DNA of 64,000 nucleotides, taken from Kordiimonas aquimaris (GTDB lineage: Bacteria > Pseudomonadota > Alphaproteobacteria > Sphingomonadales > Kordiimonadaceae). How positions within the stretch are numbered: position 1 is the first letter of the stretch; every line of letters begins with the position of its first letter. The notes below the pieces were generated by a model, which searched no databases, was not told the origin of the DNA, and saw only the letters and a list, made by a program, of their open reading frames with translations. Location: assembly GCF_025574485.1 (NCBI RefSeq), contig NZ_JAOBPO010000003.1, positions 287,867-351,866 of the forward strand, written 5' to 3'. This document shows positions 1 to 64,000 of this stretch, in pieces. The position numbers were made by a program, and so were the translations under genes.

Positions 1-13
1 GTATTCATATACC

Positions 14-29
14 CCATATATTTATATGG
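14..29. repeat. 16-bp palindrome in the leader of the first gene
   Basis: CCATATATTTATATGG is a perfect inverted repeat with 7-base arms and a 2-base centre, about 100 bases upstream of the first propeller gene. It could be an operator, but the region is very AT-rich, so chance is a serious alternative. Nothing else is recognisable in bases 1-128. Confidence 0.3.
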
Positions 30-128
30 TAATACACTAACTTCTCGACTCGTTTATGGAATTAAAATTGAAACATAGTAACATTACCAATATAAATCTT
101 ATCAACCTGTTTAACTCCGCAAGCATGC

Positions 129-1058
129 ATGAGAAACACATATATGACCTATTTAAATACAAAATACCTAATGTCAGTCTGTGTGATAGCACTCACATGG
201 TTAACCAACATTGCACACAGTAAAGACGACAACACATTTCTGGGGCTCACTCCACCTCAAGATGTTCCAATTGTTCTTGCTCCTGAAATTATATCGCTCA
301 CTGAACAGGTCGAGTTGAACGCAGTGTTTCACCCCAATGGTAAAGAGTTCTATTTTTGCAGGCGAGTGAACGATGTGTATCGGCTATTTGTTATAAAAAA
401 GCACGCAAACGATAATTGGTCTTTACCTGAACGTGTTCATTTAAAGGAAATGGATGACTATGAAATAGTTGACCCTTGGATTTCTCCAGATGGGCAACGC
501 ATGATATACATTTCAAATGCACCAACCAGTACCTTTGCAAAAGGTTCAGTTAATCTGTGGGTTATGCAGCGCGAAGGAGATACGTGGGGTGCACCAAAGC
601 TACTACCTGCCCCTATCAACAGTAATGCTCGTGAAATATACCCTGTCTATACAAACAGCGGCAACTTATATTTCAGCTCCACAAGAGAAGGCGGCCTTGG
701 TGGGTATGATATTTATGTCGCAAAGTACGTTGACGGCCAATACCAGCCACCTGAGAATCTAGGTAAACCAGTGAATAGCGCAGGGCGTGAAGGCGATGTG
801 TTTGTTGCGCCAGATGAAAGCTACTTGATCGTTGCAGTTGGAGGCCGAGACGACACGTTTGGAAAAGGAGACCTATACATAAGCCATCGTAGCGCCAATG
901 GAAAATGGGGTAATCTCAAAAATCTAGGGCAAGTTATTAACACAAAAGAGTTTGATTTTACGCCAACAATGTCACCGAATGGCAAATACTTCTTCTTCAC
1001 TACTGACGGCGACATCCGTTGGGTTTCAAGCAACGTTATTTTCTCAACAGAAAAATAA
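129..1058 (+). CDS. secreted PD40/WD40-like beta-propeller protein
   Basis: 309 residues. The N-terminus has a hydrophobic stretch (about residues 12-28) ending in a plausible signal peptidase site near AHS-K, so export to the periplasm or surface is likely. The mature part has about five repeats of the TolB/PD40 type, each built around S/T-P-N/D-G followed by a beta strand (for example SPDGQRMIYIS and SPNGKYFFFTT), plus the block YFSSTREGGLGGYDIYV. PD40 propellers usually bind peptides, glycans or cell-wall partners; no enzyme function is implied. The middle and C-terminal parts are clearly related to the N-terminal propeller of the gene at 54.1-56.0 kb. No strong Shine-Dalgarno is seen, so an internal Met at residue 6 is an alternative start. 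Confidence 0.8.
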   Translation: MRNTYMTYLNTKYLMSVCVIALTWLTNIAHSKDDNTFLGLTPPQDVPIVLAPEIISLTEQVELNAVFHPNGKEFYFCRRVNDVYRLFVIKKHANDNWSLPERVHLKEMDDYEIVDPWISPDGQRMIYISNAPTSTFAKGSVNLWVMQREGDTWGAPKLLPAPINSNAREIYPVYTNSGNLYFSSTREGGLGGYDIYVAKYVDGQYQPPENLGKPVNSAGREGDVFVAPDESYLIVAVGGRDDTFGKGDLYISHRSANGKWGNLKNLGQVINTKEFDFTPTMSPNGKYFFFTTDGDIRWVSSNVIFSTEK

Positions 1059-1137
1059 ATGAACTTAGGCGTTCTCACTCAACAAACTCGCCCTAAGTAT
1101 AAATTCAGATATCCGCATAAATGAAAGATAAAACATA

Positions 1138-2148
1138 ATGTCTAACAAGCAGGTACTACTAAAAAGCCGACCACATGGTTGGCCAACCGCTGATAATTTT
1201 GAAGTTTCTGAAGGCAATGTGCCAGAGCCCGCAGCAGGTCAAATAGTTATTGAAACAGCTTATATGTCTGTGGATCCATACATGCGTGGCCGAATGAATG
1301 ATGTAAAAAGCTATGTGCCACCGTTCCAGATCGGCGCACCACTGCAAGGCGGTATTGTCGGCAAGGTTATTGCTTCAAATGATGGGCCTTTCAAAGAAGG
1401 TACATATGTTGTTGGTATGGGTGACTGGGCCAACTACACGGTCACTGACGGCGCTGGCTATAATGCCGTTGACCCTGACCTAGCTCCCCTTTCCTATTAT
1501 CTTGGCATTCTTGGCATGCCAGGCATGACAGCATACGTGGGCCTGAAAGGTGTTGCTGAGATGAAAGAAGGCGAAAACCTATTCGTCTCTGCTGCCAGCG
1601 GTGCTGTTGGCCAAGTTGTCGGGCAGATTGGTAAAAACATGGGATGTCACGTGGCGGGAAGCGCTGGCACTGATGACAAAGTCGCATACCTCAAAGACGA
1701 ACTCGGTTTCGATGCTGCGTTCAACTATAAGACCGAAGACGTTTACAAAGCAGTGGCAGCAACAAACCCGAAAGGCATTGATGTCTACTTTGAGAATGTT
1801 GGCGGCCCTGTTCTTGAAGCTGTCATATCTAACCTGCGCATGAATGCACGGGTTGCACTATGCGGTATGATTTCAATGTACAACTCAACACTTGACGATA
1901 TGCCCGCCGGGCCGCGCAATATGGCTATTCTGGTAGGTCGCAGCGTACGCATGCAGGGCTTTATTGTATCAAATTACCCTGAACTTTGCCGTGAATGGGT
2001 CGGCATTGGTGCTGGCTGGTTAAAAGAAGGTAAAATGCAGTACCGCGAAAGCGTTGCTGAAGGCCTAGAAAACGCCCCACAAGCTTTCATTGATATGCTT
2101 GGCGGTAAAAACTTTGGCAAACAAGTTGTGAAATTGTCGGATGTTTAA
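1138..2148 (+). CDS. NADP-dependent MDR oxidoreductase (PTGR/CurA-like)
   Basis: 336 residues, the usual length of the zinc-free medium-chain reductase group that includes prostaglandin/leukotriene reductases and bacterial CurA, which reduce activated C=C bonds with NADPH. The N-terminal block has the family signature YMSVDPYMRGRMND (about residues 42-55). The nucleotide-binding fold follows with SAASGAVGQVVGQIGKNMG around residues 151-170. No zinc-binding Cys/His set is visible. It is probably a cytosolic enal or quinone reductase; the substrate cannot be read from sequence. The next gene starts at the base after its stop codon, so the two are very likely co-transcribed and translationally coupled. 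Confidence 0.88.
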   Translation: MSNKQVLLKSRPHGWPTADNFEVSEGNVPEPAAGQIVIETAYMSVDPYMRGRMNDVKSYVPPFQIGAPLQGGIVGKVIASNDGPFKEGTYVVGMGDWANYTVTDGAGYNAVDPDLAPLSYYLGILGMPGMTAYVGLKGVAEMKEGENLFVSAASGAVGQVVGQIGKNMGCHVAGSAGTDDKVAYLKDELGFDAAFNYKTEDVYKAVAATNPKGIDVYFENVGGPVLEAVISNLRMNARVALCGMISMYNSTLDDMPAGPRNMAILVGRSVRMQGFIVSNYPELCREWVGIGAGWLKEGKMQYRESVAEGLENAPQAFIDMLGGKNFGKQVVKLSDV

Positions 2149-3210
2149 GTGATCGTAACAGCTGTGTTAAAACGGCATTTGAAAAAGACAATAACGATAG
2201 CGGCCCTCCTTGGGGCCGTTACCTATCTATATTGGCCAGGATTCAGCGTTAAGTTACCTGAGGCACCAAACAACACGGTCACATTTGAAAATCACGGTAA
2301 CAGCGATTCTGCTTCAATTAATGTTGTAAGCATTGCTCCCGTAATGCAGCCAGAAGATTATGCTACTGGCAGGCATTTTAAAGCTAAATTGAACGACTAT
2401 TTTGATGCAGCAAAGGAAAAAGGCTGGTTTAACGACAATACCATTGTTGTTCTTCCAGCACATATTGGCACACCACTACTTGCTACTGGACATAAATCAC
2501 GCGTTTATAGTGCAGCTAGTATCAAATCAGCAATGATACCATTGCTCGCTTACAACCTGCCCGCCTTTTTAAAGAACTATTATGTTTTCGATGCCGAAGA
2601 CCCCTTGATCGCTGCCACAATAAGGGCGCAAACCAAAAACGCCGCTGATACATATCAGATTGCATTTTCGGCAATCGCTCAAAACTACGGCGTTACAATT
2701 GTTGCGGGCTCTATGTTAATGATGACACCCGGGATTTATCCCGACGGCATTACATACGGTCATGGTCCAATATTTCATGCCAGCTTTGTTTTTGGTCCAG
2801 ACGGCAAACCTCAAGGTGACGCCATTCGGCAAGCAACCCCAAATGCAGCCGAACAACATGTTGCCAAAAAATCACTCGCTGAATTCATACCTACTTTCTC
2901 CCTAAACGGCATCAAGTATGCCGTCGTCATCGGAAGCGACACTCTGGATGAAAGCGTTAATACGTACTTGAAAAGTCAGAATATTGACCTTTTGCTATCA
3001 CCACAATTCCATATCGCCGGAGACACAGCAGTCAATAGCCCATTCGGTAACAGTTCTTTATATCCATGGGCAGTAAGTAGCAGTATGAATGGCAAAGGCT
3101 GGGGCATATCTGTAAGCGGTAGCACAGCCTTTGCAAATTCAAATGAATATTCTGTTAGTCAAACAAGTGACAATAACATCATAATTCAAAACATTTGGAT
3201 AACTAAATAA
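2149..3210 (+). CDS. membrane-anchored nitrilase-like protein lacking catalytic residues
   Basis: 353 residues from a GTG abutting the previous stop codon. A single N-terminal membrane segment (about residues 13-30) precedes an extracytoplasmic domain. Its strand pattern follows the carbon-nitrogen hydrolase fold: NVVSIAPVMQPED (first strand and helix), NTIVVLPAHIG (catalytic-Glu strand), GVTIVAGSMLM, a FGPDGKPQG turn, and IKYAVVIGSDTLDE where the nucleophile elbow should be. The catalytic Glu position is Ala104, the Cys position is Gly262, and the protein has no cysteine at all. It therefore cannot be a normal Cys nitrilase or amidase and may be a binding or structural pseudoenzyme. The fold assignment is by eye. 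It sits in an operon with the MDR reductase upstream. Confidence 0.6.
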   Translation: MIVTAVLKRHLKKTITIAALLGAVTYLYWPGFSVKLPEAPNNTVTFENHGNSDSASINVVSIAPVMQPEDYATGRHFKAKLNDYFDAAKEKGWFNDNTIVVLPAHIGTPLLATGHKSRVYSAASIKSAMIPLLAYNLPAFLKNYYVFDAEDPLIAATIRAQTKNAADTYQIAFSAIAQNYGVTIVAGSMLMMTPGIYPDGITYGHGPIFHASFVFGPDGKPQGDAIRQATPNAAEQHVAKKSLAEFIPTFSLNGIKYAVVIGSDTLDESVNTYLKSQNIDLLLSPQFHIAGDTAVNSPFGNSSLYPWAVSSSMNGKGWGISVSGSTAFANSNEYSVSQTSDNNIIIQNIWITK

Positions 3211-3220
3211 CTAATTATTA

Positions 3221-3562
3221 TTAATGGGTATTTATTGTTTGATGCTTAATCCAAGATAAGTAATCGACATTACCATCAATGATAGGCCAAACTGTGATAC
3301 AAGGTGTTTGGTAGCTATGCATTTCTTTAATTCGTTCAATCACTTTATCAACCAGAATACGCTGTGATTTCATGATCAACATAACTTCACTTTCAAACTG
3401 GATAATTCCATCTACTTCATAGATCGAACGCATACCGCTTTTGAGATTAGCGCAAGCAATCAGTTTGTCTCTCACCAAACTGGTCGCCATATGCACTGCG
3501 GCGTCTTCATTTTCTACGGTTGAATAAATAGTTACATATTCCGAATTCTCTGTTTCGGTCAT
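3221..3562 (-). CDS. cutA: CutA-type divalent cation tolerance protein
   Basis: 113 residues, the family's usual size. CutA forms small cytosolic trimers with a ferredoxin-like fold, historically linked to copper tolerance but probably with a broader signalling or structural role. Recognisable blocks are TIYSTVENEDAAVHMATSLV, DKLIACANL with the conserved CAN, YEVDGIIQFESEVMLIMKS and HSYQTPCITVWPI near the C-terminus. Its start overlaps the end of ctaA by 4 bases (ATGA type), so translational coupling is likely. It is convergent with the nitrilase-like gene, 10 bases away. Confidence 0.92.
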   Translation of the reverse strand: MTETENSEYVTIYSTVENEDAAVHMATSLVRDKLIACANLKSGMRSIYEVDGIIQFESEVMLIMKSQRILVDKVIERIKEMHSYQTPCITVWPIIDGNVDYLSWIKHQTINTH

Positions 3563-4593
3563 ATGGCATCCCCTTTTCGCTGCTTATGCATCAGGTTTAT
3601 TATTGTTATTAAAACCAAGGCACCACCACCTTGGTGCGCTGTTCCCCAAAATACTGGCACTTCATAAACTAAAGTTATTATACCCAGCAACATTTGGACA
3701 ACAATTGCAATCAATACATAGGTAGCTGCGTGCTTTATCTCAAGAGGCGCGCGACGTGCATACCAAACTATTAGCAATACTAAACTTGTAAGAACGTATG
3801 CACCGATACGGTGATCAAATTGAACAGTGATGGCATTATCAATCACATTGCGCCAAATTGGAGACATGGCAAACAAACCATCCGGGGCAAAGCCCTCGCC
3901 CATCATTGGCCAAGTATTGAATATTAAACCAGCCTTCAGCCCTGCAACCAATGCCCCCATGATTAACTGCAATAACAATACGCTCATTGTTATATGAGTG
4001 AGTATTTTCAATGGCTTCGGCGAACCTGATACAGGTTTTGGGTTTAACAGAGACAATGCAGTCCAAAGCAATGCAGCCAATATAAACAGCGCAAGCATCA
4101 AGTGTGCAGTGAGACGGTAATGACTGACCGCAGGTTCATCAACGAGGCCCGACATCACCATATACCAGCCAAGCAGACCCTGAGACCCACCAAGGATAAA
4201 CAACACTAACAAGCGCGGCTTGTATCCAGCTGGAATACGTTTCCGTATCCAGAACCAAACAAGGGGTACAAAGAAAAACAAGCCGATCAACCGCCCCAAC
4301 AGCCGGTGCCCCCACTCCCAATAGAAAATCCCTTTGAAGTCTTCGAGGCTCATACCGCTATTACGTAACCGGTACTCGGGACTCTGTTGGTATTTATCAA
4401 ATTCAGCTTGCCATGCTGTGTCTGATAAAGGCGGCAATGTGCCCGTTACTGGTCGCCAATCAGTCATAGACAAGCCGGACTCTGTCAGGCGTGTCGCGCC
4501 GCCAACCATCACCATTAGGAACACAACAGCGACCATAAACAGTAGCCAATAGCCAACCACGCGGCGATCTTTATCTTGCGTTTGAAAAATCAT
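3559..4593 (-). CDS. ctaA: heme A synthase CtaA/COX15
   Basis: 344 residues. It converts heme O to heme A for aa3-type cytochrome oxidases and lies in the inner membrane. About eight hydrophobic segments are visible. The heme-ligand histidines sit in the expected places: WEWGHRLLGRLIG, SHYRLTAHLMLAL, VQFDHRIGAYVL and GTAHQGGGALVL. It is of the alphaproteobacterial/mitochondrial type without the Firmicutes cysteine pair. I chose the ATG at 4593, not the longer frame from 4686, because AAGGCG lies just upstream and the protein then begins MIFQTQDKDRRVVGYW as family members do. It overlaps cutA by 4 bases. The rest of the oxidase operon is not in the window. Confidence 0.93.
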   Translation of the reverse strand: MIFQTQDKDRRVVGYWLLFMVAVVFLMVMVGGATRLTESGLSMTDWRPVTGTLPPLSDTAWQAEFDKYQQSPEYRLRNSGMSLEDFKGIFYWEWGHRLLGRLIGLFFFVPLVWFWIRKRIPAGYKPRLLVLFILGGSQGLLGWYMVMSGLVDEPAVSHYRLTAHLMLALFILAALLWTALSLLNPKPVSGSPKPLKILTHITMSVLLLQLIMGALVAGLKAGLIFNTWPMMGEGFAPDGLFAMSPIWRNVIDNAITVQFDHRIGAYVLTSLVLLIVWYARRAPLEIKHAATYVLIAIVVQMLLGIITLVYEVPVFWGTAHQGGGALVLITIINLMHKQRKGDAI

Positions 4594-4704
4594 GACGCCT
4601 TGGTAGCGGGGAAATATATGGCGTTCAAGGACTAAACTGTCGCATCGGTGTTTATGCAGGCCAACATTTCGTGTAATTAAGAGCAATAAACTGAGGGTGA
4701 ATAT

Positions 4705-5298
4705 ATGACAGACCTAAATCTTGAATGCTCGTGTGGTTCTGTAAAAGGTGTTGCGCGTGATATTTCACCGAAAACAGGCATTCACGTTGTTTGTTACTGT
4801 GATGACTGCCAGGCATTTGCAAGAGAACTTGGTCAACAGAATACAATACTAGACCGTCATGGTGGTACAGACATATTCCAAATGTCGCCGGCAACTATAG
4901 AGATAACAACTGGCACTGAACACTTATGCTGCATGCGCCTAAACCCTAAAGGCATGCATCGTTGGTACACTGGTTGCTGCAAAACACCGATCGGCAACAC
5001 CGTTAACGCCAAAGTGCCCTTCATTGGGTTTATAACAACCTTCTTTGCCAAATCTAATGACAAAGCTGCTGCGCTCGGACCTATTAGCAATCAAATTATG
5101 GTCAAATTTTCACAGCCACCTTTACCAAATGATTTGAAGGTGAAATCTTCAAAGTTTGTTAGCGGCCTTCGAGTTTTATCAAAATTTATCAAATGGAAAA
5201 TACGAGATGGCAGTAAACCAACACCGTTCTTTAACAAAGACGGAACACCAGTGGCAACAGTGGGTATTGTGTCTAAAAACACAGGAATAAATGCTTAA
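4705..5298 (+). CDS. DUF6151 (GFA-like cysteine-rich) protein
   Basis: 197 residues, divergent from ctaA across about 110 bases. The N-terminal half has paired cysteines resembling the zinc sites of glutathione-dependent formaldehyde-activating (GFA) proteins: CSCGSV near residue 9, CYCDDCQ near residue 31, HLCCMRL and TGCCKTPIGNT. The C-terminal third is basic (KVKSSKF, FIKWKIRDG). The family is uncharacterised; a zinc-bound thiol-related role is the natural guess. It ends overlapping the stop of the convergent ABC permease by 4 bases. Confidence 0.75.
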   Translation: MTDLNLECSCGSVKGVARDISPKTGIHVVCYCDDCQAFARELGQQNTILDRHGGTDIFQMSPATIEITTGTEHLCCMRLNPKGMHRWYTGCCKTPIGNTVNAKVPFIGFITTFFAKSNDKAAALGPISNQIMVKFSQPPLPNDLKVKSSKFVSGLRVLSKFIKWKIRDGSKPTPFFNKDGTPVATVGIVSKNTGINA

Positions 5299-6059
5299 GT
5301 ATTCTCTTGCCCGAAGCGTTTCAAAACATAATATTCCAGCAAAGCAAAACTGTAGAAAACCAACATACCGATGATGGCCAGCATGAACAAACCAGCAAAC
5401 ATTTTTTCGATTTGTAGCCGATTACCTGCCTCGATAATGCGCCAAGCAAGACCAGTTGCCGTCCCCGAGCCTGCAACAAATTCAGCAACCACACCGCCAA
5501 TAAGCGCCAAACCACCACTTACTTTAAGGCTTGCAAGCAAATAGGGCAGCGCAGTTGGCCAAAGCAACAACCGGAACCGCTGCAATCGTGTGGCCCCGTA
5601 TAAAGTAAACAAGTCACTTAAATTTGCATCCACAGACTTCAACCCGGCTGACATATTGGCCAGAATGGGGAAGAAAGCGACAATCCAGGCAATAATGACC
5701 TGCGCGCGCTCAACGTTGTCAATGCCAACCCATATGATCACTAACGGCGCTATAGCAACAACTGGCGTCACTTGTAGAATGATGGCAAAAGGGTAAATTG
5801 TGGCTTCAAATGTTCTGCTTAAACTGAACGCAAGCGCGAGTAAAACGCCACTGATAATAGCGGCAGAAAGCGCTTTAATTGTTACGGACAGTGTCGAAAG
5901 AGACGCATCAAGCCATAATGGCATATTATCAATAATGGCCAGCCAGATAAGGCTTGGGCTGGGCAAGACAAATTTAGGAACATCATTTGTCGTCACATAA
6001 TATTGCCAGAACAATAACAACGCAGTGAAAGCAGCAATTGGCAATAGAAAGCGCTTCAT
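5295..6059 (-). CDS. ABC transporter permease (TauC/SsuC/ThiX-type)
   Basis: 254 residues with about six membrane segments, the usual size for BPD-type permeases of the nitrate/sulfonate/taurine/pyrimidine group. The EAA-like cytoplasmic loop that contacts the ATPase is visible as LYGATRLQRFRLLLWPTALP. It is the last gene of a three-gene operon (binding protein, ATPase, permease) and overlaps the ATPase gene by 4 bases (ATGA). By its partner binding protein it probably imports a thiamine-pyrimidine precursor or similar small heterocycle. Confidence 0.9.
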   Translation of the reverse strand: MKRFLLPIAAFTALLLFWQYYVTTNDVPKFVLPSPSLIWLAIIDNMPLWLDASLSTLSVTIKALSAAIISGVLLALAFSLSRTFEATIYPFAIILQVTPVVAIAPLVIIWVGIDNVERAQVIIAWIVAFFPILANMSAGLKSVDANLSDLFTLYGATRLQRFRLLLWPTALPYLLASLKVSGGLALIGGVVAEFVAGSGTATGLAWRIIEAGNRLQIEKMFAGLFMLAIIGMLVFYSFALLEYYVLKRFGQENT

Positions 6060-6772
6060 TGCTCGATCACCTTCAATAGAGTTGTCATTGCATCAACCGC
6101 ACTAACGAAAGCACTGGACCCACGTTGCGCATTTGGTGTCAAAGATCGGTCAAGTGACGGTATCACTTCACCAGCAACTTTCCCTTCCTGCATAACAAGC
6201 ACGCGGTCAGATAAATAAGCGGCCTCAAACAAACTATGCGTAACAAAAAGCACACCAAAACCGCGCTCAGCAACTAAATCAAGCAACAAGTCATTCATTT
6301 GAAAACGCAAAATCTCATCGAGGGCTGCAAATGGCTCGTCCATTAACAATGTGGATGGATTTGCAGACAAGGCGCGCGCCACAGAGGCCCGCATACGCTG
6401 ACCACCTGACAGCATGGCAGGAAAGCGTTTTTCCAAGCTTGTCAGGTTAACCGCAGCAAGCGCTTCGGCAACACGGCTATCATCAACTTTGCCGCTTAAT
6501 CGACTTGGCAGTGCAACATTCTGTTCAATGCTTGCCCACGGCATCAAGGCTGGGTCTTGGAAGACAAAGGCAACATCAGGGTCTGAATGCCACTCCACTC
6601 TGCCCTGCTCAGCGTCCAGCAAACCAGATACAATGCGTAGCACGGTAGATTTTCCGCACCCACTTGGACCTAACAATGAAACCACTTCGCCTGCTTTAAG
6701 TGACAAAGAAAACCCATCTAAAACAGGCTTTGCATTGTCATATGAAAAAGCAAGGTTTTTAGCGGTTAGCAT
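6056..6772 (-). CDS. ABC transporter ATP-binding protein (SsuB/ThiZ-type)
   Basis: 238 residues and a complete ATPase: Walker A GPSGCGKST (about residues 34-42), Q-loop VFQDPALMPW, signature LSGGQRMRASVARAL, Walker B LLMDEPFAALD and switch VTHSLFEAAYL. It powers the adjacent permease at the inner membrane. The start codon overlaps the stop of the binding-protein gene by one base and its own end overlaps the permease start by 4 bases, indicating a tightly coupled operon. Confidence 0.92.
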   Translation of the reverse strand: MLTAKNLAFSYDNAKPVLDGFSLSLKAGEVVSLLGPSGCGKSTVLRIVSGLLDAEQGRVEWHSDPDVAFVFQDPALMPWASIEQNVALPSRLSGKVDDSRVAEALAAVNLTSLEKRFPAMLSGGQRMRASVARALSANPSTLLMDEPFAALDEILRFQMNDLLLDLVAERGFGVLFVTHSLFEAAYLSDRVLVMQEGKVAGEVIPSLDRSLTPNAQRGSSAFVSAVDAMTTLLKVIEQ

Positions 6773-7749
6773 TAACGCTCACCATCACTTGCCCGCTCAT
6801 GCATTATAAAGTCAGGCGATAAAATACTTTCCACATCGACACCTTTCGGCACCGCATCCAGTGAGCTCATTTCATTATAAAATTGTCGCCATCGTGCCAG
6901 CGTCATATGGCCAATATTTTCCTTTTTCCCTGTCATATTATTTGCCCTAAAAGCAGCAATTGCATAATCAATTAGCGGCTGCGTCATCTCTGGATTATCT
7001 TTTAATATCAGTTTATTGGCGGCATTGGGGTTACCGTACATATAATCTTGCCAACCTTTTATTGATGCTTCAACAAAGGCCTTAACCACATCTTTATTCT
7101 GCTTAAGGTATGCACCGCGCACCATCACCATGCCCGCGTAGCCCGGATAGCCGGCATCAGCAAATAGGAAGACCTTTGGCTTCACTCCCTCTCTTACAGC
7201 AGTGAAAGGCTCAGAAGACAAGTATCCTTCCTGAACGGTCTCTTTATTCACCAGCCACGGAGCTAATGAGTAGTTGTATTTTCTGATCTGTTTATCTTCA
7301 AAACCAAATTCAGCTTTTAACCAAGGCCAAAATGCCGCGATAGCGGCATCGGATAAGAAAACAGGACGCCCTTGCAGATCTGCTAATGATTGTGCTTCGA
7401 CATGAGGGTGCACCATCATCACCTGTGGGTCTTTTTGAAAAGAGGCCATAACCACTTTCACATCAACGCCAACAGCCCGCATGTTAATAGGCTGAAAACT
7501 ATTGGAGGCCATCGCAACCTCAAGAGCGCCCGCGGCAATAAGCCTTGGGTTATCGGATTGAGGGCCACCTGGGCGAATAGTAACATCAAGCCCAGCGTCA
7601 CGGTAATAACCCTTCGCCAAGGCTTGATAAAAACCACCGTGTTCGGCTTGCGCCTTCCAGTCAGTAGCAAATGTAATTTTTGTCAATTCTTGCGCGTTGA
7701 TTGAACCTGCTGTCAGGAAAATAACGGCGACAGTCAATAAATATTTCAT
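6772..7749 (-). CDS. ABC transporter substrate-binding protein (NMT1/THI5-like, ThiY-type)
   Basis: 325 residues. A signal peptide covers residues 1-19 (hydrophobic run ending INA-QE), so the mature protein is periplasmic. The N-terminal lobe reads ITFATDWKAQAEHGGFYQALAKGYYRDAG in overlapping motifs, followed by DVTIRPGGPQSD, the hallmark of ThiY-like proteins that bind N-formyl-4-amino-5-aminomethyl-2-methylpyrimidine or related ligands. It is first in the three-gene importer operon. I looked for a TPP riboswitch in the 139-base leader (7750-7888) and saw none, so thiamine regulation is not supported. The exact substrate is therefore open. Confidence 0.85.
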   Translation of the reverse strand: MKYLLTVAVIFLTAGSINAQELTKITFATDWKAQAEHGGFYQALAKGYYRDAGLDVTIRPGGPQSDNPRLIAAGALEVAMASNSFQPINMRAVGVDVKVVMASFQKDPQVMMVHPHVEAQSLADLQGRPVFLSDAAIAAFWPWLKAEFGFEDKQIRKYNYSLAPWLVNKETVQEGYLSSEPFTAVREGVKPKVFLFADAGYPGYAGMVMVRGAYLKQNKDVVKAFVEASIKGWQDYMYGNPNAANKLILKDNPEMTQPLIDYAIAAFRANNMTGKKENIGHMTLARWRQFYNEMSSLDAVPKGVDVESILSPDFIMHERASDGER

Positions 7750-7888
7750 GGAGTGAAATATAAATCATCACGCACACACGTCAACGTACACGGAGAAATA
7801 GACCAGAAAACAACGACTAATGCAGTTAAACCTTTATGGTACCCTTCATGAGAAAGGTATTGATAGGCGCCTGCTCAAAGCATAGATA

Positions 7889-9358
7889 CTAGCGAGAATA
7901 TGTACCGCGCTTACTATTCTTCGGTTTGTTACGTCTGCCTTCATAAGGGTTTTCACCTTTTTTCAAGTGCAACCGCAAAGGGACACCAGGCAAATCAAAG
8001 TCGCGGCGTAATTCATTCTCCAGATACCGTTTGTAACTGTCCGGCAGTGACTCTGGTCTGTTACAAAACAACGAAAATGTCGGTGGTCGCGTTTTAATTT
8101 GTGCACCGTACCGGATTTTAATACGTCTACCGCCAACAGACGGGGCTGGATGCTTTTCTAAGGTATCGGCAAGCCATCTATTAAAACCAGCAGTGGGAAT
8201 ACGTGAATTCCATAGTTCATAGGCCTCTGCAACTGCAGGCATCAATTTTTGCGTGCCTTGCCCTGTTAATGCAGAGAAGTTTATTACAGTAACACCTTTT
8301 AGCTGCGGCAAACTCGTTGTCAGGGCGTCTTTCAACTGGCGATGCACTTCAAGACGGTCGTCAACAGCATCCCATTTATTGAGAGCAATTACTAATGCAC
8401 GCCCCTCGTCCACAACGCGTTCAGCAATCTTGAGGTCTTGCTTTTCAATTCCAATTTCTGCATCCAACAGCAAAACAACAACTTCAGCAAACTGAACCGC
8501 GCGCAACGTATCTGCGACAGAAAGTTTCTCAAGTTTTTCAGTTACCCTGGCGCGTTTACGTAAGCCTGCTGTATCAAACAGCTTAACGGCCATGCCTTCC
8601 CATTCCCAGTCAACTGCGATGGAATCGCGCGTCAAACCAGCTTCTGGGCCCGTGATTAAACGGTCCTCATCAACGAGAAAATTAATTAGTGTGGATTTGC
8701 CAGCATTAGGCCGACCAACAACCGCCAATCTTAAAGGCCGATCATCTTGTTCTTCATCATGATCAACGAATTCATACTCAAGGTCACCTTCAACGGGGCC
8801 TGTATCAATTTCTTTCGTTTTTTCATCATCAACTTTTTCGTTAGCGTATGGATCAATACCTTGCTCATTCAGTGCATCAACAATTGCCTGATAAAGCTCT
8901 GCAAGCCCTTCTCCGTGTTCTGCAGACAAACCAATAGGTTCGCCTATACCAAGGCTGTATGCTTCGTATATACCGTCAACAACAGCATTACCTTCGCATT
9001 TGTTTGCGCCCAAAATTACTGGTTTACCAAGGCGGCGGAGCCATGATGCAAAATGCTCGTCTGTCGGTGTTACACCGGCGCGTGCATCGTATAACATCAG
9101 CGCAACATCTGCCTCTTTCAGTGCGCGTTCAGTTTGCACACGCATGCGATCAGGCAGCGACCCCGGGTTGCCGTCTTCCAGACCTGCAGTGTCCATGATG
9201 ATGAACTCAAGGTCTGCAATTCGTCCATGCCCCACGCGCCTATCCCGGGTTACACCAGGCGTGTCATCAACAATAGCTAGCTTTTTGCCAACCAAACGAT
9301 TGAACAGCGTTGATTTACCGACGTTTGGTCGGCCAACAATTGCGAGTGTGAATGTCAT
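7889..9358 (-). CDS. der: ribosome-assembly GTPase Der (EngA)
   Basis: 489 residues. It acts in 50S subunit maturation. Two tandem GTPase domains are visible: G1 GRPNVGKST (residues 8-16) with DTAGLEDG and NKCE, then GRPNAGKST near residue 216 with DTAGLRKRA and NKWD, followed by the KH-like domain ([36 protein letters not shown]). The linker is acidic ([11 protein letters not shown]), as is common. The C-terminus is basic ([11 protein letters not shown]). It lies 21 bases downstream of bamB in the same direction, a conserved order. Confidence 0.97.
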
Positions 9359-9379
9359 TACAGATAATCCGGCGGCACC

Positions 9380-10732
9380 TTAGCGGTATGCCACCAGCTC
9401 TCCTTTATCAGTCAATAGAACCATTGTACCATCAACAACAATTGGCGGTGTGCTACTACCGGCAGGCAATTCAATACCGCTGATAACTTCACCAGTGTAC
9501 GGAGAAATGCTGAGTGCATATCCATGCGTGCTTGTTACAAGCAATCTGTCACCTGCAAGCACAGGGCCATTCCATTTGATAAGATCACGGCGTTTCTCTT
9601 GATCCAGGAAGCGCTGCAGCTGTGTCACCCAACGCACACGACCATCACCAAGGGCCACACAAACAACTTGTCCATCAATCGTTGTTAAAAATGCAAAATT
9701 ACCCGCAATCCACGGCATGTTTACGCCGGCAATATCAGCTTCCCATGAACGCTCACCACTACGCATATCAATCGCAACCATACTACCGGCATGGCTAAGC
9801 GCATAAACTTTACCACGATCAATCACAGGATTTCCATCAATGTCCGCGAGCGTTGCAAGCGGCGTTAATCTGCGGGAGCTAGAAAGTGTATCCTGCCACA
9901 AAATCCGACCATTGCCACCAAGCATGGCGATCAACTCACCAGAAGACAGAGCACTTACAACTGTACCATTATCAACCGCAGGTGTTGCAGCACCGAGCAT
10001 GCCAGCGTTTTCAGCAATACCAACCTGATCCCAAAGTAAACTGCCATCAGCAATATTGAGCGCAATCATTTGGTTATCGTGCGTTACGGCGAAAACCCTT
10101 GCGCCTTCAAGAGTAGGCGCACCTCGAAATGGAACTCCGGCATCATATCGCCAACGCTCTGCTCCGGTGGTTGCATCAAAGGCAGCAAGATAACCAAAAC
10201 CCGATGTCGCATAAACAACACCGCCAGCATAGGCAACGCCGCCGCCAAAACCAACATCACTTTGTTCATCAGGGTTACGGAGTTCAGTTTTCCATAGAAT
10301 CTGCCCTGTAGCTAATGACACGGCAGACACATCGCCTTCAATATCAACAACAAAGACGCGCCCATCGGCGGCCACAGGGCCGGATATAACGCGTTCATAT
10401 TTTTCATTGCCACGACCAATATTACTACGCCAAGCAAGTGATAAAGTATCGCCGATCTCCAAATGATGCAGACTATGTGACGCATTACCGCCCGGCAGAG
10501 CCCAATTACCATTACGGTATGGTCTTGGTAAAACGACAGACAAACCGGCAATCGCAGAATCCGCATCCAACGTCTGCGTAGACGTCAGGATAGAAATACG
10601 CTCACGGCCTTCGTCGTCGTAAGCATCTTTTGGCTTTCCGTCACCTTCAAAGAAACTGCAAGCACTTAACGACAACATCAAAGTTGCCAACAAGGTTGGT
10701 TTTAACAATGTTATTTTTTGCACAGCAGCCAT
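9380..10732 (-). CDS. bamB: outer membrane assembly lipoprotein BamB
   Basis: 450 residues. It is a BAM-complex lipoprotein that assists insertion of outer-membrane beta-barrels. A lipoprotein signal ends in the lipobox LSAC with Cys25. The rest is an eight-bladed PQQ-type propeller with repeated blade motifs such as FAVTHDNQMIALNIADGSLLW, here seen as DNQMIALNIADGSLLW and GRVFVVDIEGDVSAV. PQQ-dehydrogenase catalytic features are absent. It shares one base with the end of the YfgM-like gene and precedes der, a common der-bamB-yfgM arrangement that supports the call. Confidence 0.93.
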   Translation of the reverse strand: MAAVQKITLLKPTLLATLMLSLSACSFFEGDGKPKDAYDDEGRERISILTSTQTLDADSAIAGLSVVLPRPYRNGNWALPGGNASHSLHHLEIGDTLSLAWRSNIGRGNEKYERVISGPVAADGRVFVVDIEGDVSAVSLATGQILWKTELRNPDEQSDVGFGGGVAYAGGVVYATSGFGYLAAFDATTGAERWRYDAGVPFRGAPTLEGARVFAVTHDNQMIALNIADGSLLWDQVGIAENAGMLGAATPAVDNGTVVSALSSGELIAMLGGNGRILWQDTLSSSRRLTPLATLADIDGNPVIDRGKVYALSHAGSMVAIDMRSGERSWEADIAGVNMPWIAGNFAFLTTIDGQVVCVALGDGRVRWVTQLQRFLDQEKRRDLIKWNGPVLAGDRLLVTSTHGYALSISPYTGEVISGIELPAGSSTPPIVVDGTMVLLTDKGELVAYR

Positions 10733-11451
10733 TATTGTGAGCCCCCATCTGGAACAAACACATCTACTGAAGCAATCGGGTCAACACCAAGTGCTTTCTC
10801 AAGCGCAGATCGCAATTCTTGGGCACGAGCACGTATAGCCTGCGGCGTTTCCGGATCATCTGTGAGTTGCTTAAAACCAGAAAGTGCGGCTTCTTGATCT
10901 CCTGTTTCAAGATCAACCAATGCCAACTGTTCTAAAGCAGAATAATACCAAGGCTCACCCTTAATAGCGACCACAGACAAACGGCTGCGAGCGTCTTCAT
11001 AATCTGTCCCTTCACGCGTGATGAGCATACCAGCGAACAATTGAGCCAAACTGCGAAGACTTTCATCAGCAGAAGCGTCGGCGGCAATTGCATCATAAGC
11101 AGCCACCGCCTCGGTTATATTGCCGTCTTTTGCCGCCGCAGCAGCAATACGCATACGACCAATCGTTTTGTAACCACCCTCAAGGTCTGGTAGCGCATCA
11201 GTCCATGCTTGAGCAGCATCAATACCGTCAATACTACTGGCATCGCGAGCAGCTTCAAACGCTGTAGAGCTAGCTTCTTCTTTAGATTGCACATACGCAG
11301 TATATGCTTCACGTCCACCAACGATAATGACAATACCAACGGCAAGCCCAATCAAATATTTTCCATAAGCAGACCAAAGCTGCTTCATGCGCTCACTGCG
11401 CACCTCATCATCGACTTCTTGCGTTAGGAGGTCTGAATTCAGGTCCGACAC
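10732..11451 (-). CDS. YfgM-like TPR membrane protein
   Basis: 239 residues. A short cytosolic N-terminus (VDDEVRSERMKQLW) is followed by one membrane segment (YLIGLAVGIVIIVGG, about residues 32-46) and a periplasmic helical TPR-like domain rich in alanine. In gammaproteobacteria YfgM is an ancillary partner of the Sec translocon and PpiD; the same role is inferred here from architecture and from its position directly upstream of bamB. It is the first gene of the yfgM-bamB-der series; its promoter should lie in 11452-11617. Confidence 0.82.
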   Translation of the reverse strand: MSDLNSDLLTQEVDDEVRSERMKQLWSAYGKYLIGLAVGIVIIVGGREAYTAYVQSKEEASSTAFEAARDASSIDGIDAAQAWTDALPDLEGGYKTIGRMRIAAAAAKDGNITEAVAAYDAIAADASADESLRSLAQLFAGMLITREGTDYEDARSRLSVVAIKGEPWYYSALEQLALVDLETGDQEAALSGFKQLTDDPETPQAIRARAQELRSALEKALGVDPIASVDVFVPDGGSQ

Positions 11452-11617
11452 ACCATACTCCTTGGAAACTCATGTGGTTGCTTGGCAGAGCCAAATTCTT
11501 GCGGCATTAAACAAAATGCACGCGACTCGTTCTTAAATTCGCGGCTACCATAGCCAAAGGCTTTCCGATTAGCAACGAGAAGACACCAGTAAATTGTGGT
11601 AATCGTGCGGCAGGTAT

Positions 11618-12469
11618 TCAGGAATTTGATCCGCGCATTTTATAAGTGTGCTCTTCGGCAGGAAATGAACGCTTACGCACTTCATCTGCATAGCCACCAA
11701 TAGCGTCTTCAATATCGCGTCCAATCTCGGCAAAACGCTTTACAAACTTGGGGTTAATTGCAAAAAGACCAAGCATATCTTCAGTAACCAATATCTGCCC
11801 ATCGCATGCATTTGAGGCACCAATACCAATTACCGGGCATTGCACGGCTTCAGTAACTTTGCGCGCCAGTGGTTCGGCAACCCCCTCAAGCACAACAGCA
11901 AATGCACCGGCTTCAGCAATGGCAATGGCATCATCAATAATGGGTTGCCATTCATCCACGCTGCGGCCACGGGCACCGTAACCACCATGAGCATGTACAC
12001 TTTGCGGCATCAGTCCAACATGACCAAGCACAGGAATGCCACGGTTAGACAAAAAGCTGACTGTTTCGGCCATTTCGCGGCCACCTTCAAGCTTAACGGC
12101 ACCAGCACCTGTTTCAGATAGCGCGCGTGCTGCATTACGAAACGCCTGTTCTTTCGATTCTTCGTATGTACCAAAAGGCAGGTCTATGACAACAAGTGCC
12201 TGCTCTGCACCGCGACAAACCGCACGGCCATGGCGAATCATTGTATCTAAGTCCACACCGAGAGTGCTGTCCATACCGTAAAGCACCATACCAACACTGT
12301 CGCCAACCAGAAGCAGATCGCAATGCTTATCAAGCCTTGCTGCCATAGGCGTGATATAGGCAGTCAAACACACAATAGGTGTACCACCCTTCATCGATGC
12401 AATGTTCTTTGCTGTAGCTTGACGTTTTGGGCGTGCATCAACAGCAATACCCTTTTGTGTTGTCGACAT
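11618..12469 (-). CDS. panB: 3-methyl-2-oxobutanoate hydroxymethyltransferase PanB
   Basis: 283 residues. It makes ketopantoate from alpha-ketoisovalerate and methylene-tetrahydrofolate in pantothenate/CoA synthesis. Family blocks are present: [30 protein letters not shown], the Mg-binding D residues, [26 protein letters not shown] and [21 protein letters not shown] longer frame begins at 12493, but the ATG at 12469 has AAGGAA eight bases upstream and is preferred. panC is not adjacent. It may be transcribed separately from the yfgM operon, since 166 bases separate them. Confidence 0.95.
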
Positions 12470-12671
12470 GATAATTCCTTCGAATCTAATCAATATGGCA
12501 GCAACTTAGAATTATTGTGCGCTGTTACCAATCAAATTTACGAGAATTCAGGATAATCTTTATATACTCAACCCCTACACATCGTAGACTTTCCTGTGGG
12601 TTAGATTCGCTTTTCTAATATAATGCTATAGATTAAATTCAGAATTTGATCCGCATGAAAGGGAGAATAGC

Positions 12672-13160
12672 ATGCCTGAGATCACACTATTTGGCTGGTT
12701 TCATACAATTGTAGGTATTATCGCTATCTTATCTGGCGTTATATCGCTTTTTAAGCACAAGATTATTCACTTCGATAACACAAGCGGCAAAATATACTTA
12801 ATATGCACGTTGATTGCTGCCTCTTCTGCTCTCGGCATATATCACGCAACAGGGTCATTTAACCCGGCGCACGGCCTTGCCGTTCTAACCTTAATTGCGC
12901 TTGCTGGTGGGCGAATTGCTGAAGCCACTAACATTTTCCGCGGGCTATCAATCTATTTGCAAACCATTGCTTACAGCGCAACTTTCCTGTTCCATATGAT
13001 CCCAGCTATCACCGATGGTCTAAGAAGGCTACCAGTTGATGCCCCAATCGTAACACAACAAGAAGACCCGCTATTGCAGGGCTTCTATCTTGCATTCCTG
13101 ATTACATATTTGGTTGGCGTTACAGTGCAAATGTTTTGGCTGCGGAAACAGAACAGTTAA
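12672..13160 (+). CDS. small polytopic membrane protein, DUF2306-like
   Basis: 162 residues with four clear membrane segments (about 8-26, 42-60, 68-86 and 133-155). A conserved-looking GKIYLICTLIAASSALGIYHAT segment spans the second helix, with a histidine at its end, and HGLAVLTLIALAGGR forms the third. The layout resembles DUF2306-type predicted membrane proteins. The start is well supported by AAAGGGAG just upstream. No function can be inferred; it is divergent from panB and followed by a 13-bp inverted repeat. Confidence 0.65.
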   Translation: MPEITLFGWFHTIVGIIAILSGVISLFKHKIIHFDNTSGKIYLICTLIAASSALGIYHATGSFNPAHGLAVLTLIALAGGRIAEATNIFRGLSIYLQTIAYSATFLFHMIPAITDGLRRLPVDAPIVTQQEDPLLQGFYLAFLITYLVGVTVQMFWLRKQNS

Positions 13161-13182
13161 GACCAAAACTTACTTAACAATT

Positions 13183-13221
13183 AATCAAACAAAGCTTTAA
13201 AATGTAATGCTTTGTTTGATT
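13183..13221. repeat. perfect 13-bp inverted repeat with 13-base loop
   Basis: AATCAAACAAAGC (13183-13195) and GCTTTGTTTGATT (13209-13221) are exact reverse complements. It lies 23 bases after the stop of the small membrane protein. No T-tract follows on either strand, so it is not a standard intrinsic terminator, although it could still stop transcription or mark a mobile-element boundary. Confidence 0.7.
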
Positions 13222-13270
13222 GTGGCTACTGTCTCAATTTAACGGTTAGTGTCCCAATTTCAACCTGACA
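13222..13270. repeat. possible solitary insertion-sequence end
   Basis: Read on the minus strand from 13270 the sequence begins TGTCAGGTTGAAATTGGGAC and contains two direct repeats about 21 bases apart (AAATTGGGACACTAACC and AAATTGAGACAGTAGCC, 14 of 17 matching). Tandem repeats inside a TG-starting terminus are characteristic of IS21-like and some other IS ends. No transposase gene or second end is present, so this would be a relic. The interpretation is by eye and uncertain. Confidence 0.35.
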
Positions 13271-13276
13271 TACTGA

Positions 13277-14185
13277 TCAGCTTGTTTTATGAAAACTTGC
13301 AATTAATGACGCAAGTTCACTCGCAGCAGCATCTTGGCCAGTCAGGTTAAAATGACAATTATCGTGCCTCATTTGTGGTGTAATCATCAAATCTGTATTA
13401 ACACCTAACTCAATGCCGTCAATTTTCTCAACTAATTCCATTTGAGCCATCGTAATACTGTTAGGGTAAACTCCCCCATTGCAGTAACTAGCAATTGACA
13501 TAAATATAGGTGCATCAATTCCAGCAGATCTTATTGAGTGTTTGAGGTTTAAAAAGGAATTATAATATTGAGACTGCCCCACGCCCCATAACAAATCGGT
13601 TTCCCCTTGATGCCAAATCAAGTCCGTAACATTGTATAAGTTTCCAATATTTTTAAGGTTTTGCAGCAATCTATCATTAAGTTTGCTGCCTGAAGTCCAA
13701 GCGGCTATTGGCGAGCTCCCTACTCCTAATGAAAGCACTATCACATTATCATATGTGCCGTTTTCAACCAAAAACTGTGCCGTACGGCTTATCCATTCAC
13801 CTTTGCTCCCAGTAGCACCCAAAAGTGGTGATTGTGCTCTATAACACCGCCCATCATACCAGTTGATAACATTAGGCACTTCATCAGGGGAATAGAGATA
13901 GCTTGCCGAATTTGCCGCATTACTCTGACCCAAGGAAACTATTACCCCGGTTCCATCGGTTGATGCAGGACAAGCTACCTCTTTTCTCTTGCTATCAAAT
14001 TTCAGGATATCATTTCGAGCCGCTATCGATAAGAATTCCAGCCTACCAACGGTAGCAATTTCCAGCTTGCGCTTTGCCGACTGTACAATATCAAATGGAA
14101 ACCATTTATAAATTCCAACTCCGGCACCATAAACAAAGCTTATGACCAGGAAAAAAAACAATGTAATCAACTTATGACGTTTCAT
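13277..14185 (-). CDS. SGNH/SASA-family carbohydrate esterase, membrane-anchored
   Basis: 302 residues with an N-terminal hydrophobic segment (about residues 7-24), either an uncleaved anchor or a signal. Sialate O-acetylesterase-type (DUF303/SASA) motifs appear in order: nucleophile block VSLGQSNAANSAS, VLSLGVGSSPIAAW, LIWHQGETDLLWG and the catalytic Asp/His block near the end, HDNCHFNLTGQ. Such enzymes remove acetyl groups from sugars. GGAGAGG directly before the ATG supports the start. It stands alone between guaA and the repeat region, and its 3' end lies 7 bases from the possible IS end, so horizontal acquisition is plausible. Confidence 0.82.
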   Translation of the reverse strand: MKRHKLITLFFFLVISFVYGAGVGIYKWFPFDIVQSAKRKLEIATVGRLEFLSIAARNDILKFDSKRKEVACPASTDGTGVIVSLGQSNAANSASYLYSPDEVPNVINWYDGRCYRAQSPLLGATGSKGEWISRTAQFLVENGTYDNVIVLSLGVGSSPIAAWTSGSKLNDRLLQNLKNIGNLYNVTDLIWHQGETDLLWGVGQSQYYNSFLNLKHSIRSAGIDAPIFMSIASYCNGGVYPNSITMAQMELVEKIDGIELGVNTDLMITPQMRHDNCHFNLTGQDAAASELASLIASFHKTS

Positions 14186-14221
14186 TTCCTCTCCATATTT
14201 TTAGCCAACATATGACATAAA

Positions 14222-15772
14222 CTATTCCCATTCAATCGTACCAGGTGGTTTCGATGTAATGTCATAAACAACCCGGTTAATACCACGCACTTCGTTAATG
14301 ATGCGCGTGGCAACGCGCCCCAGAAAATCATGCGGAAACGGATAATAATCAGCTGTCATACCGTCCGTTGAATTCACTGCACGAATGGCACACACATGAT
14401 CATATGTGCGTGCGTCACCCATTACACCAACAGTTTTAACCGGTAACAAAACAGCGAATGCCTGCCATATGTTGTCGTACAAACCAGCTTTCCTGATTTC
14501 ATCAAGATAAATAGCATCTGCTTTGCGTAGAATATCAGCTTTTTTGCGCGTAATTTCACCCGGGATACGAATAGCAAGGCCGGGCCCTGGAAAAGGATGT
14601 CGGCTAACAAAATCATCATGTAAGCCAAGTTCACGTCCAAGAGCCCGCACTTCATCTTTAAAAAGTTCGCGTAGTGGCTCAACCAAATCCATATTCATAC
14701 GCTCAGGTAAGCCGCCAACATTATGATGTGATTTAATCGTAACCGACGGGCCACCAATGAAAGATACAGATTCGATTACATCAGGATAAAGCGTCCCTTG
14801 CGCCAAGAAGTCTGCGCCGCCAACCTTCTTTGCTTCTTCCTCGAATACATCAATGAACAGCTTGCCAATAATTTTACGTTTCTGTTCAGGATCTGTAACC
14901 TCAGCAAGCTCACCAAGAAACAGCTCAGATGCATCCCGGTGCACCAGATTTATATTATAATGCTCTCGGAACAAGGTAACGACCTGATCGCTTTCCCCTG
15001 CCCGCATCAAACCATGATCTACATAAACACATGTTAGCTGGTCACCGATGGCTTCATGCAATAAAACAGCGACAACAGAGCTATCTACTCCACCTGACAA
15101 ACCGCAAATTACCTTGCCTGCACCAACTTGCTCGCGGATTTCCTGTATTTTTGTTTCCCTGAAGCTAGCCATTGTCCAATCACCCGAACAACCACATATA
15201 TTGCTTACGAAGTTTTGCAGGAGTTCCGTTCCTTTCGGTGTATGCACAACCTCGGGATGGAACTGAACACCGTAAAAACATTTTTCTTCATTTGCTATAG
15301 CAGCAAACGGTGCGCCTTCACTGGTAGCAACAACCTCAAAACCATCAGGTAATGCATCCACATGGTCACCGTGGCTCATCCACACTTGTTCATTGTCACC
15401 TTGCCCCAATACACCTTCAAAAAGCGCGCATGGCTTAGTAATATCAATAAAAGCACGGCCAAATTCTTGATGGTCCGATGCAGTAACACTGCCACCCATT
15501 TGTGCCACCATTGTTTGCTGGCCGTAACAGATACCCAAAACAGGGATATCCATCTCAAATACTTTTGCTGGGGCACGTGGTGTGTCTTCGTTTGTTACAC
15601 TGGCTGGCCCACCAGACAATATAATGCCCGCCGCACCGAAATTGCTCAATACTTCATCATCAACCTGATTGAACGGTACAATCTCACTGTAAACACCAGC
15701 CTCCCGTACACGGCGTGCAATCAATTGTGTTACTTGTGATCCAAAATCGATGATGAGAATATTGTCACTCAT
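14222..15772 (-). CDS. guaA: GMP synthase (glutamine-hydrolysing)
   Basis: 516 residues. It converts XMP to GMP using glutamine and ATP. The N-terminal class I amidotransferase domain has the nucleophile elbow [11 protein letters not shown] and the His-Glu block [14 protein letters not shown]. The ATP-pyrophosphatase domain has the PP-loop [12 protein letters not shown], and the C-terminal dimerisation domain ends in PPGTIEWE as in other bacteria. All catalytic features are intact. It lies downstream of aspS in the same direction but behind a terminator, so it probably has its own promoter in the remaining short gap or depends on read-through. guaB is not in the window. Confidence 0.97.
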
Positions 15773-15814
15773 GAACGGTTTCCTATTTATATTATGGTTT
15801 AGGTCTTAGAAGGC

Positions 15815-15840
15815 AAAATGGAGCCATCAGGCTCCATTTA
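15815..15840 (-). terminator. intrinsic terminator downstream of aspS
   Basis: On the minus strand, AAATGGAGCC and GGCTCCATTT form a perfect 10-base stem with a 4-base loop, running into TTTT. It sits 8 bases past the aspS stop codon and 43 bases before the guaA start. Confidence 0.8.
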
Positions 15841-15847
15841 AATCTCG

Positions 15848-17632
15848 TTATTCTTGCTCTTTCTTCGGCGGCTCAACCGTCCGAATATAAAGCTCTCGGA
15901 GCTGCTTAGGGTCAACCGTGCTCGGTGCACCCATCATTAAATCTTCCGCTTTTTGGTTCATCGGGAACAGAATAACCTCGCGGATATTTGGCTCGTCCGC
16001 GAGCAACATGACGATACGATCAACACCCGGTGCCAAACCACCGTGCGGCGGTGCACCGTATTTGAATGCATTCAACATACCACCAAACTCGGCTTCCACT
16101 GTTGCTTCATCGTAACCAGCAATACCAAATGCCTTGATCATAATATCTGGGCGGTGATTACGAATTGCGCCAGAAGACAACTCTATACCGTTACAAACAA
16201 TGTCGTATTGGTACGCAAGTACATCAAGCGGATCCATTGTCTCAAGTGCTTCCATTCCACCTTGCGGCATTGAGAACGGGTTGTGAGAGAAATCAATCCG
16301 TTTTTCTTCTTCATCATATTCAAACATTGGATAATCGACGATCCAGCAGAATTTGAATTCATCATCGCTGATAAGTTCCAAATCTTCACCAACCTTGGTC
16401 CGCGCAACACCAGCAAGCTTAGCGGCGCCTGATTCTTTATCACAAGCAAAGAAAACACCGTCATTCGGCCCGAGGTTTAACTGATCAATCAATTTTTGCG
16501 TTGTTTCTTCACCAAGGTTTTTGGCAATTGGCCCACCTGGTACGCCTTCTTTAATATTGATATAGCCCAGCCCTGCGAAGCCTTCTTTCTTCGCCCAATC
16601 ATTTGTACTGTCAAAGAAACGGCGCGATTTCAAACCAGCACCAGGCGCAGGTATGGCGCGCACAATTGAACCACTTTCGATCATGCTGGCAAAAATGCCA
16701 AAGCCAGAACCGCGGAATATTTCGGTCACATCCTGAATTTCAATCGGGTTGCGAAGATCTGGTTTATCGTTCCCGTATTTCAGCATGGATTCTTTGAACG
16801 GGATACGCGGGAATGCGCCGTCATCCATTTTCTTGTTCGAAAACTTTTTGAAGACGTTTACCATCACTGGCTCAATCGCGTTGAAAACATCTTCTTGTGT
16901 AACGAAACTCATTTCCACATCAAGTTGGTAAAATTCGCCCGGGCTACGGTCTGCACGGGCATCTTCATCACGGAAACATGGTGCAATCTGGAAATAGCGA
17001 TCAAAACCAGACACCATGATCAATTGCTTGAACTGCTGTGGCGCTTGCGGCAATGCATAAAACTTACCAGGGTGCTGACGCGCTGGCACAAGAAAATCAC
17101 GCGCACCTTCAGGACTGGAGGCCGTCAGGATTGGCGTTTGAAACTCGCGAAACCCCTGCCCTGTCATTTGTGACCGCAATTCAGATATGACATCTGAACG
17201 CAGAAGAATATTGTTGTGAATCCGTTCGCGGCGCAAATCAAGAAAACGATACTTAAGGCGCACATCTTCAGGATAATCAGTATCACCAAACACGGGTAGT
17301 GGTAGCTCGCCAGCAGCTGACAAAATTTCCATCTCATCAACGTAAATCTCAACATCACCAGTATCGAGATCTTTGTTGATCGTCTCTTCACTGCGCGCTT
17401 TTACGCGTCCATCAATACGTATTACGCTTTCAGCACGCACAGCTTCTGCTTCAGCAAAGCATGCACTGTCCACGTCAAAAACACACTGAGTCATGCCGTA
17501 GTTATCGCGCAGGTCAATGAACAATAGGCCACCATGATCACGTTTACGGTGTACCCAACCAGAAAGGCGGACAGTATCGCCTACGTTTTCTTTGCGGAGT
17601 GCGGAACAAGTGTGTGACCGAAATTCGTGCAT
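15848..17632 (-). CDS. aspS: aspartyl-tRNA synthetase
   Basis: 594 residues, bacterial-type class IIb AspRS. An OB-fold anticodon-binding domain comes first ([20 protein letters not shown]). The catalytic core follows, with class II motif 2 in [19 protein letters not shown], the bacterial GAD insertion domain in the middle, and motif 3 in [19 protein letters not shown] chose the ATG at 17632 (MHEFRSHTC) by similarity to family N-termini, although two upstream ATGs are in frame (17650, 17644) and no site has a clear Shine-Dalgarno. Alphaproteobacterial forms are often non-discriminating and also charge tRNA-Asn; that is not decided here. It is divergent from rnd. Confidence 0.96.
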
Positions 17633-17803
17633 AACAACAACCATAAACAAGAGTAAATGAGGCGAAATTTTATCGCTGATTTTGGCCGGAAAAACGCATG
17701 AATAAACCCGATTGTCAAGGCCTGAGGAGAATTACATAACAGAAAGGGTGACGCAGCGCCCTTAACTGTGTATTAGAAGCGCCAAACAAATACGGAAACC
17801 TAC

Positions 17804-18979
17804 ATGAAGCCTTCTTCAATTCAGCCGATTACGACAACCAGTGAACTCATCAAATTATGTGACCGCCTAAAAACGGCGGAATTTGTTACAGTCGATACGG
17901 AATTTTTGCGCGACAACACCTATTATTCCAAGCTTTGCCTTATACAAATTGCTGATGACGAGGACGCTTCAGCCATTGATCCGCTTGCTGAAGGCATCGA
18001 TCTGGCGCCATTTTTTGACCTGATGGCAAATGAAAATGTAGTTAAGGTATTGCACGCCTGTCGCCAGGATCTTGAAATATTCGTTAATATGGTTGGTCAA
18101 CTTCCAAGGCCTATTTTTGACACACAGGTAGCAGCTATGGTGTGTGGCTTTGGCGATTCGGTTGGTTATGAAACATTGGTGAATAAGTTAACCGGTGGGC
18201 AACTTGATAAATCTGCGCGTTATACTGATTGGTCCAAGCGTCCACTATCAGATACACAACTATCATATGCAATAGGCGACGTGACTTACCTGCGTGATAT
18301 ATATCGCAAGCTGAAGAGCGAGCTTGAAAAAACCGGACGCGAATCTTGGGTCGCAGAAGAAATAGCGCCATTGACCGAGGTCGGTTTGTACACAATTGAG
18401 CCGAAAGAAGCGTGGAAGCGACTGAAAGTTCGAACCAATAAACCGCGTTTTCTTGGTATATTGCAAAGCCTTGCTGAATGGCGAGAAGTAGAGGCACAAG
18501 AACGCGATATTCCACGTAACCGTGTCGCTAAGGACGAAGTTTTGTTTGAGATAGCGGCGCATCCACCAAAAGATACATCCGGCCTTGATAAAATACGTGG
18601 TGTACCTAATGGATTTGGGCGTTCTCGCTCAGGTAAGAACCTCATGGACGCACTGGATCGCGGCCGTAATATTCCAGATGATGATTTACCTCAAATTGCA
18701 CGTGCAAAACCACGCCCGGCAACACCACCCATGGCTGACTTGTTGAAAGTCCTACTAAAGATAAAATGCGAACAAGCACGTGTTGCAACTCGCATGATTG
18801 CCAATGCATCAGAACTTGAAGCATGGGCTGCTGAACCTGAAAAAATTGACCTGCGCGCTTTTCATGGATGGCGCAACGACATTTTCGGCAAGGACGCTCG
18901 TAAACTAATGGCTGGCAATCTTGCCTTAACTGCCAACCGTGGAAACATTGAAGTTGTTGAACTTGAAGACGAAGATTAA
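17804..18979 (+). CDS. rnd: ribonuclease D
   Basis: 391 residues. It is a 3'-5' exonuclease of tRNA and stable-RNA processing. DEDD-superfamily residues appear in order: FVTVDTEFLRDNTYY (Exo I), VLHACRQDLEIF (Exo II) and LSYAIGDVTYLRDIY (Exo III with Tyr, DEDDy type). An HRDC-like domain follows (about residues 210-290, LAEWREVEAQERDIPRN), then a second helical region. The divergent aspS-rnd pair is common in Alphaproteobacteria. It is convergent with the M28 peptidase gene, 17 bases apart. Confidence 0.95.
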   Translation: MKPSSIQPITTTSELIKLCDRLKTAEFVTVDTEFLRDNTYYSKLCLIQIADDEDASAIDPLAEGIDLAPFFDLMANENVVKVLHACRQDLEIFVNMVGQLPRPIFDTQVAAMVCGFGDSVGYETLVNKLTGGQLDKSARYTDWSKRPLSDTQLSYAIGDVTYLRDIYRKLKSELEKTGRESWVAEEIAPLTEVGLYTIEPKEAWKRLKVRTNKPRFLGILQSLAEWREVEAQERDIPRNRVAKDEVLFEIAAHPPKDTSGLDKIRGVPNGFGRSRSGKNLMDALDRGRNIPDDDLPQIARAKPRPATPPMADLLKVLLKIKCEQARVATRMIANASELEAWAAEPEKIDLRAFHGWRNDIFGKDARKLMAGNLALTANRGNIEVVELEDED

Positions 18980-18996
18980 CCCGCCTCCAAAGTTTT

Positions 18997-21015
18997 TCAT
19001 CTACTAATTACATTGATGCTTTCAAGCGCTGACAAGTAATCATAAACATCACTGACGCTAACAAGGCCAAATTGCGCTGACAGTACATCACGGATGTCTT
19101 GCACTGTGCGCTTGCCGTTTACTAGATTAAGCGCTTCATACGCATAGGTACCTGAAAGTTTTACAAGCGAGCGTTCGTCAGCATTCAGCTTGTCTTCAAG
19201 ATAGCCATATCCAAATGCGCTCATTGGTCCTTTAATCCCTGCATTGCGCGTAAATACAGTGGCAGCATTTCCGTTAACCACAGCAATTGTCGATGTTGAT
19301 ACTACTGCTCTTAATTCGTCCAGAAAATTAGTTGATTTAGAAACCTCTTGTTTCGCATCAGGCAAAAATATGGACAGACTATCGAGCTTGCCTGCCTCAT
19401 GTTTCCAATGGACATCATTCATCCTTGTCCGATCATCGCTGTTCATACCTTGTGCTTGCATCATCAACACCGCTGTTCTTGCGACAGCATTATTCTTTAA
19501 CAAAGCGAGCAATGGTTCAATGCTCTCAGCACCTATGTTAGCCAAAAACCATGCAGTTGATGAACCAACAAACGAAGCACGCTTCAATTTGGTTGGGTCT
19601 ATTGTCGCTGCGGTGTCAAAGTTGGTGTGAATATACCGGTCAGGCCAGTCATGCAGGTATATACCCGGAATACCCCAACTACCTTCATTAAACACCTGAT
19701 GATCACTGCCAGAAGAAAACCCTTCCATGATTGCCATCAAAGGTTCTTTACCACCTTCAGCAGAATGCAGTGGAAAGTTTGTTGCTAGACCACTCGCAAA
19801 CGCCAGTGTCTCATTGTTTACAAATTGACCAATGGCATGCCCTACATCAGGGATAAAACTTGGCACGCTGTAAGGTGAACTTGCAATACGAAACACAGCC
19901 TTACTATCGAGGCCTCCGCCAACCATATCCATATGAATGTTAGCTTTGATACGCGCGGCAATATCCGGGCGTGCAGCAAGAAAGATAATACTGCCTTCGA
20001 TTTCAGCGGGCCAGATAAAGCGAATGGTCCGTTTAGGGCGCGGCAGACTACCCTCATCAATCAGCTTCTTCATTGCACGTGCGGATTCAAGGATTGCAAC
20101 ACAACCTGATGCGTTATCGTTAGCGCCGGGTCGTGGATGATCAAGGTGGCAGGTGAACGCAATTTCCTGTTCTTTCAAAACAGGATCAGCACCATCAATA
20201 GTAGCTGTTATTAATTCATATGTACCAACGGTATGGTGTGCATCAATTTTAGCATTCAAGTGCACTTCTTCTCCGTTTTGCAGACGCGCCTGCAGTTTTC
20301 GCGCTTCACCCAGTGAAATCATAAACCCAAATGTTTTGGCATTCTCGTTCGGAAAAGATGATAAATGACCCCACCGCACCAAACGGTCATCTTCTTTCCA
20401 CCATGCTGTCTTCTGATTAGGCGCATAAGAAACAATGCCGGCGGCGCCGTATTTCCCAACAGCAAGATCAGCAACAGCACCGGGCTGACTCTCTGTTAAA
20501 ACAAGCTTACCGCGAATATCCAAACCTTCGTAGTGCGCATCAGTCGTTCCTTCACCAATATCAACAAGGCTGGCTGTTGCAGCACCAGACAAACTGTCTT
20601 GTGCAACACTCAAGGGCATCGCATCCCAACTGGCTAAACGCCTGTCTTTATTGCCTTCACCATCCAGCAACCATAGTTCTGCAAAGTCTACATTCCAGGC
20701 ATAGCGCGACTTTTGCGTGCCAAACATCGTTTTACCATCGGCAGGAAACTCCATGACTTCAACTGTGTCAAATCCATATTCTTTTAGCTGATTTTCAATA
20801 TGAACCACCGCGTCATGATACTGACGGCTTGCACGTGTACGGTGAAACAAGGTAATCTGATCAAGGTTTCTTTTCGCTGCAACGCCCGAGGTTTCCTCAG
20901 CAAAAGCTTTTAAAGTTGTTTCAGGGATTAGTTGACGCACATCCGCCTGCACACCTAACGTTACCGAATAAACTAAAACTGAAACGGCAGCGATGCGTTT
21001 TAAAAATACCTTCAT
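18997..21015 (-). CDS. secreted M28-family metallopeptidase with C-terminal PqqD/winged-helix-like domain
   Basis: 672 residues. The signal peptide ends at VQA-DV (residue 24). A PA-like insertion domain spans roughly residues 130-250. The M28 catalytic domain begins near residue 285: zinc ligand and base residues appear in FTCHLDHPRPGANDNASGC (His290, Asp292, Asp300), PAEIEGS, HMDMVGG and YLHDWPDRYIHTNFDT. It should be a di-zinc exopeptidase or amidase acting outside the cytoplasm. The last 50-60 residues (LVNGKRTVQDIRDVLSAQFG then VYDYLSALESINVIS) look like a small winged-helix or PqqD-like module. It is monocistronic as far as seen, preceded by a 186-base gap. Confidence 0.85.
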   Translation of the reverse strand: MKVFLKRIAAVSVLVYSVTLGVQADVRQLIPETTLKAFAEETSGVAAKRNLDQITLFHRTRASRQYHDAVVHIENQLKEYGFDTVEVMEFPADGKTMFGTQKSRYAWNVDFAELWLLDGEGNKDRRLASWDAMPLSVAQDSLSGAATASLVDIGEGTTDAHYEGLDIRGKLVLTESQPGAVADLAVGKYGAAGIVSYAPNQKTAWWKEDDRLVRWGHLSSFPNENAKTFGFMISLGEARKLQARLQNGEEVHLNAKIDAHHTVGTYELITATIDGADPVLKEQEIAFTCHLDHPRPGANDNASGCVAILESARAMKKLIDEGSLPRPKRTIRFIWPAEIEGSIIFLAARPDIAARIKANIHMDMVGGGLDSKAVFRIASSPYSVPSFIPDVGHAIGQFVNNETLAFASGLATNFPLHSAEGGKEPLMAIMEGFSSGSDHQVFNEGSWGIPGIYLHDWPDRYIHTNFDTAATIDPTKLKRASFVGSSTAWFLANIGAESIEPLLALLKNNAVARTAVLMMQAQGMNSDDRTRMNDVHWKHEAGKLDSLSIFLPDAKQEVSKSTNFLDELRAVVSTSTIAVVNGNAATVFTRNAGIKGPMSAFGYGYLEDKLNADERSLVKLSGTYAYEALNLVNGKRTVQDIRDVLSAQFGLVSVSDVYDYLSALESINVISR

Positions 21016-21201
21016 TTAAATTCCCCCGGTCAAATATTTGAATAAGACATAAACGCTAAACAACTAATACCGCAATGTTCTCTTTTCATCATCATAGTTA
21101 CGAATTTCTGGAACTATACGTAATAAACAACTTATTGCTGACACATATTGACAGGAGCGATAATTTAAACTGACATATTTATCCATATAGAGGGTATTTA
21201 C

Positions 21202-21477
21202 ATGCAAGCTAGGAACAAACCAGTAAATGAACTCATGAACATTGGTACAACTGTTGCCAAGCGTCTTAGGGAAATCGGCGTTCACACATACGACGACCTA
21301 AAAGAAATGGGCGCAGCGGGTGCTTACATGAGAATTAGCGCAAATCACCCGGAAAAGAACATGCCGGTCTGCTACTATCTTTATTCGTTAGAAGGAGCCC
21401 TTAATGAACAACACTGGGGTGCTCTGTCAAAAGAAACAAAACAAACGCTGCTCCATCAAATTAACCGTCAAAATTAA
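21202..21477 (+). CDS. TfoX C-terminal-domain protein
   Basis: 91 residues. It matches the C-terminal domain of TfoX/Sxy competence regulators (LMNIGTTVAKRLREIGVHTY, DDLKEMGAAGAYMRI, CYYLYSLEGALNEQHW), which contains helix-hairpin-helix-like turns. The N-terminal TfoX domain is absent; stand-alone C-terminal versions are widespread and of unknown function, so this is not evidence of competence. It ends one base before the stop of the convergent ppx gene. Confidence 0.82.
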   Translation: MQARNKPVNELMNIGTTVAKRLREIGVHTYDDLKEMGAAGAYMRISANHPEKNMPVCYYLYSLEGALNEQHWGALSKETKQTLLHQINRQN

Positions 21478-23001
21478 TTAGCCAACAGAAATATCGTTTA
21501 AGTCGTCAGGGAATTCTATCACAGATTTACGACCCATTAATTGGGCAAGGTGAGACAAACGCTTGGCAACAACTTCATTGGCGATATCACGGTAACTTTG
21601 AGGCACCCCAAGCCACAGCTTGTTACGGGTGACACGCAGCTGTGTTACCATAAGGGCTGTTACTGTTCCTCCTGAAAGCCGCTGAGCCAAACGAAGCGCA
21701 GCACCCATCATACGTGCCTCAATGATTTCACGTATCTTGAGCAAATTTAGAATGTGCGAAATGTGAGGGGCGTCAATCGGTGCACCGTATGCTTGATTGA
21801 GAGCAACGGCAATATAGGCACGCTCAACATGACTAATACCAACAAAATTACCATGCAAGATCGTTTCGACCGCCTTTTCGGCGCGAAAATCCGGATGACC
21901 ACGCCATGCGATATCGCTCAGCAAACATATGGCATAGTGTAACTTACGCTGCTGCTTTGGTTTGCGTGCCTCTTTCTTGAACAATGACCGCGTCCAATCG
22001 TAAATTACGTCAGCATGTTCTGCAAAACGGCATCGCTCATCAGCCAACACACGGCAAGCATGAATGAAAGGGTCAAACTTCTTCTCTGAAACAGTTAATT
22101 GGTCAAAGATCAATCCTTCACGCAGGCCGTAAGCCGATACAATACCGTTCTTTGCGCGCGTTGCGTTTAATAGCTCACTTAGGACAATAGCGGCTGTCGG
22201 CAGCACCTCTACTCGTTTAACAGGAATATCACTGGCAAACGGTATGTTTTGAGGGTCAAGATTACTTAACCTCTTGCAATAACTACTCAGTTCATTCCGG
22301 TTTGATTTATAACCTTGCAAGATGGGAAGCGGATTAGACTTTTCGCTCATCATAAGTTTAGCAATATTACGCCATGCCCCACCCACCATATAAAGGTTTT
22401 GATCATCAATTTCGCCAAGCCAGTCTATGGCAGTAAATTGTGCGCGAAGAAATTTTCGAATTGATCGAGATTTATTGCCAAACTTGCTCATCAAACGCAG
22501 CGGTCCAAGCGGCAGGCTAATCGTTTGCAACACTTCACCCTTATGAACCTGCGCAAGTTCAAGCGAACCACCACCGAGGTCACCAACAATACCTGAAGCG
22601 TCAGGGTCACTGGATAAAACACCTAAACCCGCCAGCCTAGCCTCTTCACTACCTTCAATAACAGAGATTTCAAATCCTGTTTCCCGCCGAATAAGGTCAA
22701 CAAACTCACCACCATTAGTCGCGTCCCTAACTGCTGCGGTTGCAACAACAAGTGTGTCGGTAACCTGCATTTGGTCACACAGAGCTTTAAATCGCTTCAG
22801 GGTGGAGACAGCAAGTGCAATAGCATTTTTATCCATCAAACCTGACCGGCCAACTTCCGCGCCCAAGCCACACATTAGTTTTTCGTTAAATACAGTTGCA
22901 GGTACGCGAGAGCGGCCTGAAAAAACAACCAATCGCACAGAGTTTGAACCGATATCTATAACGGCTACATATCGTTCACTATGACCACTGACATCAAACA
23001 C
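21478..23001 (-). CDS. ppx: exopolyphosphatase / Ppx-GppA phosphatase
   Basis: 507 residues. It removes terminal phosphates from polyphosphate or pppGpp. ASKHA-fold signatures are present: YVAVIDIGSNSVRLVVF at residues 11-27, the ATAAVRDATNG block, and GIVGDLGGGSLELAQV. The C-terminal HD-like helical domain is visible from about residue 310 (CRFAEHADVIYDW, YAICLLSDIAWRGHPDFR). It follows ppk1 by 4 bases, so synthesis and breakdown of polyphosphate are encoded together. Confidence 0.94.
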   Translation of the reverse strand: MFDVSGHSERYVAVIDIGSNSVRLVVFSGRSRVPATVFNEKLMCGLGAEVGRSGLMDKNAIALAVSTLKRFKALCDQMQVTDTLVVATAAVRDATNGGEFVDLIRRETGFEISVIEGSEEARLAGLGVLSSDPDASGIVGDLGGGSLELAQVHKGEVLQTISLPLGPLRLMSKFGNKSRSIRKFLRAQFTAIDWLGEIDDQNLYMVGGAWRNIAKLMMSEKSNPLPILQGYKSNRNELSSYCKRLSNLDPQNIPFASDIPVKRVEVLPTAAIVLSELLNATRAKNGIVSAYGLREGLIFDQLTVSEKKFDPFIHACRVLADERCRFAEHADVIYDWTRSLFKKEARKPKQQRKLHYAICLLSDIAWRGHPDFRAEKAVETILHGNFVGISHVERAYIAVALNQAYGAPIDAPHISHILNLLKIREIIEARMMGAALRLAQRLSGGTVTALMVTQLRVTRNKLWLGVPQSYRDIANEVVAKRLSHLAQLMGRKSVIEFPDDLNDISVG

Positions 23002-23006
23002 TTAGT

Positions 23007-25202
23007 TTATTCGTCCAATCCATATGCCATTACCGGTGCCACCTGCACCCCATCACCCGCAGAACCTCGCCCGGACAACGACGAATTATTCATGAAGTAA
23101 TCATGAACGCTAAATAAATCATCAGACTCTGCTGGTTCTCTTTTTGAGAAATTGCCATCCGAGTCCATAAGCCAAGTCTGACAGTTGTCTTTCAAGTTGG
23201 CTGCCATAACCTGCCCCATGATTTGATCATGTACTGTCGGGTTTTCGATAGGAACAAGCGTTTCTACTCGCCGGTTAAAATTACGCGGCATCCAATCAGC
23301 GGACGAAATATATACTTTCGCGTGACGAGACGGTAATTTATGACCATTGCCAAAGCAACAGATACGCGCATGCTCCAGAAAACGGCCTATCACAGAATGC
23401 ACTCTTATATTTTCACTCAATCCCTTTAAACCGGGCCTAAGCGTGCAAATACCCCTGATAATCAGATCAATCTGCACACCGTTCTGAGACGCCTCATACA
23501 GTTTATCAATGATCTTGCTATCAAGAAGTGAATTTAGCTTAACCCATATTGCGGCGGGCTTACCATCACGTGCAAATTCAATTTCACGCTCTATCAAGCC
23601 AACCAAATGACGGCGTAGATCAAAAGGCGATAATACTAGTTTCTCAAGACCAATTGGCTCTACATAACCTGTCAAATAGTTAAACATTTTGTTTGCGTCA
23701 CGCGCCAGAGCCTGATCAGCGGTAAAAAATGACAGATCAGTATATATGCGTGCGGTAATGGGGTGATAATTACCTGTACCGAAATGCATATAGCTTTTCA
23801 GTTTGCCATTTTCCCGGCGCACAATCATGGACACCTTACCGTGGGTCTTAAGCTCAATAGAGCCAAAAACGACATGAACACCTGCACGCTCGAGATCACG
23901 TGCCCACTTGATGTTCTGCTCTTCATCGAAGCGTGCTTTAAGTTCAACAACCGCAGTAACAGATTTCCCGGCTTCCGCGGCTTCAATCAACGCACCAATA
24001 ATCATAGACTGCGAACCAGCCCGGTATAGTGTTTGCTTGATAGCCACCACGTCAGGATCACGTGCTGCCTGCCGCAAGAATAAATGCACAACCTCAAAAG
24101 ACTCGTATGGATGATGAACCACAAAATCCTTAGCTGCGATTGATTTGAAAATATCACCGTTAAAGTCTTTTACGCGCTCAGGATAGCGCGGGTTATATGG
24201 CTTGAAGATCAAGTCAGGGTTATCATCAACAATTAACTGATTAGTCTCGTTAATACCAAGAATACCATCAACCATTACAACAACATCATCTGTAGCATTC
24301 AGGCGCGAAACAATAATTTTACGCAGATGCTTTGGCATATCGGCATCAACCTTAAGTCTGATCACACGACCACGTTTACGGCGTTTCAGTGCACTTTCAA
24401 AAACACGTACAAGATCTTCCGCCTCTTCCTCGATCTCAATATCACTGTCTCTAACAACGCGGAAAACCCCGCTCCCTTTGATTTTGTATCCAGGAAATAG
24501 CTGATCAAAGAACAAGGCAATCATGCGTTCAATCGAAATAAATCGAATAGAGCTGGTACTGGGAAGACGAATAAAACGTTTTAGATGGCTTGGTACTGGC
24601 AGCAAAGCAACCATAGGCTCACCGTCAGATTGCCGTTTCAGCGACAAAGCTATGGTAAACCCAAGATTTGGAATAAATGGAAATGGATGTGCAGGGTCAA
24701 CAGCAATGGGCGTTAACAAAGGCATAATGTTGTCAAAGAAGTAATCTTTCACCCACACTTGTTCCGTTTCATCAAGCTCATTTGCTTCAAGAACCGACAT
24801 GCCAGCCTTGCGCATTTCAACATTTAAAAGCGCCCATACTTCTTGTTGCTTTTCCAGAAGCTTTTCAGCAAGTACGTTAATTTTCTCAAGTTGCATTGCA
24901 GGCGTTAAGCCGTCACTTGAAACGACATCCACGCCCAAAGCCAACTGGCCACGAAGCCCTGCCACGCGCACCATGTAAAATTCATCAAGGTTATCGCCAG
25001 AGATGGATAGAAAGCGCAGTCTTTCCAGCAAAGGGTGGCGATTATTTTGTGCCTCTTCAAGAACTCGGATATTAAACTGTAACCAGCTCAGCTCACGGTT
25101 GAGGTACCTTTCGCCCTTACTTATACTGGCAATGGCATGCTTAATGTCATGTCGGTCATCTTTAACGGAGTTAACCAGTTCTGTATTTGCGCCATCAGCC
25201 AT
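23007..25202 (-). CDS. ppk1: polyphosphate kinase PPK1
   Basis: 731 residues, full length for PPK1. It reversibly polymerises ATP gamma-phosphate into polyphosphate at the inner membrane. The N-terminal block YLNRELSWLQFNIRVLEEA is typical. The two PLD-like catalytic domains contain the autophosphorylated-His region (MHFGTGNYHPITARIYTD) and the second His in LPSRHAKVYISSADWMPRN. It is upstream of ppx in the same operon. hda lies upstream behind a 151-base gap that should hold the ppk-ppx promoter. Confidence 0.96.
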   Translation of the reverse strand: MADGANTELVNSVKDDRHDIKHAIASISKGERYLNRELSWLQFNIRVLEEAQNNRHPLLERLRFLSISGDNLDEFYMVRVAGLRGQLALGVDVVSSDGLTPAMQLEKINVLAEKLLEKQQEVWALLNVEMRKAGMSVLEANELDETEQVWVKDYFFDNIMPLLTPIAVDPAHPFPFIPNLGFTIALSLKRQSDGEPMVALLPVPSHLKRFIRLPSTSSIRFISIERMIALFFDQLFPGYKIKGSGVFRVVRDSDIEIEEEAEDLVRVFESALKRRKRGRVIRLKVDADMPKHLRKIIVSRLNATDDVVVMVDGILGINETNQLIVDDNPDLIFKPYNPRYPERVKDFNGDIFKSIAAKDFVVHHPYESFEVVHLFLRQAARDPDVVAIKQTLYRAGSQSMIIGALIEAAEAGKSVTAVVELKARFDEEQNIKWARDLERAGVHVVFGSIELKTHGKVSMIVRRENGKLKSYMHFGTGNYHPITARIYTDLSFFTADQALARDANKMFNYLTGYVEPIGLEKLVLSPFDLRRHLVGLIEREIEFARDGKPAAIWVKLNSLLDSKIIDKLYEASQNGVQIDLIIRGICTLRPGLKGLSENIRVHSVIGRFLEHARICCFGNGHKLPSRHAKVYISSADWMPRNFNRRVETLVPIENPTVHDQIMGQVMAANLKDNCQTWLMDSDGNFSKREPAESDDLFSVHDYFMNNSSLSGRGSAGDGVQVAPVMAYGLDE

Positions 25203-25353
25203 TTAACTGCCTTTATTTCATCGCTCAATCATAAAAGAGCATGACTTACATTAGATTTATTACAGTTAATACATGTTCAGTAATTAACAAATATCATTGA
25301 ATATCAAAGGGGTCCAGCATCAGTCGCGCTACGAAGTTAGCTATAGTCTAACG

Positions 25354-26031
25354 TTATTGATAATTTAAACATTCGCGCACCAAAGCTTTCGTTACTTTTC
25401 GTCGTCTGGCAAGCGCGTCTTTATCAACAGTTTCCACAAGTTTATGTACCGCAGAAAATGATCTTTCAATATGCTTCAGTATATAATGTATCACATCTAT
25501 ATTCACCTCTAACTGTCTATCAGAAAACAATTTGACAAGAAGCATAATAAGTAAATTATCATCAGGCTCTGTAATTGCTGCAACTGGTACAGTGCCCAGG
25601 CGTGACTTTAAATCTGGTAAAACACGCGGCCACAAAGTTGGCGCATCCTCAGCTGTTACCAACAAAGTCGCCCCTATTTCACTGAGCCAATTGTATAAAT
25701 GAAACAACGCAACATCATCGTAAAGTAAATTACCACATTCATCTTTCTGGTTTACATCATCAAGCACGTAAAAACCTGCAGGCTTCATGGCCGCAATATC
25801 AACGTCCGGCTCAATGAATTCAGCACCAACATCAGCGGCCCAACCATGCAAAAGATGAGATTTTCCGCATGCACGGGGGCCAACAAGCGCCACAAAATGG
25901 TGCGACCACCCCTGCCACCTGCTTATAAACTCAACGGCCTCATTGTTGGAGTCAGAAACAATGAAGTCAGCCATATCGAAGCTAACAGGTGCCTTAAGGT
26001 CCAGCGGTATTTGATTGTTTACTGTAGCCAT
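25354..26031 (-). CDS. hda: Hda-type DnaA-homologous regulator of replication initiation
   Basis: 225 residues, corresponding to the AAA+ domain of DnaA without DNA-binding domain IV. The N-terminus carries QIPLDL (residues 7-12), matching the sliding-clamp-binding motif of Hda proteins. The Walker A region is GPRACGKSHLLHGWA and the Walker B-like strand is FYVLDDVNQ, an acidic pair as in DnaA relatives. Hda with the clamp stimulates ATP hydrolysis by DnaA after initiation. The stop of the AI-2E gene lies 3 bases upstream, so the two are probably co-transcribed, a conserved alphaproteobacterial order. Confidence 0.88.
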   Translation of the reverse strand: MATVNNQIPLDLKAPVSFDMADFIVSDSNNEAVEFISRWQGWSHHFVALVGPRACGKSHLLHGWAADVGAEFIEPDVDIAAMKPAGFYVLDDVNQKDECGNLLYDDVALFHLYNWLSEIGATLLVTAEDAPTLWPRVLPDLKSRLGTVPVAAITEPDDNLLIMLLVKLFSDRQLEVNIDVIHYILKHIERSFSAVHKLVETVDKDALARRRKVTKALVRECLNYQ

Positions 26032-26034
26032 GAC

Positions 26035-27162
26035 TTAACTTTGAAGTACCTCAGAGTCGTCTGGCGCAGCAATTTCATTTGTTTCTGTTTCCGTATCGTC
26101 ATTACTATCGTGCGAAATTATTGGCTTGTCTTGGTAATGCTCGAGATAACGCTCGATCCAGTACCGCACTAATACCGCAATAGCTGCAGTTGCAGGCACC
26201 GCCACCAACACACCAACGAAACCCATCACCTCGCCGCCAGCAAACACGGCAAACAATACCCAAACGGGGTGCAGACCTACCCTCTCCCCAACCAATCTTG
26301 GGGTCAAAAACGCACTTTCAATCGTCTGAACCACGAAGAAAACGCCAACAACTAAAGCTATTTGCATTGGGTCAAAGCCCCACTGACCAATTGCCATAGC
26401 AACAGCAACAATGGCAGCAAACAGGGCACCAACAAAGGGAACAAACGACATAACACCGGCGAGAACACCAAGAACAATAGCGAAATCAAGGCCCGTTAAT
26501 GCCCAACCCACACCGTACAAAACACCCATTATAGTGCTGACAAGCAACTGTCCACGAACAAAACCAGCAAGAACGCTATCAATCTTTTTTGCTTGCTCAC
26601 GAACAATATTACCGCCCTTGGAAGGTAACCAGCTGTCCAATTTTGCAATAATCAGGTCCCAGTCTCTTAAAAGATAAAACGCGACAACCGGCGAAATAAG
26701 AATCAGCGTCAAAATATTAAAGAAAGCTAACCCACCTTTAAGTGCACCAGCCGCAGCTTCGCGCCCTTGTGACAGTAGTCCGCTGGAAAGGTTTGCAAGC
26801 ATACTATCCGCGTCTGCGCCAAAATCGACGCCATAGTTGTCCATTAGGTTCGCCATGACCTGGTTTAACCATGGTTTGAAGCTGGCAAGCGTGTTTGGAA
26901 GCGTTTTCGCAACCGCTGCCAACTGCGACTGAAGCACAGGCCAAAAAGCGAGGAGAACACCAATGATAATAAAGAAAAATAAGGCAATCACTATAGCAGC
27001 AGCCATACCACGCGGGACTTTTCGCATCTCAAGAGCATCAGCAACCGGGTCAAGAAAATAAGCAATCGCAAGACCCGCAATAAACGGTAATAAAACACCC
27101 TTCGTCAAATAGACAAAAAGCACAAAAACGAGGACACTGGCGATCCACACCCACCGATTCAT
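26035..27162 (-). CDS. AI-2E/PerM-family membrane transporter
   Basis: 375 residues with about eight membrane segments: two or three at the N-terminus (WVWIASVLVFVLFVYLTKGV), a central soluble stretch, then the conserved LTGLDFAIVLGVLAGVMSFVPFVGALFAA block typical of this family, seen here as GVMSFVPFVGALFAA. Members include the TqsA exporter and sodium/proton-linked transporters; the substrate is unknown. The acidic C-terminal tail (SHDSNDDTETETNE) is cytosolic. It is co-directional between the DUF2066 gene and hda. Confidence 0.9.
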   Translation of the reverse strand: MNRWVWIASVLVFVLFVYLTKGVLLPFIAGLAIAYFLDPVADALEMRKVPRGMAAAIVIALFFFIIIGVLLAFWPVLQSQLAAVAKTLPNTLASFKPWLNQVMANLMDNYGVDFGADADSMLANLSSGLLSQGREAAAGALKGGLAFFNILTLILISPVVAFYLLRDWDLIIAKLDSWLPSKGGNIVREQAKKIDSVLAGFVRGQLLVSTIMGVLYGVGWALTGLDFAIVLGVLAGVMSFVPFVGALFAAIVAVAMAIGQWGFDPMQIALVVGVFFVVQTIESAFLTPRLVGERVGLHPVWVLFAVFAGGEVMGFVGVLVAVPATAAIAVLVRYWIERYLEHYQDKPIISHDSNDDTETETNEIAAPDDSEVLQS

Positions 27163-27206
27163 ACTGCATCTCCCCGTCGAAACCTGGAAAAGTTCGAGCT
27201 TCTAAA

Positions 27207-28358
27207 TTAACGATGTTCCAATATCATTTGAGAACCATACGGCTTTAATTCAAGACCGGCAAATTGCATTGCAAGGATCAATTGGTCCAAGCGACCAGTA
27301 TAAGAAATAGCAAACCGGCTTGTTGGCAGTCCTATTTCAATAATTTTATAATTCTGCACTAACGAAATTTCAGAGAGCTTGAGTTCAATCTGAGCCATTT
27401 CATCAAGTGATAATGTCGCCACAAAAACGTCTATAATGTCCTGTGAACCAGTATCAACCAGCAACCTTTCTCGCCAAGCGCCGTCGATTGCCTCTAGTAC
27501 CTGCTCATACATCAAGGCCAGTGCCGCAGCTTCACCTGTTAATTCACTTGAAGCCTGATCATCAGCAATAGGAACAGCACCTTCAGCAGAAACACCGCTG
27601 TCTGTTGCAATAAATCGGTAAAAAAGCTGCTTTTCACCAGCCACCGATAAACCAATATTAGAACTGATTAACAGAACCGATTCGAGACCACTTATTTTAC
27701 TGGTATTTATGGCAGCTTCTGTATCAAAAGCATCCACAGCATGAGCGCTAATCGACATCCGTTCTGAAATTTCCCCCCGTGCAAAACGATAACCACGAAT
27801 ACGATTAAGCCAATCTACTTCATCCCTTGCTGCATCAATTACCTGATCCTGTTTCCAGAGTATTTCAGTAAGTCCCCGTTTATGGGCATGAAGCACAAGA
27901 ATATCATTACCGGTACCAAGCACATGCGGAACATTATACTCAGCAAGGAACTCGCTAACCCGACTAGGTGCAAATCGTACATTTAGCGTTGCGACATAAC
28001 GCCGGTTTGAAGACAACTCGTCTACCAGTTCTATACCACTAATAAGCGCTTGCCGCTCAGCAGTGCCGAGTACTGGCAACCTATCACGATGCTCCGCTTG
28101 TGTGATTTTCCTGATAAGTCGCGTGTAAGCATCTTCTTCGGCCTTTAACAATGCGGCTTGACGTGCTTGATTAGCACTACGAGCAATTTCATCAACCCGG
28201 ACTTCACGAATAGTGAACAACTGGTCCAGTGTAGTATCAGTTTGCGCCCATAAACCCTGAATACCAATAGGCAAAAATATTAAAACAGCAACAAACATCC
28301 GAAAAACACGGAAAAAGAATGCCATATTTTTAAATAGGTTACTCATAAGTGCTTTCAT
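27207..28358 (-). CDS. DUF2066 exported protein
   Basis: 383 residues. A hydrophobic segment (about residues 16-36, ending LWAQT) suggests a signal peptide and periplasmic location. The family block FTIREVRVDEIARSANQARQAAL, seen as VRVDEIARSANQARQAAL, followed by DAYTRLIRKITQ and VRFAPSRVSEFLAEYNVP, is characteristic of DUF2066 proteins, which are widespread in Proteobacteria and placed between purM and the hda region. Function is unknown. It is divergent from purM, with about 120 bases holding both promoters. Confidence 0.85.
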   Translation of the reverse strand: MKALMSNLFKNMAFFFRVFRMFVAVLIFLPIGIQGLWAQTDTTLDQLFTIREVRVDEIARSANQARQAALLKAEEDAYTRLIRKITQAEHRDRLPVLGTAERQALISGIELVDELSSNRRYVATLNVRFAPSRVSEFLAEYNVPHVLGTGNDILVLHAHKRGLTEILWKQDQVIDAARDEVDWLNRIRGYRFARGEISERMSISAHAVDAFDTEAAINTSKISGLESVLLISSNIGLSVAGEKQLFYRFIATDSGVSAEGAVPIADDQASSELTGEAAALALMYEQVLEAIDGAWRERLLVDTGSQDIIDVFVATLSLDEMAQIELKLSEISLVQNYKIIEIGLPTSRFAISYTGRLDQLILAMQFAGLELKPYGSQMILEHR

Positions 28359-28478
28359 AAATTATCGGGCGACACTATAACGCCACATGTGACAATTGCG
28401 AGATCAAATAGTATCTCAATCAGTGGCAAAACATCATAGTCAAAAGATTGCGCCAACTTCAGGGCAAAGTGAGTTGAA

Positions 28479-29585
28479 ATGGCAACTAAAAACGCACAAT
28501 CATACACATATAAAGATGCTGGCGTAGATATTGATGCAGGCGATGCGCTTGTTGAAAACATTAAACCGCTCGCAGCAAGTACTCGTCGCTCAGGTGCGGA
28601 CGCAGACCTTGGTGGGTTTGGGGGCTTGTTTGATCTAAAAGCCGCCGGTTACACCGACCCGATTTTAGTCGCTGCTAATGACGGCGTCGGAACAAAGCTA
28701 AAAGTTGCGATTGAAGCAGGCATCCATGACACGGTAGGAATTGATCTTGTTGCCATGTGTGTCAATGATTTGGTTGTTCAGGGCGCAGAACCTCTTCTGT
28801 TTCTTGATTATATTGCAACTGGCGCTTTAGACGTTGGGCAAATGACAGATGTGGTATCCGGTATAGCTGACGGATGTCGGCAGTCCGGCTGCGGCCTTAT
28901 TGGCGGTGAAACTGCGGAAATGCCAGGTATGTACCGATCCGGAGATTATGACCTTGCGGGTTTCAGCGTGGGCGCAGCTGAACGTGGAACACTGCTGGAC
29001 GGCAGATCAATAGCCGAAGGCGATGTCTTGCTGGGGCTGGCATCAAGTGGTCCGCATTCAAACGGTTATTCACTTATTCGCAGATTGATCGAAGGAAACC
29101 AGCACTCATACGCCGATAAAGCACCTTTTGCGGATTGCTCTTTAGGCGAAGCATTTCTAGAACCAACAAAAATCTATGTAAAAAGCACCCTTGCTGCAAT
29201 TAAAGCAGGATATATCAAGGGATTATCCCATATCACCGGTGGTGGCTTTCTTGAAAACATTCCGCGTGTAATGCCCAATGACCTGTTAGCTGACATTGAT
29301 ACAGGAACATGGGAACTACCAGATATATTCCAGTGGCTTCAAGCTAAAGGCAATATCGAAACCCGCGAAATGGCGCGCACATTTAATTGCGGCATCGGTA
29401 TGGTTGCAGTCGTTGGCCCAAACAATGTTGATGCAACCAAGAAAATTCTGGAAGCAAACGGTGAAACCGTATTTGAAATTGGCGTTATCAGATCAGGTAC
29501 AGGCAAACCAAAATGCCGCGTTTCAGGCAAGGCTGGCACATGGGGGTCAAGCGAGTCTTGGACATCCATGACGGGAGATGTGTAA
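28479..29585 (+). CDS. purM: phosphoribosylformylglycinamidine cyclo-ligase (AIR synthetase)
   Basis: 368 residues. It catalyses step 5 of de novo purine synthesis, FGAM to AIR. Landmarks are [19 protein letters not shown] at the N-terminus, [40 protein letters not shown]-equivalent [13 protein letters not shown], and [16 protein letters not shown]. The gap to purN is 3 bases, so the pair forms an operon as in most proteobacteria. Confidence 0.97.
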
Positions 29586-29588
29586 GCC

Positions 29589-30239
29589 ATGCGCAAACTT
29601 AAACTTGCAGTTATGATTTCTGGCAGCGGTACAAACCTGCAAGCCATTATAGACGCTTGCAATGCACCAGAATACCCTGCCGAAATTATGGTTGTAATAT
29701 CTAACCGACCAACTGCAAAAGGCTTAGAGAGAGCCCGACAGAGTGGCTTAACTGCAGTTTGCATTGATCATACAGAATATGAAAACAGAGCTGACTTTGA
29801 AGCAGAGCTACATACACGCCTTAAGGAAAACGAGGTTGAACTTGTATGTCTTGCAGGGTTCATGCGCCTTTTAGGCGCTGACTTTGTGAGCCGCTGGAAA
29901 GACCGTATGATCAACATTCACCCATCCTTACTTCCTTCATACAAAGGCCTGCATACTCATGAACGTGCGATAGAAGACGGTGCCAAGTTCGGCGGCTGCA
30001 CACTTCATTTCGTCAGGCCTGAAATGGATGATGGTCCTATAATCATGCAAGCTGCTGTGCCGATTACGCCTGATGACACTGAACAAAGCCTCATCCAGAG
30101 GGTACTGGTGCAAGAGCATATTATATACACTGCCGGCATACGGATGATTGCCGAAGGTCGCGTGCGCGTTTCTGGAAGAAAATGCGTATTCAAAGATACA
30201 AACTGGCCAGAAACAAATTTAATAAGCCCTACCCCTTAA
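29589..30239 (+). CDS. purN: phosphoribosylglycinamide formyltransferase
   Basis: 216 residues. It transfers a formyl group from 10-formyl-THF to GAR in purine synthesis. The catalytic landmarks are all present: AVMISGSGTNLQAIIDAC, CLAGFMRLLGADFV, the Asn-His block INIHPSLLPSYKGLHTHERA and the Asp in VRPEMDDGPIIMQAAVP. It is downstream of purM in the same operon. After its stop, 78 bases lead to the histidine kinase gene. Confidence 0.96.
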   Translation: MRKLKLAVMISGSGTNLQAIIDACNAPEYPAEIMVVISNRPTAKGLERARQSGLTAVCIDHTEYENRADFEAELHTRLKENEVELVCLAGFMRLLGADFVSRWKDRMINIHPSLLPSYKGLHTHERAIEDGAKFGGCTLHFVRPEMDDGPIIMQAAVPITPDDTEQSLIQRVLVQEHIIYTAGIRMIAEGRVRVSGRKCVFKDTNWPETNLISPTP

Positions 30240-30317
30240 TCAGCAATAAATTAGTTGCTTGCTGGTAATTCCACGCTTCTGTATGCTTATTTCAACGAAT
30301 GGGGTTGAAGTAAAATA

Positions 30318-31406
30318 ATGTCATACATTCATCCAGATATGGTGTTGTTTATTGCCGCGGTCATCGGATTAACGGTATTTGCAAATCTGTATCGCAAATT
30401 TGATGGCAACACGCGGGGCCTCGCATTAACGCTTTTTGGCATCACGCTTTTCATGATTGCAAGTTTCCTTAATTATCTGGAAGAAACACCCTTGGGGTAT
30501 TTAATGCTGGCTTTCACTGATGAAGCTGGTTGGGATTTCATTATCCCCATTTTCGGATATGCACCAGGTGGCCTGTTAGTATGTTATGGGTTTGTAGACT
30601 GGTTAAAAATGACGTTGCTTTTAAAAGCTGAGATCACACAACGCGAAATTGCTGAACAAGAACTCAAGCAGGCTTTCATTGATGTTGAGCGTGCCAATAA
30701 CGCCAAAGATCAGTTTATGTCGACTGTGAGCCATGAATTGCGCACCCCCCTTAATGCAATAATCGGTTTCTCGGAAATCATGGCTGACCCTCAGTTTATT
30801 GCGCTATCAGTTGATAAATATCTGGAATATAGTTCCATCATTAAAAAAAGTGCAAATCACCTGCTATCAACTGTCAACGAAATTCAAACACTGACAGACC
30901 TCGCTTCACATGAATATGTACTCGACGATGAATTATTTTGTATTGAAGACGCAATTAATGAGTGCTTGTATCTCATGTCTCTACAGGCAGAAAAAAAATC
31001 AATAAAAATTACCAGAAAACTCAACCCTAAAAATCGAATTAAAGCTGATAAAAGACTTATAAAACAAGCGATTATTAACCTTCTATCAGATGCGATTAAG
31101 TTTTCTCCAGAAAAAGGCAATGTTAAGTGCGAAGTGTCAGTTAACAAAAGAGGCTCTCTTACTGTTAGCGTGACGGACGAAGGCGCCAGCATCAATGTTG
31201 AGCGTATCGGCACTGCACAAGATTCGCAAATTTATGCGACAGATGATCTGACAGCTGGTCAACGCGGCACCGGATTAGCCTTAACACTCGCACAGCGATT
31301 CATAAAATTACATAACGGGTACATGACTGTATCCCCGGTTGAAAGCGAACATACAGAAGTGAATATCACCTTCCCGGCTGAACGTTTATACAGTGAAGCA
31401 TATTGA
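30318..31406 (+). CDS. membrane sensor histidine kinase with degenerate ATP-binding boxes
   Basis: 362 residues. Three N-terminal membrane segments (about 8-24, 34-52 and 72-92) have little periplasmic loop between them. A coiled-coil linker (105-130) leads to the DHp helix FMSTVSHELRTPLNAIIGFSE with phospho-acceptor His139. The HATPase domain is divergent: the N-box reads NLLSDAIKF, with Asp258 where the Mg-binding Asn is expected; the G1 box is DEGAS (287-291) not DxGxG; the G2 GTGL (317-320) is kept. Kinase activity may be reduced, or the protein may be mainly a phosphatase or scaffold. No response regulator is adjacent. Confidence 0.85.
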   Translation: MSYIHPDMVLFIAAVIGLTVFANLYRKFDGNTRGLALTLFGITLFMIASFLNYLEETPLGYLMLAFTDEAGWDFIIPIFGYAPGGLLVCYGFVDWLKMTLLLKAEITQREIAEQELKQAFIDVERANNAKDQFMSTVSHELRTPLNAIIGFSEIMADPQFIALSVDKYLEYSSIIKKSANHLLSTVNEIQTLTDLASHEYVLDDELFCIEDAINECLYLMSLQAEKKSIKITRKLNPKNRIKADKRLIKQAIINLLSDAIKFSPEKGNVKCEVSVNKRGSLTVSVTDEGASINVERIGTAQDSQIYATDDLTAGQRGTGLALTLAQRFIKLHNGYMTVSPVESEHTEVNITFPAERLYSEAY

Positions 31407-31507
31407 AAATGTAGGTTTACGGTTTTTTCGATATCCTGCTTAGCAAACGCACCGCTTGAGGCTAATGACACTGTTAAGGCGAAAGCCAATCTATTAAATC
31501 CATGCAT
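31407..31507 (-). pseudogene. relic of a secreted-protein gene (signal peptide only)
   Basis: On the minus strand, GGGCGAGG precedes an ATG at 31507 that opens a near-ideal signal peptide: MHGFNRLAFALTVSLASSG then AFA-KQDIEKT. The frame then runs antisense into the 3' end of the histidine kinase gene and stops at 31259, with no recognisable mature domain. The simplest reading is that the rest of the gene was lost in a deletion. A real short secreted peptide overlapping the kinase gene is less likely. Confidence 0.4.
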
Positions 31508-31560
31508 ACCTCGCCCTTTCAAAATATTTGAAAACACAAACAACACACATGTATTTGGCC

Positions 31561-31600
31561 TGAAAAGCATAAAGGCCACTCCATTAAGAGCAGCCTTTAT
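31561..31600 (-). terminator. probable terminator downstream of ndk
   Basis: On the minus strand TAAAGGCTGCTC and GGAGTGGCCTTTA pair over about 12 bases, counting two G-U wobbles, around a short loop, followed by a modest TTTT. It is placed 27 bases after the ndk stop. Confidence 0.55.
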
Positions 31601-31626
31601 AAAACGCTTAGTACTAAGATTGGGTA

Positions 31627-32049
31627 TTAACCAACAATCTCGTTACCTGAGAAGAACTGAGCAATTTCAATTGCCGCATTTTCTTCGCTGTCTGAACCAT
31701 GTACAGAGTTTTCACCAATTGAAAGCGCGAACTCTTTACGAACTGTGCCTTCAGCCGCCTCAGCAGGGTTTGTTGCACCCATTACTTCACGGTGCGCAAG
31801 AACAGCATTTTCACCTTCAAGAACCTGAACAACTACCGGTGCAGATGTCATGAATTCAACCAACTCGCCGAAGAATGGACGCTCACTGTGAACGGCATAA
31901 AATGTTTCAGCTTGAGCCTGTGTCATATGAATGCGCTTTTGGGCAACAATACGCAAACCAGCTTTTTCAAAAATAGCGTTGATTGAACCAGTCAGGTTAC
32001 GGTTAGTAGCGTCTGGTTTGATAATAGAAAATGTACGTTGAATAGCCAT
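31627..32049 (-). CDS. ndk: nucleoside diphosphate kinase
   Basis: 140 residues, full length. It equalises nucleoside triphosphate pools by a phospho-histidine ping-pong mechanism. The N-terminus [17 protein letters not shown] and the active-site block [20 protein letters not shown] with the catalytic His are intact. AAGGA precedes the ATG. It is divergent from the ABC-F gene across 127 bases and followed by its own terminator, so it is probably monocistronic. Confidence 0.97.
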
Positions 32050-32176
32050 TGTGCTGTCCTTAATAAATTCGACGCCGCTGCGCCGTTGAATAGATTCGCG
32101 CGCCTTATAACGGCATTCTCACACATTGCCAAGCTTTGCTTTGCAGTGTGCAACGTGATGTGATAGGTGCCGGTCC

Positions 32177-34081
32177 ATGCTTCATATTAACGACATAACA
32201 TTCCGTATCGCTGACCGATTGCTTTTTGAACAAGCAACGGTTGCTATCCCTCCTGGACATAAGGTAGGCCTCGTGGGCCGTAACGGTGCAGGTAAATCAA
32301 CACTCTTTAATATGATACTCGGTGATCTTTCACCTGAAGCAGGCGACATAAAGGTACGTGCAACAGCGCGCATCGGTCATGTAGGACAAGAAGCTCCTGG
32401 TGGGCCTCAAAGCCTGCTTCAGACAGTTCTCGATTCCAACCATGAAATGTCATCACTTAATACAGAGGCCTTAACGGCGACAGACCCTGAACGCATTTCT
32501 TACATTCATACAAGACTCGCTGATATAGGCGCTCACTCAGCAGAAGCACGAGCGGCAACTATCCTGGCAGGCCTCGGCTTCGATGGAGCTGCTCAAGCGA
32601 GGCCTTGCAGTAGCTACTCCGGTGGTTGGCGTATGCGGGTTGCATTGGCCTGCGTATTATTTAACGAACCTGATCTGCTCTTGCTTGATGAGCCCACCAA
32701 CTATCTCGACCTTGAGGGCGTGATGTGGTTGGAGAGTTTCCTGAGGACATATCCATATACAGTTCTGATCATTAGTCATGACAGGGATTTGTTGAATAAA
32801 GCTGTCACACATATTGTCCATCTGGAACACGGCAAACTAAATAGTTACACCGGCGGCTATGACCGTTTCGAACAACTGCGCCGTCAGCATATGGAGCACC
32901 AGATGGCGCTCAAGTCCAAGCAAGAGACTGAACGGCGTCACATTCAGTCGTTTGTTGACCGTTTCAAAGCAAAAGCAAGTAAAGCAAAGCAAGCACAGAG
33001 CCGCATGAAAGCCCTGGCACGCATGCAGCCCATTGTGACGATGATGGAATCCAGCACAATTCCGTTTAATTTTCCAAAACCAGAACCGTTATCTTCACCA
33101 TTGATTGCACTTGATGAGGCCAGTGTTGGTTACGAGGAAGGCAAGCCTATCCTCAGGAATCTTGATCTCCGCATCGATATGGATGACCGTATTGCGCTTT
33201 TAGGCGCGAACGGAAACGGCAAATCCACCTTTGCCAAGCTTCTTGCCAGCAAGCTCGCTCCCATGACCGGTAAAATGAGTAAATCCCGCGTTCTTGGCAT
33301 TGGCTACTTTGCTCAGCATCAACTTGATGAGCTGATCCCAACGGAAACACCCTTGTTTCATCTCAGTAAGCTTATGCCGGATGCTATAGAATCAAAGGTA
33401 CGAGCAAGGCTTGGTAGCTTCGGGTTCGGCGCAGATAAAGCAACACGCGCGGTTGAAAACTTATCTGGTGGTGAAAAAGCACGCTTGATGTTCGCGATTG
33501 CCACATTCCAGAAGCCACAGTTACTTATTTTGGATGAGCCAACCAACCACCTTGATGTTGATAGTCGCGAAGCACTGATCCATGCCATCAATGGCTATGA
33601 CGGCGCTGTATTATTGATCAGCCATGACCGTCACCTTGTTGACGCCTGTGTCGACCGATTATGGATAGTTGAAGACGGCGATGTAAAAACATTCGAAGGC
33701 GACCTTGACGATTACCGCAAACACCTTCTTGCCCTGCGCTCAGGAGCAAAAGCAGAAAACCGTAGCGCGAAACAAAGCGAAAACAAAAAAGCAGCGAGAC
33801 AACAAGCTGCAGAGCAACGCAAATTGCTGGCCCCCATGAAACGAGCGGTAGAGAACGCTGAGAAAGCTATTGAAAAGTTTGAGAACGAGAAGACAAAGCT
33901 TGAAGACGCGCTCGCCGACCCTGATCTTTACGAGGATCAGGAAGATGAAAATGCAGCCATTCTTGTAACGCGTTATCAACTGAGATTGCGATCGATCAAG
34001 AACGACTTGGCAAAAGCCGAAGAGAAATGGGTACTGGCTGAAGAAGCTTATGCATCTGCACAGGCAGAGCAACAGGGCTAA
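32177..34081 (+). CDS. ABC-F family ATPase (Uup/YheS-like)
   Basis: 634 residues with two ABC domains and no membrane segments: Walker A GRNGAGKST and GANGNGKST, signatures SYSGGWRMR and LSGGEKARLMF, Walker B LLLLDEPTNYLDLEG and LLILDEPTNHLDVDS. The interdomain linker (about residues 230-300) is basic and helical, as in ribosome-binding ABC-F proteins that act at the tRNA exit site. The C-terminal 110 residues form a charged coiled coil (ENRSAKQSENKKAARQQ onwards), as in Uup and YheS. Its cellular role is translation-related by family; no resistance phenotype should be assumed. Confidence 0.92.
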   Translation: MLHINDITFRIADRLLFEQATVAIPPGHKVGLVGRNGAGKSTLFNMILGDLSPEAGDIKVRATARIGHVGQEAPGGPQSLLQTVLDSNHEMSSLNTEALTATDPERISYIHTRLADIGAHSAEARAATILAGLGFDGAAQARPCSSYSGGWRMRVALACVLFNEPDLLLLDEPTNYLDLEGVMWLESFLRTYPYTVLIISHDRDLLNKAVTHIVHLEHGKLNSYTGGYDRFEQLRRQHMEHQMALKSKQETERRHIQSFVDRFKAKASKAKQAQSRMKALARMQPIVTMMESSTIPFNFPKPEPLSSPLIALDEASVGYEEGKPILRNLDLRIDMDDRIALLGANGNGKSTFAKLLASKLAPMTGKMSKSRVLGIGYFAQHQLDELIPTETPLFHLSKLMPDAIESKVRARLGSFGFGADKATRAVENLSGGEKARLMFAIATFQKPQLLILDEPTNHLDVDSREALIHAINGYDGAVLLISHDRHLVDACVDRLWIVEDGDVKTFEGDLDDYRKHLLALRSGAKAENRSAKQSENKKAARQQAAEQRKLLAPMKRAVENAEKAIEKFENEKTKLEDALADPDLYEDQEDENAAILVTRYQLRLRSIKNDLAKAEEKWVLAEEAYASAQAEQQG

Positions 34082-34143
34082 CAAAAGTCACTTGACGAAA
34101 TACCTCTAGCCTGCACACTGCTTCCCATGATGGGGAGTATACA

Positions 34144-34974
34144 GTGTCACTTTTAAATCGAATCATGCCGTCAGCAAGTAATGCGCACCTTTTTGCCGTT
34201 ATATCACTTGCAGGTTTATTTTTATGGATGGGCGCTATGGGCATGTCTGGCACATCTGAAAGCGCAGGAACTGGCTGGATCAATGGGCATTTATTCTCTG
34301 CGAATTTGAAGCCATACAAAGACCTAATTTTGCTAGCTATTGCAGGTTTACAGACAGCTACCGGCATCTTGATTGTGGTTTATGCCGTACCTCAACGCTT
34401 TAAGCGGTTAAGTTATGCTTTCATTGTTTTATATGGCGTTGGCGCTCTAAGCTTAATGTTTACTAATCCTGTATGGATCAGCAGCCTTGGTGGCTTCCCT
34501 GCCATTGGCTCGGGGCAAGGCCTGATAAAATATCTCACAATAATTGGTGTCGCCATGTGGTTTCTAGGCTTACGCGGTGCCAAAGAGATTATGTTACTCG
34601 GGCTTATTCTTGTTCTTGGGTGGATTGGCGCCATGAAATTCACAGGCCCTGAAGCCGAAGGCGTATGGCCACTTTTAACATCCAGTCCGGTCTTCAACTG
34701 GTGGTTACCGGGCCTTGGCAAGCAAATAGCGTCTAATGTCATTGGTATTATAGAGCTGATCACCGTTGCTTTGCTAACAGGCTACTGGTGGAACAACAAA
34801 GCATACGATATTGGACTTATACTATCGGCGGCAACATTTCTTGTAACACTTAGCTTTTTGGTAACCTTCGCAAGTAGCTGGACCGGCACATTTCCTTTTT
34901 TATCAGGCACAGGTCTGTTTTTGATTAAAGATGCTGTGTTGCTGGCCGCGGTTTTTATTCTGTACCGCGATTAA
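34144..34974 (+). CDS. polytopic membrane protein with duplicated DUF417 domain
   Basis: 276 residues and about eight membrane segments. The second half matches the DUF417 (YkgB/RclC) pattern: LGWIGAMKFTGPEAEGVWPL, SPVFNWW, then LSFLVTFASSWTG and FLSGTGLFLIKDAVLLAA. The first half repeats the same scheme: LWMGAMGMSGTSES, then LSLMFTNPVWISSLGGFPAI and GSGQGLIKYLTIIG. Single-domain members are about 190 residues, so this looks like an internal tandem duplication. Some DUF417 proteins respond to reactive chlorine stress; function here is unknown. It lies 9 bases upstream of the Tat-exported aminotransferase gene, probably in one operon. Confidence 0.7.
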   Translation: MSLLNRIMPSASNAHLFAVISLAGLFLWMGAMGMSGTSESAGTGWINGHLFSANLKPYKDLILLAIAGLQTATGILIVVYAVPQRFKRLSYAFIVLYGVGALSLMFTNPVWISSLGGFPAIGSGQGLIKYLTIIGVAMWFLGLRGAKEIMLLGLILVLGWIGAMKFTGPEAEGVWPLLTSSPVFNWWLPGLGKQIASNVIGIIELITVALLTGYWWNNKAYDIGLILSAATFLVTLSFLVTFASSWTGTFPFLSGTGLFLIKDAVLLAAVFILYRD

Positions 34975-34986
34975 AAGGAATTATTG

Positions 34987-36333
34987 ATGACAAACGATAG
35001 TAAAATTAATCGCTCATTGTCTCGTCGCAACTTTTTGTCGCAAAGCGCAGCAGCTAGCGTTGCCAGCTTAACTTTCGCTGAAAGCGCTAAGGCAAAGAAT
35101 CGAGCAAATCAAACAATTGTCCGTCTAGAACGTTCATTGGAAGACAGTGCGCGGACAGAATCAGTATGGCAACACATTGCTAGCCAATACGATGTAACAG
35201 ACCAAATCACTAACCTCGAAAATGGATATTGGGGCATCATGGCACGCCCAGTGCTCGATGAGTACAAACAGCAAACCGAGTGGGTAAACAACAACAACAC
35301 CTATTTTGCCCGACGTGAACTCGGCAACACATTTGACGCAATCCGGGAAAAAGTTGCAGCGTTCCTCAATGTTTCGGTTGATGAAATTGAATTAACACGC
35401 GGCGCAACAGAAACGCTGCAGGCCCTTATTGGTGGCTACAACAAATTAAATGCTGGCGACACCGTAATGTACGCCGACCTTGATTATTCAGAGATGAAAA
35501 ACGCCATGCGTTGGCTGGAAGATCGACGCAGTGTTAATGTCATCAAAATTAATTTTCCGGAACCAACAAAGAGCGAACCATTAACGGAAGATCAAATCGT
35601 TGATTTTTATGAACGTTCACTAAACGCAAACCCCGGCACAAAACTTCTGCTGCTTACCCACCTCAACAATTGGACTGGATTGATCATTCCTGTTGCCAAG
35701 ATTTCGGCAATGGCAAAAGCACGCGGTGTAGACGTTATCCTGGATGCTGCGCATTCAGTGGGGCAAGTAGATTTTGATATTAAATCATTAGGTTGCAACT
35801 TCGTTGGCGTAAATCTTCACAAATGGGTTGGTGCACCAATCGGCTGCGGTGTGATTTACATCCAGAAAGATCATATATCTGACATCGATACTTACATGGG
35901 TAAATCCCCTGATTCCAAAAGCATCTCTGCACGTATTGATACTGGCACATGGAATTTTGCGGCACATATGACTATCCCCAAAGCGCTCGAGTTTCACAAT
36001 CTCATTGGTACAGCACAAAAAGAAGCGCGTGTTCGCTATTTACGCAGCCTATGGGTTAATGAAATACGTGGTAAAAAGGGCATAACAATCTTGACGCCAG
36101 ATGATCCTCAAATGGTGGCAGGATTAACATCTTTCCGGATAGACGGCGTAACATCAACACAAGCAAATAATGCTCTCATGCGAAAGCTCGCCGATGAATA
36201 CGGCGTGCTGACAACGCGCAGAACGGGCCCACATGCTGGTGACTGTATCCGCGTAACGCCTTCTTTTTACAATACACCGAAAGATATGCGGAAATTAGTT
36301 GCTGCCTTAAACAGCATTCTTGCTGACATTTAA
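34987..36333 (+). CDS. Tat-exported class V aminotransferase-fold PLP enzyme
   Basis: 448 residues. The N-terminus has a twin-arginine signal, LSRRNFLSQSAAASVASLTF, ending near ESAKA, so the folded holoenzyme should be exported to the periplasm. The body is a class V PLP fold resembling isopenicillin N epimerase-like proteins: ELTRGATETLQALIGGYN (phosphate-binding), DVILDAAHSVGQVDFD (Asp that binds the pyridine nitrogen) and FVGVNLHKWVGAPIGCGV with the Schiff-base Lys. I prefer the ATG at 34987 after AAAGGA over the TTG at 34984. The substrate is unknown; family members include cysteine desulfurases, epimerases and lyases. It is paired with the DUF417 gene upstream. Confidence 0.83.
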   Translation: MTNDSKINRSLSRRNFLSQSAAASVASLTFAESAKAKNRANQTIVRLERSLEDSARTESVWQHIASQYDVTDQITNLENGYWGIMARPVLDEYKQQTEWVNNNNTYFARRELGNTFDAIREKVAAFLNVSVDEIELTRGATETLQALIGGYNKLNAGDTVMYADLDYSEMKNAMRWLEDRRSVNVIKINFPEPTKSEPLTEDQIVDFYERSLNANPGTKLLLLTHLNNWTGLIIPVAKISAMAKARGVDVILDAAHSVGQVDFDIKSLGCNFVGVNLHKWVGAPIGCGVIYIQKDHISDIDTYMGKSPDSKSISARIDTGTWNFAAHMTIPKALEFHNLIGTAQKEARVRYLRSLWVNEIRGKKGITILTPDDPQMVAGLTSFRIDGVTSTQANNALMRKLADEYGVLTTRRTGPHAGDCIRVTPSFYNTPKDMRKLVAALNSILADI

Positions 36334-36347
36334 AAGGGGTAAGTAAG

Positions 36348-36797
36348 CTAGACTTTTTGTTCCCAACCGCCCATTTCACGCTGCTGCCAATAAGACATGG
36401 TGTGCGCGCCCTCTTTCAAGGATTTCCAGTCTTCACGAGCTGCAGCTACAATATCTTCGTTTCGACCATCAAACATATAGAGACAGCGTTCATAGCTTTC
36501 CAAGTCCGCAGTTTTAACAGCATCAACTAAAACCAGAACATTAGCTTCGTTTGGGTTTTCATCATTTGTTGTCAGGTATAGCGTTTGCACATCAGGAAAA
36601 TCGCAACCAGACTTATCATGTGGTAGAAAGCTTGCGGGATCGTAATCCCACAAGACTTTATCAAGTACATCAATCTGTGATTGCGTTTCAGCCTTAATCA
36701 CCGCCTTAAATCCGCCACCCACAACCTTCTCCATCAGCTTGGGCAATGCCTGCTCAAGTGATTGGTTTTGCAAATGATAAAAGCGGATATCGGTCAT
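36348..36797 (-). CDS. holC: DNA polymerase III chi subunit
   Basis: 149 residues. HolC joins the clamp-loader complex and binds SSB. The N-terminus DIRFYHLQNQSLEQALPKLM, then LWDYDPASFLPHDKSGCDFP and MFDGRNEDIVAAAREDWKSL, follow the family. It is 11 bases downstream of pepA in the same direction, the common pepA-holC order. It is convergent with the aminotransferase gene, 14 bases apart. Confidence 0.92.
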   Translation of the reverse strand: MTDIRFYHLQNQSLEQALPKLMEKVVGGGFKAVIKAETQSQIDVLDKVLWDYDPASFLPHDKSGCDFPDVQTLYLTTNDENPNEANVLVLVDAVKTADLESYERCLYMFDGRNEDIVAAAREDWKSLKEGAHTMSYWQQREMGGWEQKV

Positions 36798-36808
36798 TAA
36801 TAAACCTT

Positions 36809-38278
36809 CTAGCCTTCGTAGTTTTCAGCAACAAAACGATCCAGCAGCCTTACACCATGTCCTGTTCCGCCTTTTTCTGACAAAGGAAGATCTTTTTCTG
36901 ACCAAACAGTACCAGCGATATCAATGTGTACCCACGGCACATCGTTAGTGAACCGTTTCAGGAACTGCGCTGCTGTAATGGAACCGGCAGGTGCACCACC
37001 TATATTTTTCATATCGGCAACCGCACAATCAATAAGTTTGTCGTAATTAGCATGCAGTGGCAGGCGCCAAACTTTATCACCAGTTGATGCGCCGGCCTTC
37101 GACAATTGGTCACAGAGCTCATCACTATCACTGAATATGCCCGCATGCTCATGCCCAAGGCTTGTGATAATGGCTCCGGTAAGTGTTGCAAGGTCAATGA
37201 TAAACTTTGGCTTAAATCGATCCTGCGTATACCAAATGGCATCACAAAGCACCAAGCGGCCTTCTGCATCTGTATTCAGGATCTCAATAGTCTGTCCTGA
37301 CATACTTGTAACAACATCGCCGGGACGTTGCGCATTACTTGATGGCATATTTTCAACAAGGCCAACTACACCGATAACATTCACTTTTGCCTTACGACCA
37401 GCAAGTGCTTTCATCAAACCAGTTACGGTCCCAGCTCCGCCCATATCCCATTTCATCTGCTCCATACCAGGACCAGGCTTAAGGGAAATACCACCTGTAT
37501 CAAACGTAACACCCTTGCCAACAAATGAAATAGGTTGGTCATCTTTGTTGCCACCATTCCAATGCATGATCGCAAGCTGGCTTTCTTTTGCAGACCCTTG
37601 ACCAACACCCAGAAGCGCGCCCATACCGAGTTTTTCCATCTCGGCTTCGCCAAGAACCTCAACCACAACACCAAGCTTGGTTAATGTTTGTACCTCTTCA
37701 GCAAAACTTGCCGGATACAGAATATTTGCCGGCTCAGACACAAGGTCACGCGTCATGAAAACGCCGTCTATTACCTTATCTCTGGCAACATAAGCTGCTT
37801 GGCTTTGCTCACTATCATTAGATAAAATACTGATTGCCTTGAGAGTTGGTTTTTTCGCCTCGGGTTCTTTTGTTCTATACTTATCAAACCTGTATGAACG
37901 CAAACGCGCACCTTCAGCGATATCAACAACAACAACACCATCAATATCCGCAATAATAGCGGCTGACTTGCTACCAGAACTTGCCAAAGCAGCTGTAACT
38001 TTTGCTCCGATTTCTATCCACGTTGTATCCGTCGTTGCTTCCAAATCACCAATGCCAACTAACAACACACGATCAGCCGATAATCCAGTAACCGCGACTA
38101 TCTCTTTTGTTTGGCCCGATGCACCAGTAAAGCGACTGACTTCACGCGCCTTGGATAACATGCCACCCGACAGGCTATCTGCTTCAGCTGCCAAACCTGA
38201 GAACGGCTTGTCTTTTTCTACCAAAAACGCAATGGCTCCGTCGTTTGGTAATTCTAATGACCCAAAGTTTACCTGCAT
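36809..38278 (-). CDS. pepA: leucyl (cytosol) aminopeptidase
   Basis: 489 residues. It is a hexameric di-metal M17 exopeptidase that also binds DNA in some bacteria. The catalytic domain has the metal and active-site blocks FVGKGVTFDTGGISLKPG, MKWDMGGAGTVTGLM, and the signature NTDAEGRLVLCDAIWY. The longer frame from 38380 is rejected: AGAGGG lies just before the ATG at 38278 and the protein then begins MQVNFGSLELP. It is divergent from lptD. In many Alphaproteobacteria lptF and lptG lie between pepA and lptD; they are absent here. Confidence 0.95.
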   Translation of the reverse strand: MQVNFGSLELPNDGAIAFLVEKDKPFSGLAAEADSLSGGMLSKAREVSRFTGASGQTKEIVAVTGLSADRVLLVGIGDLEATTDTTWIEIGAKVTAALASSGSKSAAIIADIDGVVVVDIAEGARLRSYRFDKYRTKEPEAKKPTLKAISILSNDSEQSQAAYVARDKVIDGVFMTRDLVSEPANILYPASFAEEVQTLTKLGVVVEVLGEAEMEKLGMGALLGVGQGSAKESQLAIMHWNGGNKDDQPISFVGKGVTFDTGGISLKPGPGMEQMKWDMGGAGTVTGLMKALAGRKAKVNVIGVVGLVENMPSSNAQRPGDVVTSMSGQTIEILNTDAEGRLVLCDAIWYTQDRFKPKFIIDLATLTGAIITSLGHEHAGIFSDSDELCDQLSKAGASTGDKVWRLPLHANYDKLIDCAVADMKNIGGAPAGSITAAQFLKRFTNDVPWVHIDIAGTVWSEKDLPLSEKGGTGHGVRLLDRFVAENYEG

Positions 38279-38489
38279 GAAACCCTCTATCTTTTCCATT
38301 AATCCAGTTTTCTTTACAAAATTAGATGTAATATGTGTAATGACTGTTATTGGCACAATTGGCAAGTATACGCCCACCAAATTGCCATATTTTTACCTAA
38401 CAAGGTTAAAAGCTTGAAAAACCCGTCGATCGGTAATTGCGAACACGCCCAATGACCGCTATCAAGACACAAAGAACTTGAGGATAACA

Positions 38490-40787
38490 TTGCCAGTGTC
38501 TGCATCCATTCACTTCATTCAACGCGCCATTAGGCCAGCAAAAATTGCGTTACTACTTATTGGTACATCAGTATCATCTCCGTGGTGGCAAGCCACTGCT
38601 CAGGAAAATGTGCCCAAGGCAACTACAAAAGTAGCTGCACCTGACAAAGCATTTGCAACTTCATCTGAACAAGTAGAATTTATTGCAGATCAGCTCGTCT
38701 ACAATCCTGACACACGAGAAGTGCGTGCGATTGGCAATGTAACACTTGCACGCGATGGATATACACTCAAAGCCGGTGAGGTCTTTTATAACGAAATAAG
38801 CGGCGAAGGGCTTGCTGTTGGCGCCGTGGAACTGACAACACCAAATGGTGACGTCATTATTGCGCCGCAGATAAAACTTGAGAACCAACTAAGGGACGCG
38901 TTTGTCGAAAATATTCGCCTGATCATGACTGACGGTTCTCAAGCTGTTGCTCTTTCCGGTGAGCGTATTTCTGAAACTGGCCGAACAACGCTAAAGCGCG
39001 CGGCATACAGCCCTTGCCAAGTTTGCGCTGACGGCAGTGGCAAACAGCCACTTTGGCAATTAAAAGCGGTTAAAGTAGTGCACGACAAGGGCAAACGCCG
39101 CCTTTACTACGATGATGCCTTTCTTGAGGTTTTTGGCATTCCCATTTTCTGGACACCATATTTCTCACATCCAGACCCAACGGTTGATCGGGCAAGTGGC
39201 TTATTACCACTCGACATTCAAACCAGTCGAAACCTCGGTTTCGTTGCTGGCATACCATATTATCATGTGTTCAATGAAAGCATTGATGCAACGGTAACTC
39301 CTGTCATTACAACGCGCGAAGGTTTGGTTCTCAAAGGCCAATACCGTCAACATATAGGCAATGGTCAGTTTAAATTCGATGGAAGCATCACCTATACAGA
39401 TGCTCGTGACATCAATAATGCTTTGACGGGGGACAAAGAATTTCGCGGGCATATTTCTTCAGAAGGGTTATTTAACCACTCGAAAAACTGGCGCTCGCAA
39501 TACCGCTTGAATTATGCCTCAGACGATACCTATCTTGGCAGGTATGAAATCTCAAATGTTGATACTTTAGTTAGTGAGTACTTACTGGAAGGTTTTTTTG
39601 GAGAGTCCTATGCCTCTGCTCGTACAATAGCATTTCAGGGCCTTCGCATTGAGGATAATGCAGGCTTAGCCGCATTTGCGCTCCCATTAATTGATGTAGA
39701 ATATATTCCGACCATTAAACCGCTAGGTGGCACGATCAGCTTGAGAGGAAATGCACTTGCCCTACACAGGACAAGCGGTCTGGATACACAGCGTGTATCA
39801 ACAAGTGCAAATTGGCAAAGACGCTGGATTACACCCAAAGGGTTTGTACTTGATGTCGACGCCTTTGCGCGCGCGGATCTCTATAACCTCGACGAGACGG
39901 ATCGACCAGATGATCCTGCCTTTTCTGGCTCGTTTGGCGGTGCTGACGGTGGAGAATTGCGTACTTTGGCACGCGCGACCGGCACAATAAGCTGGCCGCT
40001 CGTGAAATATGCTGGCACTGGAACACATACGATTGAACCTATCCTCGAGGTCAGTGTGTCGCCGCGTCGCGGCACCCCAAACAATATTATCAATGAAGAC
40101 AGCCGCGCTTTCGAATTAAACGATCTTAATCTGTTTTCGCCTGATCGCTCATCTGGCTTTGATCTGTTTGAAGAAGGTAGCCGCGCCACCCTAGGTGTTA
40201 GGTGGCGTTATGAAGGCGGTGATTTTACCACGGATATACTTATTGGGCAGTCATGGCGCATAACGGGACAAAATGTAGTACTTGCAGACGGCATTGGGCT
40301 CGAAGGCGATTTTTCTGATATAGTCGGACGTACTAACATTAGCTACAAAGGCTGGGTAGATTTTGAACACCGGTATCGTTTGGACGACAAAAGTTTCACC
40401 TTACGTCGCAATGAATTTGACGTAACATTTGGTGATAACACGAAACGACTTCGCATAGGCTATATAGACCTGAACAGAAATTTGCCATTCCTTAACAGAG
40501 AAGATCGATCTGAAATTCGCGTTGACGGTTTCTATAAGTTTGATCAAAATTGGAAATTAACCGGTGGTTGGGTTCGCAGGCTTGAAGACACTGCATTCCT
40601 CAACATCCCTAATCCAATACTTGGTTTGGTTCAGCCTAAAGGCCCCGTAGAATATAGCGTTGGTATCGAATATGAAAATGAATGTATCCAACTTGGACTA
40701 AGACTTCGCGAGACCTTTACAAGAGACCGTGACGTTGAGCCTGGCACATCTATTATGTTTAGGGTGAAGTTGACGAATTTAGGGTAG
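38490..40787 (+). CDS. lptD: LPS-assembly outer membrane protein LptD
   Basis: 765 residues. It is the outer-membrane barrel that inserts lipopolysaccharide. A signal peptide (about residues 12-38, ending ATAQE) is followed by an N-terminal OstA/jellyroll domain (EFIADQLVYNPDTREVRAIG) and a long beta-barrel domain. Cysteines for the structural disulfides are present in YSPCQVCADG and near the C-terminus in ENECIQLGLRL. I place the start at the TTG at 38490 because GAGGA ends 5 bases upstream; an in-frame TTG at 38478 has no site. A 9-codon frame (38452-38481) ends within the ribosome-binding region. It leads the lptD-surA-pdxA-ksgA operon. Confidence 0.93.
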   Translation: MPVSASIHFIQRAIRPAKIALLLIGTSVSSPWWQATAQENVPKATTKVAAPDKAFATSSEQVEFIADQLVYNPDTREVRAIGNVTLARDGYTLKAGEVFYNEISGEGLAVGAVELTTPNGDVIIAPQIKLENQLRDAFVENIRLIMTDGSQAVALSGERISETGRTTLKRAAYSPCQVCADGSGKQPLWQLKAVKVVHDKGKRRLYYDDAFLEVFGIPIFWTPYFSHPDPTVDRASGLLPLDIQTSRNLGFVAGIPYYHVFNESIDATVTPVITTREGLVLKGQYRQHIGNGQFKFDGSITYTDARDINNALTGDKEFRGHISSEGLFNHSKNWRSQYRLNYASDDTYLGRYEISNVDTLVSEYLLEGFFGESYASARTIAFQGLRIEDNAGLAAFALPLIDVEYIPTIKPLGGTISLRGNALALHRTSGLDTQRVSTSANWQRRWITPKGFVLDVDAFARADLYNLDETDRPDDPAFSGSFGGADGGELRTLARATGTISWPLVKYAGTGTHTIEPILEVSVSPRRGTPNNIINEDSRAFELNDLNLFSPDRSSGFDLFEEGSRATLGVRWRYEGGDFTTDILIGQSWRITGQNVVLADGIGLEGDFSDIVGRTNISYKGWVDFEHRYRLDDKSFTLRRNEFDVTFGDNTKRLRIGYIDLNRNLPFLNREDRSEIRVDGFYKFDQNWKLTGGWVRRLEDTAFLNIPNPILGLVQPKGPVEYSVGIEYENECIQLGLRLRETFTRDRDVEPGTSIMFRVKLTNLG

Positions 40788-40853
40788 TGAAACCTATTGA
40801 AAAAGGCTAAAAGGCTTAGCTAATATTGGTTTGAAACCAGATTAGAAGATATT

Positions 40854-42167
40854 TTGAGTATGACGAAGTTGAGTAACAGTATGAAAACAATAGCCCGCAA
40901 GGGAGTTTTAAGTGGTTTGATTGGCGTAGTAGCCTCGCTGTCTGCTGCCAGCCAACAGCAGGCGCAGCAGGCGCCTGAGGTGCAGCCACTTAATGCTATT
41001 GAAGTTTTAGTTAACGACGAACCAATTTCATCATTCGATATAAATCAACGCCTGCGCCTTGTTATCGCAATCTCAGGCGGCGTAAGCACGCAGCAAGAAT
41101 TTCTTCAAGTAAGAGAACAAGTCATTCGTTCAATGGTTGATGAACGCCTGCAGATGCAAGAAGCAGCAGAAGTTGAACTCACCATTGAAAAAGCACAACT
41201 GGATCAGTTTTTTGACAGACGCGCCGAAAGCGTAGGACAAGAGCCTGAACAGTTTGCACAAGCGTTGCAATCCATCGGCTCCAGTAAAGAGAGTATGCAA
41301 GCTCAAATGGAAGCCGAAATTTCATGGTCTCAGCTTGTTCAGGGTCGCCTTGGCGCTTTTGTTAGTGTTTCCGATGAAGAAGTAGAAGCCTTCATTCAGC
41401 GCATCTATGATGACCGCGGCAAGTTTGAGTATCGATTAGGCGAAATTGTACTGCTAGCAGATTCGCCTGAGCAAGCAGCTACTGTGGAAGCGAATGCGAG
41501 GCAACTCGTTGAGCAGATTCGCGGCGGCGCAACGTTCGGTGAAATTGCTCAGCAATTATCTGCGTCATCTAGCGCCGCTGTTGGTGGCGACTTAGGTTGG
41601 GCAACAGCTAACGAATTAGACCCTCTTCACCGCGAGCAAGTGGAAAATAGCGAGGTTGGCGCTGTACTTGATCCAATTCGTACACCAGGTGGTTATGTTA
41701 TTCTTGCTGTTCGAGATCGTCGTCGGGTTTTGACTGTTGACCCTCTGGATGCACAAGTCGTACTGCGCCAATTACACTTGGGAACAGCTGATTTCGATGA
41801 GAAACGTACGCAATATGAAACCGTAGTTGGCGGTCTTAAAGATCGAACAACAACATGCGGTGAAATTCCCGGGCTGGCTAGTGAAGCTGGCATCACCACT
41901 CAAACTGAAATCGCACCGCTGCGCCTTCGTGACCTGCAAGGTGAAATTCGTAACCGTGTCGAAACACTTGAGATAGGTCAATCGACTGAAGTACTTGAAC
42001 TGGAAGACGGGCTACGTGTTCTTGTCTTGTGTGACAAGGTCGAACCAACCGTTCAGGAACCTGATTTCGACACTATTTACGATCAGATTGAGCAACAACG
42101 TTTGTCTATGATGGCGCGCCGTTACCTACGCGATATTCGCCGCGATGCAATCGTAGACTATCGCTAG
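40854..42167 (+). CDS. surA: periplasmic chaperone/peptidyl-prolyl isomerase SurA
   Basis: 437 residues. SurA escorts outer-membrane proteins such as LptD. A signal peptide is followed by the SurA N-terminal domain (EVLVNDEPISSFDINQRLRL). One canonical parvulin domain spans about residues 190-290 (YRLGEIVLLADSPEQ, GATFGEIAQQLS, GGDLGWATANEL), and the region after 300 is a more divergent second copy. The TTG at 40854 has AGAAG five bases upstream; an ATG two codons later is the alternative. Its place right after lptD matches its role. Confidence 0.9.
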   Translation: MSMTKLSNSMKTIARKGVLSGLIGVVASLSAASQQQAQQAPEVQPLNAIEVLVNDEPISSFDINQRLRLVIAISGGVSTQQEFLQVREQVIRSMVDERLQMQEAAEVELTIEKAQLDQFFDRRAESVGQEPEQFAQALQSIGSSKESMQAQMEAEISWSQLVQGRLGAFVSVSDEEVEAFIQRIYDDRGKFEYRLGEIVLLADSPEQAATVEANARQLVEQIRGGATFGEIAQQLSASSSAAVGGDLGWATANELDPLHREQVENSEVGAVLDPIRTPGGYVILAVRDRRRVLTVDPLDAQVVLRQLHLGTADFDEKRTQYETVVGGLKDRTTTCGEIPGLASEAGITTQTEIAPLRLRDLQGEIRNRVETLEIGQSTEVLELEDGLRVLVLCDKVEPTVQEPDFDTIYDQIEQQRLSMMARRYLRDIRRDAIVDYR

Positions 42168-42175
42168 ATTTTCCA

Positions 42176-43201
42176 GTGTCAATCTCCGCTAAAAAGCCGC
42201 TCGCAATAACAATGGGTGAGCCAGCTGGCATTGGCCCGGAACTAATTTCAAGACTTTGGCGCGCTAGAGAACAACTGGCTTTGCCTCCTTTTGTCTACGC
42301 AGGGTCTGCTATTGCTCTAAAGGCTGTCGACGCAGATTTGCCACTAAATGTTATCAGCGAAACAGACGCTGTGGATGGCAACCTTGATCTAGCTGGCAAT
42401 CGCCTCACAGTCATCGAAACCAAAACACCCATAACCACAGTTGTACCTGGCACCATTAGCCCCGAGAACGCTCAAGCTGTTATTGATGCAATTGATAGTG
42501 CCACATCTCTGGCATTAAACGGACATATATCAGGTGTTGTTACAGCCCCCATTCATAAAGCTGCCCTTTATAAGGTGGGATTTGATGCTCCTGGACACAC
42601 TGAATACCTGGCGCGGCTTTGCGGTTTGGAAGACAATCACTCAATAATGATGCTGGCTGCACAAAACTTGCGTGTAGTGCCTGTTACAGTGCATGTGCCG
42701 CTTAAAGATGTTCATAAGCACCTAACAACTGAACGTATCATTCACGCTGGTACGGTTATCAACCATGATTTACGCAACCGGTTTAATATTGCAAAACCAC
42801 GAATAGCCGTTGCGGGGCTTAATCCGCACGCTGGGGAAAGCGGTATGATCGGCATGGAGGAAGCGACACACATTGCCCCTGCAATATGGGCGCTCCGAGA
42901 TAACGGTGTTAATGTTACAGACCCATTACCGGCAGATACCTTGTTTCATGCTGACGCCAGAGAAAATTATGACGCAGTATTGTGCATGTATCACGATCAA
43001 GCACTTATTCCTGTTAAAACGCTCGATTTCTGGGGCGGCGTGAACATTACACTTGGACTACCAATCATCCGCACATCGCCCGATCACGGTACGGCATTAG
43101 AACTAGCTGGCAAAGGTATTGCCAGGTTAGACAGCATGTTGGCTGCAATAAGAATGACTGCTGATATGATTGCCAAGTCTAATCAACGAGTTGAAAAGTG
43201 A
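42176..43201 (+). CDS. pdxA: 4-hydroxythreonine-4-phosphate dehydrogenase PdxA
   Basis: 341 residues. It makes the amino-acetone precursor for pyridoxal 5'-phosphate. The start is GTG; the conserved N-terminal block PLAITMGEPAGIGPELI follows within 10 residues, which fixes the frame. Metal-binding histidines lie in DAPGHTEYLARLCG and CMYHDQALIPVKTLDF, and IRTSPDHGTALELAGKG is typical of the C-terminal part. It overlaps ksgA by 4 bases (GTGA), giving the classic surA-pdxA-ksgA series. Confidence 0.95.
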   Translation: MSISAKKPLAITMGEPAGIGPELISRLWRAREQLALPPFVYAGSAIALKAVDADLPLNVISETDAVDGNLDLAGNRLTVIETKTPITTVVPGTISPENAQAVIDAIDSATSLALNGHISGVVTAPIHKAALYKVGFDAPGHTEYLARLCGLEDNHSIMMLAAQNLRVVPVTVHVPLKDVHKHLTTERIIHAGTVINHDLRNRFNIAKPRIAVAGLNPHAGESGMIGMEEATHIAPAIWALRDNGVNVTDPLPADTLFHADARENYDAVLCMYHDQALIPVKTLDFWGGVNITLGLPIIRTSPDHGTALELAGKGIARLDSMLAAIRMTADMIAKSNQRVEK

Positions 43202-44052
43202 GCGAACATTTACCACCACTCCGTGAGGTAATAAAAAGCCACGAGCTTCAAGCCAAAAAAGCGTTTGGCCAAAACTTTTTACTCGACCTAAACTTAACTG
43301 GCAAAATAGCCAGAGTTGCTGGCGATATATCTGACAGTGTTATCTATGAAGTTGGACCTGGTCCAGGTGGTCTTACACGTGGTTTGCTCTCAAACGGTGC
43401 AAAGCGTGTTGTCGCCGTAGAAATGGATCAACGCTGCATCCCTGCCCTAAATCAAGTATCAGAAGCATTTGAAAACCGCCTTGCAGTTCATCAAGGCGAT
43501 GCAATGAAAAGTGATGAGCTTGAGCTATTGAATCTAGCCCCAAACGAGACCGCCCGAATTGCATCAAATTTACCCTATAATGTTGGTACAGCGCTTTTTG
43601 TAAAATGGTTAACCTTAGAAAAATGGCAACCGTGGTATGCGTCTCTTACATTGATGTTTCAGCAGGAAGTTGCTGAACGCATAGTAGCCAAACCTAATAC
43701 AAAAGCCTATGGCAGGCTGTCAGTTTTGGCACAGTGGCGCGGCAATGTCCGTATAGCAATGCGCGTGCCGGCTGCCGCCTTTACGCCGCCTCCAAAAGTG
43801 TCCAGTGCAATTATTCATTTTGAGCCAACTGAACCATTGGATGCTAACGTTCAATTAAATGAGCTGGAAAAGGTTGTAGAGCGAGCCTTTGGGCAACGAC
43901 GTAAAATGTTAAGAGCAAGCCTTAAGGGTTTGGGTGTAAACGCCCACACGCTTCTTGAAAACGCAAATATTGACCCGACATCTCGGGCAGAAGACTTAAC
44001 TGTGAAACAATTTGTTGAGTTAGCTCTTCATTATCAGAAAATGAGAGCCTAA
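43198..44052 (+). CDS. rsmA: 16S rRNA dimethyladenosine methyltransferase RsmA/KsgA
   Basis: 284 residues. It dimethylates two adjacent adenines in helix 45 of 16S rRNA. SAM-binding and catalytic motifs appear in order: KAFGQNFLLDLNLTGKI, VGPGPGGLTRGLLSNG, VAVEMDQRCIPAL, GDAMK and the NLPYNVGTAL catalytic loop. GTG start overlapping pdxA by 4 bases. It is convergent with gmk, 3 bases apart, and is the last gene of the lptD operon. Confidence 0.96.
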   Translation: MSEHLPPLREVIKSHELQAKKAFGQNFLLDLNLTGKIARVAGDISDSVIYEVGPGPGGLTRGLLSNGAKRVVAVEMDQRCIPALNQVSEAFENRLAVHQGDAMKSDELELLNLAPNETARIASNLPYNVGTALFVKWLTLEKWQPWYASLTLMFQQEVAERIVAKPNTKAYGRLSVLAQWRGNVRIAMRVPAAAFTPPPKVSSAIIHFEPTEPLDANVQLNELEKVVERAFGQRRKMLRASLKGLGVNAHTLLENANIDPTSRAEDLTVKQFVELALHYQKMRA

Positions 44053-44055
44053 TGG

Positions 44056-44706
44056 TTACGATTGGCGTTCTTCTATAAGTTGCCGAACAAAATCAGACAT
44101 GCCCGGGCGGCGTTCCCGCCGGAAACGCTCTGCACGCACGATCGCCTTTAGGTCTTCATATGTTCTCTCAAGATCATCATTAATCAGCACATAATCATAC
44201 TCGGCCCAATGACTAATCTCACTTTCAGCTTGCGCCATGCGCTTCTGGACTGTTTCATTACTGTCCTGTGCACGTTTGTGCAGTCGCTCTTCAAGAGCCT
44301 TGATGCTGGGCGGCAATATAAATATGCGTACTAAGTCAATAGCACTCGCACTTGACATAAGCTGCTGTGTACCCTGCCAGTCAATATCGAAGATTACGTC
44401 CTTACCAGCATTAAGCGCTTGAATAACTGGACCACGCGGTGTGCCGTACCTGTTTTCAAAAACTACAGCATGCTCTAACAATTCACCTTCGTCGATCATT
44501 TCCCTGAAGCGTTCATGCGAGACAAAGAAATAATCCTTGCCATCAACTTCGCCAGGACGCGGCTCGCGCGTTGTGGCTGAAACAGACATCACTACGTCAT
44601 CATCTTCAGACAATAGACGGCGCGTTAACGTAGTTTTGCCAGCCCCAGAAGGAGAAGACATTACCAACATAAGACCGCGCCTGTTACTTACAGCATCTGA
44701 AGACAT
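44056..44706 (-). CDS. gmk: guanylate kinase
   Basis: 216 residues. It phosphorylates GMP to GDP. P-loop SSPSGAGKTTLTRRLL, then SVSATTREPRPGEVDGKDYFF with GMP-binding residues, EHAVVFENRYGTP, and FDIDWQGTQQL are intact. The frame extends to a TTG at 44727, but the ATG at 44706 has AAAGGCGAAG just upstream and is preferred. It follows yicC by 13 bases, a conserved pairing in Proteobacteria. Confidence 0.95.
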   Translation of the reverse strand: MSSDAVSNRRGLMLVMSSPSGAGKTTLTRRLLSEDDDVVMSVSATTREPRPGEVDGKDYFFVSHERFREMIDEGELLEHAVVFENRYGTPRGPVIQALNAGKDVIFDIDWQGTQQLMSSASAIDLVRIFILPPSIKALEERLHKRAQDSNETVQKRMAQAESEISHWAEYDYVLINDDLERTYEDLKAIVRAERFRRERRPGMSDFVRQLIEERQS

Positions 44707-44719
44707 AACTTCGCCTTTA

Positions 44720-45607
44720 CTACTCAATATTCTGAATTTGTTCTCTGAACTGATCGATCAGCACTTTCAAGTCAACACCAACCTTTGTCAAGCGCGTGTC
44801 ACTTGCCTTTGAACACAGTGTATTTGCTTCACGATTAAATTCCTGACAAAGAAAATCAAGACGGCGACCAACAGGTTTAGTGTCTCGCAAAAGATTATCA
44901 GCTTCCTCAAAGTGGCTATCTAAGCGGTCTAGTTCTTCTTGAATATCTGCTTTGACAACCATAACAGCAATTTCCTGCGCTAAACGGTCATCAGAAACAG
45001 GCTTCTCTGTGTTTTCCAGCTTTCTTAGCTGCGAGACAAAACGCTCCTGCATTGCTTTCGCCCGATCGCCTGCAATATCTTTCGCAGCTTCTACAAGCGC
45101 ACGCATTTCTGCTAACTGGCTTTCAAGAAAAGCATACATACGCTCACCTTCAGCTTCACGCGCACCATCAAGATCTTTAAGCAACTCTGTAAGCTCTTTG
45201 CTCAATGCTGACTTAAGTGTTGTAACTTGATCTTCATTCGGCTCATCGTTTGCCAATTCCACTACACCTTTAATGGCTAGCAAACCGTCCATCTGTGCAG
45301 GCGCAACACCTTCCGTATCTTTATATTTTTTTGCTAGTGTCACTAACGCATTCAAACGCTTCTCATTGACAACAAAGTTTTCTTCTTGATCAGCTTGATC
45401 AACTTGCAAGTTGATGAAAACAGACCCTCTTGCAAGAGCTTTTGACGCACTTTTTTTGATATCAATATCAAACCCATCTAAAAAAACCGGATATTTAACG
45501 CGTACCTCAAGCCCTTTATTATTGACGCTTTTGATTTCCAGATTCCAGCGAAAACTATCAAGTAGTCCACCGCGCCGTGCAAAACCTGTCATACTTTTTA
45601 GTGTCAT
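44720..45607 (-). CDS. yicC: YicC-family endoribonuclease-like protein
   Basis: 295 residues. The N-terminal YicC domain begins LKSMTGFARRGG as in the family, with WNLEIKSVNNKGLEVRVKYP; the C-terminal DUF1732 block ends VGRRLDFLCQEFNREANTLCS with KASD, also typical. Some YicC proteins act as RNases on small RNAs, but whether this one does is not shown by sequence. It sits between mltG and gmk as in many Alphaproteobacteria. Confidence 0.93.
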   Translation of the reverse strand: MTLKSMTGFARRGGLLDSFRWNLEIKSVNNKGLEVRVKYPVFLDGFDIDIKKSASKALARGSVFINLQVDQADQEENFVVNEKRLNALVTLAKKYKDTEGVAPAQMDGLLAIKGVVELANDEPNEDQVTTLKSALSKELTELLKDLDGAREAEGERMYAFLESQLAEMRALVEAAKDIAGDRAKAMQERFVSQLRKLENTEKPVSDDRLAQEIAVMVVKADIQEELDRLDSHFEEADNLLRDTKPVGRRLDFLCQEFNREANTLCSKASDTRLTKVGVDLKVLIDQFREQIQNIE

Positions 45608-45695
45608 TTTTCACCCAAGGAAATCAAATGTAAGGTATATTATTGTGGTCTTATAATGATGCTGAAATAGAAAAGCATCTGATTTTAACAACAAT

Positions 45696-46685
45696 TCAAT
45701 TATTGTTTTTTTCAATTTGCCGCCAGCGAGCAACGTTGCGATTATGCTCTTCAAGGGTCTCGGCGAAAGCATGCCCACCTGTACCGTCCGCAACAAAATA
45801 CAAATAAGGTACATCAGCCGGATTTAAAACCGCAGTCAGTGACGCCAACCCCGGGTTTGATATAGCTGTAGGCGGCAAGCCATCACGCCTATATGTATTG
45901 TACGGTGTTTCACCTCTCAAGTCTGACCTACTTATTGGTCTGCCTAGAGGCATGCCCGCCGTAATACCGTATATTATTGTTGGGTCTGATTGCAGGCGCA
46001 TACCTAGCCTCAGGCGATTTACAAATACGGCTGCAACCTTATCTCTCTCGGTTGATTGAGCTGTTTCCTTTTCAACGATTGAAGCCAATGTAATTGCTTC
46101 GCCTTGATCCATAAAAGGTAAATTCATCGCTCTATTTTTCCACAATGAATTAAAGGCTTGCTTCATCGCATCTTGCATCCGCCTGGTCAGTTCATTGGCC
46201 GAAACACCGCGCTCGTAAAAATAGGTTTCAGGTAACAAGCTACCTTCAACAGGCAATTCGAATCCGGTCATATCAACACCAAAACTTGAAGAAAGAATAG
46301 CTGCCACTTGCTTAACGGAACTACCCTCCGGAATCACTAGTCTGCGCTTATAGGTTTGCTGATCAGCAATTTTTTGCATTAATTCTCTAGGGCTTAGCCC
46401 TTTAAGTACTTCGTATTCGCCAGCGTAAATTTTATTCTGGAGCCCGCTTACATAAGCAATAAGTTTTAATTGCCAAGGGCTATCCACCACGCCAGCGAGG
46501 CTTGCGTAATCTGCAACAGTTGAAAGCGTGTCCCCTGCTTCAAGATAAATGAGAAATGTACTGGAATGGTCGCCTGGCTCGTTGGCTATTCGATTTACGT
46601 ATCCATACGCGGTTATCAATGAGATCAGGCCTGAAACAATTAGAATAGCAGCAGTATGTGTTAGCCGAGCTTTATTCATGGCCAT
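45696..46685 (-). CDS. mltG: endolytic murein transglycosylase MltG
   Basis: 329 residues. One N-terminal membrane segment (about 12-30) anchors a periplasmic YceG domain that cleaves nascent glycan strands and helps terminate peptidoglycan chains. A LysM-like part (LEAGDTLSTVADYASLAGVV) precedes the catalytic block ITLASIVEKETAQ with the catalytic Glu, then VFVNRLRLGMRLQSDPTIIY and YNTYRRDGLPPTAISNPG. It follows fabF by 65 bases in the same direction, the usual alphaproteobacterial and E. coli neighbourhood. Confidence 0.95.
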   Translation of the reverse strand: MAMNKARLTHTAAILIVSGLISLITAYGYVNRIANEPGDHSSTFLIYLEAGDTLSTVADYASLAGVVDSPWQLKLIAYVSGLQNKIYAGEYEVLKGLSPRELMQKIADQQTYKRRLVIPEGSSVKQVAAILSSSFGVDMTGFELPVEGSLLPETYFYERGVSANELTRRMQDAMKQAFNSLWKNRAMNLPFMDQGEAITLASIVEKETAQSTERDKVAAVFVNRLRLGMRLQSDPTIIYGITAGMPLGRPISRSDLRGETPYNTYRRDGLPPTAISNPGLASLTAVLNPADVPYLYFVADGTGGHAFAETLEEHNRNVARWRQIEKNNN

Positions 46686-46750
46686 ATTCTAACGAAAACG
46701 GCCATGAAGAGAAACTATCATTTGCAGGTAATTTATTATTTAGCGTGCCA

Positions 46751-48019
46751 TTATTTAGAAAATTCTTGCATCACTAACGAAGCATTCGTACCGCCGAAAC
46801 CAAATGAGTTTGATAGTGCGGCAGATACTTTGCGTTCCTGTGCTTCAAGCGCAACCAGATCAATGCCCTCGCAACCTTCGGCTCTGTCATGCAAGTTGAG
46901 CGTCGGTGGCACGACATTATTCTGTATTGCTTTAATACAGAATATTGCCTCGACAGCACCAGCTGCACCCAACAAATGCCCAATAGATGATTTCGTTGAA
47001 GACATCGCAACGTTGCCTGCATGGTCACCAACTAGGCGCTTCACTGCGCCAAACTCGATTGGATCACCCATAGGCGTGGATGTACCGTGCGCATTAATAT
47101 AATCAATTGCATCTACATTTATGCCAGCCCGTTTAACTGCAGCCTGCATTGAACGGAAGCCGCCGTTGCCGTCTGGTGCTGGCGCAACTGTGTGGTAAGC
47201 ATCGCCGGACATACCGTAGCCTGTAACTTCAGCGTATATTTTAGCACCACGTGCTTTAGCATGCTCAAGCTCCTCAAGTACCACAACACCAGCACCTTCA
47301 CCCATAACAAAGCCATCATGGCCTTTGTCCCAAGGGCGTGAAGCCGTTGTAGGCGCATCGTTGTAACTTGTAGAAAGTGCCTTCGACTGACAGAAGCCTG
47401 AAAAACCAATCGCGCAAATAGACGCTTCGGTTCCACCGGCAACCATTACATCAGCATCATCAAGTGCAATAAGGCGTGCTGCATCACCGATGGCGTGCGC
47501 ACCTGTCGAACAAGCCGTCACAGGTGCGTGATTCGGCCCTTTAAAACCATATTTGATAGAAACATTTCCAGACGCCAGATTAATGATTGAACCTGCAATA
47601 AAGTGTGGGCTAACACGGCGAATACCGCGTTCATGTAATGTGATTGATGTTTCCGCAATCCAGCGCAAACCACCAATACCTGAGCCAATCATAACACCTG
47701 TTCGCAAACATTCCTCATCACCTGGATCAACCCAGCCTGCGTCCTCTACAGCTTGCTGAGCCGCGGCCATTCCAAATAGAATAAAGTTATCAACACGGCG
47801 TTGATCTTTAGGGCTCATATATGCGTCAGGATTAAATGTACCGTCACTGCCATCGCCGAGTGGCACTTCACATGCGATTGTACAAGGGAATGTATCCGTA
47901 TCGAAGAGTGTTATAGCCCCAGCCCCAGATTGCCCCTCAATCAGGCGGTTCCATGTTGTATCAACCGTATCTCCAAGTGGAGAAACCATACCCAATCCGG
48001 TTACAACGACTCTTCTCAT
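46751..48019 (-). CDS. fabF: beta-ketoacyl-ACP synthase II
   Basis: 422 residues. It elongates acyl-ACP with malonyl-ACP. The Cys-His-His triad is visible: VTACSTGAHAIGDA, NAHGTSTPMGDPIE and SSTKSSIGHLLGAAGAVEAI. The C-terminus SFGFGGTNASLV is typical. The preceding TTG (48022) is in frame, but GAGGA is better spaced for the ATG at 48019. acpP upstream ends in a terminator, so fabF should have its own promoter in 48020-48163. Confidence 0.96.
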   Translation of the reverse strand: MRRVVVTGLGMVSPLGDTVDTTWNRLIEGQSGAGAITLFDTDTFPCTIACEVPLGDGSDGTFNPDAYMSPKDQRRVDNFILFGMAAAQQAVEDAGWVDPGDEECLRTGVMIGSGIGGLRWIAETSITLHERGIRRVSPHFIAGSIINLASGNVSIKYGFKGPNHAPVTACSTGAHAIGDAARLIALDDADVMVAGGTEASICAIGFSGFCQSKALSTSYNDAPTTASRPWDKGHDGFVMGEGAGVVVLEELEHAKARGAKIYAEVTGYGMSGDAYHTVAPAPDGNGGFRSMQAAVKRAGINVDAIDYINAHGTSTPMGDPIEFGAVKRLVGDHAGNVAMSSTKSSIGHLLGAAGAVEAIFCIKAIQNNVVPPTLNLHDRAEGCEGIDLVALEAQERKVSAALSNSFGFGGTNASLVMQEFSK

Positions 48020-48162
48020 CAATTTTTCCTCATTCTTTTATCGAAGCATTAGTCCAAAAAGCACGTCAGCTTGATAACATCAGACTACACTATAGTATCG
48101 TGAAAAAAACACATACAGGAAGCCAAATTATCAAAATATTTCAAGTAAAGCTTACCTGAAAC

Positions 48163-48204
48163 AAAAAAGGGCAACAACCAAACATTACTGCTCGGTTATT
48201 GCCC
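48163..48204 (-). terminator. intrinsic terminator downstream of acpP
   Basis: On the minus strand GGGCAATAACC and GGTTGTTGCCC pair over 11 bases (one G-U) and are followed by TTTTTT. It separates the short, probably highly expressed acpP transcript from fabF. Confidence 0.85.
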
Positions 48205-48225
48205 TAATAGAAGTATAGTTCCAGC

Positions 48226-48459
48226 TTAAGAATTCGCGCTGATAAAATCGATCGCGTCTTTGACGGTCTGGATTTTCTCGGCGGCGTCATCTGGAATTTC
48301 AATTCCGAATTCTTCTTCAAACGCCATGACCAGCTCAACTGTATCAAGGCTGTCAGCGCCAAGATCATCAATAAAGCTCGCAGTGTCGGTTACTTTGTCT
48401 TCGTCCACACCTAAATGCTCGACTACGATTTTCTTCACCTTTTCGGCGATATCGCTCAT
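48226..48459 (-). CDS. acpP: acyl carrier protein
   Basis: 77 residues, acidic, with the phosphopantetheine attachment motif [18 protein letters not shown] at Ser37. It carries growing acyl chains for the FAS II enzymes encoded on both sides. The upstream frame extends to 48579, but GAGGA seven bases before the ATG at 48459 and the standard N-terminus [16 protein letters not shown] settle the start. A 213-base gap from fabG suggests an independent promoter, and a strong terminator follows. Confidence 0.97.
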
Positions 48460-48672
48460 TGCTTTTTCCTCGTTTTTAACACCGATAAACAGAAATTCTT
48501 CGGTTTGAAAAATCTCTAGCAGTACGGGACAACCAGTTCTAACGCTCTGATCTCGCCGCATCGACCGTGCTCGTAACACAGTTTAATCGCTTTGAGAAGC
48601 CCGCTTTGCTTTTTTAACATTTCCAATCACATGTTCAAAATACCGAGTTTTACCTCAAACCTTGAACAGGGC

Positions 48673-49410
48673 TTATACCATTAACATACCGCCATTAACA
48701 TGCAAGGTTTGACCTGTCATATATTTGGCTTCATTGCTTGCTAAATACAAGGCGGCAGCCGCTATATCTTCAGGTGTACCTAATTCCCCGGAAGGGATAC
48801 CGCTTGTTATTGCTGCCTTTTGATCATCATTCAAAGCATCTGTCATCGGCGTAGATATAAACCCGGGCGCAATACAGTTCACAGTAATACCGCGGCTCGC
48901 AACCTCTTGAGCAAATGACTTTGACATCCCTATCATACCTGCTTTGGAAGCAGCATAGTTAGCTTGTCCCGGGTTTCCTGTCACACCCACAACTGATGTT
49001 ATGTTAATGATCCGCCCACTACGCGCCTTCATCATACCGCGAACGCAGCCTTTCATAAGACGAAAAGCACTTTCCAGATTCACTTGCAATACAGTGTCCC
49101 ATTCGTCGTCTTTCATGCGCATAGCCAAGTTATCCTTGGTTACACCTGCATTGTTAACGAGCACGTCTATGCTACCCATTGCTTCAGCAGCTGCTTTTGC
49201 AAGTGCATCAACGCTTTCTCTATCCGAAAGATTAGCAGGCACTACATGTACACGCTCACCCAGTTCAGCCGCCAGCTCATTCAGCTTTTCTGCACGCGTA
49301 CCTGATATAGCAACAGTGGCGCCCGCAGCATGAAGAGTGCGAGCAATTGTAGCACCAATGCCACCAGTTGCGCCTGTTATCAGTGCATTTTTTTCATTTA
49401 AATCAAACAT
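48673..49410 (-). CDS. fabG: 3-oxoacyl-ACP reductase
   Basis: 245 residues, short-chain dehydrogenase fold. NADPH-binding ALITGATGGIGATIARTL, the NNAG strand VLVNNAGVTKDN, and the catalytic Ser-Tyr-Lys (ITSVVGVTGNPGQ, then NYAASKAG) are intact. It reduces beta-ketoacyl-ACP in fatty-acid elongation. It is 14 bases downstream of fabD; the two form an operon. Confidence 0.96.
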   Translation of the reverse strand: MFDLNEKNALITGATGGIGATIARTLHAAGATVAISGTRAEKLNELAAELGERVHVVPANLSDRESVDALAKAAAEAMGSIDVLVNNAGVTKDNLAMRMKDDEWDTVLQVNLESAFRLMKGCVRGMMKARSGRIINITSVVGVTGNPGQANYAASKAGMIGMSKSFAQEVASRGITVNCIAPGFISTPMTDALNDDQKAAITSGIPSGELGTPEDIAAAALYLASNEAKYMTGQTLHVNGGMLMV

Positions 49411-49424
49411 CTTAAAGTACTTTC

Positions 49425-50363
49425 TTAAAGTGAAGAAACAAATGCTTCAATGTCAGCTGGTTCTTGTAAATTAACAGCCGTCAAACTCCGGTCAATACGC
49501 CGAGCAAGTCCAGACAGAACTTTACCAGCGCCCACCTCGACTAATGTGTCAATTCCGAGAGAGCTCATTGAACCTACACTCTCGCGCCAGCGCACAGAAC
49601 CAGTCACTTGTTCCACGAGAAGATTAGCAATGCCTTCTGGTTCACTGATGGGAGCAGCTAGAACATTTGCTATTACAGGCACGACAGGCCGTTTGATGTC
49701 TACACCTGCAAGCGCAGCTTTCATTTCATCAGCAGCTGGCTTCATCAATGGACAATGAAAAGGTGCAGACACGGGCAATAACATACCGCGCTTGGCACCC
49801 TTTTCTTTAGCAAGCTCTATTGCGCGCTCCACCGCACCTTTGTGCCCTGAAATAACCACCTGCCCATCAGCATTATCATTTGCCGCAACAACTACCTCGC
49901 CGTCAGCAGCTTCAGTGCATACGGTACCCACATCTTCCAGCGACAAGCCAAGTATAGCGGCCATAGCCCCCTCACCTACGGGAACAGCGCGCTGCATCGC
50001 TTGCCCGCGAAGCTTTAGTAGCTTCGCAGTATCTGCAAGACTAAAGGCACCAGCAGCTGCCAGAGCAGAATATTCGCCCAAAGAATGCCCCGCTACATGA
50101 CTGGTAAGCGATTCTACCATCAGTCCGCCAGCTTCAAGCGTTCGAATAACAGCCAAAGAAGTCGCCATCAATGCGGGTTGTGCATTTTCTGTCAGACGCA
50201 AATCATCCTCCGAGCCTTCCCACATAATTTTGGATAAATTCTGAGAAAGCGCATCATCTACTTCCTCAAAAACCAGCTTTGCTGCGGGTTCAGCATCAGC
50301 AAGGGACTTTCCCATGCCAACAAATTGACTACCTTGGCCAGGAAATACGAGTGCGCGGGTCAT
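49425..50363 (-). CDS. fabD: malonyl-CoA:ACP transacylase
   Basis: 312 residues. It loads malonate onto ACP. The N-terminal ALVFPGQGSQFVGMG, nucleophile GHSLGEYSALAAAGAFS and the His region PVSAPFHCPLMKPAA are intact. It heads the fabD-fabG-acpP-fabF series; the promoter should lie in the 190-base gap shared with the divergent DUF1489 gene. Confidence 0.96.
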   Translation of the reverse strand: MTRALVFPGQGSQFVGMGKSLADAEPAAKLVFEEVDDALSQNLSKIMWEGSEDDLRLTENAQPALMATSLAVIRTLEAGGLMVESLTSHVAGHSLGEYSALAAAGAFSLADTAKLLKLRGQAMQRAVPVGEGAMAAILGLSLEDVGTVCTEAADGEVVVAANDNADGQVVISGHKGAVERAIELAKEKGAKRGMLLPVSAPFHCPLMKPAADEMKAALAGVDIKRPVVPVIANVLAAPISEPEGIANLLVEQVTGSVRWRESVGSMSSLGIDTLVEVGAGKVLSGLARRIDRSLTAVNLQEPADIEAFVSSL

Positions 50364-50553
50364 CTATGTCTCCATAAGTTTAGAGTTTCCTTTAGCCGGA
50401 ATGACATACAGTACGCCTGAAAAGCAAGAGATTTGGTAAAAGCATTTTTAATCCATATGATGTTAGGAATATACTTCAATCAATTGATCTACTTAAATGC
50501 TTACGCGTATAGTGATTACATTACATCTAAACAAATGAGCTTCACCCTTCTCT

Positions 50554-50985
50554 ATGACCCTTCACATACTAAAAGTAGCTGCTGGCACATCGTCCGTCGA
50601 AGAACTAGAGCGTGTTGTTGCGCGTTATAGCTTTGAAGACCCCGAGCTTGGCCATGTAATGGCGATGTCCTCACGCAATACACCTCAGCGCCGTGATGAG
50701 CTACTGGACGGCGGCTCGGTATTCTGGATCATCAAGCGCCAAGTTGTCGCAAGGGCATCTCTCGTAGATATTCGGAGCGAAGAACGGCTTGATGGGCGTA
50801 AAGGTTGCCAGATGTGCATCATACCCAAGGTTATACGAACTGTTCCACAGGCTAAAAATGGTTTCCAGGGTTGGCGGTACTTTCAACCGGAAAATGCGCC
50901 AGCTGATCTTATCACAGGCGATAGCGAGGCGGGTACCGGATCGCCTGAGTTAGCGGCTGAATTACAAACGTTAGGCTTGTTGTAA
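50554..50985 (+). CDS. DUF1489 protein
   Basis: 143 residues, soluble. The N-terminus LHILKVAAGTSSVEELERVV, a central RNTPQRRDELLDGGSVFWIIK block and the C-terminal FQGWRYFQPENAPADL are characteristic of DUF1489, a family largely confined to Alphaproteobacteria and of unknown function. It is divergent from fabD and convergent with leuD (28-base gap). No known motif suggests an activity. Confidence 0.88.
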   Translation: MTLHILKVAAGTSSVEELERVVARYSFEDPELGHVMAMSSRNTPQRRDELLDGGSVFWIIKRQVVARASLVDIRSEERLDGRKGCQMCIIPKVIRTVPQAKNGFQGWRYFQPENAPADLITGDSEAGTGSPELAAELQTLGLL

Positions 50986-51013
50986 GCATTGCTCTGTCGA
51001 CTTGGCGACATGG

Positions 51014-51619
51014 TTACTTATTAACATTAACCTTTATTTTCCCATGGTGCACTTGTTCAAAAGCCTGAATCTGGTCAGAGAGTTTAAGTGTATCCAGCGT
51101 TTCATCCTGTCCTAACAACAAGGCTTGTCGTGTTGCGGGATCCATTTCAAACACGAAGTCCTGAGCATCAGCGCGAATAATCTGATGTTCTACATCAATT
51201 TCAAACACTGCCTTTTCTGCTTCGGCAGCTACCACGAATAAGCTATTTCGAACACTTTCATCAACAATCGGAAGAACAAGGCCATTTTTACGTGCATTGT
51301 CATAAAAAATACCGCCAAAGTCGGTACCTATTATCGCCTTTATGCCCAACTGCATTAGGCCCCAAACTGCATGTTCACGGCTTGAGCCACAACCAAAATT
51401 GTTCCCCACAACCAAAATTGATGCGTCTTGCCACTGCAACTGATTCAAAATGAATTCAGGTCTGGTTTTACCATCTTCATCAAACCGCAAATCAGCAAAG
51501 GCACCATCCGCAAGGCCTTTACGCGTAATGGTTTTCAAAAAACGCTTGGGCATAATAACATCGGTGTCGACATTTGGTTGAGTTAACGCTGCGGCAATTC
51601 CTGATACTTTATTCACCAC
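51014..51619 (-). CDS. leuD: 3-isopropylmalate dehydratase small subunit
   Basis: 201 residues. With LeuC it isomerises isopropylmalate in leucine synthesis. The swivel-domain blocks are QPNVDTDVIMPKRFLKTITR and VVGNNFGCGSSREHAVWGL, then GIKAIIGTDFGGIFYDNARK. It follows leuC by 3 bases. leuA and leuB are not in the window. Confidence 0.96.
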   Translation of the reverse strand: MVNKVSGIAAALTQPNVDTDVIMPKRFLKTITRKGLADGAFADLRFDEDGKTRPEFILNQLQWQDASILVVGNNFGCGSSREHAVWGLMQLGIKAIIGTDFGGIFYDNARKNGLVLPIVDESVRNSLFVVAAEAEKAVFEIDVEHQIIRADAQDFVFEMDPATRQALLLGQDETLDTLKLSDQIQAFEQVHHGKIKVNVNK

Positions 51620-51622
51620 GCT

Positions 51623-53017
51623 CTATTCTTCCATTTCACTATAATGACGCACATCAGCCAGTTTTCCAGCTATTGCAGATGCTGCAACCATGGCCGGGCT
51701 CATGAGATGCGTGCGTGCGCCCCTACCTTGTCGTCCTTCGAAGTTACGGTTGGTGGAAGATGCGACACGCTCGCCGTCCAATGCCACATCATCGTTCATC
51801 GCAAGGCACATGGAACATCCGCTTTCCGGTCGCCATTCAAAACCTGCTTCAATAAAAATTTGGTCCAGCCCTTCCGCTTCAGCCTGAACACGCGTAGCGC
51901 TAGAGCCTGGCACAATGATCGCCAACACATTTTTTGCAACATTACGCCCGCGTAAAAGCTTGGCAGCACTGCGCAAGTCCTCGATACGACTATTTGTACA
52001 TGATCCAATAAAGGCACAGTCTATCTTAACCTCAGAAAGGCTTTGTCCTTCTTGCAGGCCCATGTAATTGAGTGCTCGCTTTAAGGCCGTTTTTGCAGCT
52101 GGTGTCGCCATATCGCGCTCAGTTGGTATGGCAGCACTTACCGGCAGTGATTGATCAGGACTGGTTCCCCAACTAACCAACGGCTCAATATCCGCACCGT
52201 CAATGATAACTTCACGTGCAAACACAGCACCTTCATCAGATTGCCATCCATTCACGTCAAACTCAAATTGGCCACTATGCGGTTTGTTCAAGCATGCTTG
52301 TGCTGTCACCTCGTCCGCTGCGATTAAAGCTGCACGGGCACCCAACTCTACCGCCATGTTGCATATAGTCATGCGGCCCGCCATATCTTGAGAACGTATG
52401 GACGAGCCTGCAAATTCAACTGCAAACCCGTTGGCAGCTCCCGCACCAACAGTTCGAATAACATGCATAATAATATCTTTAGCCGTTACCCCCGGCGCTG
52501 TTGGGCCATCAATTTGAACCAACATTGATTGCAATCGCTTATAGCGCAATGTTTGCGAAGCAAGTAAATGCTCAACCTCAGAAGTGCCAATACCGAAACC
52601 TAACGCGCCGTATGCACCGTATGTAGTTGTGTGGCTATCGCCGCAAGCAATAAGCATACCTGGCACGACTAACCCCTGTTCAGGTACAACAACATGCTCA
52701 ATACCCTGTCTCGGGTCACCAAGAGTATAAAGAGCAATTTCATGCTCACTGCAGTTTTTCTCAAGATTGCTGATTAAAAGCTTTGACGCTTCATCAGGCC
52801 CTTCGCGGCGACGCGTACCGTTCACATGATCAACGACTGCCAAATGTGCCTCAGGGCGCCAAACAGGCACACCTTTTGTACTCAATCCTGAAAAAGCCTG
52901 AGGACTAGTATACTCATTCATGATGTGAAAGTCGACGTAAACGAGAATATCCCCGCCGGGCAAGTCACAAACTTTATGTGTATCTACCAATTTATCATAA
53001 AGGGTTTTAGCCGACAT
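51623..53017 (-). CDS. leuC: 3-isopropylmalate dehydratase large subunit
   Basis: 464 residues, aconitase family. The three 4Fe-4S cysteines lie in CAFIGSCTNSRIEDLRSA (one) and ESGCSMCLAMN (two). GDSHTTTYGAYGALGFGIGT is the conserved substrate region. It shares one base (TAATG) with the upstream dehalogenase-like gene and is followed at once by leuD, so all three are probably one transcript. Confidence 0.96.
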   Translation of the reverse strand: MSAKTLYDKLVDTHKVCDLPGGDILVYVDFHIMNEYTSPQAFSGLSTKGVPVWRPEAHLAVVDHVNGTRRREGPDEASKLLISNLEKNCSEHEIALYTLGDPRQGIEHVVVPEQGLVVPGMLIACGDSHTTTYGAYGALGFGIGTSEVEHLLASQTLRYKRLQSMLVQIDGPTAPGVTAKDIIMHVIRTVGAGAANGFAVEFAGSSIRSQDMAGRMTICNMAVELGARAALIAADEVTAQACLNKPHSGQFEFDVNGWQSDEGAVFAREVIIDGADIEPLVSWGTSPDQSLPVSAAIPTERDMATPAAKTALKRALNYMGLQEGQSLSEVKIDCAFIGSCTNSRIEDLRSAAKLLRGRNVAKNVLAIIVPGSSATRVQAEAEGLDQIFIEAGFEWRPESGCSMCLAMNDDVALDGERVASSTNRNFEGRQGRGARTHLMSPAMVAASAIAGKLADVRHYSEMEE

Positions 53018-53919
53018 TATGACGCCTCATTCATTCTATTTTCATGTAAACGGAAAAACTGACCAAATCGCTTAATGATCACATCAGGTATTTCTTCAGC
53101 CATATAATGGCCTGAGTTAATGGCTTCGCCAACAACGTTATCTGCCCTGGCTTGCCACAAAGTCATTGCGTCAAAACATTTTTCTATCACGCCTGTCTTT
53201 CCCCATAGCACTTGAATTGGCATATCCAGTTTGTTGTCACCGTCCGCATCGTCATGAACAATATCTATTGTTTTGGCCGCACGATAATCTTCACATGTTG
53301 CATGAATAACCGCTGGGTCCCTAAATGCTGCTAGATATTCTTCCAAAGCTTCAGGTTGAAACGGATTGTAACCCGCTTGATTAAAACACTTTGTTTTCCA
53401 ATAATTATCAGGGTCAGCACCAATTAACGTTTCAGGCAAAGGTACGTCCTGAATAAGCATGAACCAATGCCAATAAGCTTTCGCAAATTCTGCTGTTGTG
53501 CCTACGTACATCTCCCGTGTTGGTGCAATATCCAGTAATACCATCGCAGCAACATTATCTGGATGGTCCATACCCATACGATGCGCCACACGCGCGCCCC
53601 GATCATGCGCGCCAACAAAAAAACGCTGATGCCCAAAAGCACCCATCAACTTGACCATATCATTGGCCATAGTCCGCTTGGAATAAGGTGAATGATCACT
53701 TGTTGAAACGGGCTTATCAGAGCGTCCACAACCCCGAAGGTCTGGACAAATAACCTGGTATTCTTCGGCAAGAGCTGGGGCCACTAAGTGCCACATCGCA
53801 GATGTTTGAGGGTATCCGTGTAAAAGTAAAAGCGGTAATGCACCTTTAGGTCCAGCACTGCGTACAAAAATCTGCACGCCGTCAACATCAACTATTTGTT
53901 CATCAAATCCGGCAAACAC
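53017..53919 (-). CDS. haloacetate dehalogenase-like alpha/beta hydrolase
   Basis: 300 residues from the GTG at 53919, which has GAGGAGTAGGG just upstream; the longer ATG frame from 54000 lacks such a site. Oxyanion block LLLHGYPQTSAMWH is followed by an Asp nucleophile elbow, VGAHDRGARVAHRM (Asp106), then LLDIAPT (Asp130) and SGHYMAEE (His271). An Asp nucleophile with HDRG and the Trp-His-Trp block AYWHWFM (150-152) is the pattern of fluoroacetate/haloacetate dehalogenases; soluble epoxide hydrolases are the main alternative. It shares one base with leuC, an unexpected partner for leucine genes. Confidence 0.82.
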   Translation of the reverse strand: MFAGFDEQIVDVDGVQIFVRSAGPKGALPLLLLHGYPQTSAMWHLVAPALAEEYQVICPDLRGCGRSDKPVSTSDHSPYSKRTMANDMVKLMGAFGHQRFFVGAHDRGARVAHRMGMDHPDNVAAMVLLDIAPTREMYVGTTAEFAKAYWHWFMLIQDVPLPETLIGADPDNYWKTKCFNQAGYNPFQPEALEEYLAAFRDPAVIHATCEDYRAAKTIDIVHDDADGDNKLDMPIQVLWGKTGVIEKCFDAMTLWQARADNVVGEAINSGHYMAEEIPDVIIKRFGQFFRLHENRMNEAS

Positions 53920-54092
53920 AAGCCCTACTCCTCGCAGTACTTTTATCTCAAAATTTTGTTTGCGCGAACTTTTTATGCACTTCACTGCCAAAAGCTTCAA
54001 ACTTCTTGGTTGTTTAGCTGATGCTTATCGTCGAGAAATAATTATGTTATATTATATTACTTATATCGAAAACCTATGTGGGGATGGTTACG

Positions 54093-56027
54093 ATGGTGGA
54101 TAAAAATGACGAGCGGGTGTCTATGCAACATTACACTAGATACTTGAAAACCAGATTACGCTGCGCCCTCCTTTGGCTTCACGTAATACCTTTGGCTTTT
54201 GCTTTAGTCATAACATTGATAAACGCTGTGCACGTTAATGCGGCAAAGGATGTTAATTACACATCCTTACTTTCTTTAATTTCATCACCTCTTCCTGAAT
54301 ACGGGCTTGTCATTTCCCCAAATGGCAATACCGCTGTTTTCACCAGAATGTCAGGGGCATGGGGAAGTAAAAACAATCAATCAACCTTGTATGTGACGCA
54401 CAAAGTTCTGAGTGAATGGACTACACCAGAACCATTATTCGGCAAAGTGTTCCAAACCTCTGACGCATTTTTTTCACCAGACGGCCGAACATTATTTTTT
54501 ACGTCTAACCAAGGTCTGAGCGGCACCGCGAAAACAGATGACGATATCTGGCAGGTTAGTTATCAAAACGGATCATTCATCGATCCTAAACCCTTAAGAG
54601 GAATCAATTCTGATACCGTTGAATCAAGTCCGGTTGTCACGGCCAATGGTAACATTTATTTTTCCAGCAGACGTTCAGGCGGCATGGGCGCAGGAGACAT
54701 CTGGATATCTCGCTTCGCAAATGGAACATATCAGCCACCTCAAAACCTTGGCGCACCCGTTAATATGACAACTAGTGAATGGAATCTGTTTGTCGATAAG
54801 GACGAGCAATACCTTATTGTTGAAGCCTCCGGGCGTAAAGGTGCGAAATCGGCAAGCGGTGACCTGTATTTATATAAGAAGAATGCTGGCAATTGGGGTG
54901 ATGCGACACCCCTATCCCACATAAATACGACAGGCAGTGACCTGATGCCGCGCATCACTAACGATGAACAAGGTTTCTTTTATACTAGTTCAGGGTCTTC
55001 ATCATCAAGGGACACAGAAATATACTACAAAAGCGCCTCGGATTTTCTCTTCCAAACTACTGAAGCCTTGAAGCGCGTCCTTGTCGTAGTGAGCCGATCA
55101 AATCATGAAATTGTGGCCCTTGATCCATACACACTAGAGGTTGTCGCAAGATACCCAACGGGTAAGGGTCCGCATGAAGTTGCCACTAGTAGTAATGGCA
55201 AGATAATATATACGCCGGCTTACGGCGTGTATCCAAAACCACACATAGAACCGATACTACCATCACAGATGCAGTTTACTTCAGAAGCATCTGAAACACT
55301 GAACCGGATATCTTTGGCATCTGACAACCCTCAAAATAGCGAATTTCCAATTTGTCAGCGTAGTCACGGCATAGTCCTCAGCCCAGACGAACATCTGTGG
55401 GTGACATGTCAGAACGAATCCCGTGTCATGGAACTAAACGAGAAAACGGGCGCACTTATTAAAAATTGGCCGCTCGGTGTGCCAGGAAGTCATATTTTGG
55501 TCGCGACACCTGACAACAACTATATAATAACAAGCAATGTCAGTGCTGGATCTATTTCGATTTTGAATCGCCTATCAGGTACCGTCAAAACCGTGCAAAC
55601 TGGTGCTGGCGCAGAAGGTCTGGCACTAGAACCAAACAGTGAGAATGTTTGGGTTGGCAACACACAGGAAAACACCATTTCTGTCGTGAGAGTCGATAAT
55701 GGCACGATTATCAATGAATTTCCTAGCCATGGACGCTTCCCTGTCAAAATGACAGTTACCGAAGGTGCCTCAGAAGTCTGGGTGGTAAATACATTCTCAA
55801 GAGGGATTTCAATCCTTGACCTTGGTAGCGGCGACTTGAAAGATAAGATCAGCTTTAACTCGCCGCCTCTAGGCATTCATTCATCATCGGACGGTGAGAC
55901 TATATATGTAACTTTTCCAAGGCTAAATGAAGTCCGTGCTTTCAATCGGAGAACACGAAAAGAAATGGCTCGCACAGACCAAGTTATGGAAGGCGATGGA
56001 ATGGCATGGGCAATTATTCCTCATTGA
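54093..56027 (+). CDS. secreted double beta-propeller protein (PD40 plus YVTN-type)
   Basis: 644 residues from the ATG at 54093 (GGGGATGG upstream; ATG 54084 and GTG 54078 are also in frame). A hydrophobic segment near residues 28-48 suggests export. The first half (about 60-310) is a PD40 propeller related to the protein at 129-1058, sharing YFSS-R-GG-G--DIW and NGTYQPPQNLGAPVN. The second half (about 325-644) is a YVTN/NHL-type propeller with repeats such as DPYTLEVVARYPTGKGPHE, then SPDEHLWVTCQNESRVMEL and LEPNSENVWVGNTQENTISV. The role is probably binding at the cell envelope. It stands alone between leu and ribosomal genes. Confidence 0.8.
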   Translation: MVDKNDERVSMQHYTRYLKTRLRCALLWLHVIPLAFALVITLINAVHVNAAKDVNYTSLLSLISSPLPEYGLVISPNGNTAVFTRMSGAWGSKNNQSTLYVTHKVLSEWTTPEPLFGKVFQTSDAFFSPDGRTLFFTSNQGLSGTAKTDDDIWQVSYQNGSFIDPKPLRGINSDTVESSPVVTANGNIYFSSRRSGGMGAGDIWISRFANGTYQPPQNLGAPVNMTTSEWNLFVDKDEQYLIVEASGRKGAKSASGDLYLYKKNAGNWGDATPLSHINTTGSDLMPRITNDEQGFFYTSSGSSSSRDTEIYYKSASDFLFQTTEALKRVLVVVSRSNHEIVALDPYTLEVVARYPTGKGPHEVATSSNGKIIYTPAYGVYPKPHIEPILPSQMQFTSEASETLNRISLASDNPQNSEFPICQRSHGIVLSPDEHLWVTCQNESRVMELNEKTGALIKNWPLGVPGSHILVATPDNNYIITSNVSAGSISILNRLSGTVKTVQTGAGAEGLALEPNSENVWVGNTQENTISVVRVDNGTIINEFPSHGRFPVKMTVTEGASEVWVVNTFSRGISILDLGSGDLKDKISFNSPPLGIHSSSDGETIYVTFPRLNEVRAFNRRTRKEMARTDQVMEGDGMAWAIIPH

Positions 56028-56260
56028 GATTTTAACCTCGAAATTCATATTAGCCAGCTTCCTTAGTAACCACACTGAAATTGTTCGGAGTATTCTATAC
56101 TCTAACCAATAGTTTCCCTTGCATTTCCTATATCTCGCAGCTATGAAAGCGGCTTCTTTAGCAATGGTGATTCGAAGATGAACCTTGCAAAGGATTTTGA
56201 AGCGAGCTGGAGGCCCCTGCTCATGGTGACTGGGGAGCGATCAGCACATAGGAGTAAAGC

Positions 56261-56680
56261 ATGGCTTTATATGAGCATGTTTTCATTGCGCGCCAGGATA
56301 TTAGCGCGACGCAAGTGGAAAGCATTACAGCCGATTTCTCGAAAGTTATCGAGGAAAATGGTGGCAAAGTTGCCAAAAATGAATACTGGGGCCTAAAAAG
56401 CCTCGCATACCGCATCAAGAAAAACCGCAAAGGTCATTATGTTCTTTTGAACCTAGATGCTCCGCATGCGGCTGTTGCGGAAATGGAACGCCAGGCGCGC
56501 CTTAACGAAGACATTCTTCGTTACATGACTATACGCGTTGATGAGCTTGAGGAAGGCCAATCGGTTGTTCTTCGCTCTAAAGGCGACAAAGATCACCGTC
56601 GTGGCCCAAGAGGCGACAATCGTGGTGATCGTGACAATAACCGCGGCGATCGGGGTGATCGCGGCGACAGAAGGGATTAA
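56261..56680 (+). CDS. rpsF: 30S ribosomal protein S6
   Basis: 139 residues. S6 binds S18 in the 30S platform. The N-terminal 100 residues are standard ([50 protein letters not shown]). The last 30 or so residues are an Arg/Gly/Asp-rich low-complexity tail made of repeated GDR/NRGDR units. GGAG six bases before the ATG fixes the start. It leads rpsF-rpsR-rplI. The 233-base leader contains a possible CCCC/GGGG hairpin at 56206-56245 but no recognisable S6:S18 binding motif. Confidence 0.96.
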
Positions 56681-56685
56681 GAGCA

Positions 56686-56916
56686 ATGGCTGCACGTCGT
56701 CCATTTTTCCGTCGTCGTAAAACATGCCCGTTTTCCGGCGAAAATGCACAGACCATCGATTATAAAGATGTGAAGTTGCTAACTAAATATATTTCAGAGC
56801 GTGGTAAAATCGTTCCGAGCCGTATCACTGCCGTTTCTGGTAAGAAACAGCGTGAGCTTGCAAAAGCTATCAAGCGTGCTCGTAACATTGCGCTTCTGCC
56901 ATTCATCGTACAATAA
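56686..56916 (+). CDS. rpsR: 30S ribosomal protein S18
   Basis: 76 residues, highly basic, full length. [20 protein letters not shown], then [20 protein letters not shown] and [14 protein letters not shown] match the family closely. It lies 5 bases after rpsF and 24 before rplI. Several Cys-containing S18 proteins bind zinc; only one Cys is seen here, so that is not expected. Confidence 0.97.
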
Positions 56917-56940
56917 CCGCTCAAAGGAAGGAGACATATT

Positions 56941-57558
56941 ATGCAAGTCATCCTCTTGGAACGAGTAGCTAGACTCGGTCAGATGGGCGATGTTGTTACC
57001 GTTAAAGACGGTTTCGCTCGTAACTTCTTGCTGCCAATGAAGAAAGCTCTTCGCGCAACAGAAAGTAACAAGGCTGCTTTTGAAGCAGACCGTGCTGTTC
57101 TTGAAGCAGAAAACCTGAAACGCAAGTCAGAAGCTGAAAAAGTAGCCGCTGAACTTGTTGCCGTTAAAGTTGCCATGATCCGTGCTGCGGGTGAAAGTGG
57201 TCAGCTTTATGGTTCAGTAACAAGCCGCGATATTGCTGAAGCAGTATCTGAAGCAGGTGTTAAAATTGCACGCAGTCAAGTTGTACTTGATCGTGCGATC
57301 AAAACTCTGGGTTTGCACGGCGTTGTCGTTCAATTGCATCCGGAAGTTTCTGAAACAGTTGTTGTAAACATCGCACGCAGTGCTGATGAAGCTGCAACAC
57401 AGTTTGAGACTGGCTCTGCCGTCATGTCCTCATTTGATGAGGAACAAATTGCTGCTGAGAACGAATTCGTTGAAGAAGTTCCTGAAGACGTTCTTGAAGA
57501 AATAACGGAAGATCAGGACGAAGCTTCTACAGAAGAAGAAAAAACTGAAGAGGCTTAA
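56941..57558 (+). CDS. rplI: 50S ribosomal protein L9
   Basis: 205 residues. The N-terminal rRNA-binding domain ([39 protein letters not shown]) and long connecting helix are standard, followed by the C-terminal domain ([16 protein letters not shown]). A further 45 residues form a strongly acidic tail ([20 protein letters not shown] onward); typical L9 is about 150. AAGGAAGGAG precedes the ATG. It ends the ribosomal operon, with a terminator 18 bases on. Confidence 0.96.
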
Positions 57559-57576
57559 GCTTCTTTTGACCTTTCG

Positions 57577-57606
57577 AAAAAGGCGGCTTTCAAGCCGCCT
57601 TTTTTA
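57577..57606 (+). terminator. intrinsic terminator after rplI
   Basis: AAAAAGGCGGC and GCCGCCTTTTT form a perfect GC-rich stem around a 6-base loop, followed by a T run. It ends the rpsF-rpsR-rplI transcript and separates it from the dnaB promoter region. Confidence 0.92.
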
Positions 57607-57619
57607 TTGCCAAATTATT

Positions 57620-57663
57620 TTATCCCCGTAGTTATCCACCTGTGGATAAAATACTGTGCATAA
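57620..57663. promoter_or_regulatory. cluster of four DnaA-box-like sites upstream of dnaB
   Basis: Within 44 bases there are TTATCCCCG (57620-57628, 7/9 to TTATCCACA), TTATCCACC (57632-57640, 8/9), TGTGGATAA (57641-57649, the exact complement of TTATCCACA) and TGTGCATAA (57655-57663, exact complement of TTATGCACA, which fits TTATNCACA). The second and third abut head-to-head. The flanks are AT-rich. The cluster lies 74-117 bases before the dnaB start codon, so DnaA control of dnaB is the simplest reading; a DnaA-titration site or part of an origin is also possible. Confidence 0.7.
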
Positions 57664-57736
57664 TAGACTCTTATTGCTTGTAGCATAATATGATCAAGCG
57701 CATCATGCCCCGGATATTCAGATTCGAGGTTATAGC

Positions 57737-59263
57737 GTGGAAAATATACAAGTCTCAGATGCAGCCAACGATTCAGGTGATCAGCTTAATTACCGGCAGC
57801 CCCCTCATAACCTTGAAGCTGAGCAAGCTATTTTAGGTGCCATTCTCGTCAACAATGAAGCAGCTCAAAAGGTACAGGGGTTCCTGTTACCTGAACATTT
57901 CTACGAACCAGTTCATGGGCGCATTTACGAGTCTGTTCTAAAACTAATGGACAAGAATCAGATTGCTGACCCTGTTAAACTGAAGCCATATTTCGAGAGC
58001 GATGAAGCGCTTGTAGATGTTGGTGGTGCTCAGTATCTAGTCAGGCTTGCTGCCAGTGCGGCAACAATTATCAATACTGAAGATTATGGTCGTACGATCT
58101 ATGATTTGGCCACGCGGCGTTCACTGATTCAAATCGGCGAAGAAATGGTAAACGACGCCTACGATGCGCCAATAGACATTGAAGCCAGTGAACAGATTGC
58201 GGATGCTGAGAAACAATTGTTTGATCTGGCAGAACTTGGTCAGGCAGATTCTGGTGCACAAACGTTTTCACGTGCCCTGAAAACCGCTGTTGAAAGTATT
58301 GAGAGCGCATATAAAGACCCTGACAGTTTATCCGGTGTTACCACTGGCCTTACAAAACTGAACGAACAGATAGGCGGTCTTCATAAGTCTGACCTCATGA
58401 TCCTGGCTGGGCGCCCTGCGATGGGTAAAACAGCGCTTGCAACCAATATCGCATTCAATGCCGCCAAGCGTTGGGCAGATGACATTGTCGCTGGCGTGGA
58501 CATGGAACGTTCAAAAGGTTCGGTAGTTTGCTTCTTCAGTCTAGAGATGTCCGCCGATCAGTTAGCAGCACGGATACTTTCCGACCGGGCTAACCTGCAT
58601 TATCAGGGTGCAGACCCTATTCAGTCGCACGCTATGCGTCAGGGAAAGTTATCAGAAGATCAGTTTCAAGCCATCGCACGCGCTGCTATTGAAATGGAAG
58701 ATGTTCCCCTCTTTATTGATGATACACCTGCTCTATCGATTGCAGGCCTTCGCACGCGAGCAAGACGTTTGAAGCGACAACACAAGCTTGGTTTAGTTGT
58801 CGTAGATTATCTTCAATTGCTGCGCGGCAGTGCAAAAGGCGGAAACGAAAATCGTGTCCAAGAAATTTCGGAAATTACACGGGGACTCAAAGGCTTAGCT
58901 AAAGAACTTCATGTTCCAGTTCTAGCTCTGTCACAGTTGAGTCGGCAAGTGGAACAGCGTGAAAACAAGCGGCCTATGCTGTCTGATCTTCGAGAGTCCG
59001 GCTCTATTGAGCAAGACGCAGATATGGTTATGTTTGTATTCCGTGAAGAATATTACAAGGAAAAAGACGAGCCATCCATGTCAGAGGCAGACAAGCATGC
59101 CCTTTGGCAAGCGGAGATGGCAGAGCTATACGGCAAAGCCGAGGTTATCATTGGCAAACAGCGTCACGGCCCCGTAGGTACCGTGAGACTAGGCTTCAAG
59201 AAAGAAGTAACACGTTTCACTGATCTGATTGATGAAGACCATTTGCCAGATCAACATTTCTAA
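57737..59263 (+). CDS. dnaB: replicative DNA helicase DnaB
   Basis: 508 residues. DnaB is the hexameric 5'-3' helicase of the replication fork. The N-terminal domain (PPHNLEAEQAILGAILVNNE) binds primase; the RecA-like C-terminal domain has Walker A AGRPAMGKTALATNIAF, the H1a glutamate in CFFSLEMSADQLAARIL, Walker B LVVVDYLQLLRG, and the arginine-finger region KQRHGPVGTVRLGF. A short insert (DDIVAGVDMERSKG) after the first helicase motif is of the kind seen in other alphaproteobacterial DnaB proteins. No intein is present. It has its own 130-base upstream region with the DnaA-box cluster. Confidence 0.97.
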   Translation: MENIQVSDAANDSGDQLNYRQPPHNLEAEQAILGAILVNNEAAQKVQGFLLPEHFYEPVHGRIYESVLKLMDKNQIADPVKLKPYFESDEALVDVGGAQYLVRLAASAATIINTEDYGRTIYDLATRRSLIQIGEEMVNDAYDAPIDIEASEQIADAEKQLFDLAELGQADSGAQTFSRALKTAVESIESAYKDPDSLSGVTTGLTKLNEQIGGLHKSDLMILAGRPAMGKTALATNIAFNAAKRWADDIVAGVDMERSKGSVVCFFSLEMSADQLAARILSDRANLHYQGADPIQSHAMRQGKLSEDQFQAIARAAIEMEDVPLFIDDTPALSIAGLRTRARRLKRQHKLGLVVVDYLQLLRGSAKGGNENRVQEISEITRGLKGLAKELHVPVLALSQLSRQVEQRENKRPMLSDLRESGSIEQDADMVMFVFREEYYKEKDEPSMSEADKHALWQAEMAELYGKAEVIIGKQRHGPVGTVRLGFKKEVTRFTDLIDEDHLPDQHF

Positions 59264-59313
59264 TCAGCTACCCATAAATGGGTTTATTAAAACCGAACTG
59301 ATAATCGCTGAAA

Positions 59314-59589
59314 TCAACACTGAATTCGTGTTTGTGAGCCATCTTCGCGTGTTATCGTAATGTCATCATCACCGCGGCCACACTTGATTGTGCCATCTTT
59401 TGTATGAACAACTGTGCGACCATCGTCTGATGAAATAACAACAGATTCGTCATCAATATCTATATCAACGGCAATACGCATGCCGTCACGATCATAATTA
59501 CGGCCATTATTATCAGACATCAGGCTGCCGATAACCATCATGACGGCAATCCCACCAATGGCCGCACCAAAAATCATATTACGTGTCAT
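59314..59589 (-). CDS. small membrane-anchored acidic protein, unknown
   Basis: 91 residues. GGGGAGAA just before the ATG supports translation. A single membrane segment (about residues 6-24) is followed by an Asp-rich extracytoplasmic part made of short strand-turn units (VDIDIDDESVVISSDDGRTV, HTKDGTIKCG, DDDITITREDGSQ). Two cysteines (near residue 70 and the last residue) could form a disulfide. I do not recognise the family. It lies downstream of fdx on the same strand with a 79-base gap. Confidence 0.6.
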   Translation of the reverse strand: MTRNMIFGAAIGGIAVMMVIGSLMSDNNGRNYDRDGMRIAVDIDIDDESVVISSDDGRTVVHTKDGTIKCGRGDDDITITREDGSQTRIQC

Positions 59590-59668
59590 ATCATTCTCCC
59601 CGCGTGTTTATTTTAACACTTATGTATTTTAATATAGTCAATCTTGCTGCATTTAAAAGACTATGGGC

Positions 59669-60007
59669 CTACAACCCCATCATATTGCGACTTTCACGCG
59701 GTATGTGTAGCCTCAAACCATCCAATTCATTTTCAACAATGATTTGACATCCAAGGCGAGATGTACGTCTAAGGCCTGTCGCCAAATCAAGCATTTCTTC
59801 TTCGTCTTCACTTGCTTCCGACAACTTTTCGAAGAACGCATCTTCAACAATTACATGACATGTCGAACATGCCATGTTGCCTTCACACGCACCTTCAATA
59901 TCAATGCCGCCCATGTGCGCAAGTGTCAGTACATTACTGCCTGCAGGGCCTTTTACCATTGTCTCATTGCCATCATGGGTCACAAACACCACCGTCACGT
60001 CACTCAC
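59669..60007 (-). CDS. fdx: 2Fe-2S ferredoxin, ISC/adrenodoxin type
   Basis: 112 residues. Cluster ligands Cys41, Cys47, Cys50 and Cys87 are in the adrenodoxin-type spacing (GACEGNMACSTCHVIV ... RLGCQIIV). It supplies electrons for Fe-S cluster assembly or related steps. It overlaps the first cysteine desulfurase gene by 4 bases, which strongly links it to sulfur mobilisation. Confidence 0.94.
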   Translation of the reverse strand: MSDVTVVFVTHDGNETMVKGPAGSNVLTLAHMGGIDIEGACEGNMACSTCHVIVEDAFFEKLSEASEDEEEMLDLATGLRRTSRLGCQIIVENELDGLRLHIPRESRNMMGL

Positions 60008-61188
60008 TTAGTAAACCCTTCTTTTGAACACCCGCCTTGCTTGGCAACAGCCTCGCTAATTTTTGATATAGCATAATCAATTTCGCCGTCTGTTGTTTGG
60101 CGCCCTATTCCAAGCCTGAGTGATGATTTCGCCTCAGAATCAGAAAGGCCAATGGCCTCTAGAACGTATGATGGGCCCGTCGTTGCAGAGGCGCATGCTG
60201 CGCCGCTTGATACAGCCAACCCACGAACATCTGCAAACAATCTGTCCCCATCTAGCCCAGGAAAGCATACATTCAAATTTCCTATCCAACGGCTGCCTGT
60301 ATCACCATTGATAATCATACCAGGTGCCGCTTTTTTCAGGCCAGCAATCAAACGTATCATCATCGTTCGCAGGCGCCCTTCTTCCTGGGCCATTTCCTGC
60401 CCACAAATTTGAGCAGCCTTACCAAACCCTGCAACAAGTGCAGGAGCTTGCGTGCCTGCTCTTAATCCACCTTCCTGTCCCCCACCTAGCATCTGAGGCT
60501 CTAGTGCCGTTTTATGTGAACGGCGGCGATACAATGCTCCAATTCCCTTGGGGCCATATATTTTATGAGCAGAAATACTCATAAAATCGATATTCATTTT
60601 ATCCACAGCTATGGGAATTTTACCGTAAGCTTGAGCGGCATCAGTGTGAAACAGAACCTCTTTTTCTCGGCAAAGCGCGCCAATTTCATGCAACGGATGA
60701 ATAACACCAATCTCGTTATTTACAGCCATTACAGACACAAGCGCCGTTTCTGATGTGATAGATGCTTTTAGTTGTTTCAGGTCTATCAACCCGTTACGTC
60801 CAACCGGTAAAAAAGTTACATTAAAACCACGCCTTTCCCATGACACAGCAGCTTCCAAAACACACTTGTGTTCAGTGGCTACTGTAATCAAATGAGGTTG
60901 TTTCTCGCCCCATACATCAAGTACACCCTTTAAGGCCAGATTGTTGGCTTCGGTTGCTCCTGATAGAAATGTTATGGTTTCTGCTTGAGCACCAACAACT
61001 TTAGCAACCTGTTCTCTTGCAACATCCAAAGCAACTTCGGCCTCCCAACCAAAACGATGCTCTGCGGAATGTGGGTTACCAAACTTGGTTGTAAGATATG
61101 GCATCATGGCAGCTAGCACACGTTCATCTAACGGTGTTGTAGACTGATAATCCATATAAGCAGATTGTATCAAAGAACCATCATCCAT
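60004..61188 (-). CDS. cysteine desulfurase (NifS/IscS class), second of tandem pair
   Basis: 394 residues. It takes sulfur from cysteine to a persulfide. The Schiff-base Lys is in SISAHKIYGPKGIGALY, phosphate-binding residues in FLSGATEANNLALKG, and the sulfur-carrying Cys loop is AVSSGAACASATTGPSYVLEA, somewhat different from the usual SSGSACSSG. It shares one base with the upstream desulfurase (TAATG) and overlaps fdx by 4 bases. The pair has separate sequences in all regions, so it is an old duplication. Confidence 0.92.
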   Translation of the reverse strand: MDDGSLIQSAYMDYQSTTPLDERVLAAMMPYLTTKFGNPHSAEHRFGWEAEVALDVAREQVAKVVGAQAETITFLSGATEANNLALKGVLDVWGEKQPHLITVATEHKCVLEAAVSWERRGFNVTFLPVGRNGLIDLKQLKASITSETALVSVMAVNNEIGVIHPLHEIGALCREKEVLFHTDAAQAYGKIPIAVDKMNIDFMSISAHKIYGPKGIGALYRRRSHKTALEPQMLGGGQEGGLRAGTQAPALVAGFGKAAQICGQEMAQEEGRLRTMMIRLIAGLKKAAPGMIINGDTGSRWIGNLNVCFPGLDGDRLFADVRGLAVSSGAACASATTGPSYVLEAIGLSDSEAKSSLRLGIGRQTTDGEIDYAISKISEAVAKQGGCSKEGFTK

Positions 61189-62324
61189 TAGCTAGACCGG
61201 TTATCTTGTCGTTTAGCGGTGCGTTTATAAAGTTCCGTCCACGCATCAATCAGTGCGTCAATATCACTCTCTTTCGTTAATCGACCGAGGGAAACACGGA
61301 TAGATGCCTCTGCAACACCATCATCAAACCCCATAGCAGATAAAACGTGCGAAACTTTGACCTTGCCTGAAGAACAGGCTGAACCTGACGAAAGGCAAAT
61401 TCCCTTCAAGTCAAAATGCATTGTTTGTGTTTCGCCGCGAACACCAGGCATGGCAACACAGCTTGTGTTTGCAACACGGGCAGCATTTGCTCCCACAATT
61501 ATTGCGTCACTGTTAAGCGCAGCAACTGCTTCTTCAAAGCGATCACGCAACCCTGACAAAAACTCAGCGTTGCCAGTCTCCTCAAGGGTTTCAATAGCCG
61601 CGACGCCAAATCCAGCAATACCAGCAACATTTTCTGTACCTGACCTGCGGCCAAGCTCCTGACCACCCCCAACTATCATCGGGCGCAAAGGCGCAGTTGA
61701 GCTTGTTACTATGGCACCAACACCTTGCGGACCACCAATTTTATGACTGGACAAAGTCAGATAATCCACACCGAGTTCGCCGAAGTTAATTGTTAGCTTA
61801 CCGGCAGCTTGCACTGCGTCAGTGTGCATACGGCCACCGTACTCATGTGTTAGTGCCGCAGTCTCAGCAACCGGCTGAATAACACCGGTTTCATTATTCA
61901 CAAGCATAACGGAAACAAGCGCCGGTTTTGGAGCATCAGCTAGAATCAACTGCAGTTTTTCAAGGTCAATAACACCGTTTTCATCAACCGGCGCAACAAA
62001 ACAAGGAATATTGGCTTGCTTAGCAGCAGCAAGGCCGCTGTCATGTTCAATTGCAGAGACAATAACAGAAGCACTACCTGAGCCTTTTATAACCGCGTTA
62101 TTAGCCTCGGTTCCACCAGAACAAAATGTAACGTCGCGTGTTCTTGCCGCCACCAAAGCAGCAACCTTTGCCCTTGCTTCTTCGACTATGCCCCGCGCTT
62201 TACGGCCTGCCGCATGTACGGAAGAAGGGTTGCCATAAATCCGCATTGTGTCAGCAACCACAGTGATGACATTTTCGCGAATCGGTGCCGTCGCGTTATA
62301 ATCTATGTATATTGGTGTGTTCAT
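61188..62324 (-). CDS. cysteine desulfurase (NifS/IscS class), first of tandem pair
   Basis: 378 residues from the ATG at 62324 (MNTPIYIDYNATAPI), preferred over an in-frame start at 62381 because the family begins this way. CSGGTEANNAVIKG, the Lys block LSSHKIGGPQGVGAIV and the Cys loop CLSSGSACSSGKVKVSHVLSA are all canonical. It heads the desulfurase-desulfurase-fdx operon. Adjacent Isc/Suf scaffold genes are not in the window, though such genes often lie next to the COG2945 hydrolase upstream. Confidence 0.93.
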   Translation of the reverse strand: MNTPIYIDYNATAPIRENVITVVADTMRIYGNPSSVHAAGRKARGIVEEARAKVAALVAARTRDVTFCSGGTEANNAVIKGSGSASVIVSAIEHDSGLAAAKQANIPCFVAPVDENGVIDLEKLQLILADAPKPALVSVMLVNNETGVIQPVAETAALTHEYGGRMHTDAVQAAGKLTINFGELGVDYLTLSSHKIGGPQGVGAIVTSSTAPLRPMIVGGGQELGRRSGTENVAGIAGFGVAAIETLEETGNAEFLSGLRDRFEEAVAALNSDAIIVGANAARVANTSCVAMPGVRGETQTMHFDLKGICLSSGSACSSGKVKVSHVLSAMGFDDGVAEASIRVSLGRLTKESDIDALIDAWTELYKRTAKRQDNRSS

Positions 62325-62485
62325 AGTCCGCCAAATTAACGAAAAGAATGCTGCATTCAATTGTATTTTACCATAAATCAAGAAGATAGCTTGCGATTCG
62401 ACTAAAAAGTTCGATATATCGTGAGATACAGGGAGTTGCCGTCATTTGGCGCGCACCATTAAATTGCGAAGAAAAAGAACAACCT

Positions 62486-63133
62486 ATGCCCGAAATTATT
62501 TTCAGTGGACCAGCTGGTCGACTAGAGGGCCGGTATCAACCCGGCAAAACAGAAACATCACCACTTGCACTTATTCTTCATCCACATCCGCAACACGGCG
62601 GCACGATGGACAACAAAGTTGCCTACTATCTTTACCACACCTTCGCGCACCGCGGTTTTGCAACATTGCGATTTAACTTCCGCGGTGTTGGTCGGAGCCA
62701 AGGCGAATTTGATAGCGGTGTTGGTGAACTATCTGATGCTGCTTCAGCGCTTGATTGGCTTCAGTCAATGAACCCAAATGCGACAGGTACATGGATCGCC
62801 GGGTTTTCTTTCGGTGCCTGGATTGGTATGCAACTGTTGATGCGCAGGCCTGAGATTAAAGGGTTTATCTCGGTTGCACCGCCAGCAAACCTGTATGATT
62901 TCTCATTCTTGGCACCATGCCCGTCTTCAGGTCTCATTGTTCAAGCTGACCAGGATGATCTCGTGACACCTATCTCAATCGTTAAATTGGTTGAAAAGCT
63001 TAAAACGCAAAAAGCGATTACAATTCAGCACGATGTTATCAGAGGAGCTAATCACTTCTTTGAAACAGAATTGAATGCTTTGATGACTTCCATCAACAGC
63101 TATCTCAATATGCGGTTATCGAACGGCGATTAA
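62486..63133 (+). CDS. COG2945-type alpha/beta hydrolase
   Basis: 215 residues, cytosolic. The nucleophile elbow is IAGFSFGAWIGMQ (GxSxG), with HPHPQHGGTMDNKV near the oxyanion region, the Asp in VQADQDDLVTP, and the His in IRGANHFFETEL. This group is often found beside cysteine desulfurase/Suf genes in Alphaproteobacteria; its substrate is unknown. It is divergent from the desulfurase operon across 161 bases and converges on anmK, overlapping by 4 bases. Confidence 0.85.
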   Translation: MPEIIFSGPAGRLEGRYQPGKTETSPLALILHPHPQHGGTMDNKVAYYLYHTFAHRGFATLRFNFRGVGRSQGEFDSGVGELSDAASALDWLQSMNPNATGTWIAGFSFGAWIGMQLLMRRPEIKGFISVAPPANLYDFSFLAPCPSSGLIVQADQDDLVTPISIVKLVEKLKTQKAITIQHDVIRGANHFFETELNALMTSINSYLNMRLSNGD

Positions 63134-64000
63134 CGCTTGGCCCTATAAGGTCGCTTCTTTGGTAAATTGGCAACCCCGCCAACAGTTGGGCTACTACACC
63201 CTGTAGTTTCCGGAAAACTACAGGGTAGTCCGCGCTCACTTCGCGTTGCGAGAAAAGCAAATGCTTCAGCTTCCAAAGCATCTCCGCGCCAACCCAGCAC
63301 TTCAACAGGATCAACAAGCACAGGCATGCGGCGTCGCAGTCTTCGCATCAATGTTTGATTGTGTCGCCCACCACCACAAATATACCAAGCTTCCGGTGGC
63401 TCAGGAAAATGGCTTTGCGCTGCAACAATTGATTCGACAATGAAATCTGTTAGCGTTGCCGCGCCGTCTTCCGCACTAAGCCCACGAACGGCTTGCATAT
63501 TAAAATCGTCACGATCAAGTGTTTTTGGGGGCACATCATCGAAGTATGATGTTGCCATCATGCCCATGACAACCTCCTGATGAGCCATGCCGCGAGCCGC
63601 TAAATTACCATCAACATCATAAGTCTGATTAGTGTGGAGTTGCGCCCAGTCATCAACGACCGCGTTACCTGGCCCAGTATCAAATGCGATCATTTCAATT
63701 TCATCATCTTCGATACGGAGCCACGTTACGTTGGCAACACCGCCCAAATTCAATACCGCAACAGTTTTGTGTCGCCCACTTTGAGCAGCAAGTGCCGCAT
63801 GATAGATCGGCACTAACGGCGCGCCTTCACCGCCAGCTTCCATATCAGCGGAACGGAAGTCATTTAAAACCTTAATACCTGTTTGACCTGCCAAGCGGCC
63901 TCCATCGCCAATTTGCCACGTCCATCCTAAATCAGGCCGGTGAATAAGGGTTTGGCCATGAAAACCAATCAAATCAACGTCGCTCGCAACTTGCCCAGTT
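63130..64000 (-). CDS. anmK: anhydro-N-acetylmuramic acid kinase, 5' end beyond the window
   Basis: At least 289 residues of a family usually about 370 long; the reading frame is open at the right edge (TGQVASDVDLIGFHGQTL continues upstream of 63972), so the N-terminal ATP-binding part lies outside. It phosphorylates anhydroMurNAc in cell-wall recycling. Seen here are IGFHGQTLIHRP, GGVANVTWLRI, FDTGPGNAVVDDW and YICGGGRHNQTLMRRL. Overlap with the convergent hydrolase gene is 4 bases. Confidence 0.93.
   Translation of the reverse strand, partial: TGQVASDVDLIGFHGQTLIHRPDLGWTWQIGDGGRLAGQTGIKVLNDFRSADMEAGGEGAPLVPIYHAALAAQSGRHKTVAVLNLGGVANVTWLRIEDDEIEMIAFDTGPGNAVVDDWAQLHTNQTYDVDGNLAARGMAHQEVVMGMMATSYFDDVPPKTLDRDDFNMQAVRGLSAEDGAATLTDFIVESIVAAQSHFPEPPEAWYICGGGRHNQTLMRRLRRRMPVLVDPVEVLGWRGDALEAEAFAFLATRSERGLPCSFPETTGCSSPTVGGVANLPKKRPYRAKR

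Follow-up and report, generated by a model that had tools for sequence, protein, structure and literature searches.

A conserved cluster of DnaA boxes upstream of dnaB in Kordiimonas aquimaris, probably a regulatory element of the dnaB promoter

The response of dnaB to delayed expression of dnaA in C. crescentus reportedly goes back to Hottes et al. 2005. In a review (PMC8203912) a DnaA regulon of this species, found by delaying dnaA expression, is described as including both dnaQ and dnaB, with predicted DnaA boxes upstream of the two genes, and since dnaB is reported there as a member of the regulon, the kind of link discussed below is already known. According to another paper (PMC3193534), DnaA directly activates hdaA, gcrA, ftsZ and mipZ in C. 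crescentus, and the last three are perhaps better activated by DnaA-ADP. A literature search gave no paper surveying a whole class for DnaA boxes in front of dnaB, and none combining Kordiimonas and DnaA, both being weak negatives as many subscription papers were outside its scope. What is new here is, at the level of sequence, the conservation across the class, the box variant TTATCCCC and the layout of the element.

The rplI-dnaB intergenic region

The window, i.e. the whole stretch of 64,000 nucleotides that was analysed, contains between rplI and dnaB of Kordiimonas aquimaris (Kordiimonadaceae) a gap of 178 bases, 57559-57736, in and around which the following features were found:

56941-57558, plus strand: rplI (ribosomal protein L9), the upstream gene; open reading frame with Pfam Ribosomal_L9_N and Ribosomal_L9_C
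57576-57609, plus strand: hairpin of 13 pairs followed by a T run; folding gave -19.8 kcal/mol, z -4.62
57617-57663, no strand assigned: conserved DnaA-box block of 47 bp, from -24 to +22 when counted from the dyad, as profiled in 26 family genomes
57620-57628, plus strand: box 1, TTATCCCCG, 7/9 match, read from the sequence; mostly TTATCCCCA in the 26 profiled family genomes
57632-57640, plus strand: box 2, TTATCCACC, 8/9 match, from the motif scan; TTATCCCCC in many relatives
57641-57649, minus strand: box 3, TTATCCACA, exact 9/9 match, from the motif scan; TTTTCCACA in many relatives
57655-57663, minus strand: box 4, TTATGCACA, exact 9/9 match, from the motif scan; degenerate in the family profile
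57678-57683 (-35) and 57701-57706 (-10), plus strand: putative and weak dnaB promoter, TTGTAG-N17-CATCAT, by eye and positional analogy
57689-57694, plus strand: alternative -10-like sequence TATGAT, by eye
57737-59263, plus strand: dnaB, replicative helicase and presumed target gene; open reading frame with GTG start, Pfam DnaB and DnaB_C

The four boxes lie within 44 bases (57620-57663), two forward and two reverse, and boxes 2 and 3 abut head-to-head, making TTATCCAC-CT-GTGGATAA. Both forms of box 3 match the generic motif TTWTNCACA. The motif scan of the window allowed at most one mismatch, hence the direct reading of box 1, and the two together bore out the preliminary description of the cluster as two exact boxes, one 8/9 and one 7/9 match, with a head-to-head pair, in a gap of this size. 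That chance would rarely give such a cluster also held: when 150 trinucleotide surrogates were made from the window, none had two exact boxes and one near box within 44 bp, and three had three near boxes within 44 bp. Boxes with at most one mismatch are fewer in the window than expected from shuffling (53 compared with a mean of 74), the exact ones amount to four, and in the whole genome the count of exact boxes is little above that of the reversed pattern (145 vs 129). Among the 100 of the 145 exact genome boxes that were listed, boxes 3 and 4 form the sole pair less than 100 bp apart. A further 49.6 kb of other intergenic DNA, i.e. segments of at least 40 nt outside open reading frames of at least 90 aa in K. 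aquimaris and one relative, oriC excluded, had no segment with two exact boxes, no copy of TTATCCCC and no enrichment of DnaA boxes over the reversed motif (5 vs 10). Exact TTATNCACA boxes are also located at 60599-60607 and 61894-61902, at most 4.3 kb downstream of the cluster and inside two minus-strand open reading frames.

Along the gap the order is terminator-like hairpin, DnaA boxes, putative promoter and dnaB. The hairpin at 57576-57609 is likely an intrinsic terminator of the rplI operon, and a comparable G+C hairpin with a T run could be seen by eye at the rplI end of the upstream alignment in many relatives; the terminator scan reported nothing at this position. With the rplI operon terminated there, dnaB would need a promoter of its own. 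A scan for consensus sigma-70 promoters gave none on the plus strand of the window. When the family was scanned automatically, with no shuffle control, and with the anchor misplaced in two of the 27 genomes and missing from another two, a -10-like hexamer was found 59-60 nt past the T of TGTGGA in 15 genomes; where there are insertions it is found at +70, +71 and +89, and the -35 is poor in several family relatives. These distances are suggestive of helical phasing between the element and the -10, but as the latter was partly picked by eye the phasing was set aside and is not used as evidence. The dyad would be located near -72 relative to the inferred dnaB transcription start.

An RNA leader was considered for the same region and rejected: the Rfam matches are below their gathering scores (the best with 32.2 of 55 bits) and three of the five are on the minus strand over the element, which folds with a z of -2.04 and precedes the inferred promoter; moreover, the variants of box 2 break the palindrome in many relatives.

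The preliminary description had further raised a possible loop linking initiator state and helicase supply through Hda, encoded in the same window:

25354-26031, minus strand: Hda-like gene; full-length NCBIfam match of 130.6 bits, below the cut-off of 194.8, Hda_lid found

Before this Hda-like gene, and with the same orientation, lies a gene for an AI-2E transporter. A link beyond proximity was not supported, no DnaA box with at most one mismatch being found between 25430 and 27933, before either the Hda-like or the AI-2E gene.

Conservation of the boxes upstream of dnaB

The family set consisted of 29 genomes, K. aquimaris and 28 further ones of the same family, and dnaB was located in 27 of them, being missed in G013 (76% complete) and G018 (93%). 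The closest dnaB sequences among named records are those of an uncultured Kordiimonas (89% identity), Kordiimonadaceae MAGs and Kordiimonas laminariae. The first upstream scoring took dnaB loci on the plus strand, while those on the minus strand were scored in the alignment and composite steps. Alignment of the upstream sequences revealed one strongly conserved block in addition to the hairpin and T run toward rplI; it has 13 invariant columns among 26 genomes (G007 omitted) and conservation drops toward background on either side of its 47 bp. A composite taken from this alignment, TTATCCCC-N4-TTATCCMCC-TGTGGAWAA with 26 scored positions, scores at least 22/26 upstream of dnaB in 26 of the 27 genomes, which, as the composite was built from the very alignment that is scored, is a description and no test. 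The exception is G007 with 14/26. The boxes are thus conserved in close relatives, the lack of which had been named in the preliminary description as a ground for giving up its reading.

The palindrome as such is not strictly conserved: box 2, which alternates between CAC and CCC, often deviates from an exact DnaA box, and the family profile of box 4 is degenerate. With one mismatch allowed the palindromic core pattern was found at 35 places in 24 of the 29 family genomes, 22 of them at dnaB and the other 13 in different positions. Of the 18 places free of mismatches all but one (17) are at dnaB, the reversed core pattern used as control giving three places in the 29 genomes. In three loci (L012, L015 and L102) about 1.1 kb separates rplI from the element, which still adjoins dnaB.

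Outside the window the 18-mer TTATCCACCTGTGGATAA occurs once more without mismatch, at positions 1501-1518 of locus L129 (G000:C20:225818-225835), at the start of an ATPase-like gene with a weak AAA_22 match. The same locus has a gene with a match to PF18628 (viral coat protein P2, N-terminal domain), and it is probably a corticovirus-like prophage carrying the dnaB palindrome, situated close to where the skew changes at the presumed terminus.

For the class at large the generic motif TTWTNCACA was applied to dnaB upstream regions of alphaproteobacteria outside the family, of which 154 out of 157 could be scored. Two of the others begin late in dnaB (L057 and L059) and one gave no match (L256), while L034 was retained; its dnaB is 50% identical to that of the window and grouped with the alphaproteobacterial ones, the contig title reading Geothrix sp. 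MAG, and the bin may carry a wrong label or be a mixture. The 154 regions came from a homologue search (46) and a class search (108), so that species may overlap; in the class search 241 genomes matched, K. aquimaris included, and 109 upstream regions were taken, made up of 29 loci and 80 stretches picked from the higher-scoring matches listed.

Exact boxes were found in 48 of the 154 regions and the reversed motif in three, while 200 permuted motifs gave a mean of 1.6 and a highest count of 17, the latter for a motif that contains TTATCCA in a different register. With at most one mismatch the figures are 114 vs 34 for the reversed motif, and a mean of 28.9 for the permuted motifs, the top two of which reached 79 and 78. 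A near box or TTATCCCC is present in 127 regions and neither of them in 27, and the exact box is missing from 106. As related genomes are not independent, such counts of genomes exaggerate the number of events. The boxes are mostly oriented forward (152 plus vs 52 minus). Certain spacings recur, counted without a null: convergent 12 (five times) and 21 (seven times), tandem 9 (11 times) and reverse-tandem 15 (three times), and close to these are, in the family, the 21 between boxes 1 and 3 and the 14-15 between boxes 3 and 4. In L019 three gapless tandem box-like 9-mers are located about -105 to -79 before dnaB. Taken together, the predicted link between DnaA boxes and dnaB is class-wide in Alphaproteobacteria.

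Outside the class the best 30 of 160 matches to E. coli DnaB, presumably Gammaproteobacteria, were used as an E. coli-like set, and none of these 30 genomes has an exact box before dnaB, near boxes being as common as with the reversed motif (16 vs 16). In the 300 bp before dnaB of E. coli itself an exact box is likewise lacking, and there is a single box with one mismatch at -215. The 27 non-alphaproteobacterial loci of the homologue search (L063-L089) comprise 21 that were counted as Bacteroidota and six from other phyla. The Bacteroidota, a small set uncorrected for kinship, have 16 exact boxes in 12 of the 21 loci vs two in two loci for the reversed motif (permuted motifs: mean 0.6, maximum 4), and 55 vs 26 boxes with one mismatch. 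Loci of this group with exact boxes before dnaB include L064, where phoH is a neighbour, L068, L075 and L078, the last with four box-like sites, two of them exact, at most 100 bp from the dnaB start.

Words shared with oriC, chromosomal position and alternative explanations

Alphaproteobacterial origins are located beside hemE. This gene was found in 28 of the 29 family genomes, and the 650 bp upstream of it contain at least two exact boxes in all 28 and 4-15 boxes with at most one mismatch. The top enriched 8-mers before hemE are ATCCACAG, TATCCACA, CCTGTGAA, GTGGATAA, CCTGTGGA, GTTATCCA and TTATCCCC, and when 8-mers were searched de novo before dnaB of the 154 other alphaproteobacteria the top ones were CCTGTGGA, ATCCACAG, TATCCACA, GTGGATAA and TTATCCCC, i.e. 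DnaA-box words. In the family the density of TTATCCCC is 5.05 per kb before dnaB, 1.54 in oriC and 0.01 in a background of 99.7 kb, and in other alphaproteobacteria it is 0.95 per kb before dnaB vs 0.005, both backgrounds being mostly coding DNA; the 20-kb samples of G012 are above that background with 15 copies in 400 kb. Before the family dnaB the density of six of the seven words exceeds that of the background by a factor of 27-505, and that of the seventh, GCCTGTGG, by a factor of eight. A profile search with PF00308 gave one DnaA in the K. aquimaris genome, and it carries FGGRDHTTVMHA, keeping GGRDHTTV, which we take to be its box-recognition motif. The reader of the words in the element would most likely be DnaA.

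Samples of GC skew placed the origin elsewhere than at dnaB. In G012 hemE (549 kb) falls in the interval of 444-640 kb over which the skew changes from minus to plus, and dnaB (2.548 Mb) in that of 2.44-2.64 Mb, over which it changes back; a single sample, at 1.05 Mb, is contrary. In K. aquimaris the turn to plus on contig C1 is at 390-440 kb, with hemE at 429 kb, and on contig C20 the change from plus to minus is at about 200-250 kb, about 100-150 kb before dnaB at 346 kb, with a contrary sample at 100 kb. In five single-contig family genomes (G001, G005, G012, G023 and G028) dnaB is found at 0.87-0.99 of the way from hemE to its antipode. A distance search covered 18 genomes, four of them E. 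coli-like and left out; the other 14, alphaproteobacteria from outside the family, gave a median of 0.79, with 13 above 0.5 and G193 as the exception (0.03). For these 14 hemE is assumed to be the origin marker, and the genome lengths used include four rounded values and four that refer to the main contig. In the family dnaB is thus located near the terminus, at the opposite end of the replicon from oriC.

That the cluster could be an unrecognised origin, or a part of one, had been suggested by the preliminary description, and the AT-rich flanks of the boxes would suit it. This is extremely improbable, since K. aquimaris already has a box- and AT-rich region between the PF03618 gene and hemE, on a contig other than that of dnaB, the box-rich region before hemE recurs in 27 relatives, the skew turns at hemE in both genomes sampled and dnaB is near the terminus. 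A second suggestion, a titration site that merely lowers free DnaA without acting on dnaB, would be in keeping with several boxes close together and with a site near the terminus, which would double late in the cycle. Its capacity is however small (2 of the 145 exact boxes of the genome), and the tie of the element to the dnaB start, kept even where rplI is distant and found class-wide, would be left unexplained, so that titration as the sole function is considered very unlikely. Scarcely better placed is a site resembling DARS or datA, at which the nucleotide of DnaA would be exchanged or hydrolysed at opposed boxes and the proximity to dnaB would be incidental. The genome has an Hda-like gene, and as in the E. 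coli DARS1 and DARS2 stretches, which we take to be the cores and which were placed with the help of their reported shared spacing (the presumed DARS1 pattern was located in the E. coli bioD-uvrB gap), opposed boxes are followed by a second reverse box. According to PMC8682772 and PMC5742627, DARS cores read > < <, which is also the arrangement of boxes 2, 3 and 4, and the latter paper adds that boxes II and III face box I at a common spacing. The spacing seen in the two E. coli stretches, > 0, < +14, < +26, is not the one of the dnaB element (-12, 0, +9, +23 for its four boxes), the steps being 14 and 12 in E. coli and 9 and 14 here, and membership among DARS was rejected on this ground; moreover, the boxes of other alphaproteobacteria are mostly forward, yet the link to dnaB persists. 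In datA the essential boxes share one direction (PMC5742627), whereas here two are forward and two reverse.

It is also improbable, if less so than the three explanations above, that dnaB is controlled by another protein reading the TTATCC/CTGTGGA words or by DnaA acting as a repressor. The most conserved words outrun the 9-mer (CCTGTGGA and TTATCCCC) and box 1 matches in only 7-8 of nine positions, which would suit another reader; on the other hand, the same extended words rank top at oriC, where DnaA is the expected reader, and we know of no second reader of these words.

Proposed control of dnaB and comparison with known systems

DnaA control of the helicase gene, the remaining suggestion of the preliminary description, appears well supported through conservation, position and the words shared with oriC. 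The boxes are situated just upstream of the gene and are conserved with it beyond chance, and the element was classified as a putative DnaA-regulated promoter because of its likeness to the C. crescentus regulon and a spacing unlike that of DARS. The cluster is probably a conserved element through which DnaA, by binding, regulates the dnaB promoter: binding of DnaA to it is very likely, control of dnaB transcription by it can be expected with good confidence, and as to the direction, activation by DnaA is moderately favoured over repression. Activation is preferred to steric repression as the boxes precede the putative -35 instead of covering it, a position that depends on the inferred promoter and cannot by itself decide between the two. 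DnaA would occupy the four boxes, about 50-95 bp upstream of the inferred transcription start, the bound DnaA would alter transcription of dnaB and the supply of helicase would then track the state of the initiator.

A conserved cluster of initiator sites before dnaB suggests that DnaA probably also governs the supply of helicase, i.e. the initiator would set the supply of the very helicase that it must load. More tentatively, the DnaA-dnaB wiring may be ancient and class-wide, separately arisen or kept in Bacteroidota and missing, by loss or from the outset, in the E. coli-like group, with the initiator driving a dnaB near the terminus via an oriC-like cassette that consists of TTATCCCC, the opposed pair and the second reverse box. 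If this is true, the helicase stock for the next round would be set by the initiator and not by gene dosage. The box variant TTATCCCC may be of help in finding alphaproteobacterial origins and regulons, and the element of 47 bp can be named as one open to testing, in contrast to E. coli dnaB with its lack of an exact box in 300 bp.

When compared with the family oriC (PF03618 gene - oriC - hemE), the dnaB element shares TATCCACA, CCTGTGGA and TTATCCCC with it, while oriC is longer and lies at the opposite chromosome pole in complete relatives. The promoters of hdaA, gcrA, ftsZ and mipZ in C. crescentus have one to six DnaA boxes (PMC3193534), and their target genes differ from dnaB. The closest counterpart is dnaB of C. 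crescentus itself: predicted DnaA boxes are located upstream of both this gene and Kordiimonas dnaB, the two belonging to different families and the latter having an element of four boxes, two of which abut head-to-head, together with the variant TTATCCCC. The response in transcription is reported for C. crescentus dnaB only, whereas the Kordiimonas element is known from its sequence, and the transcriptomic link described in the review would now be visible as a conserved cis element across the class.
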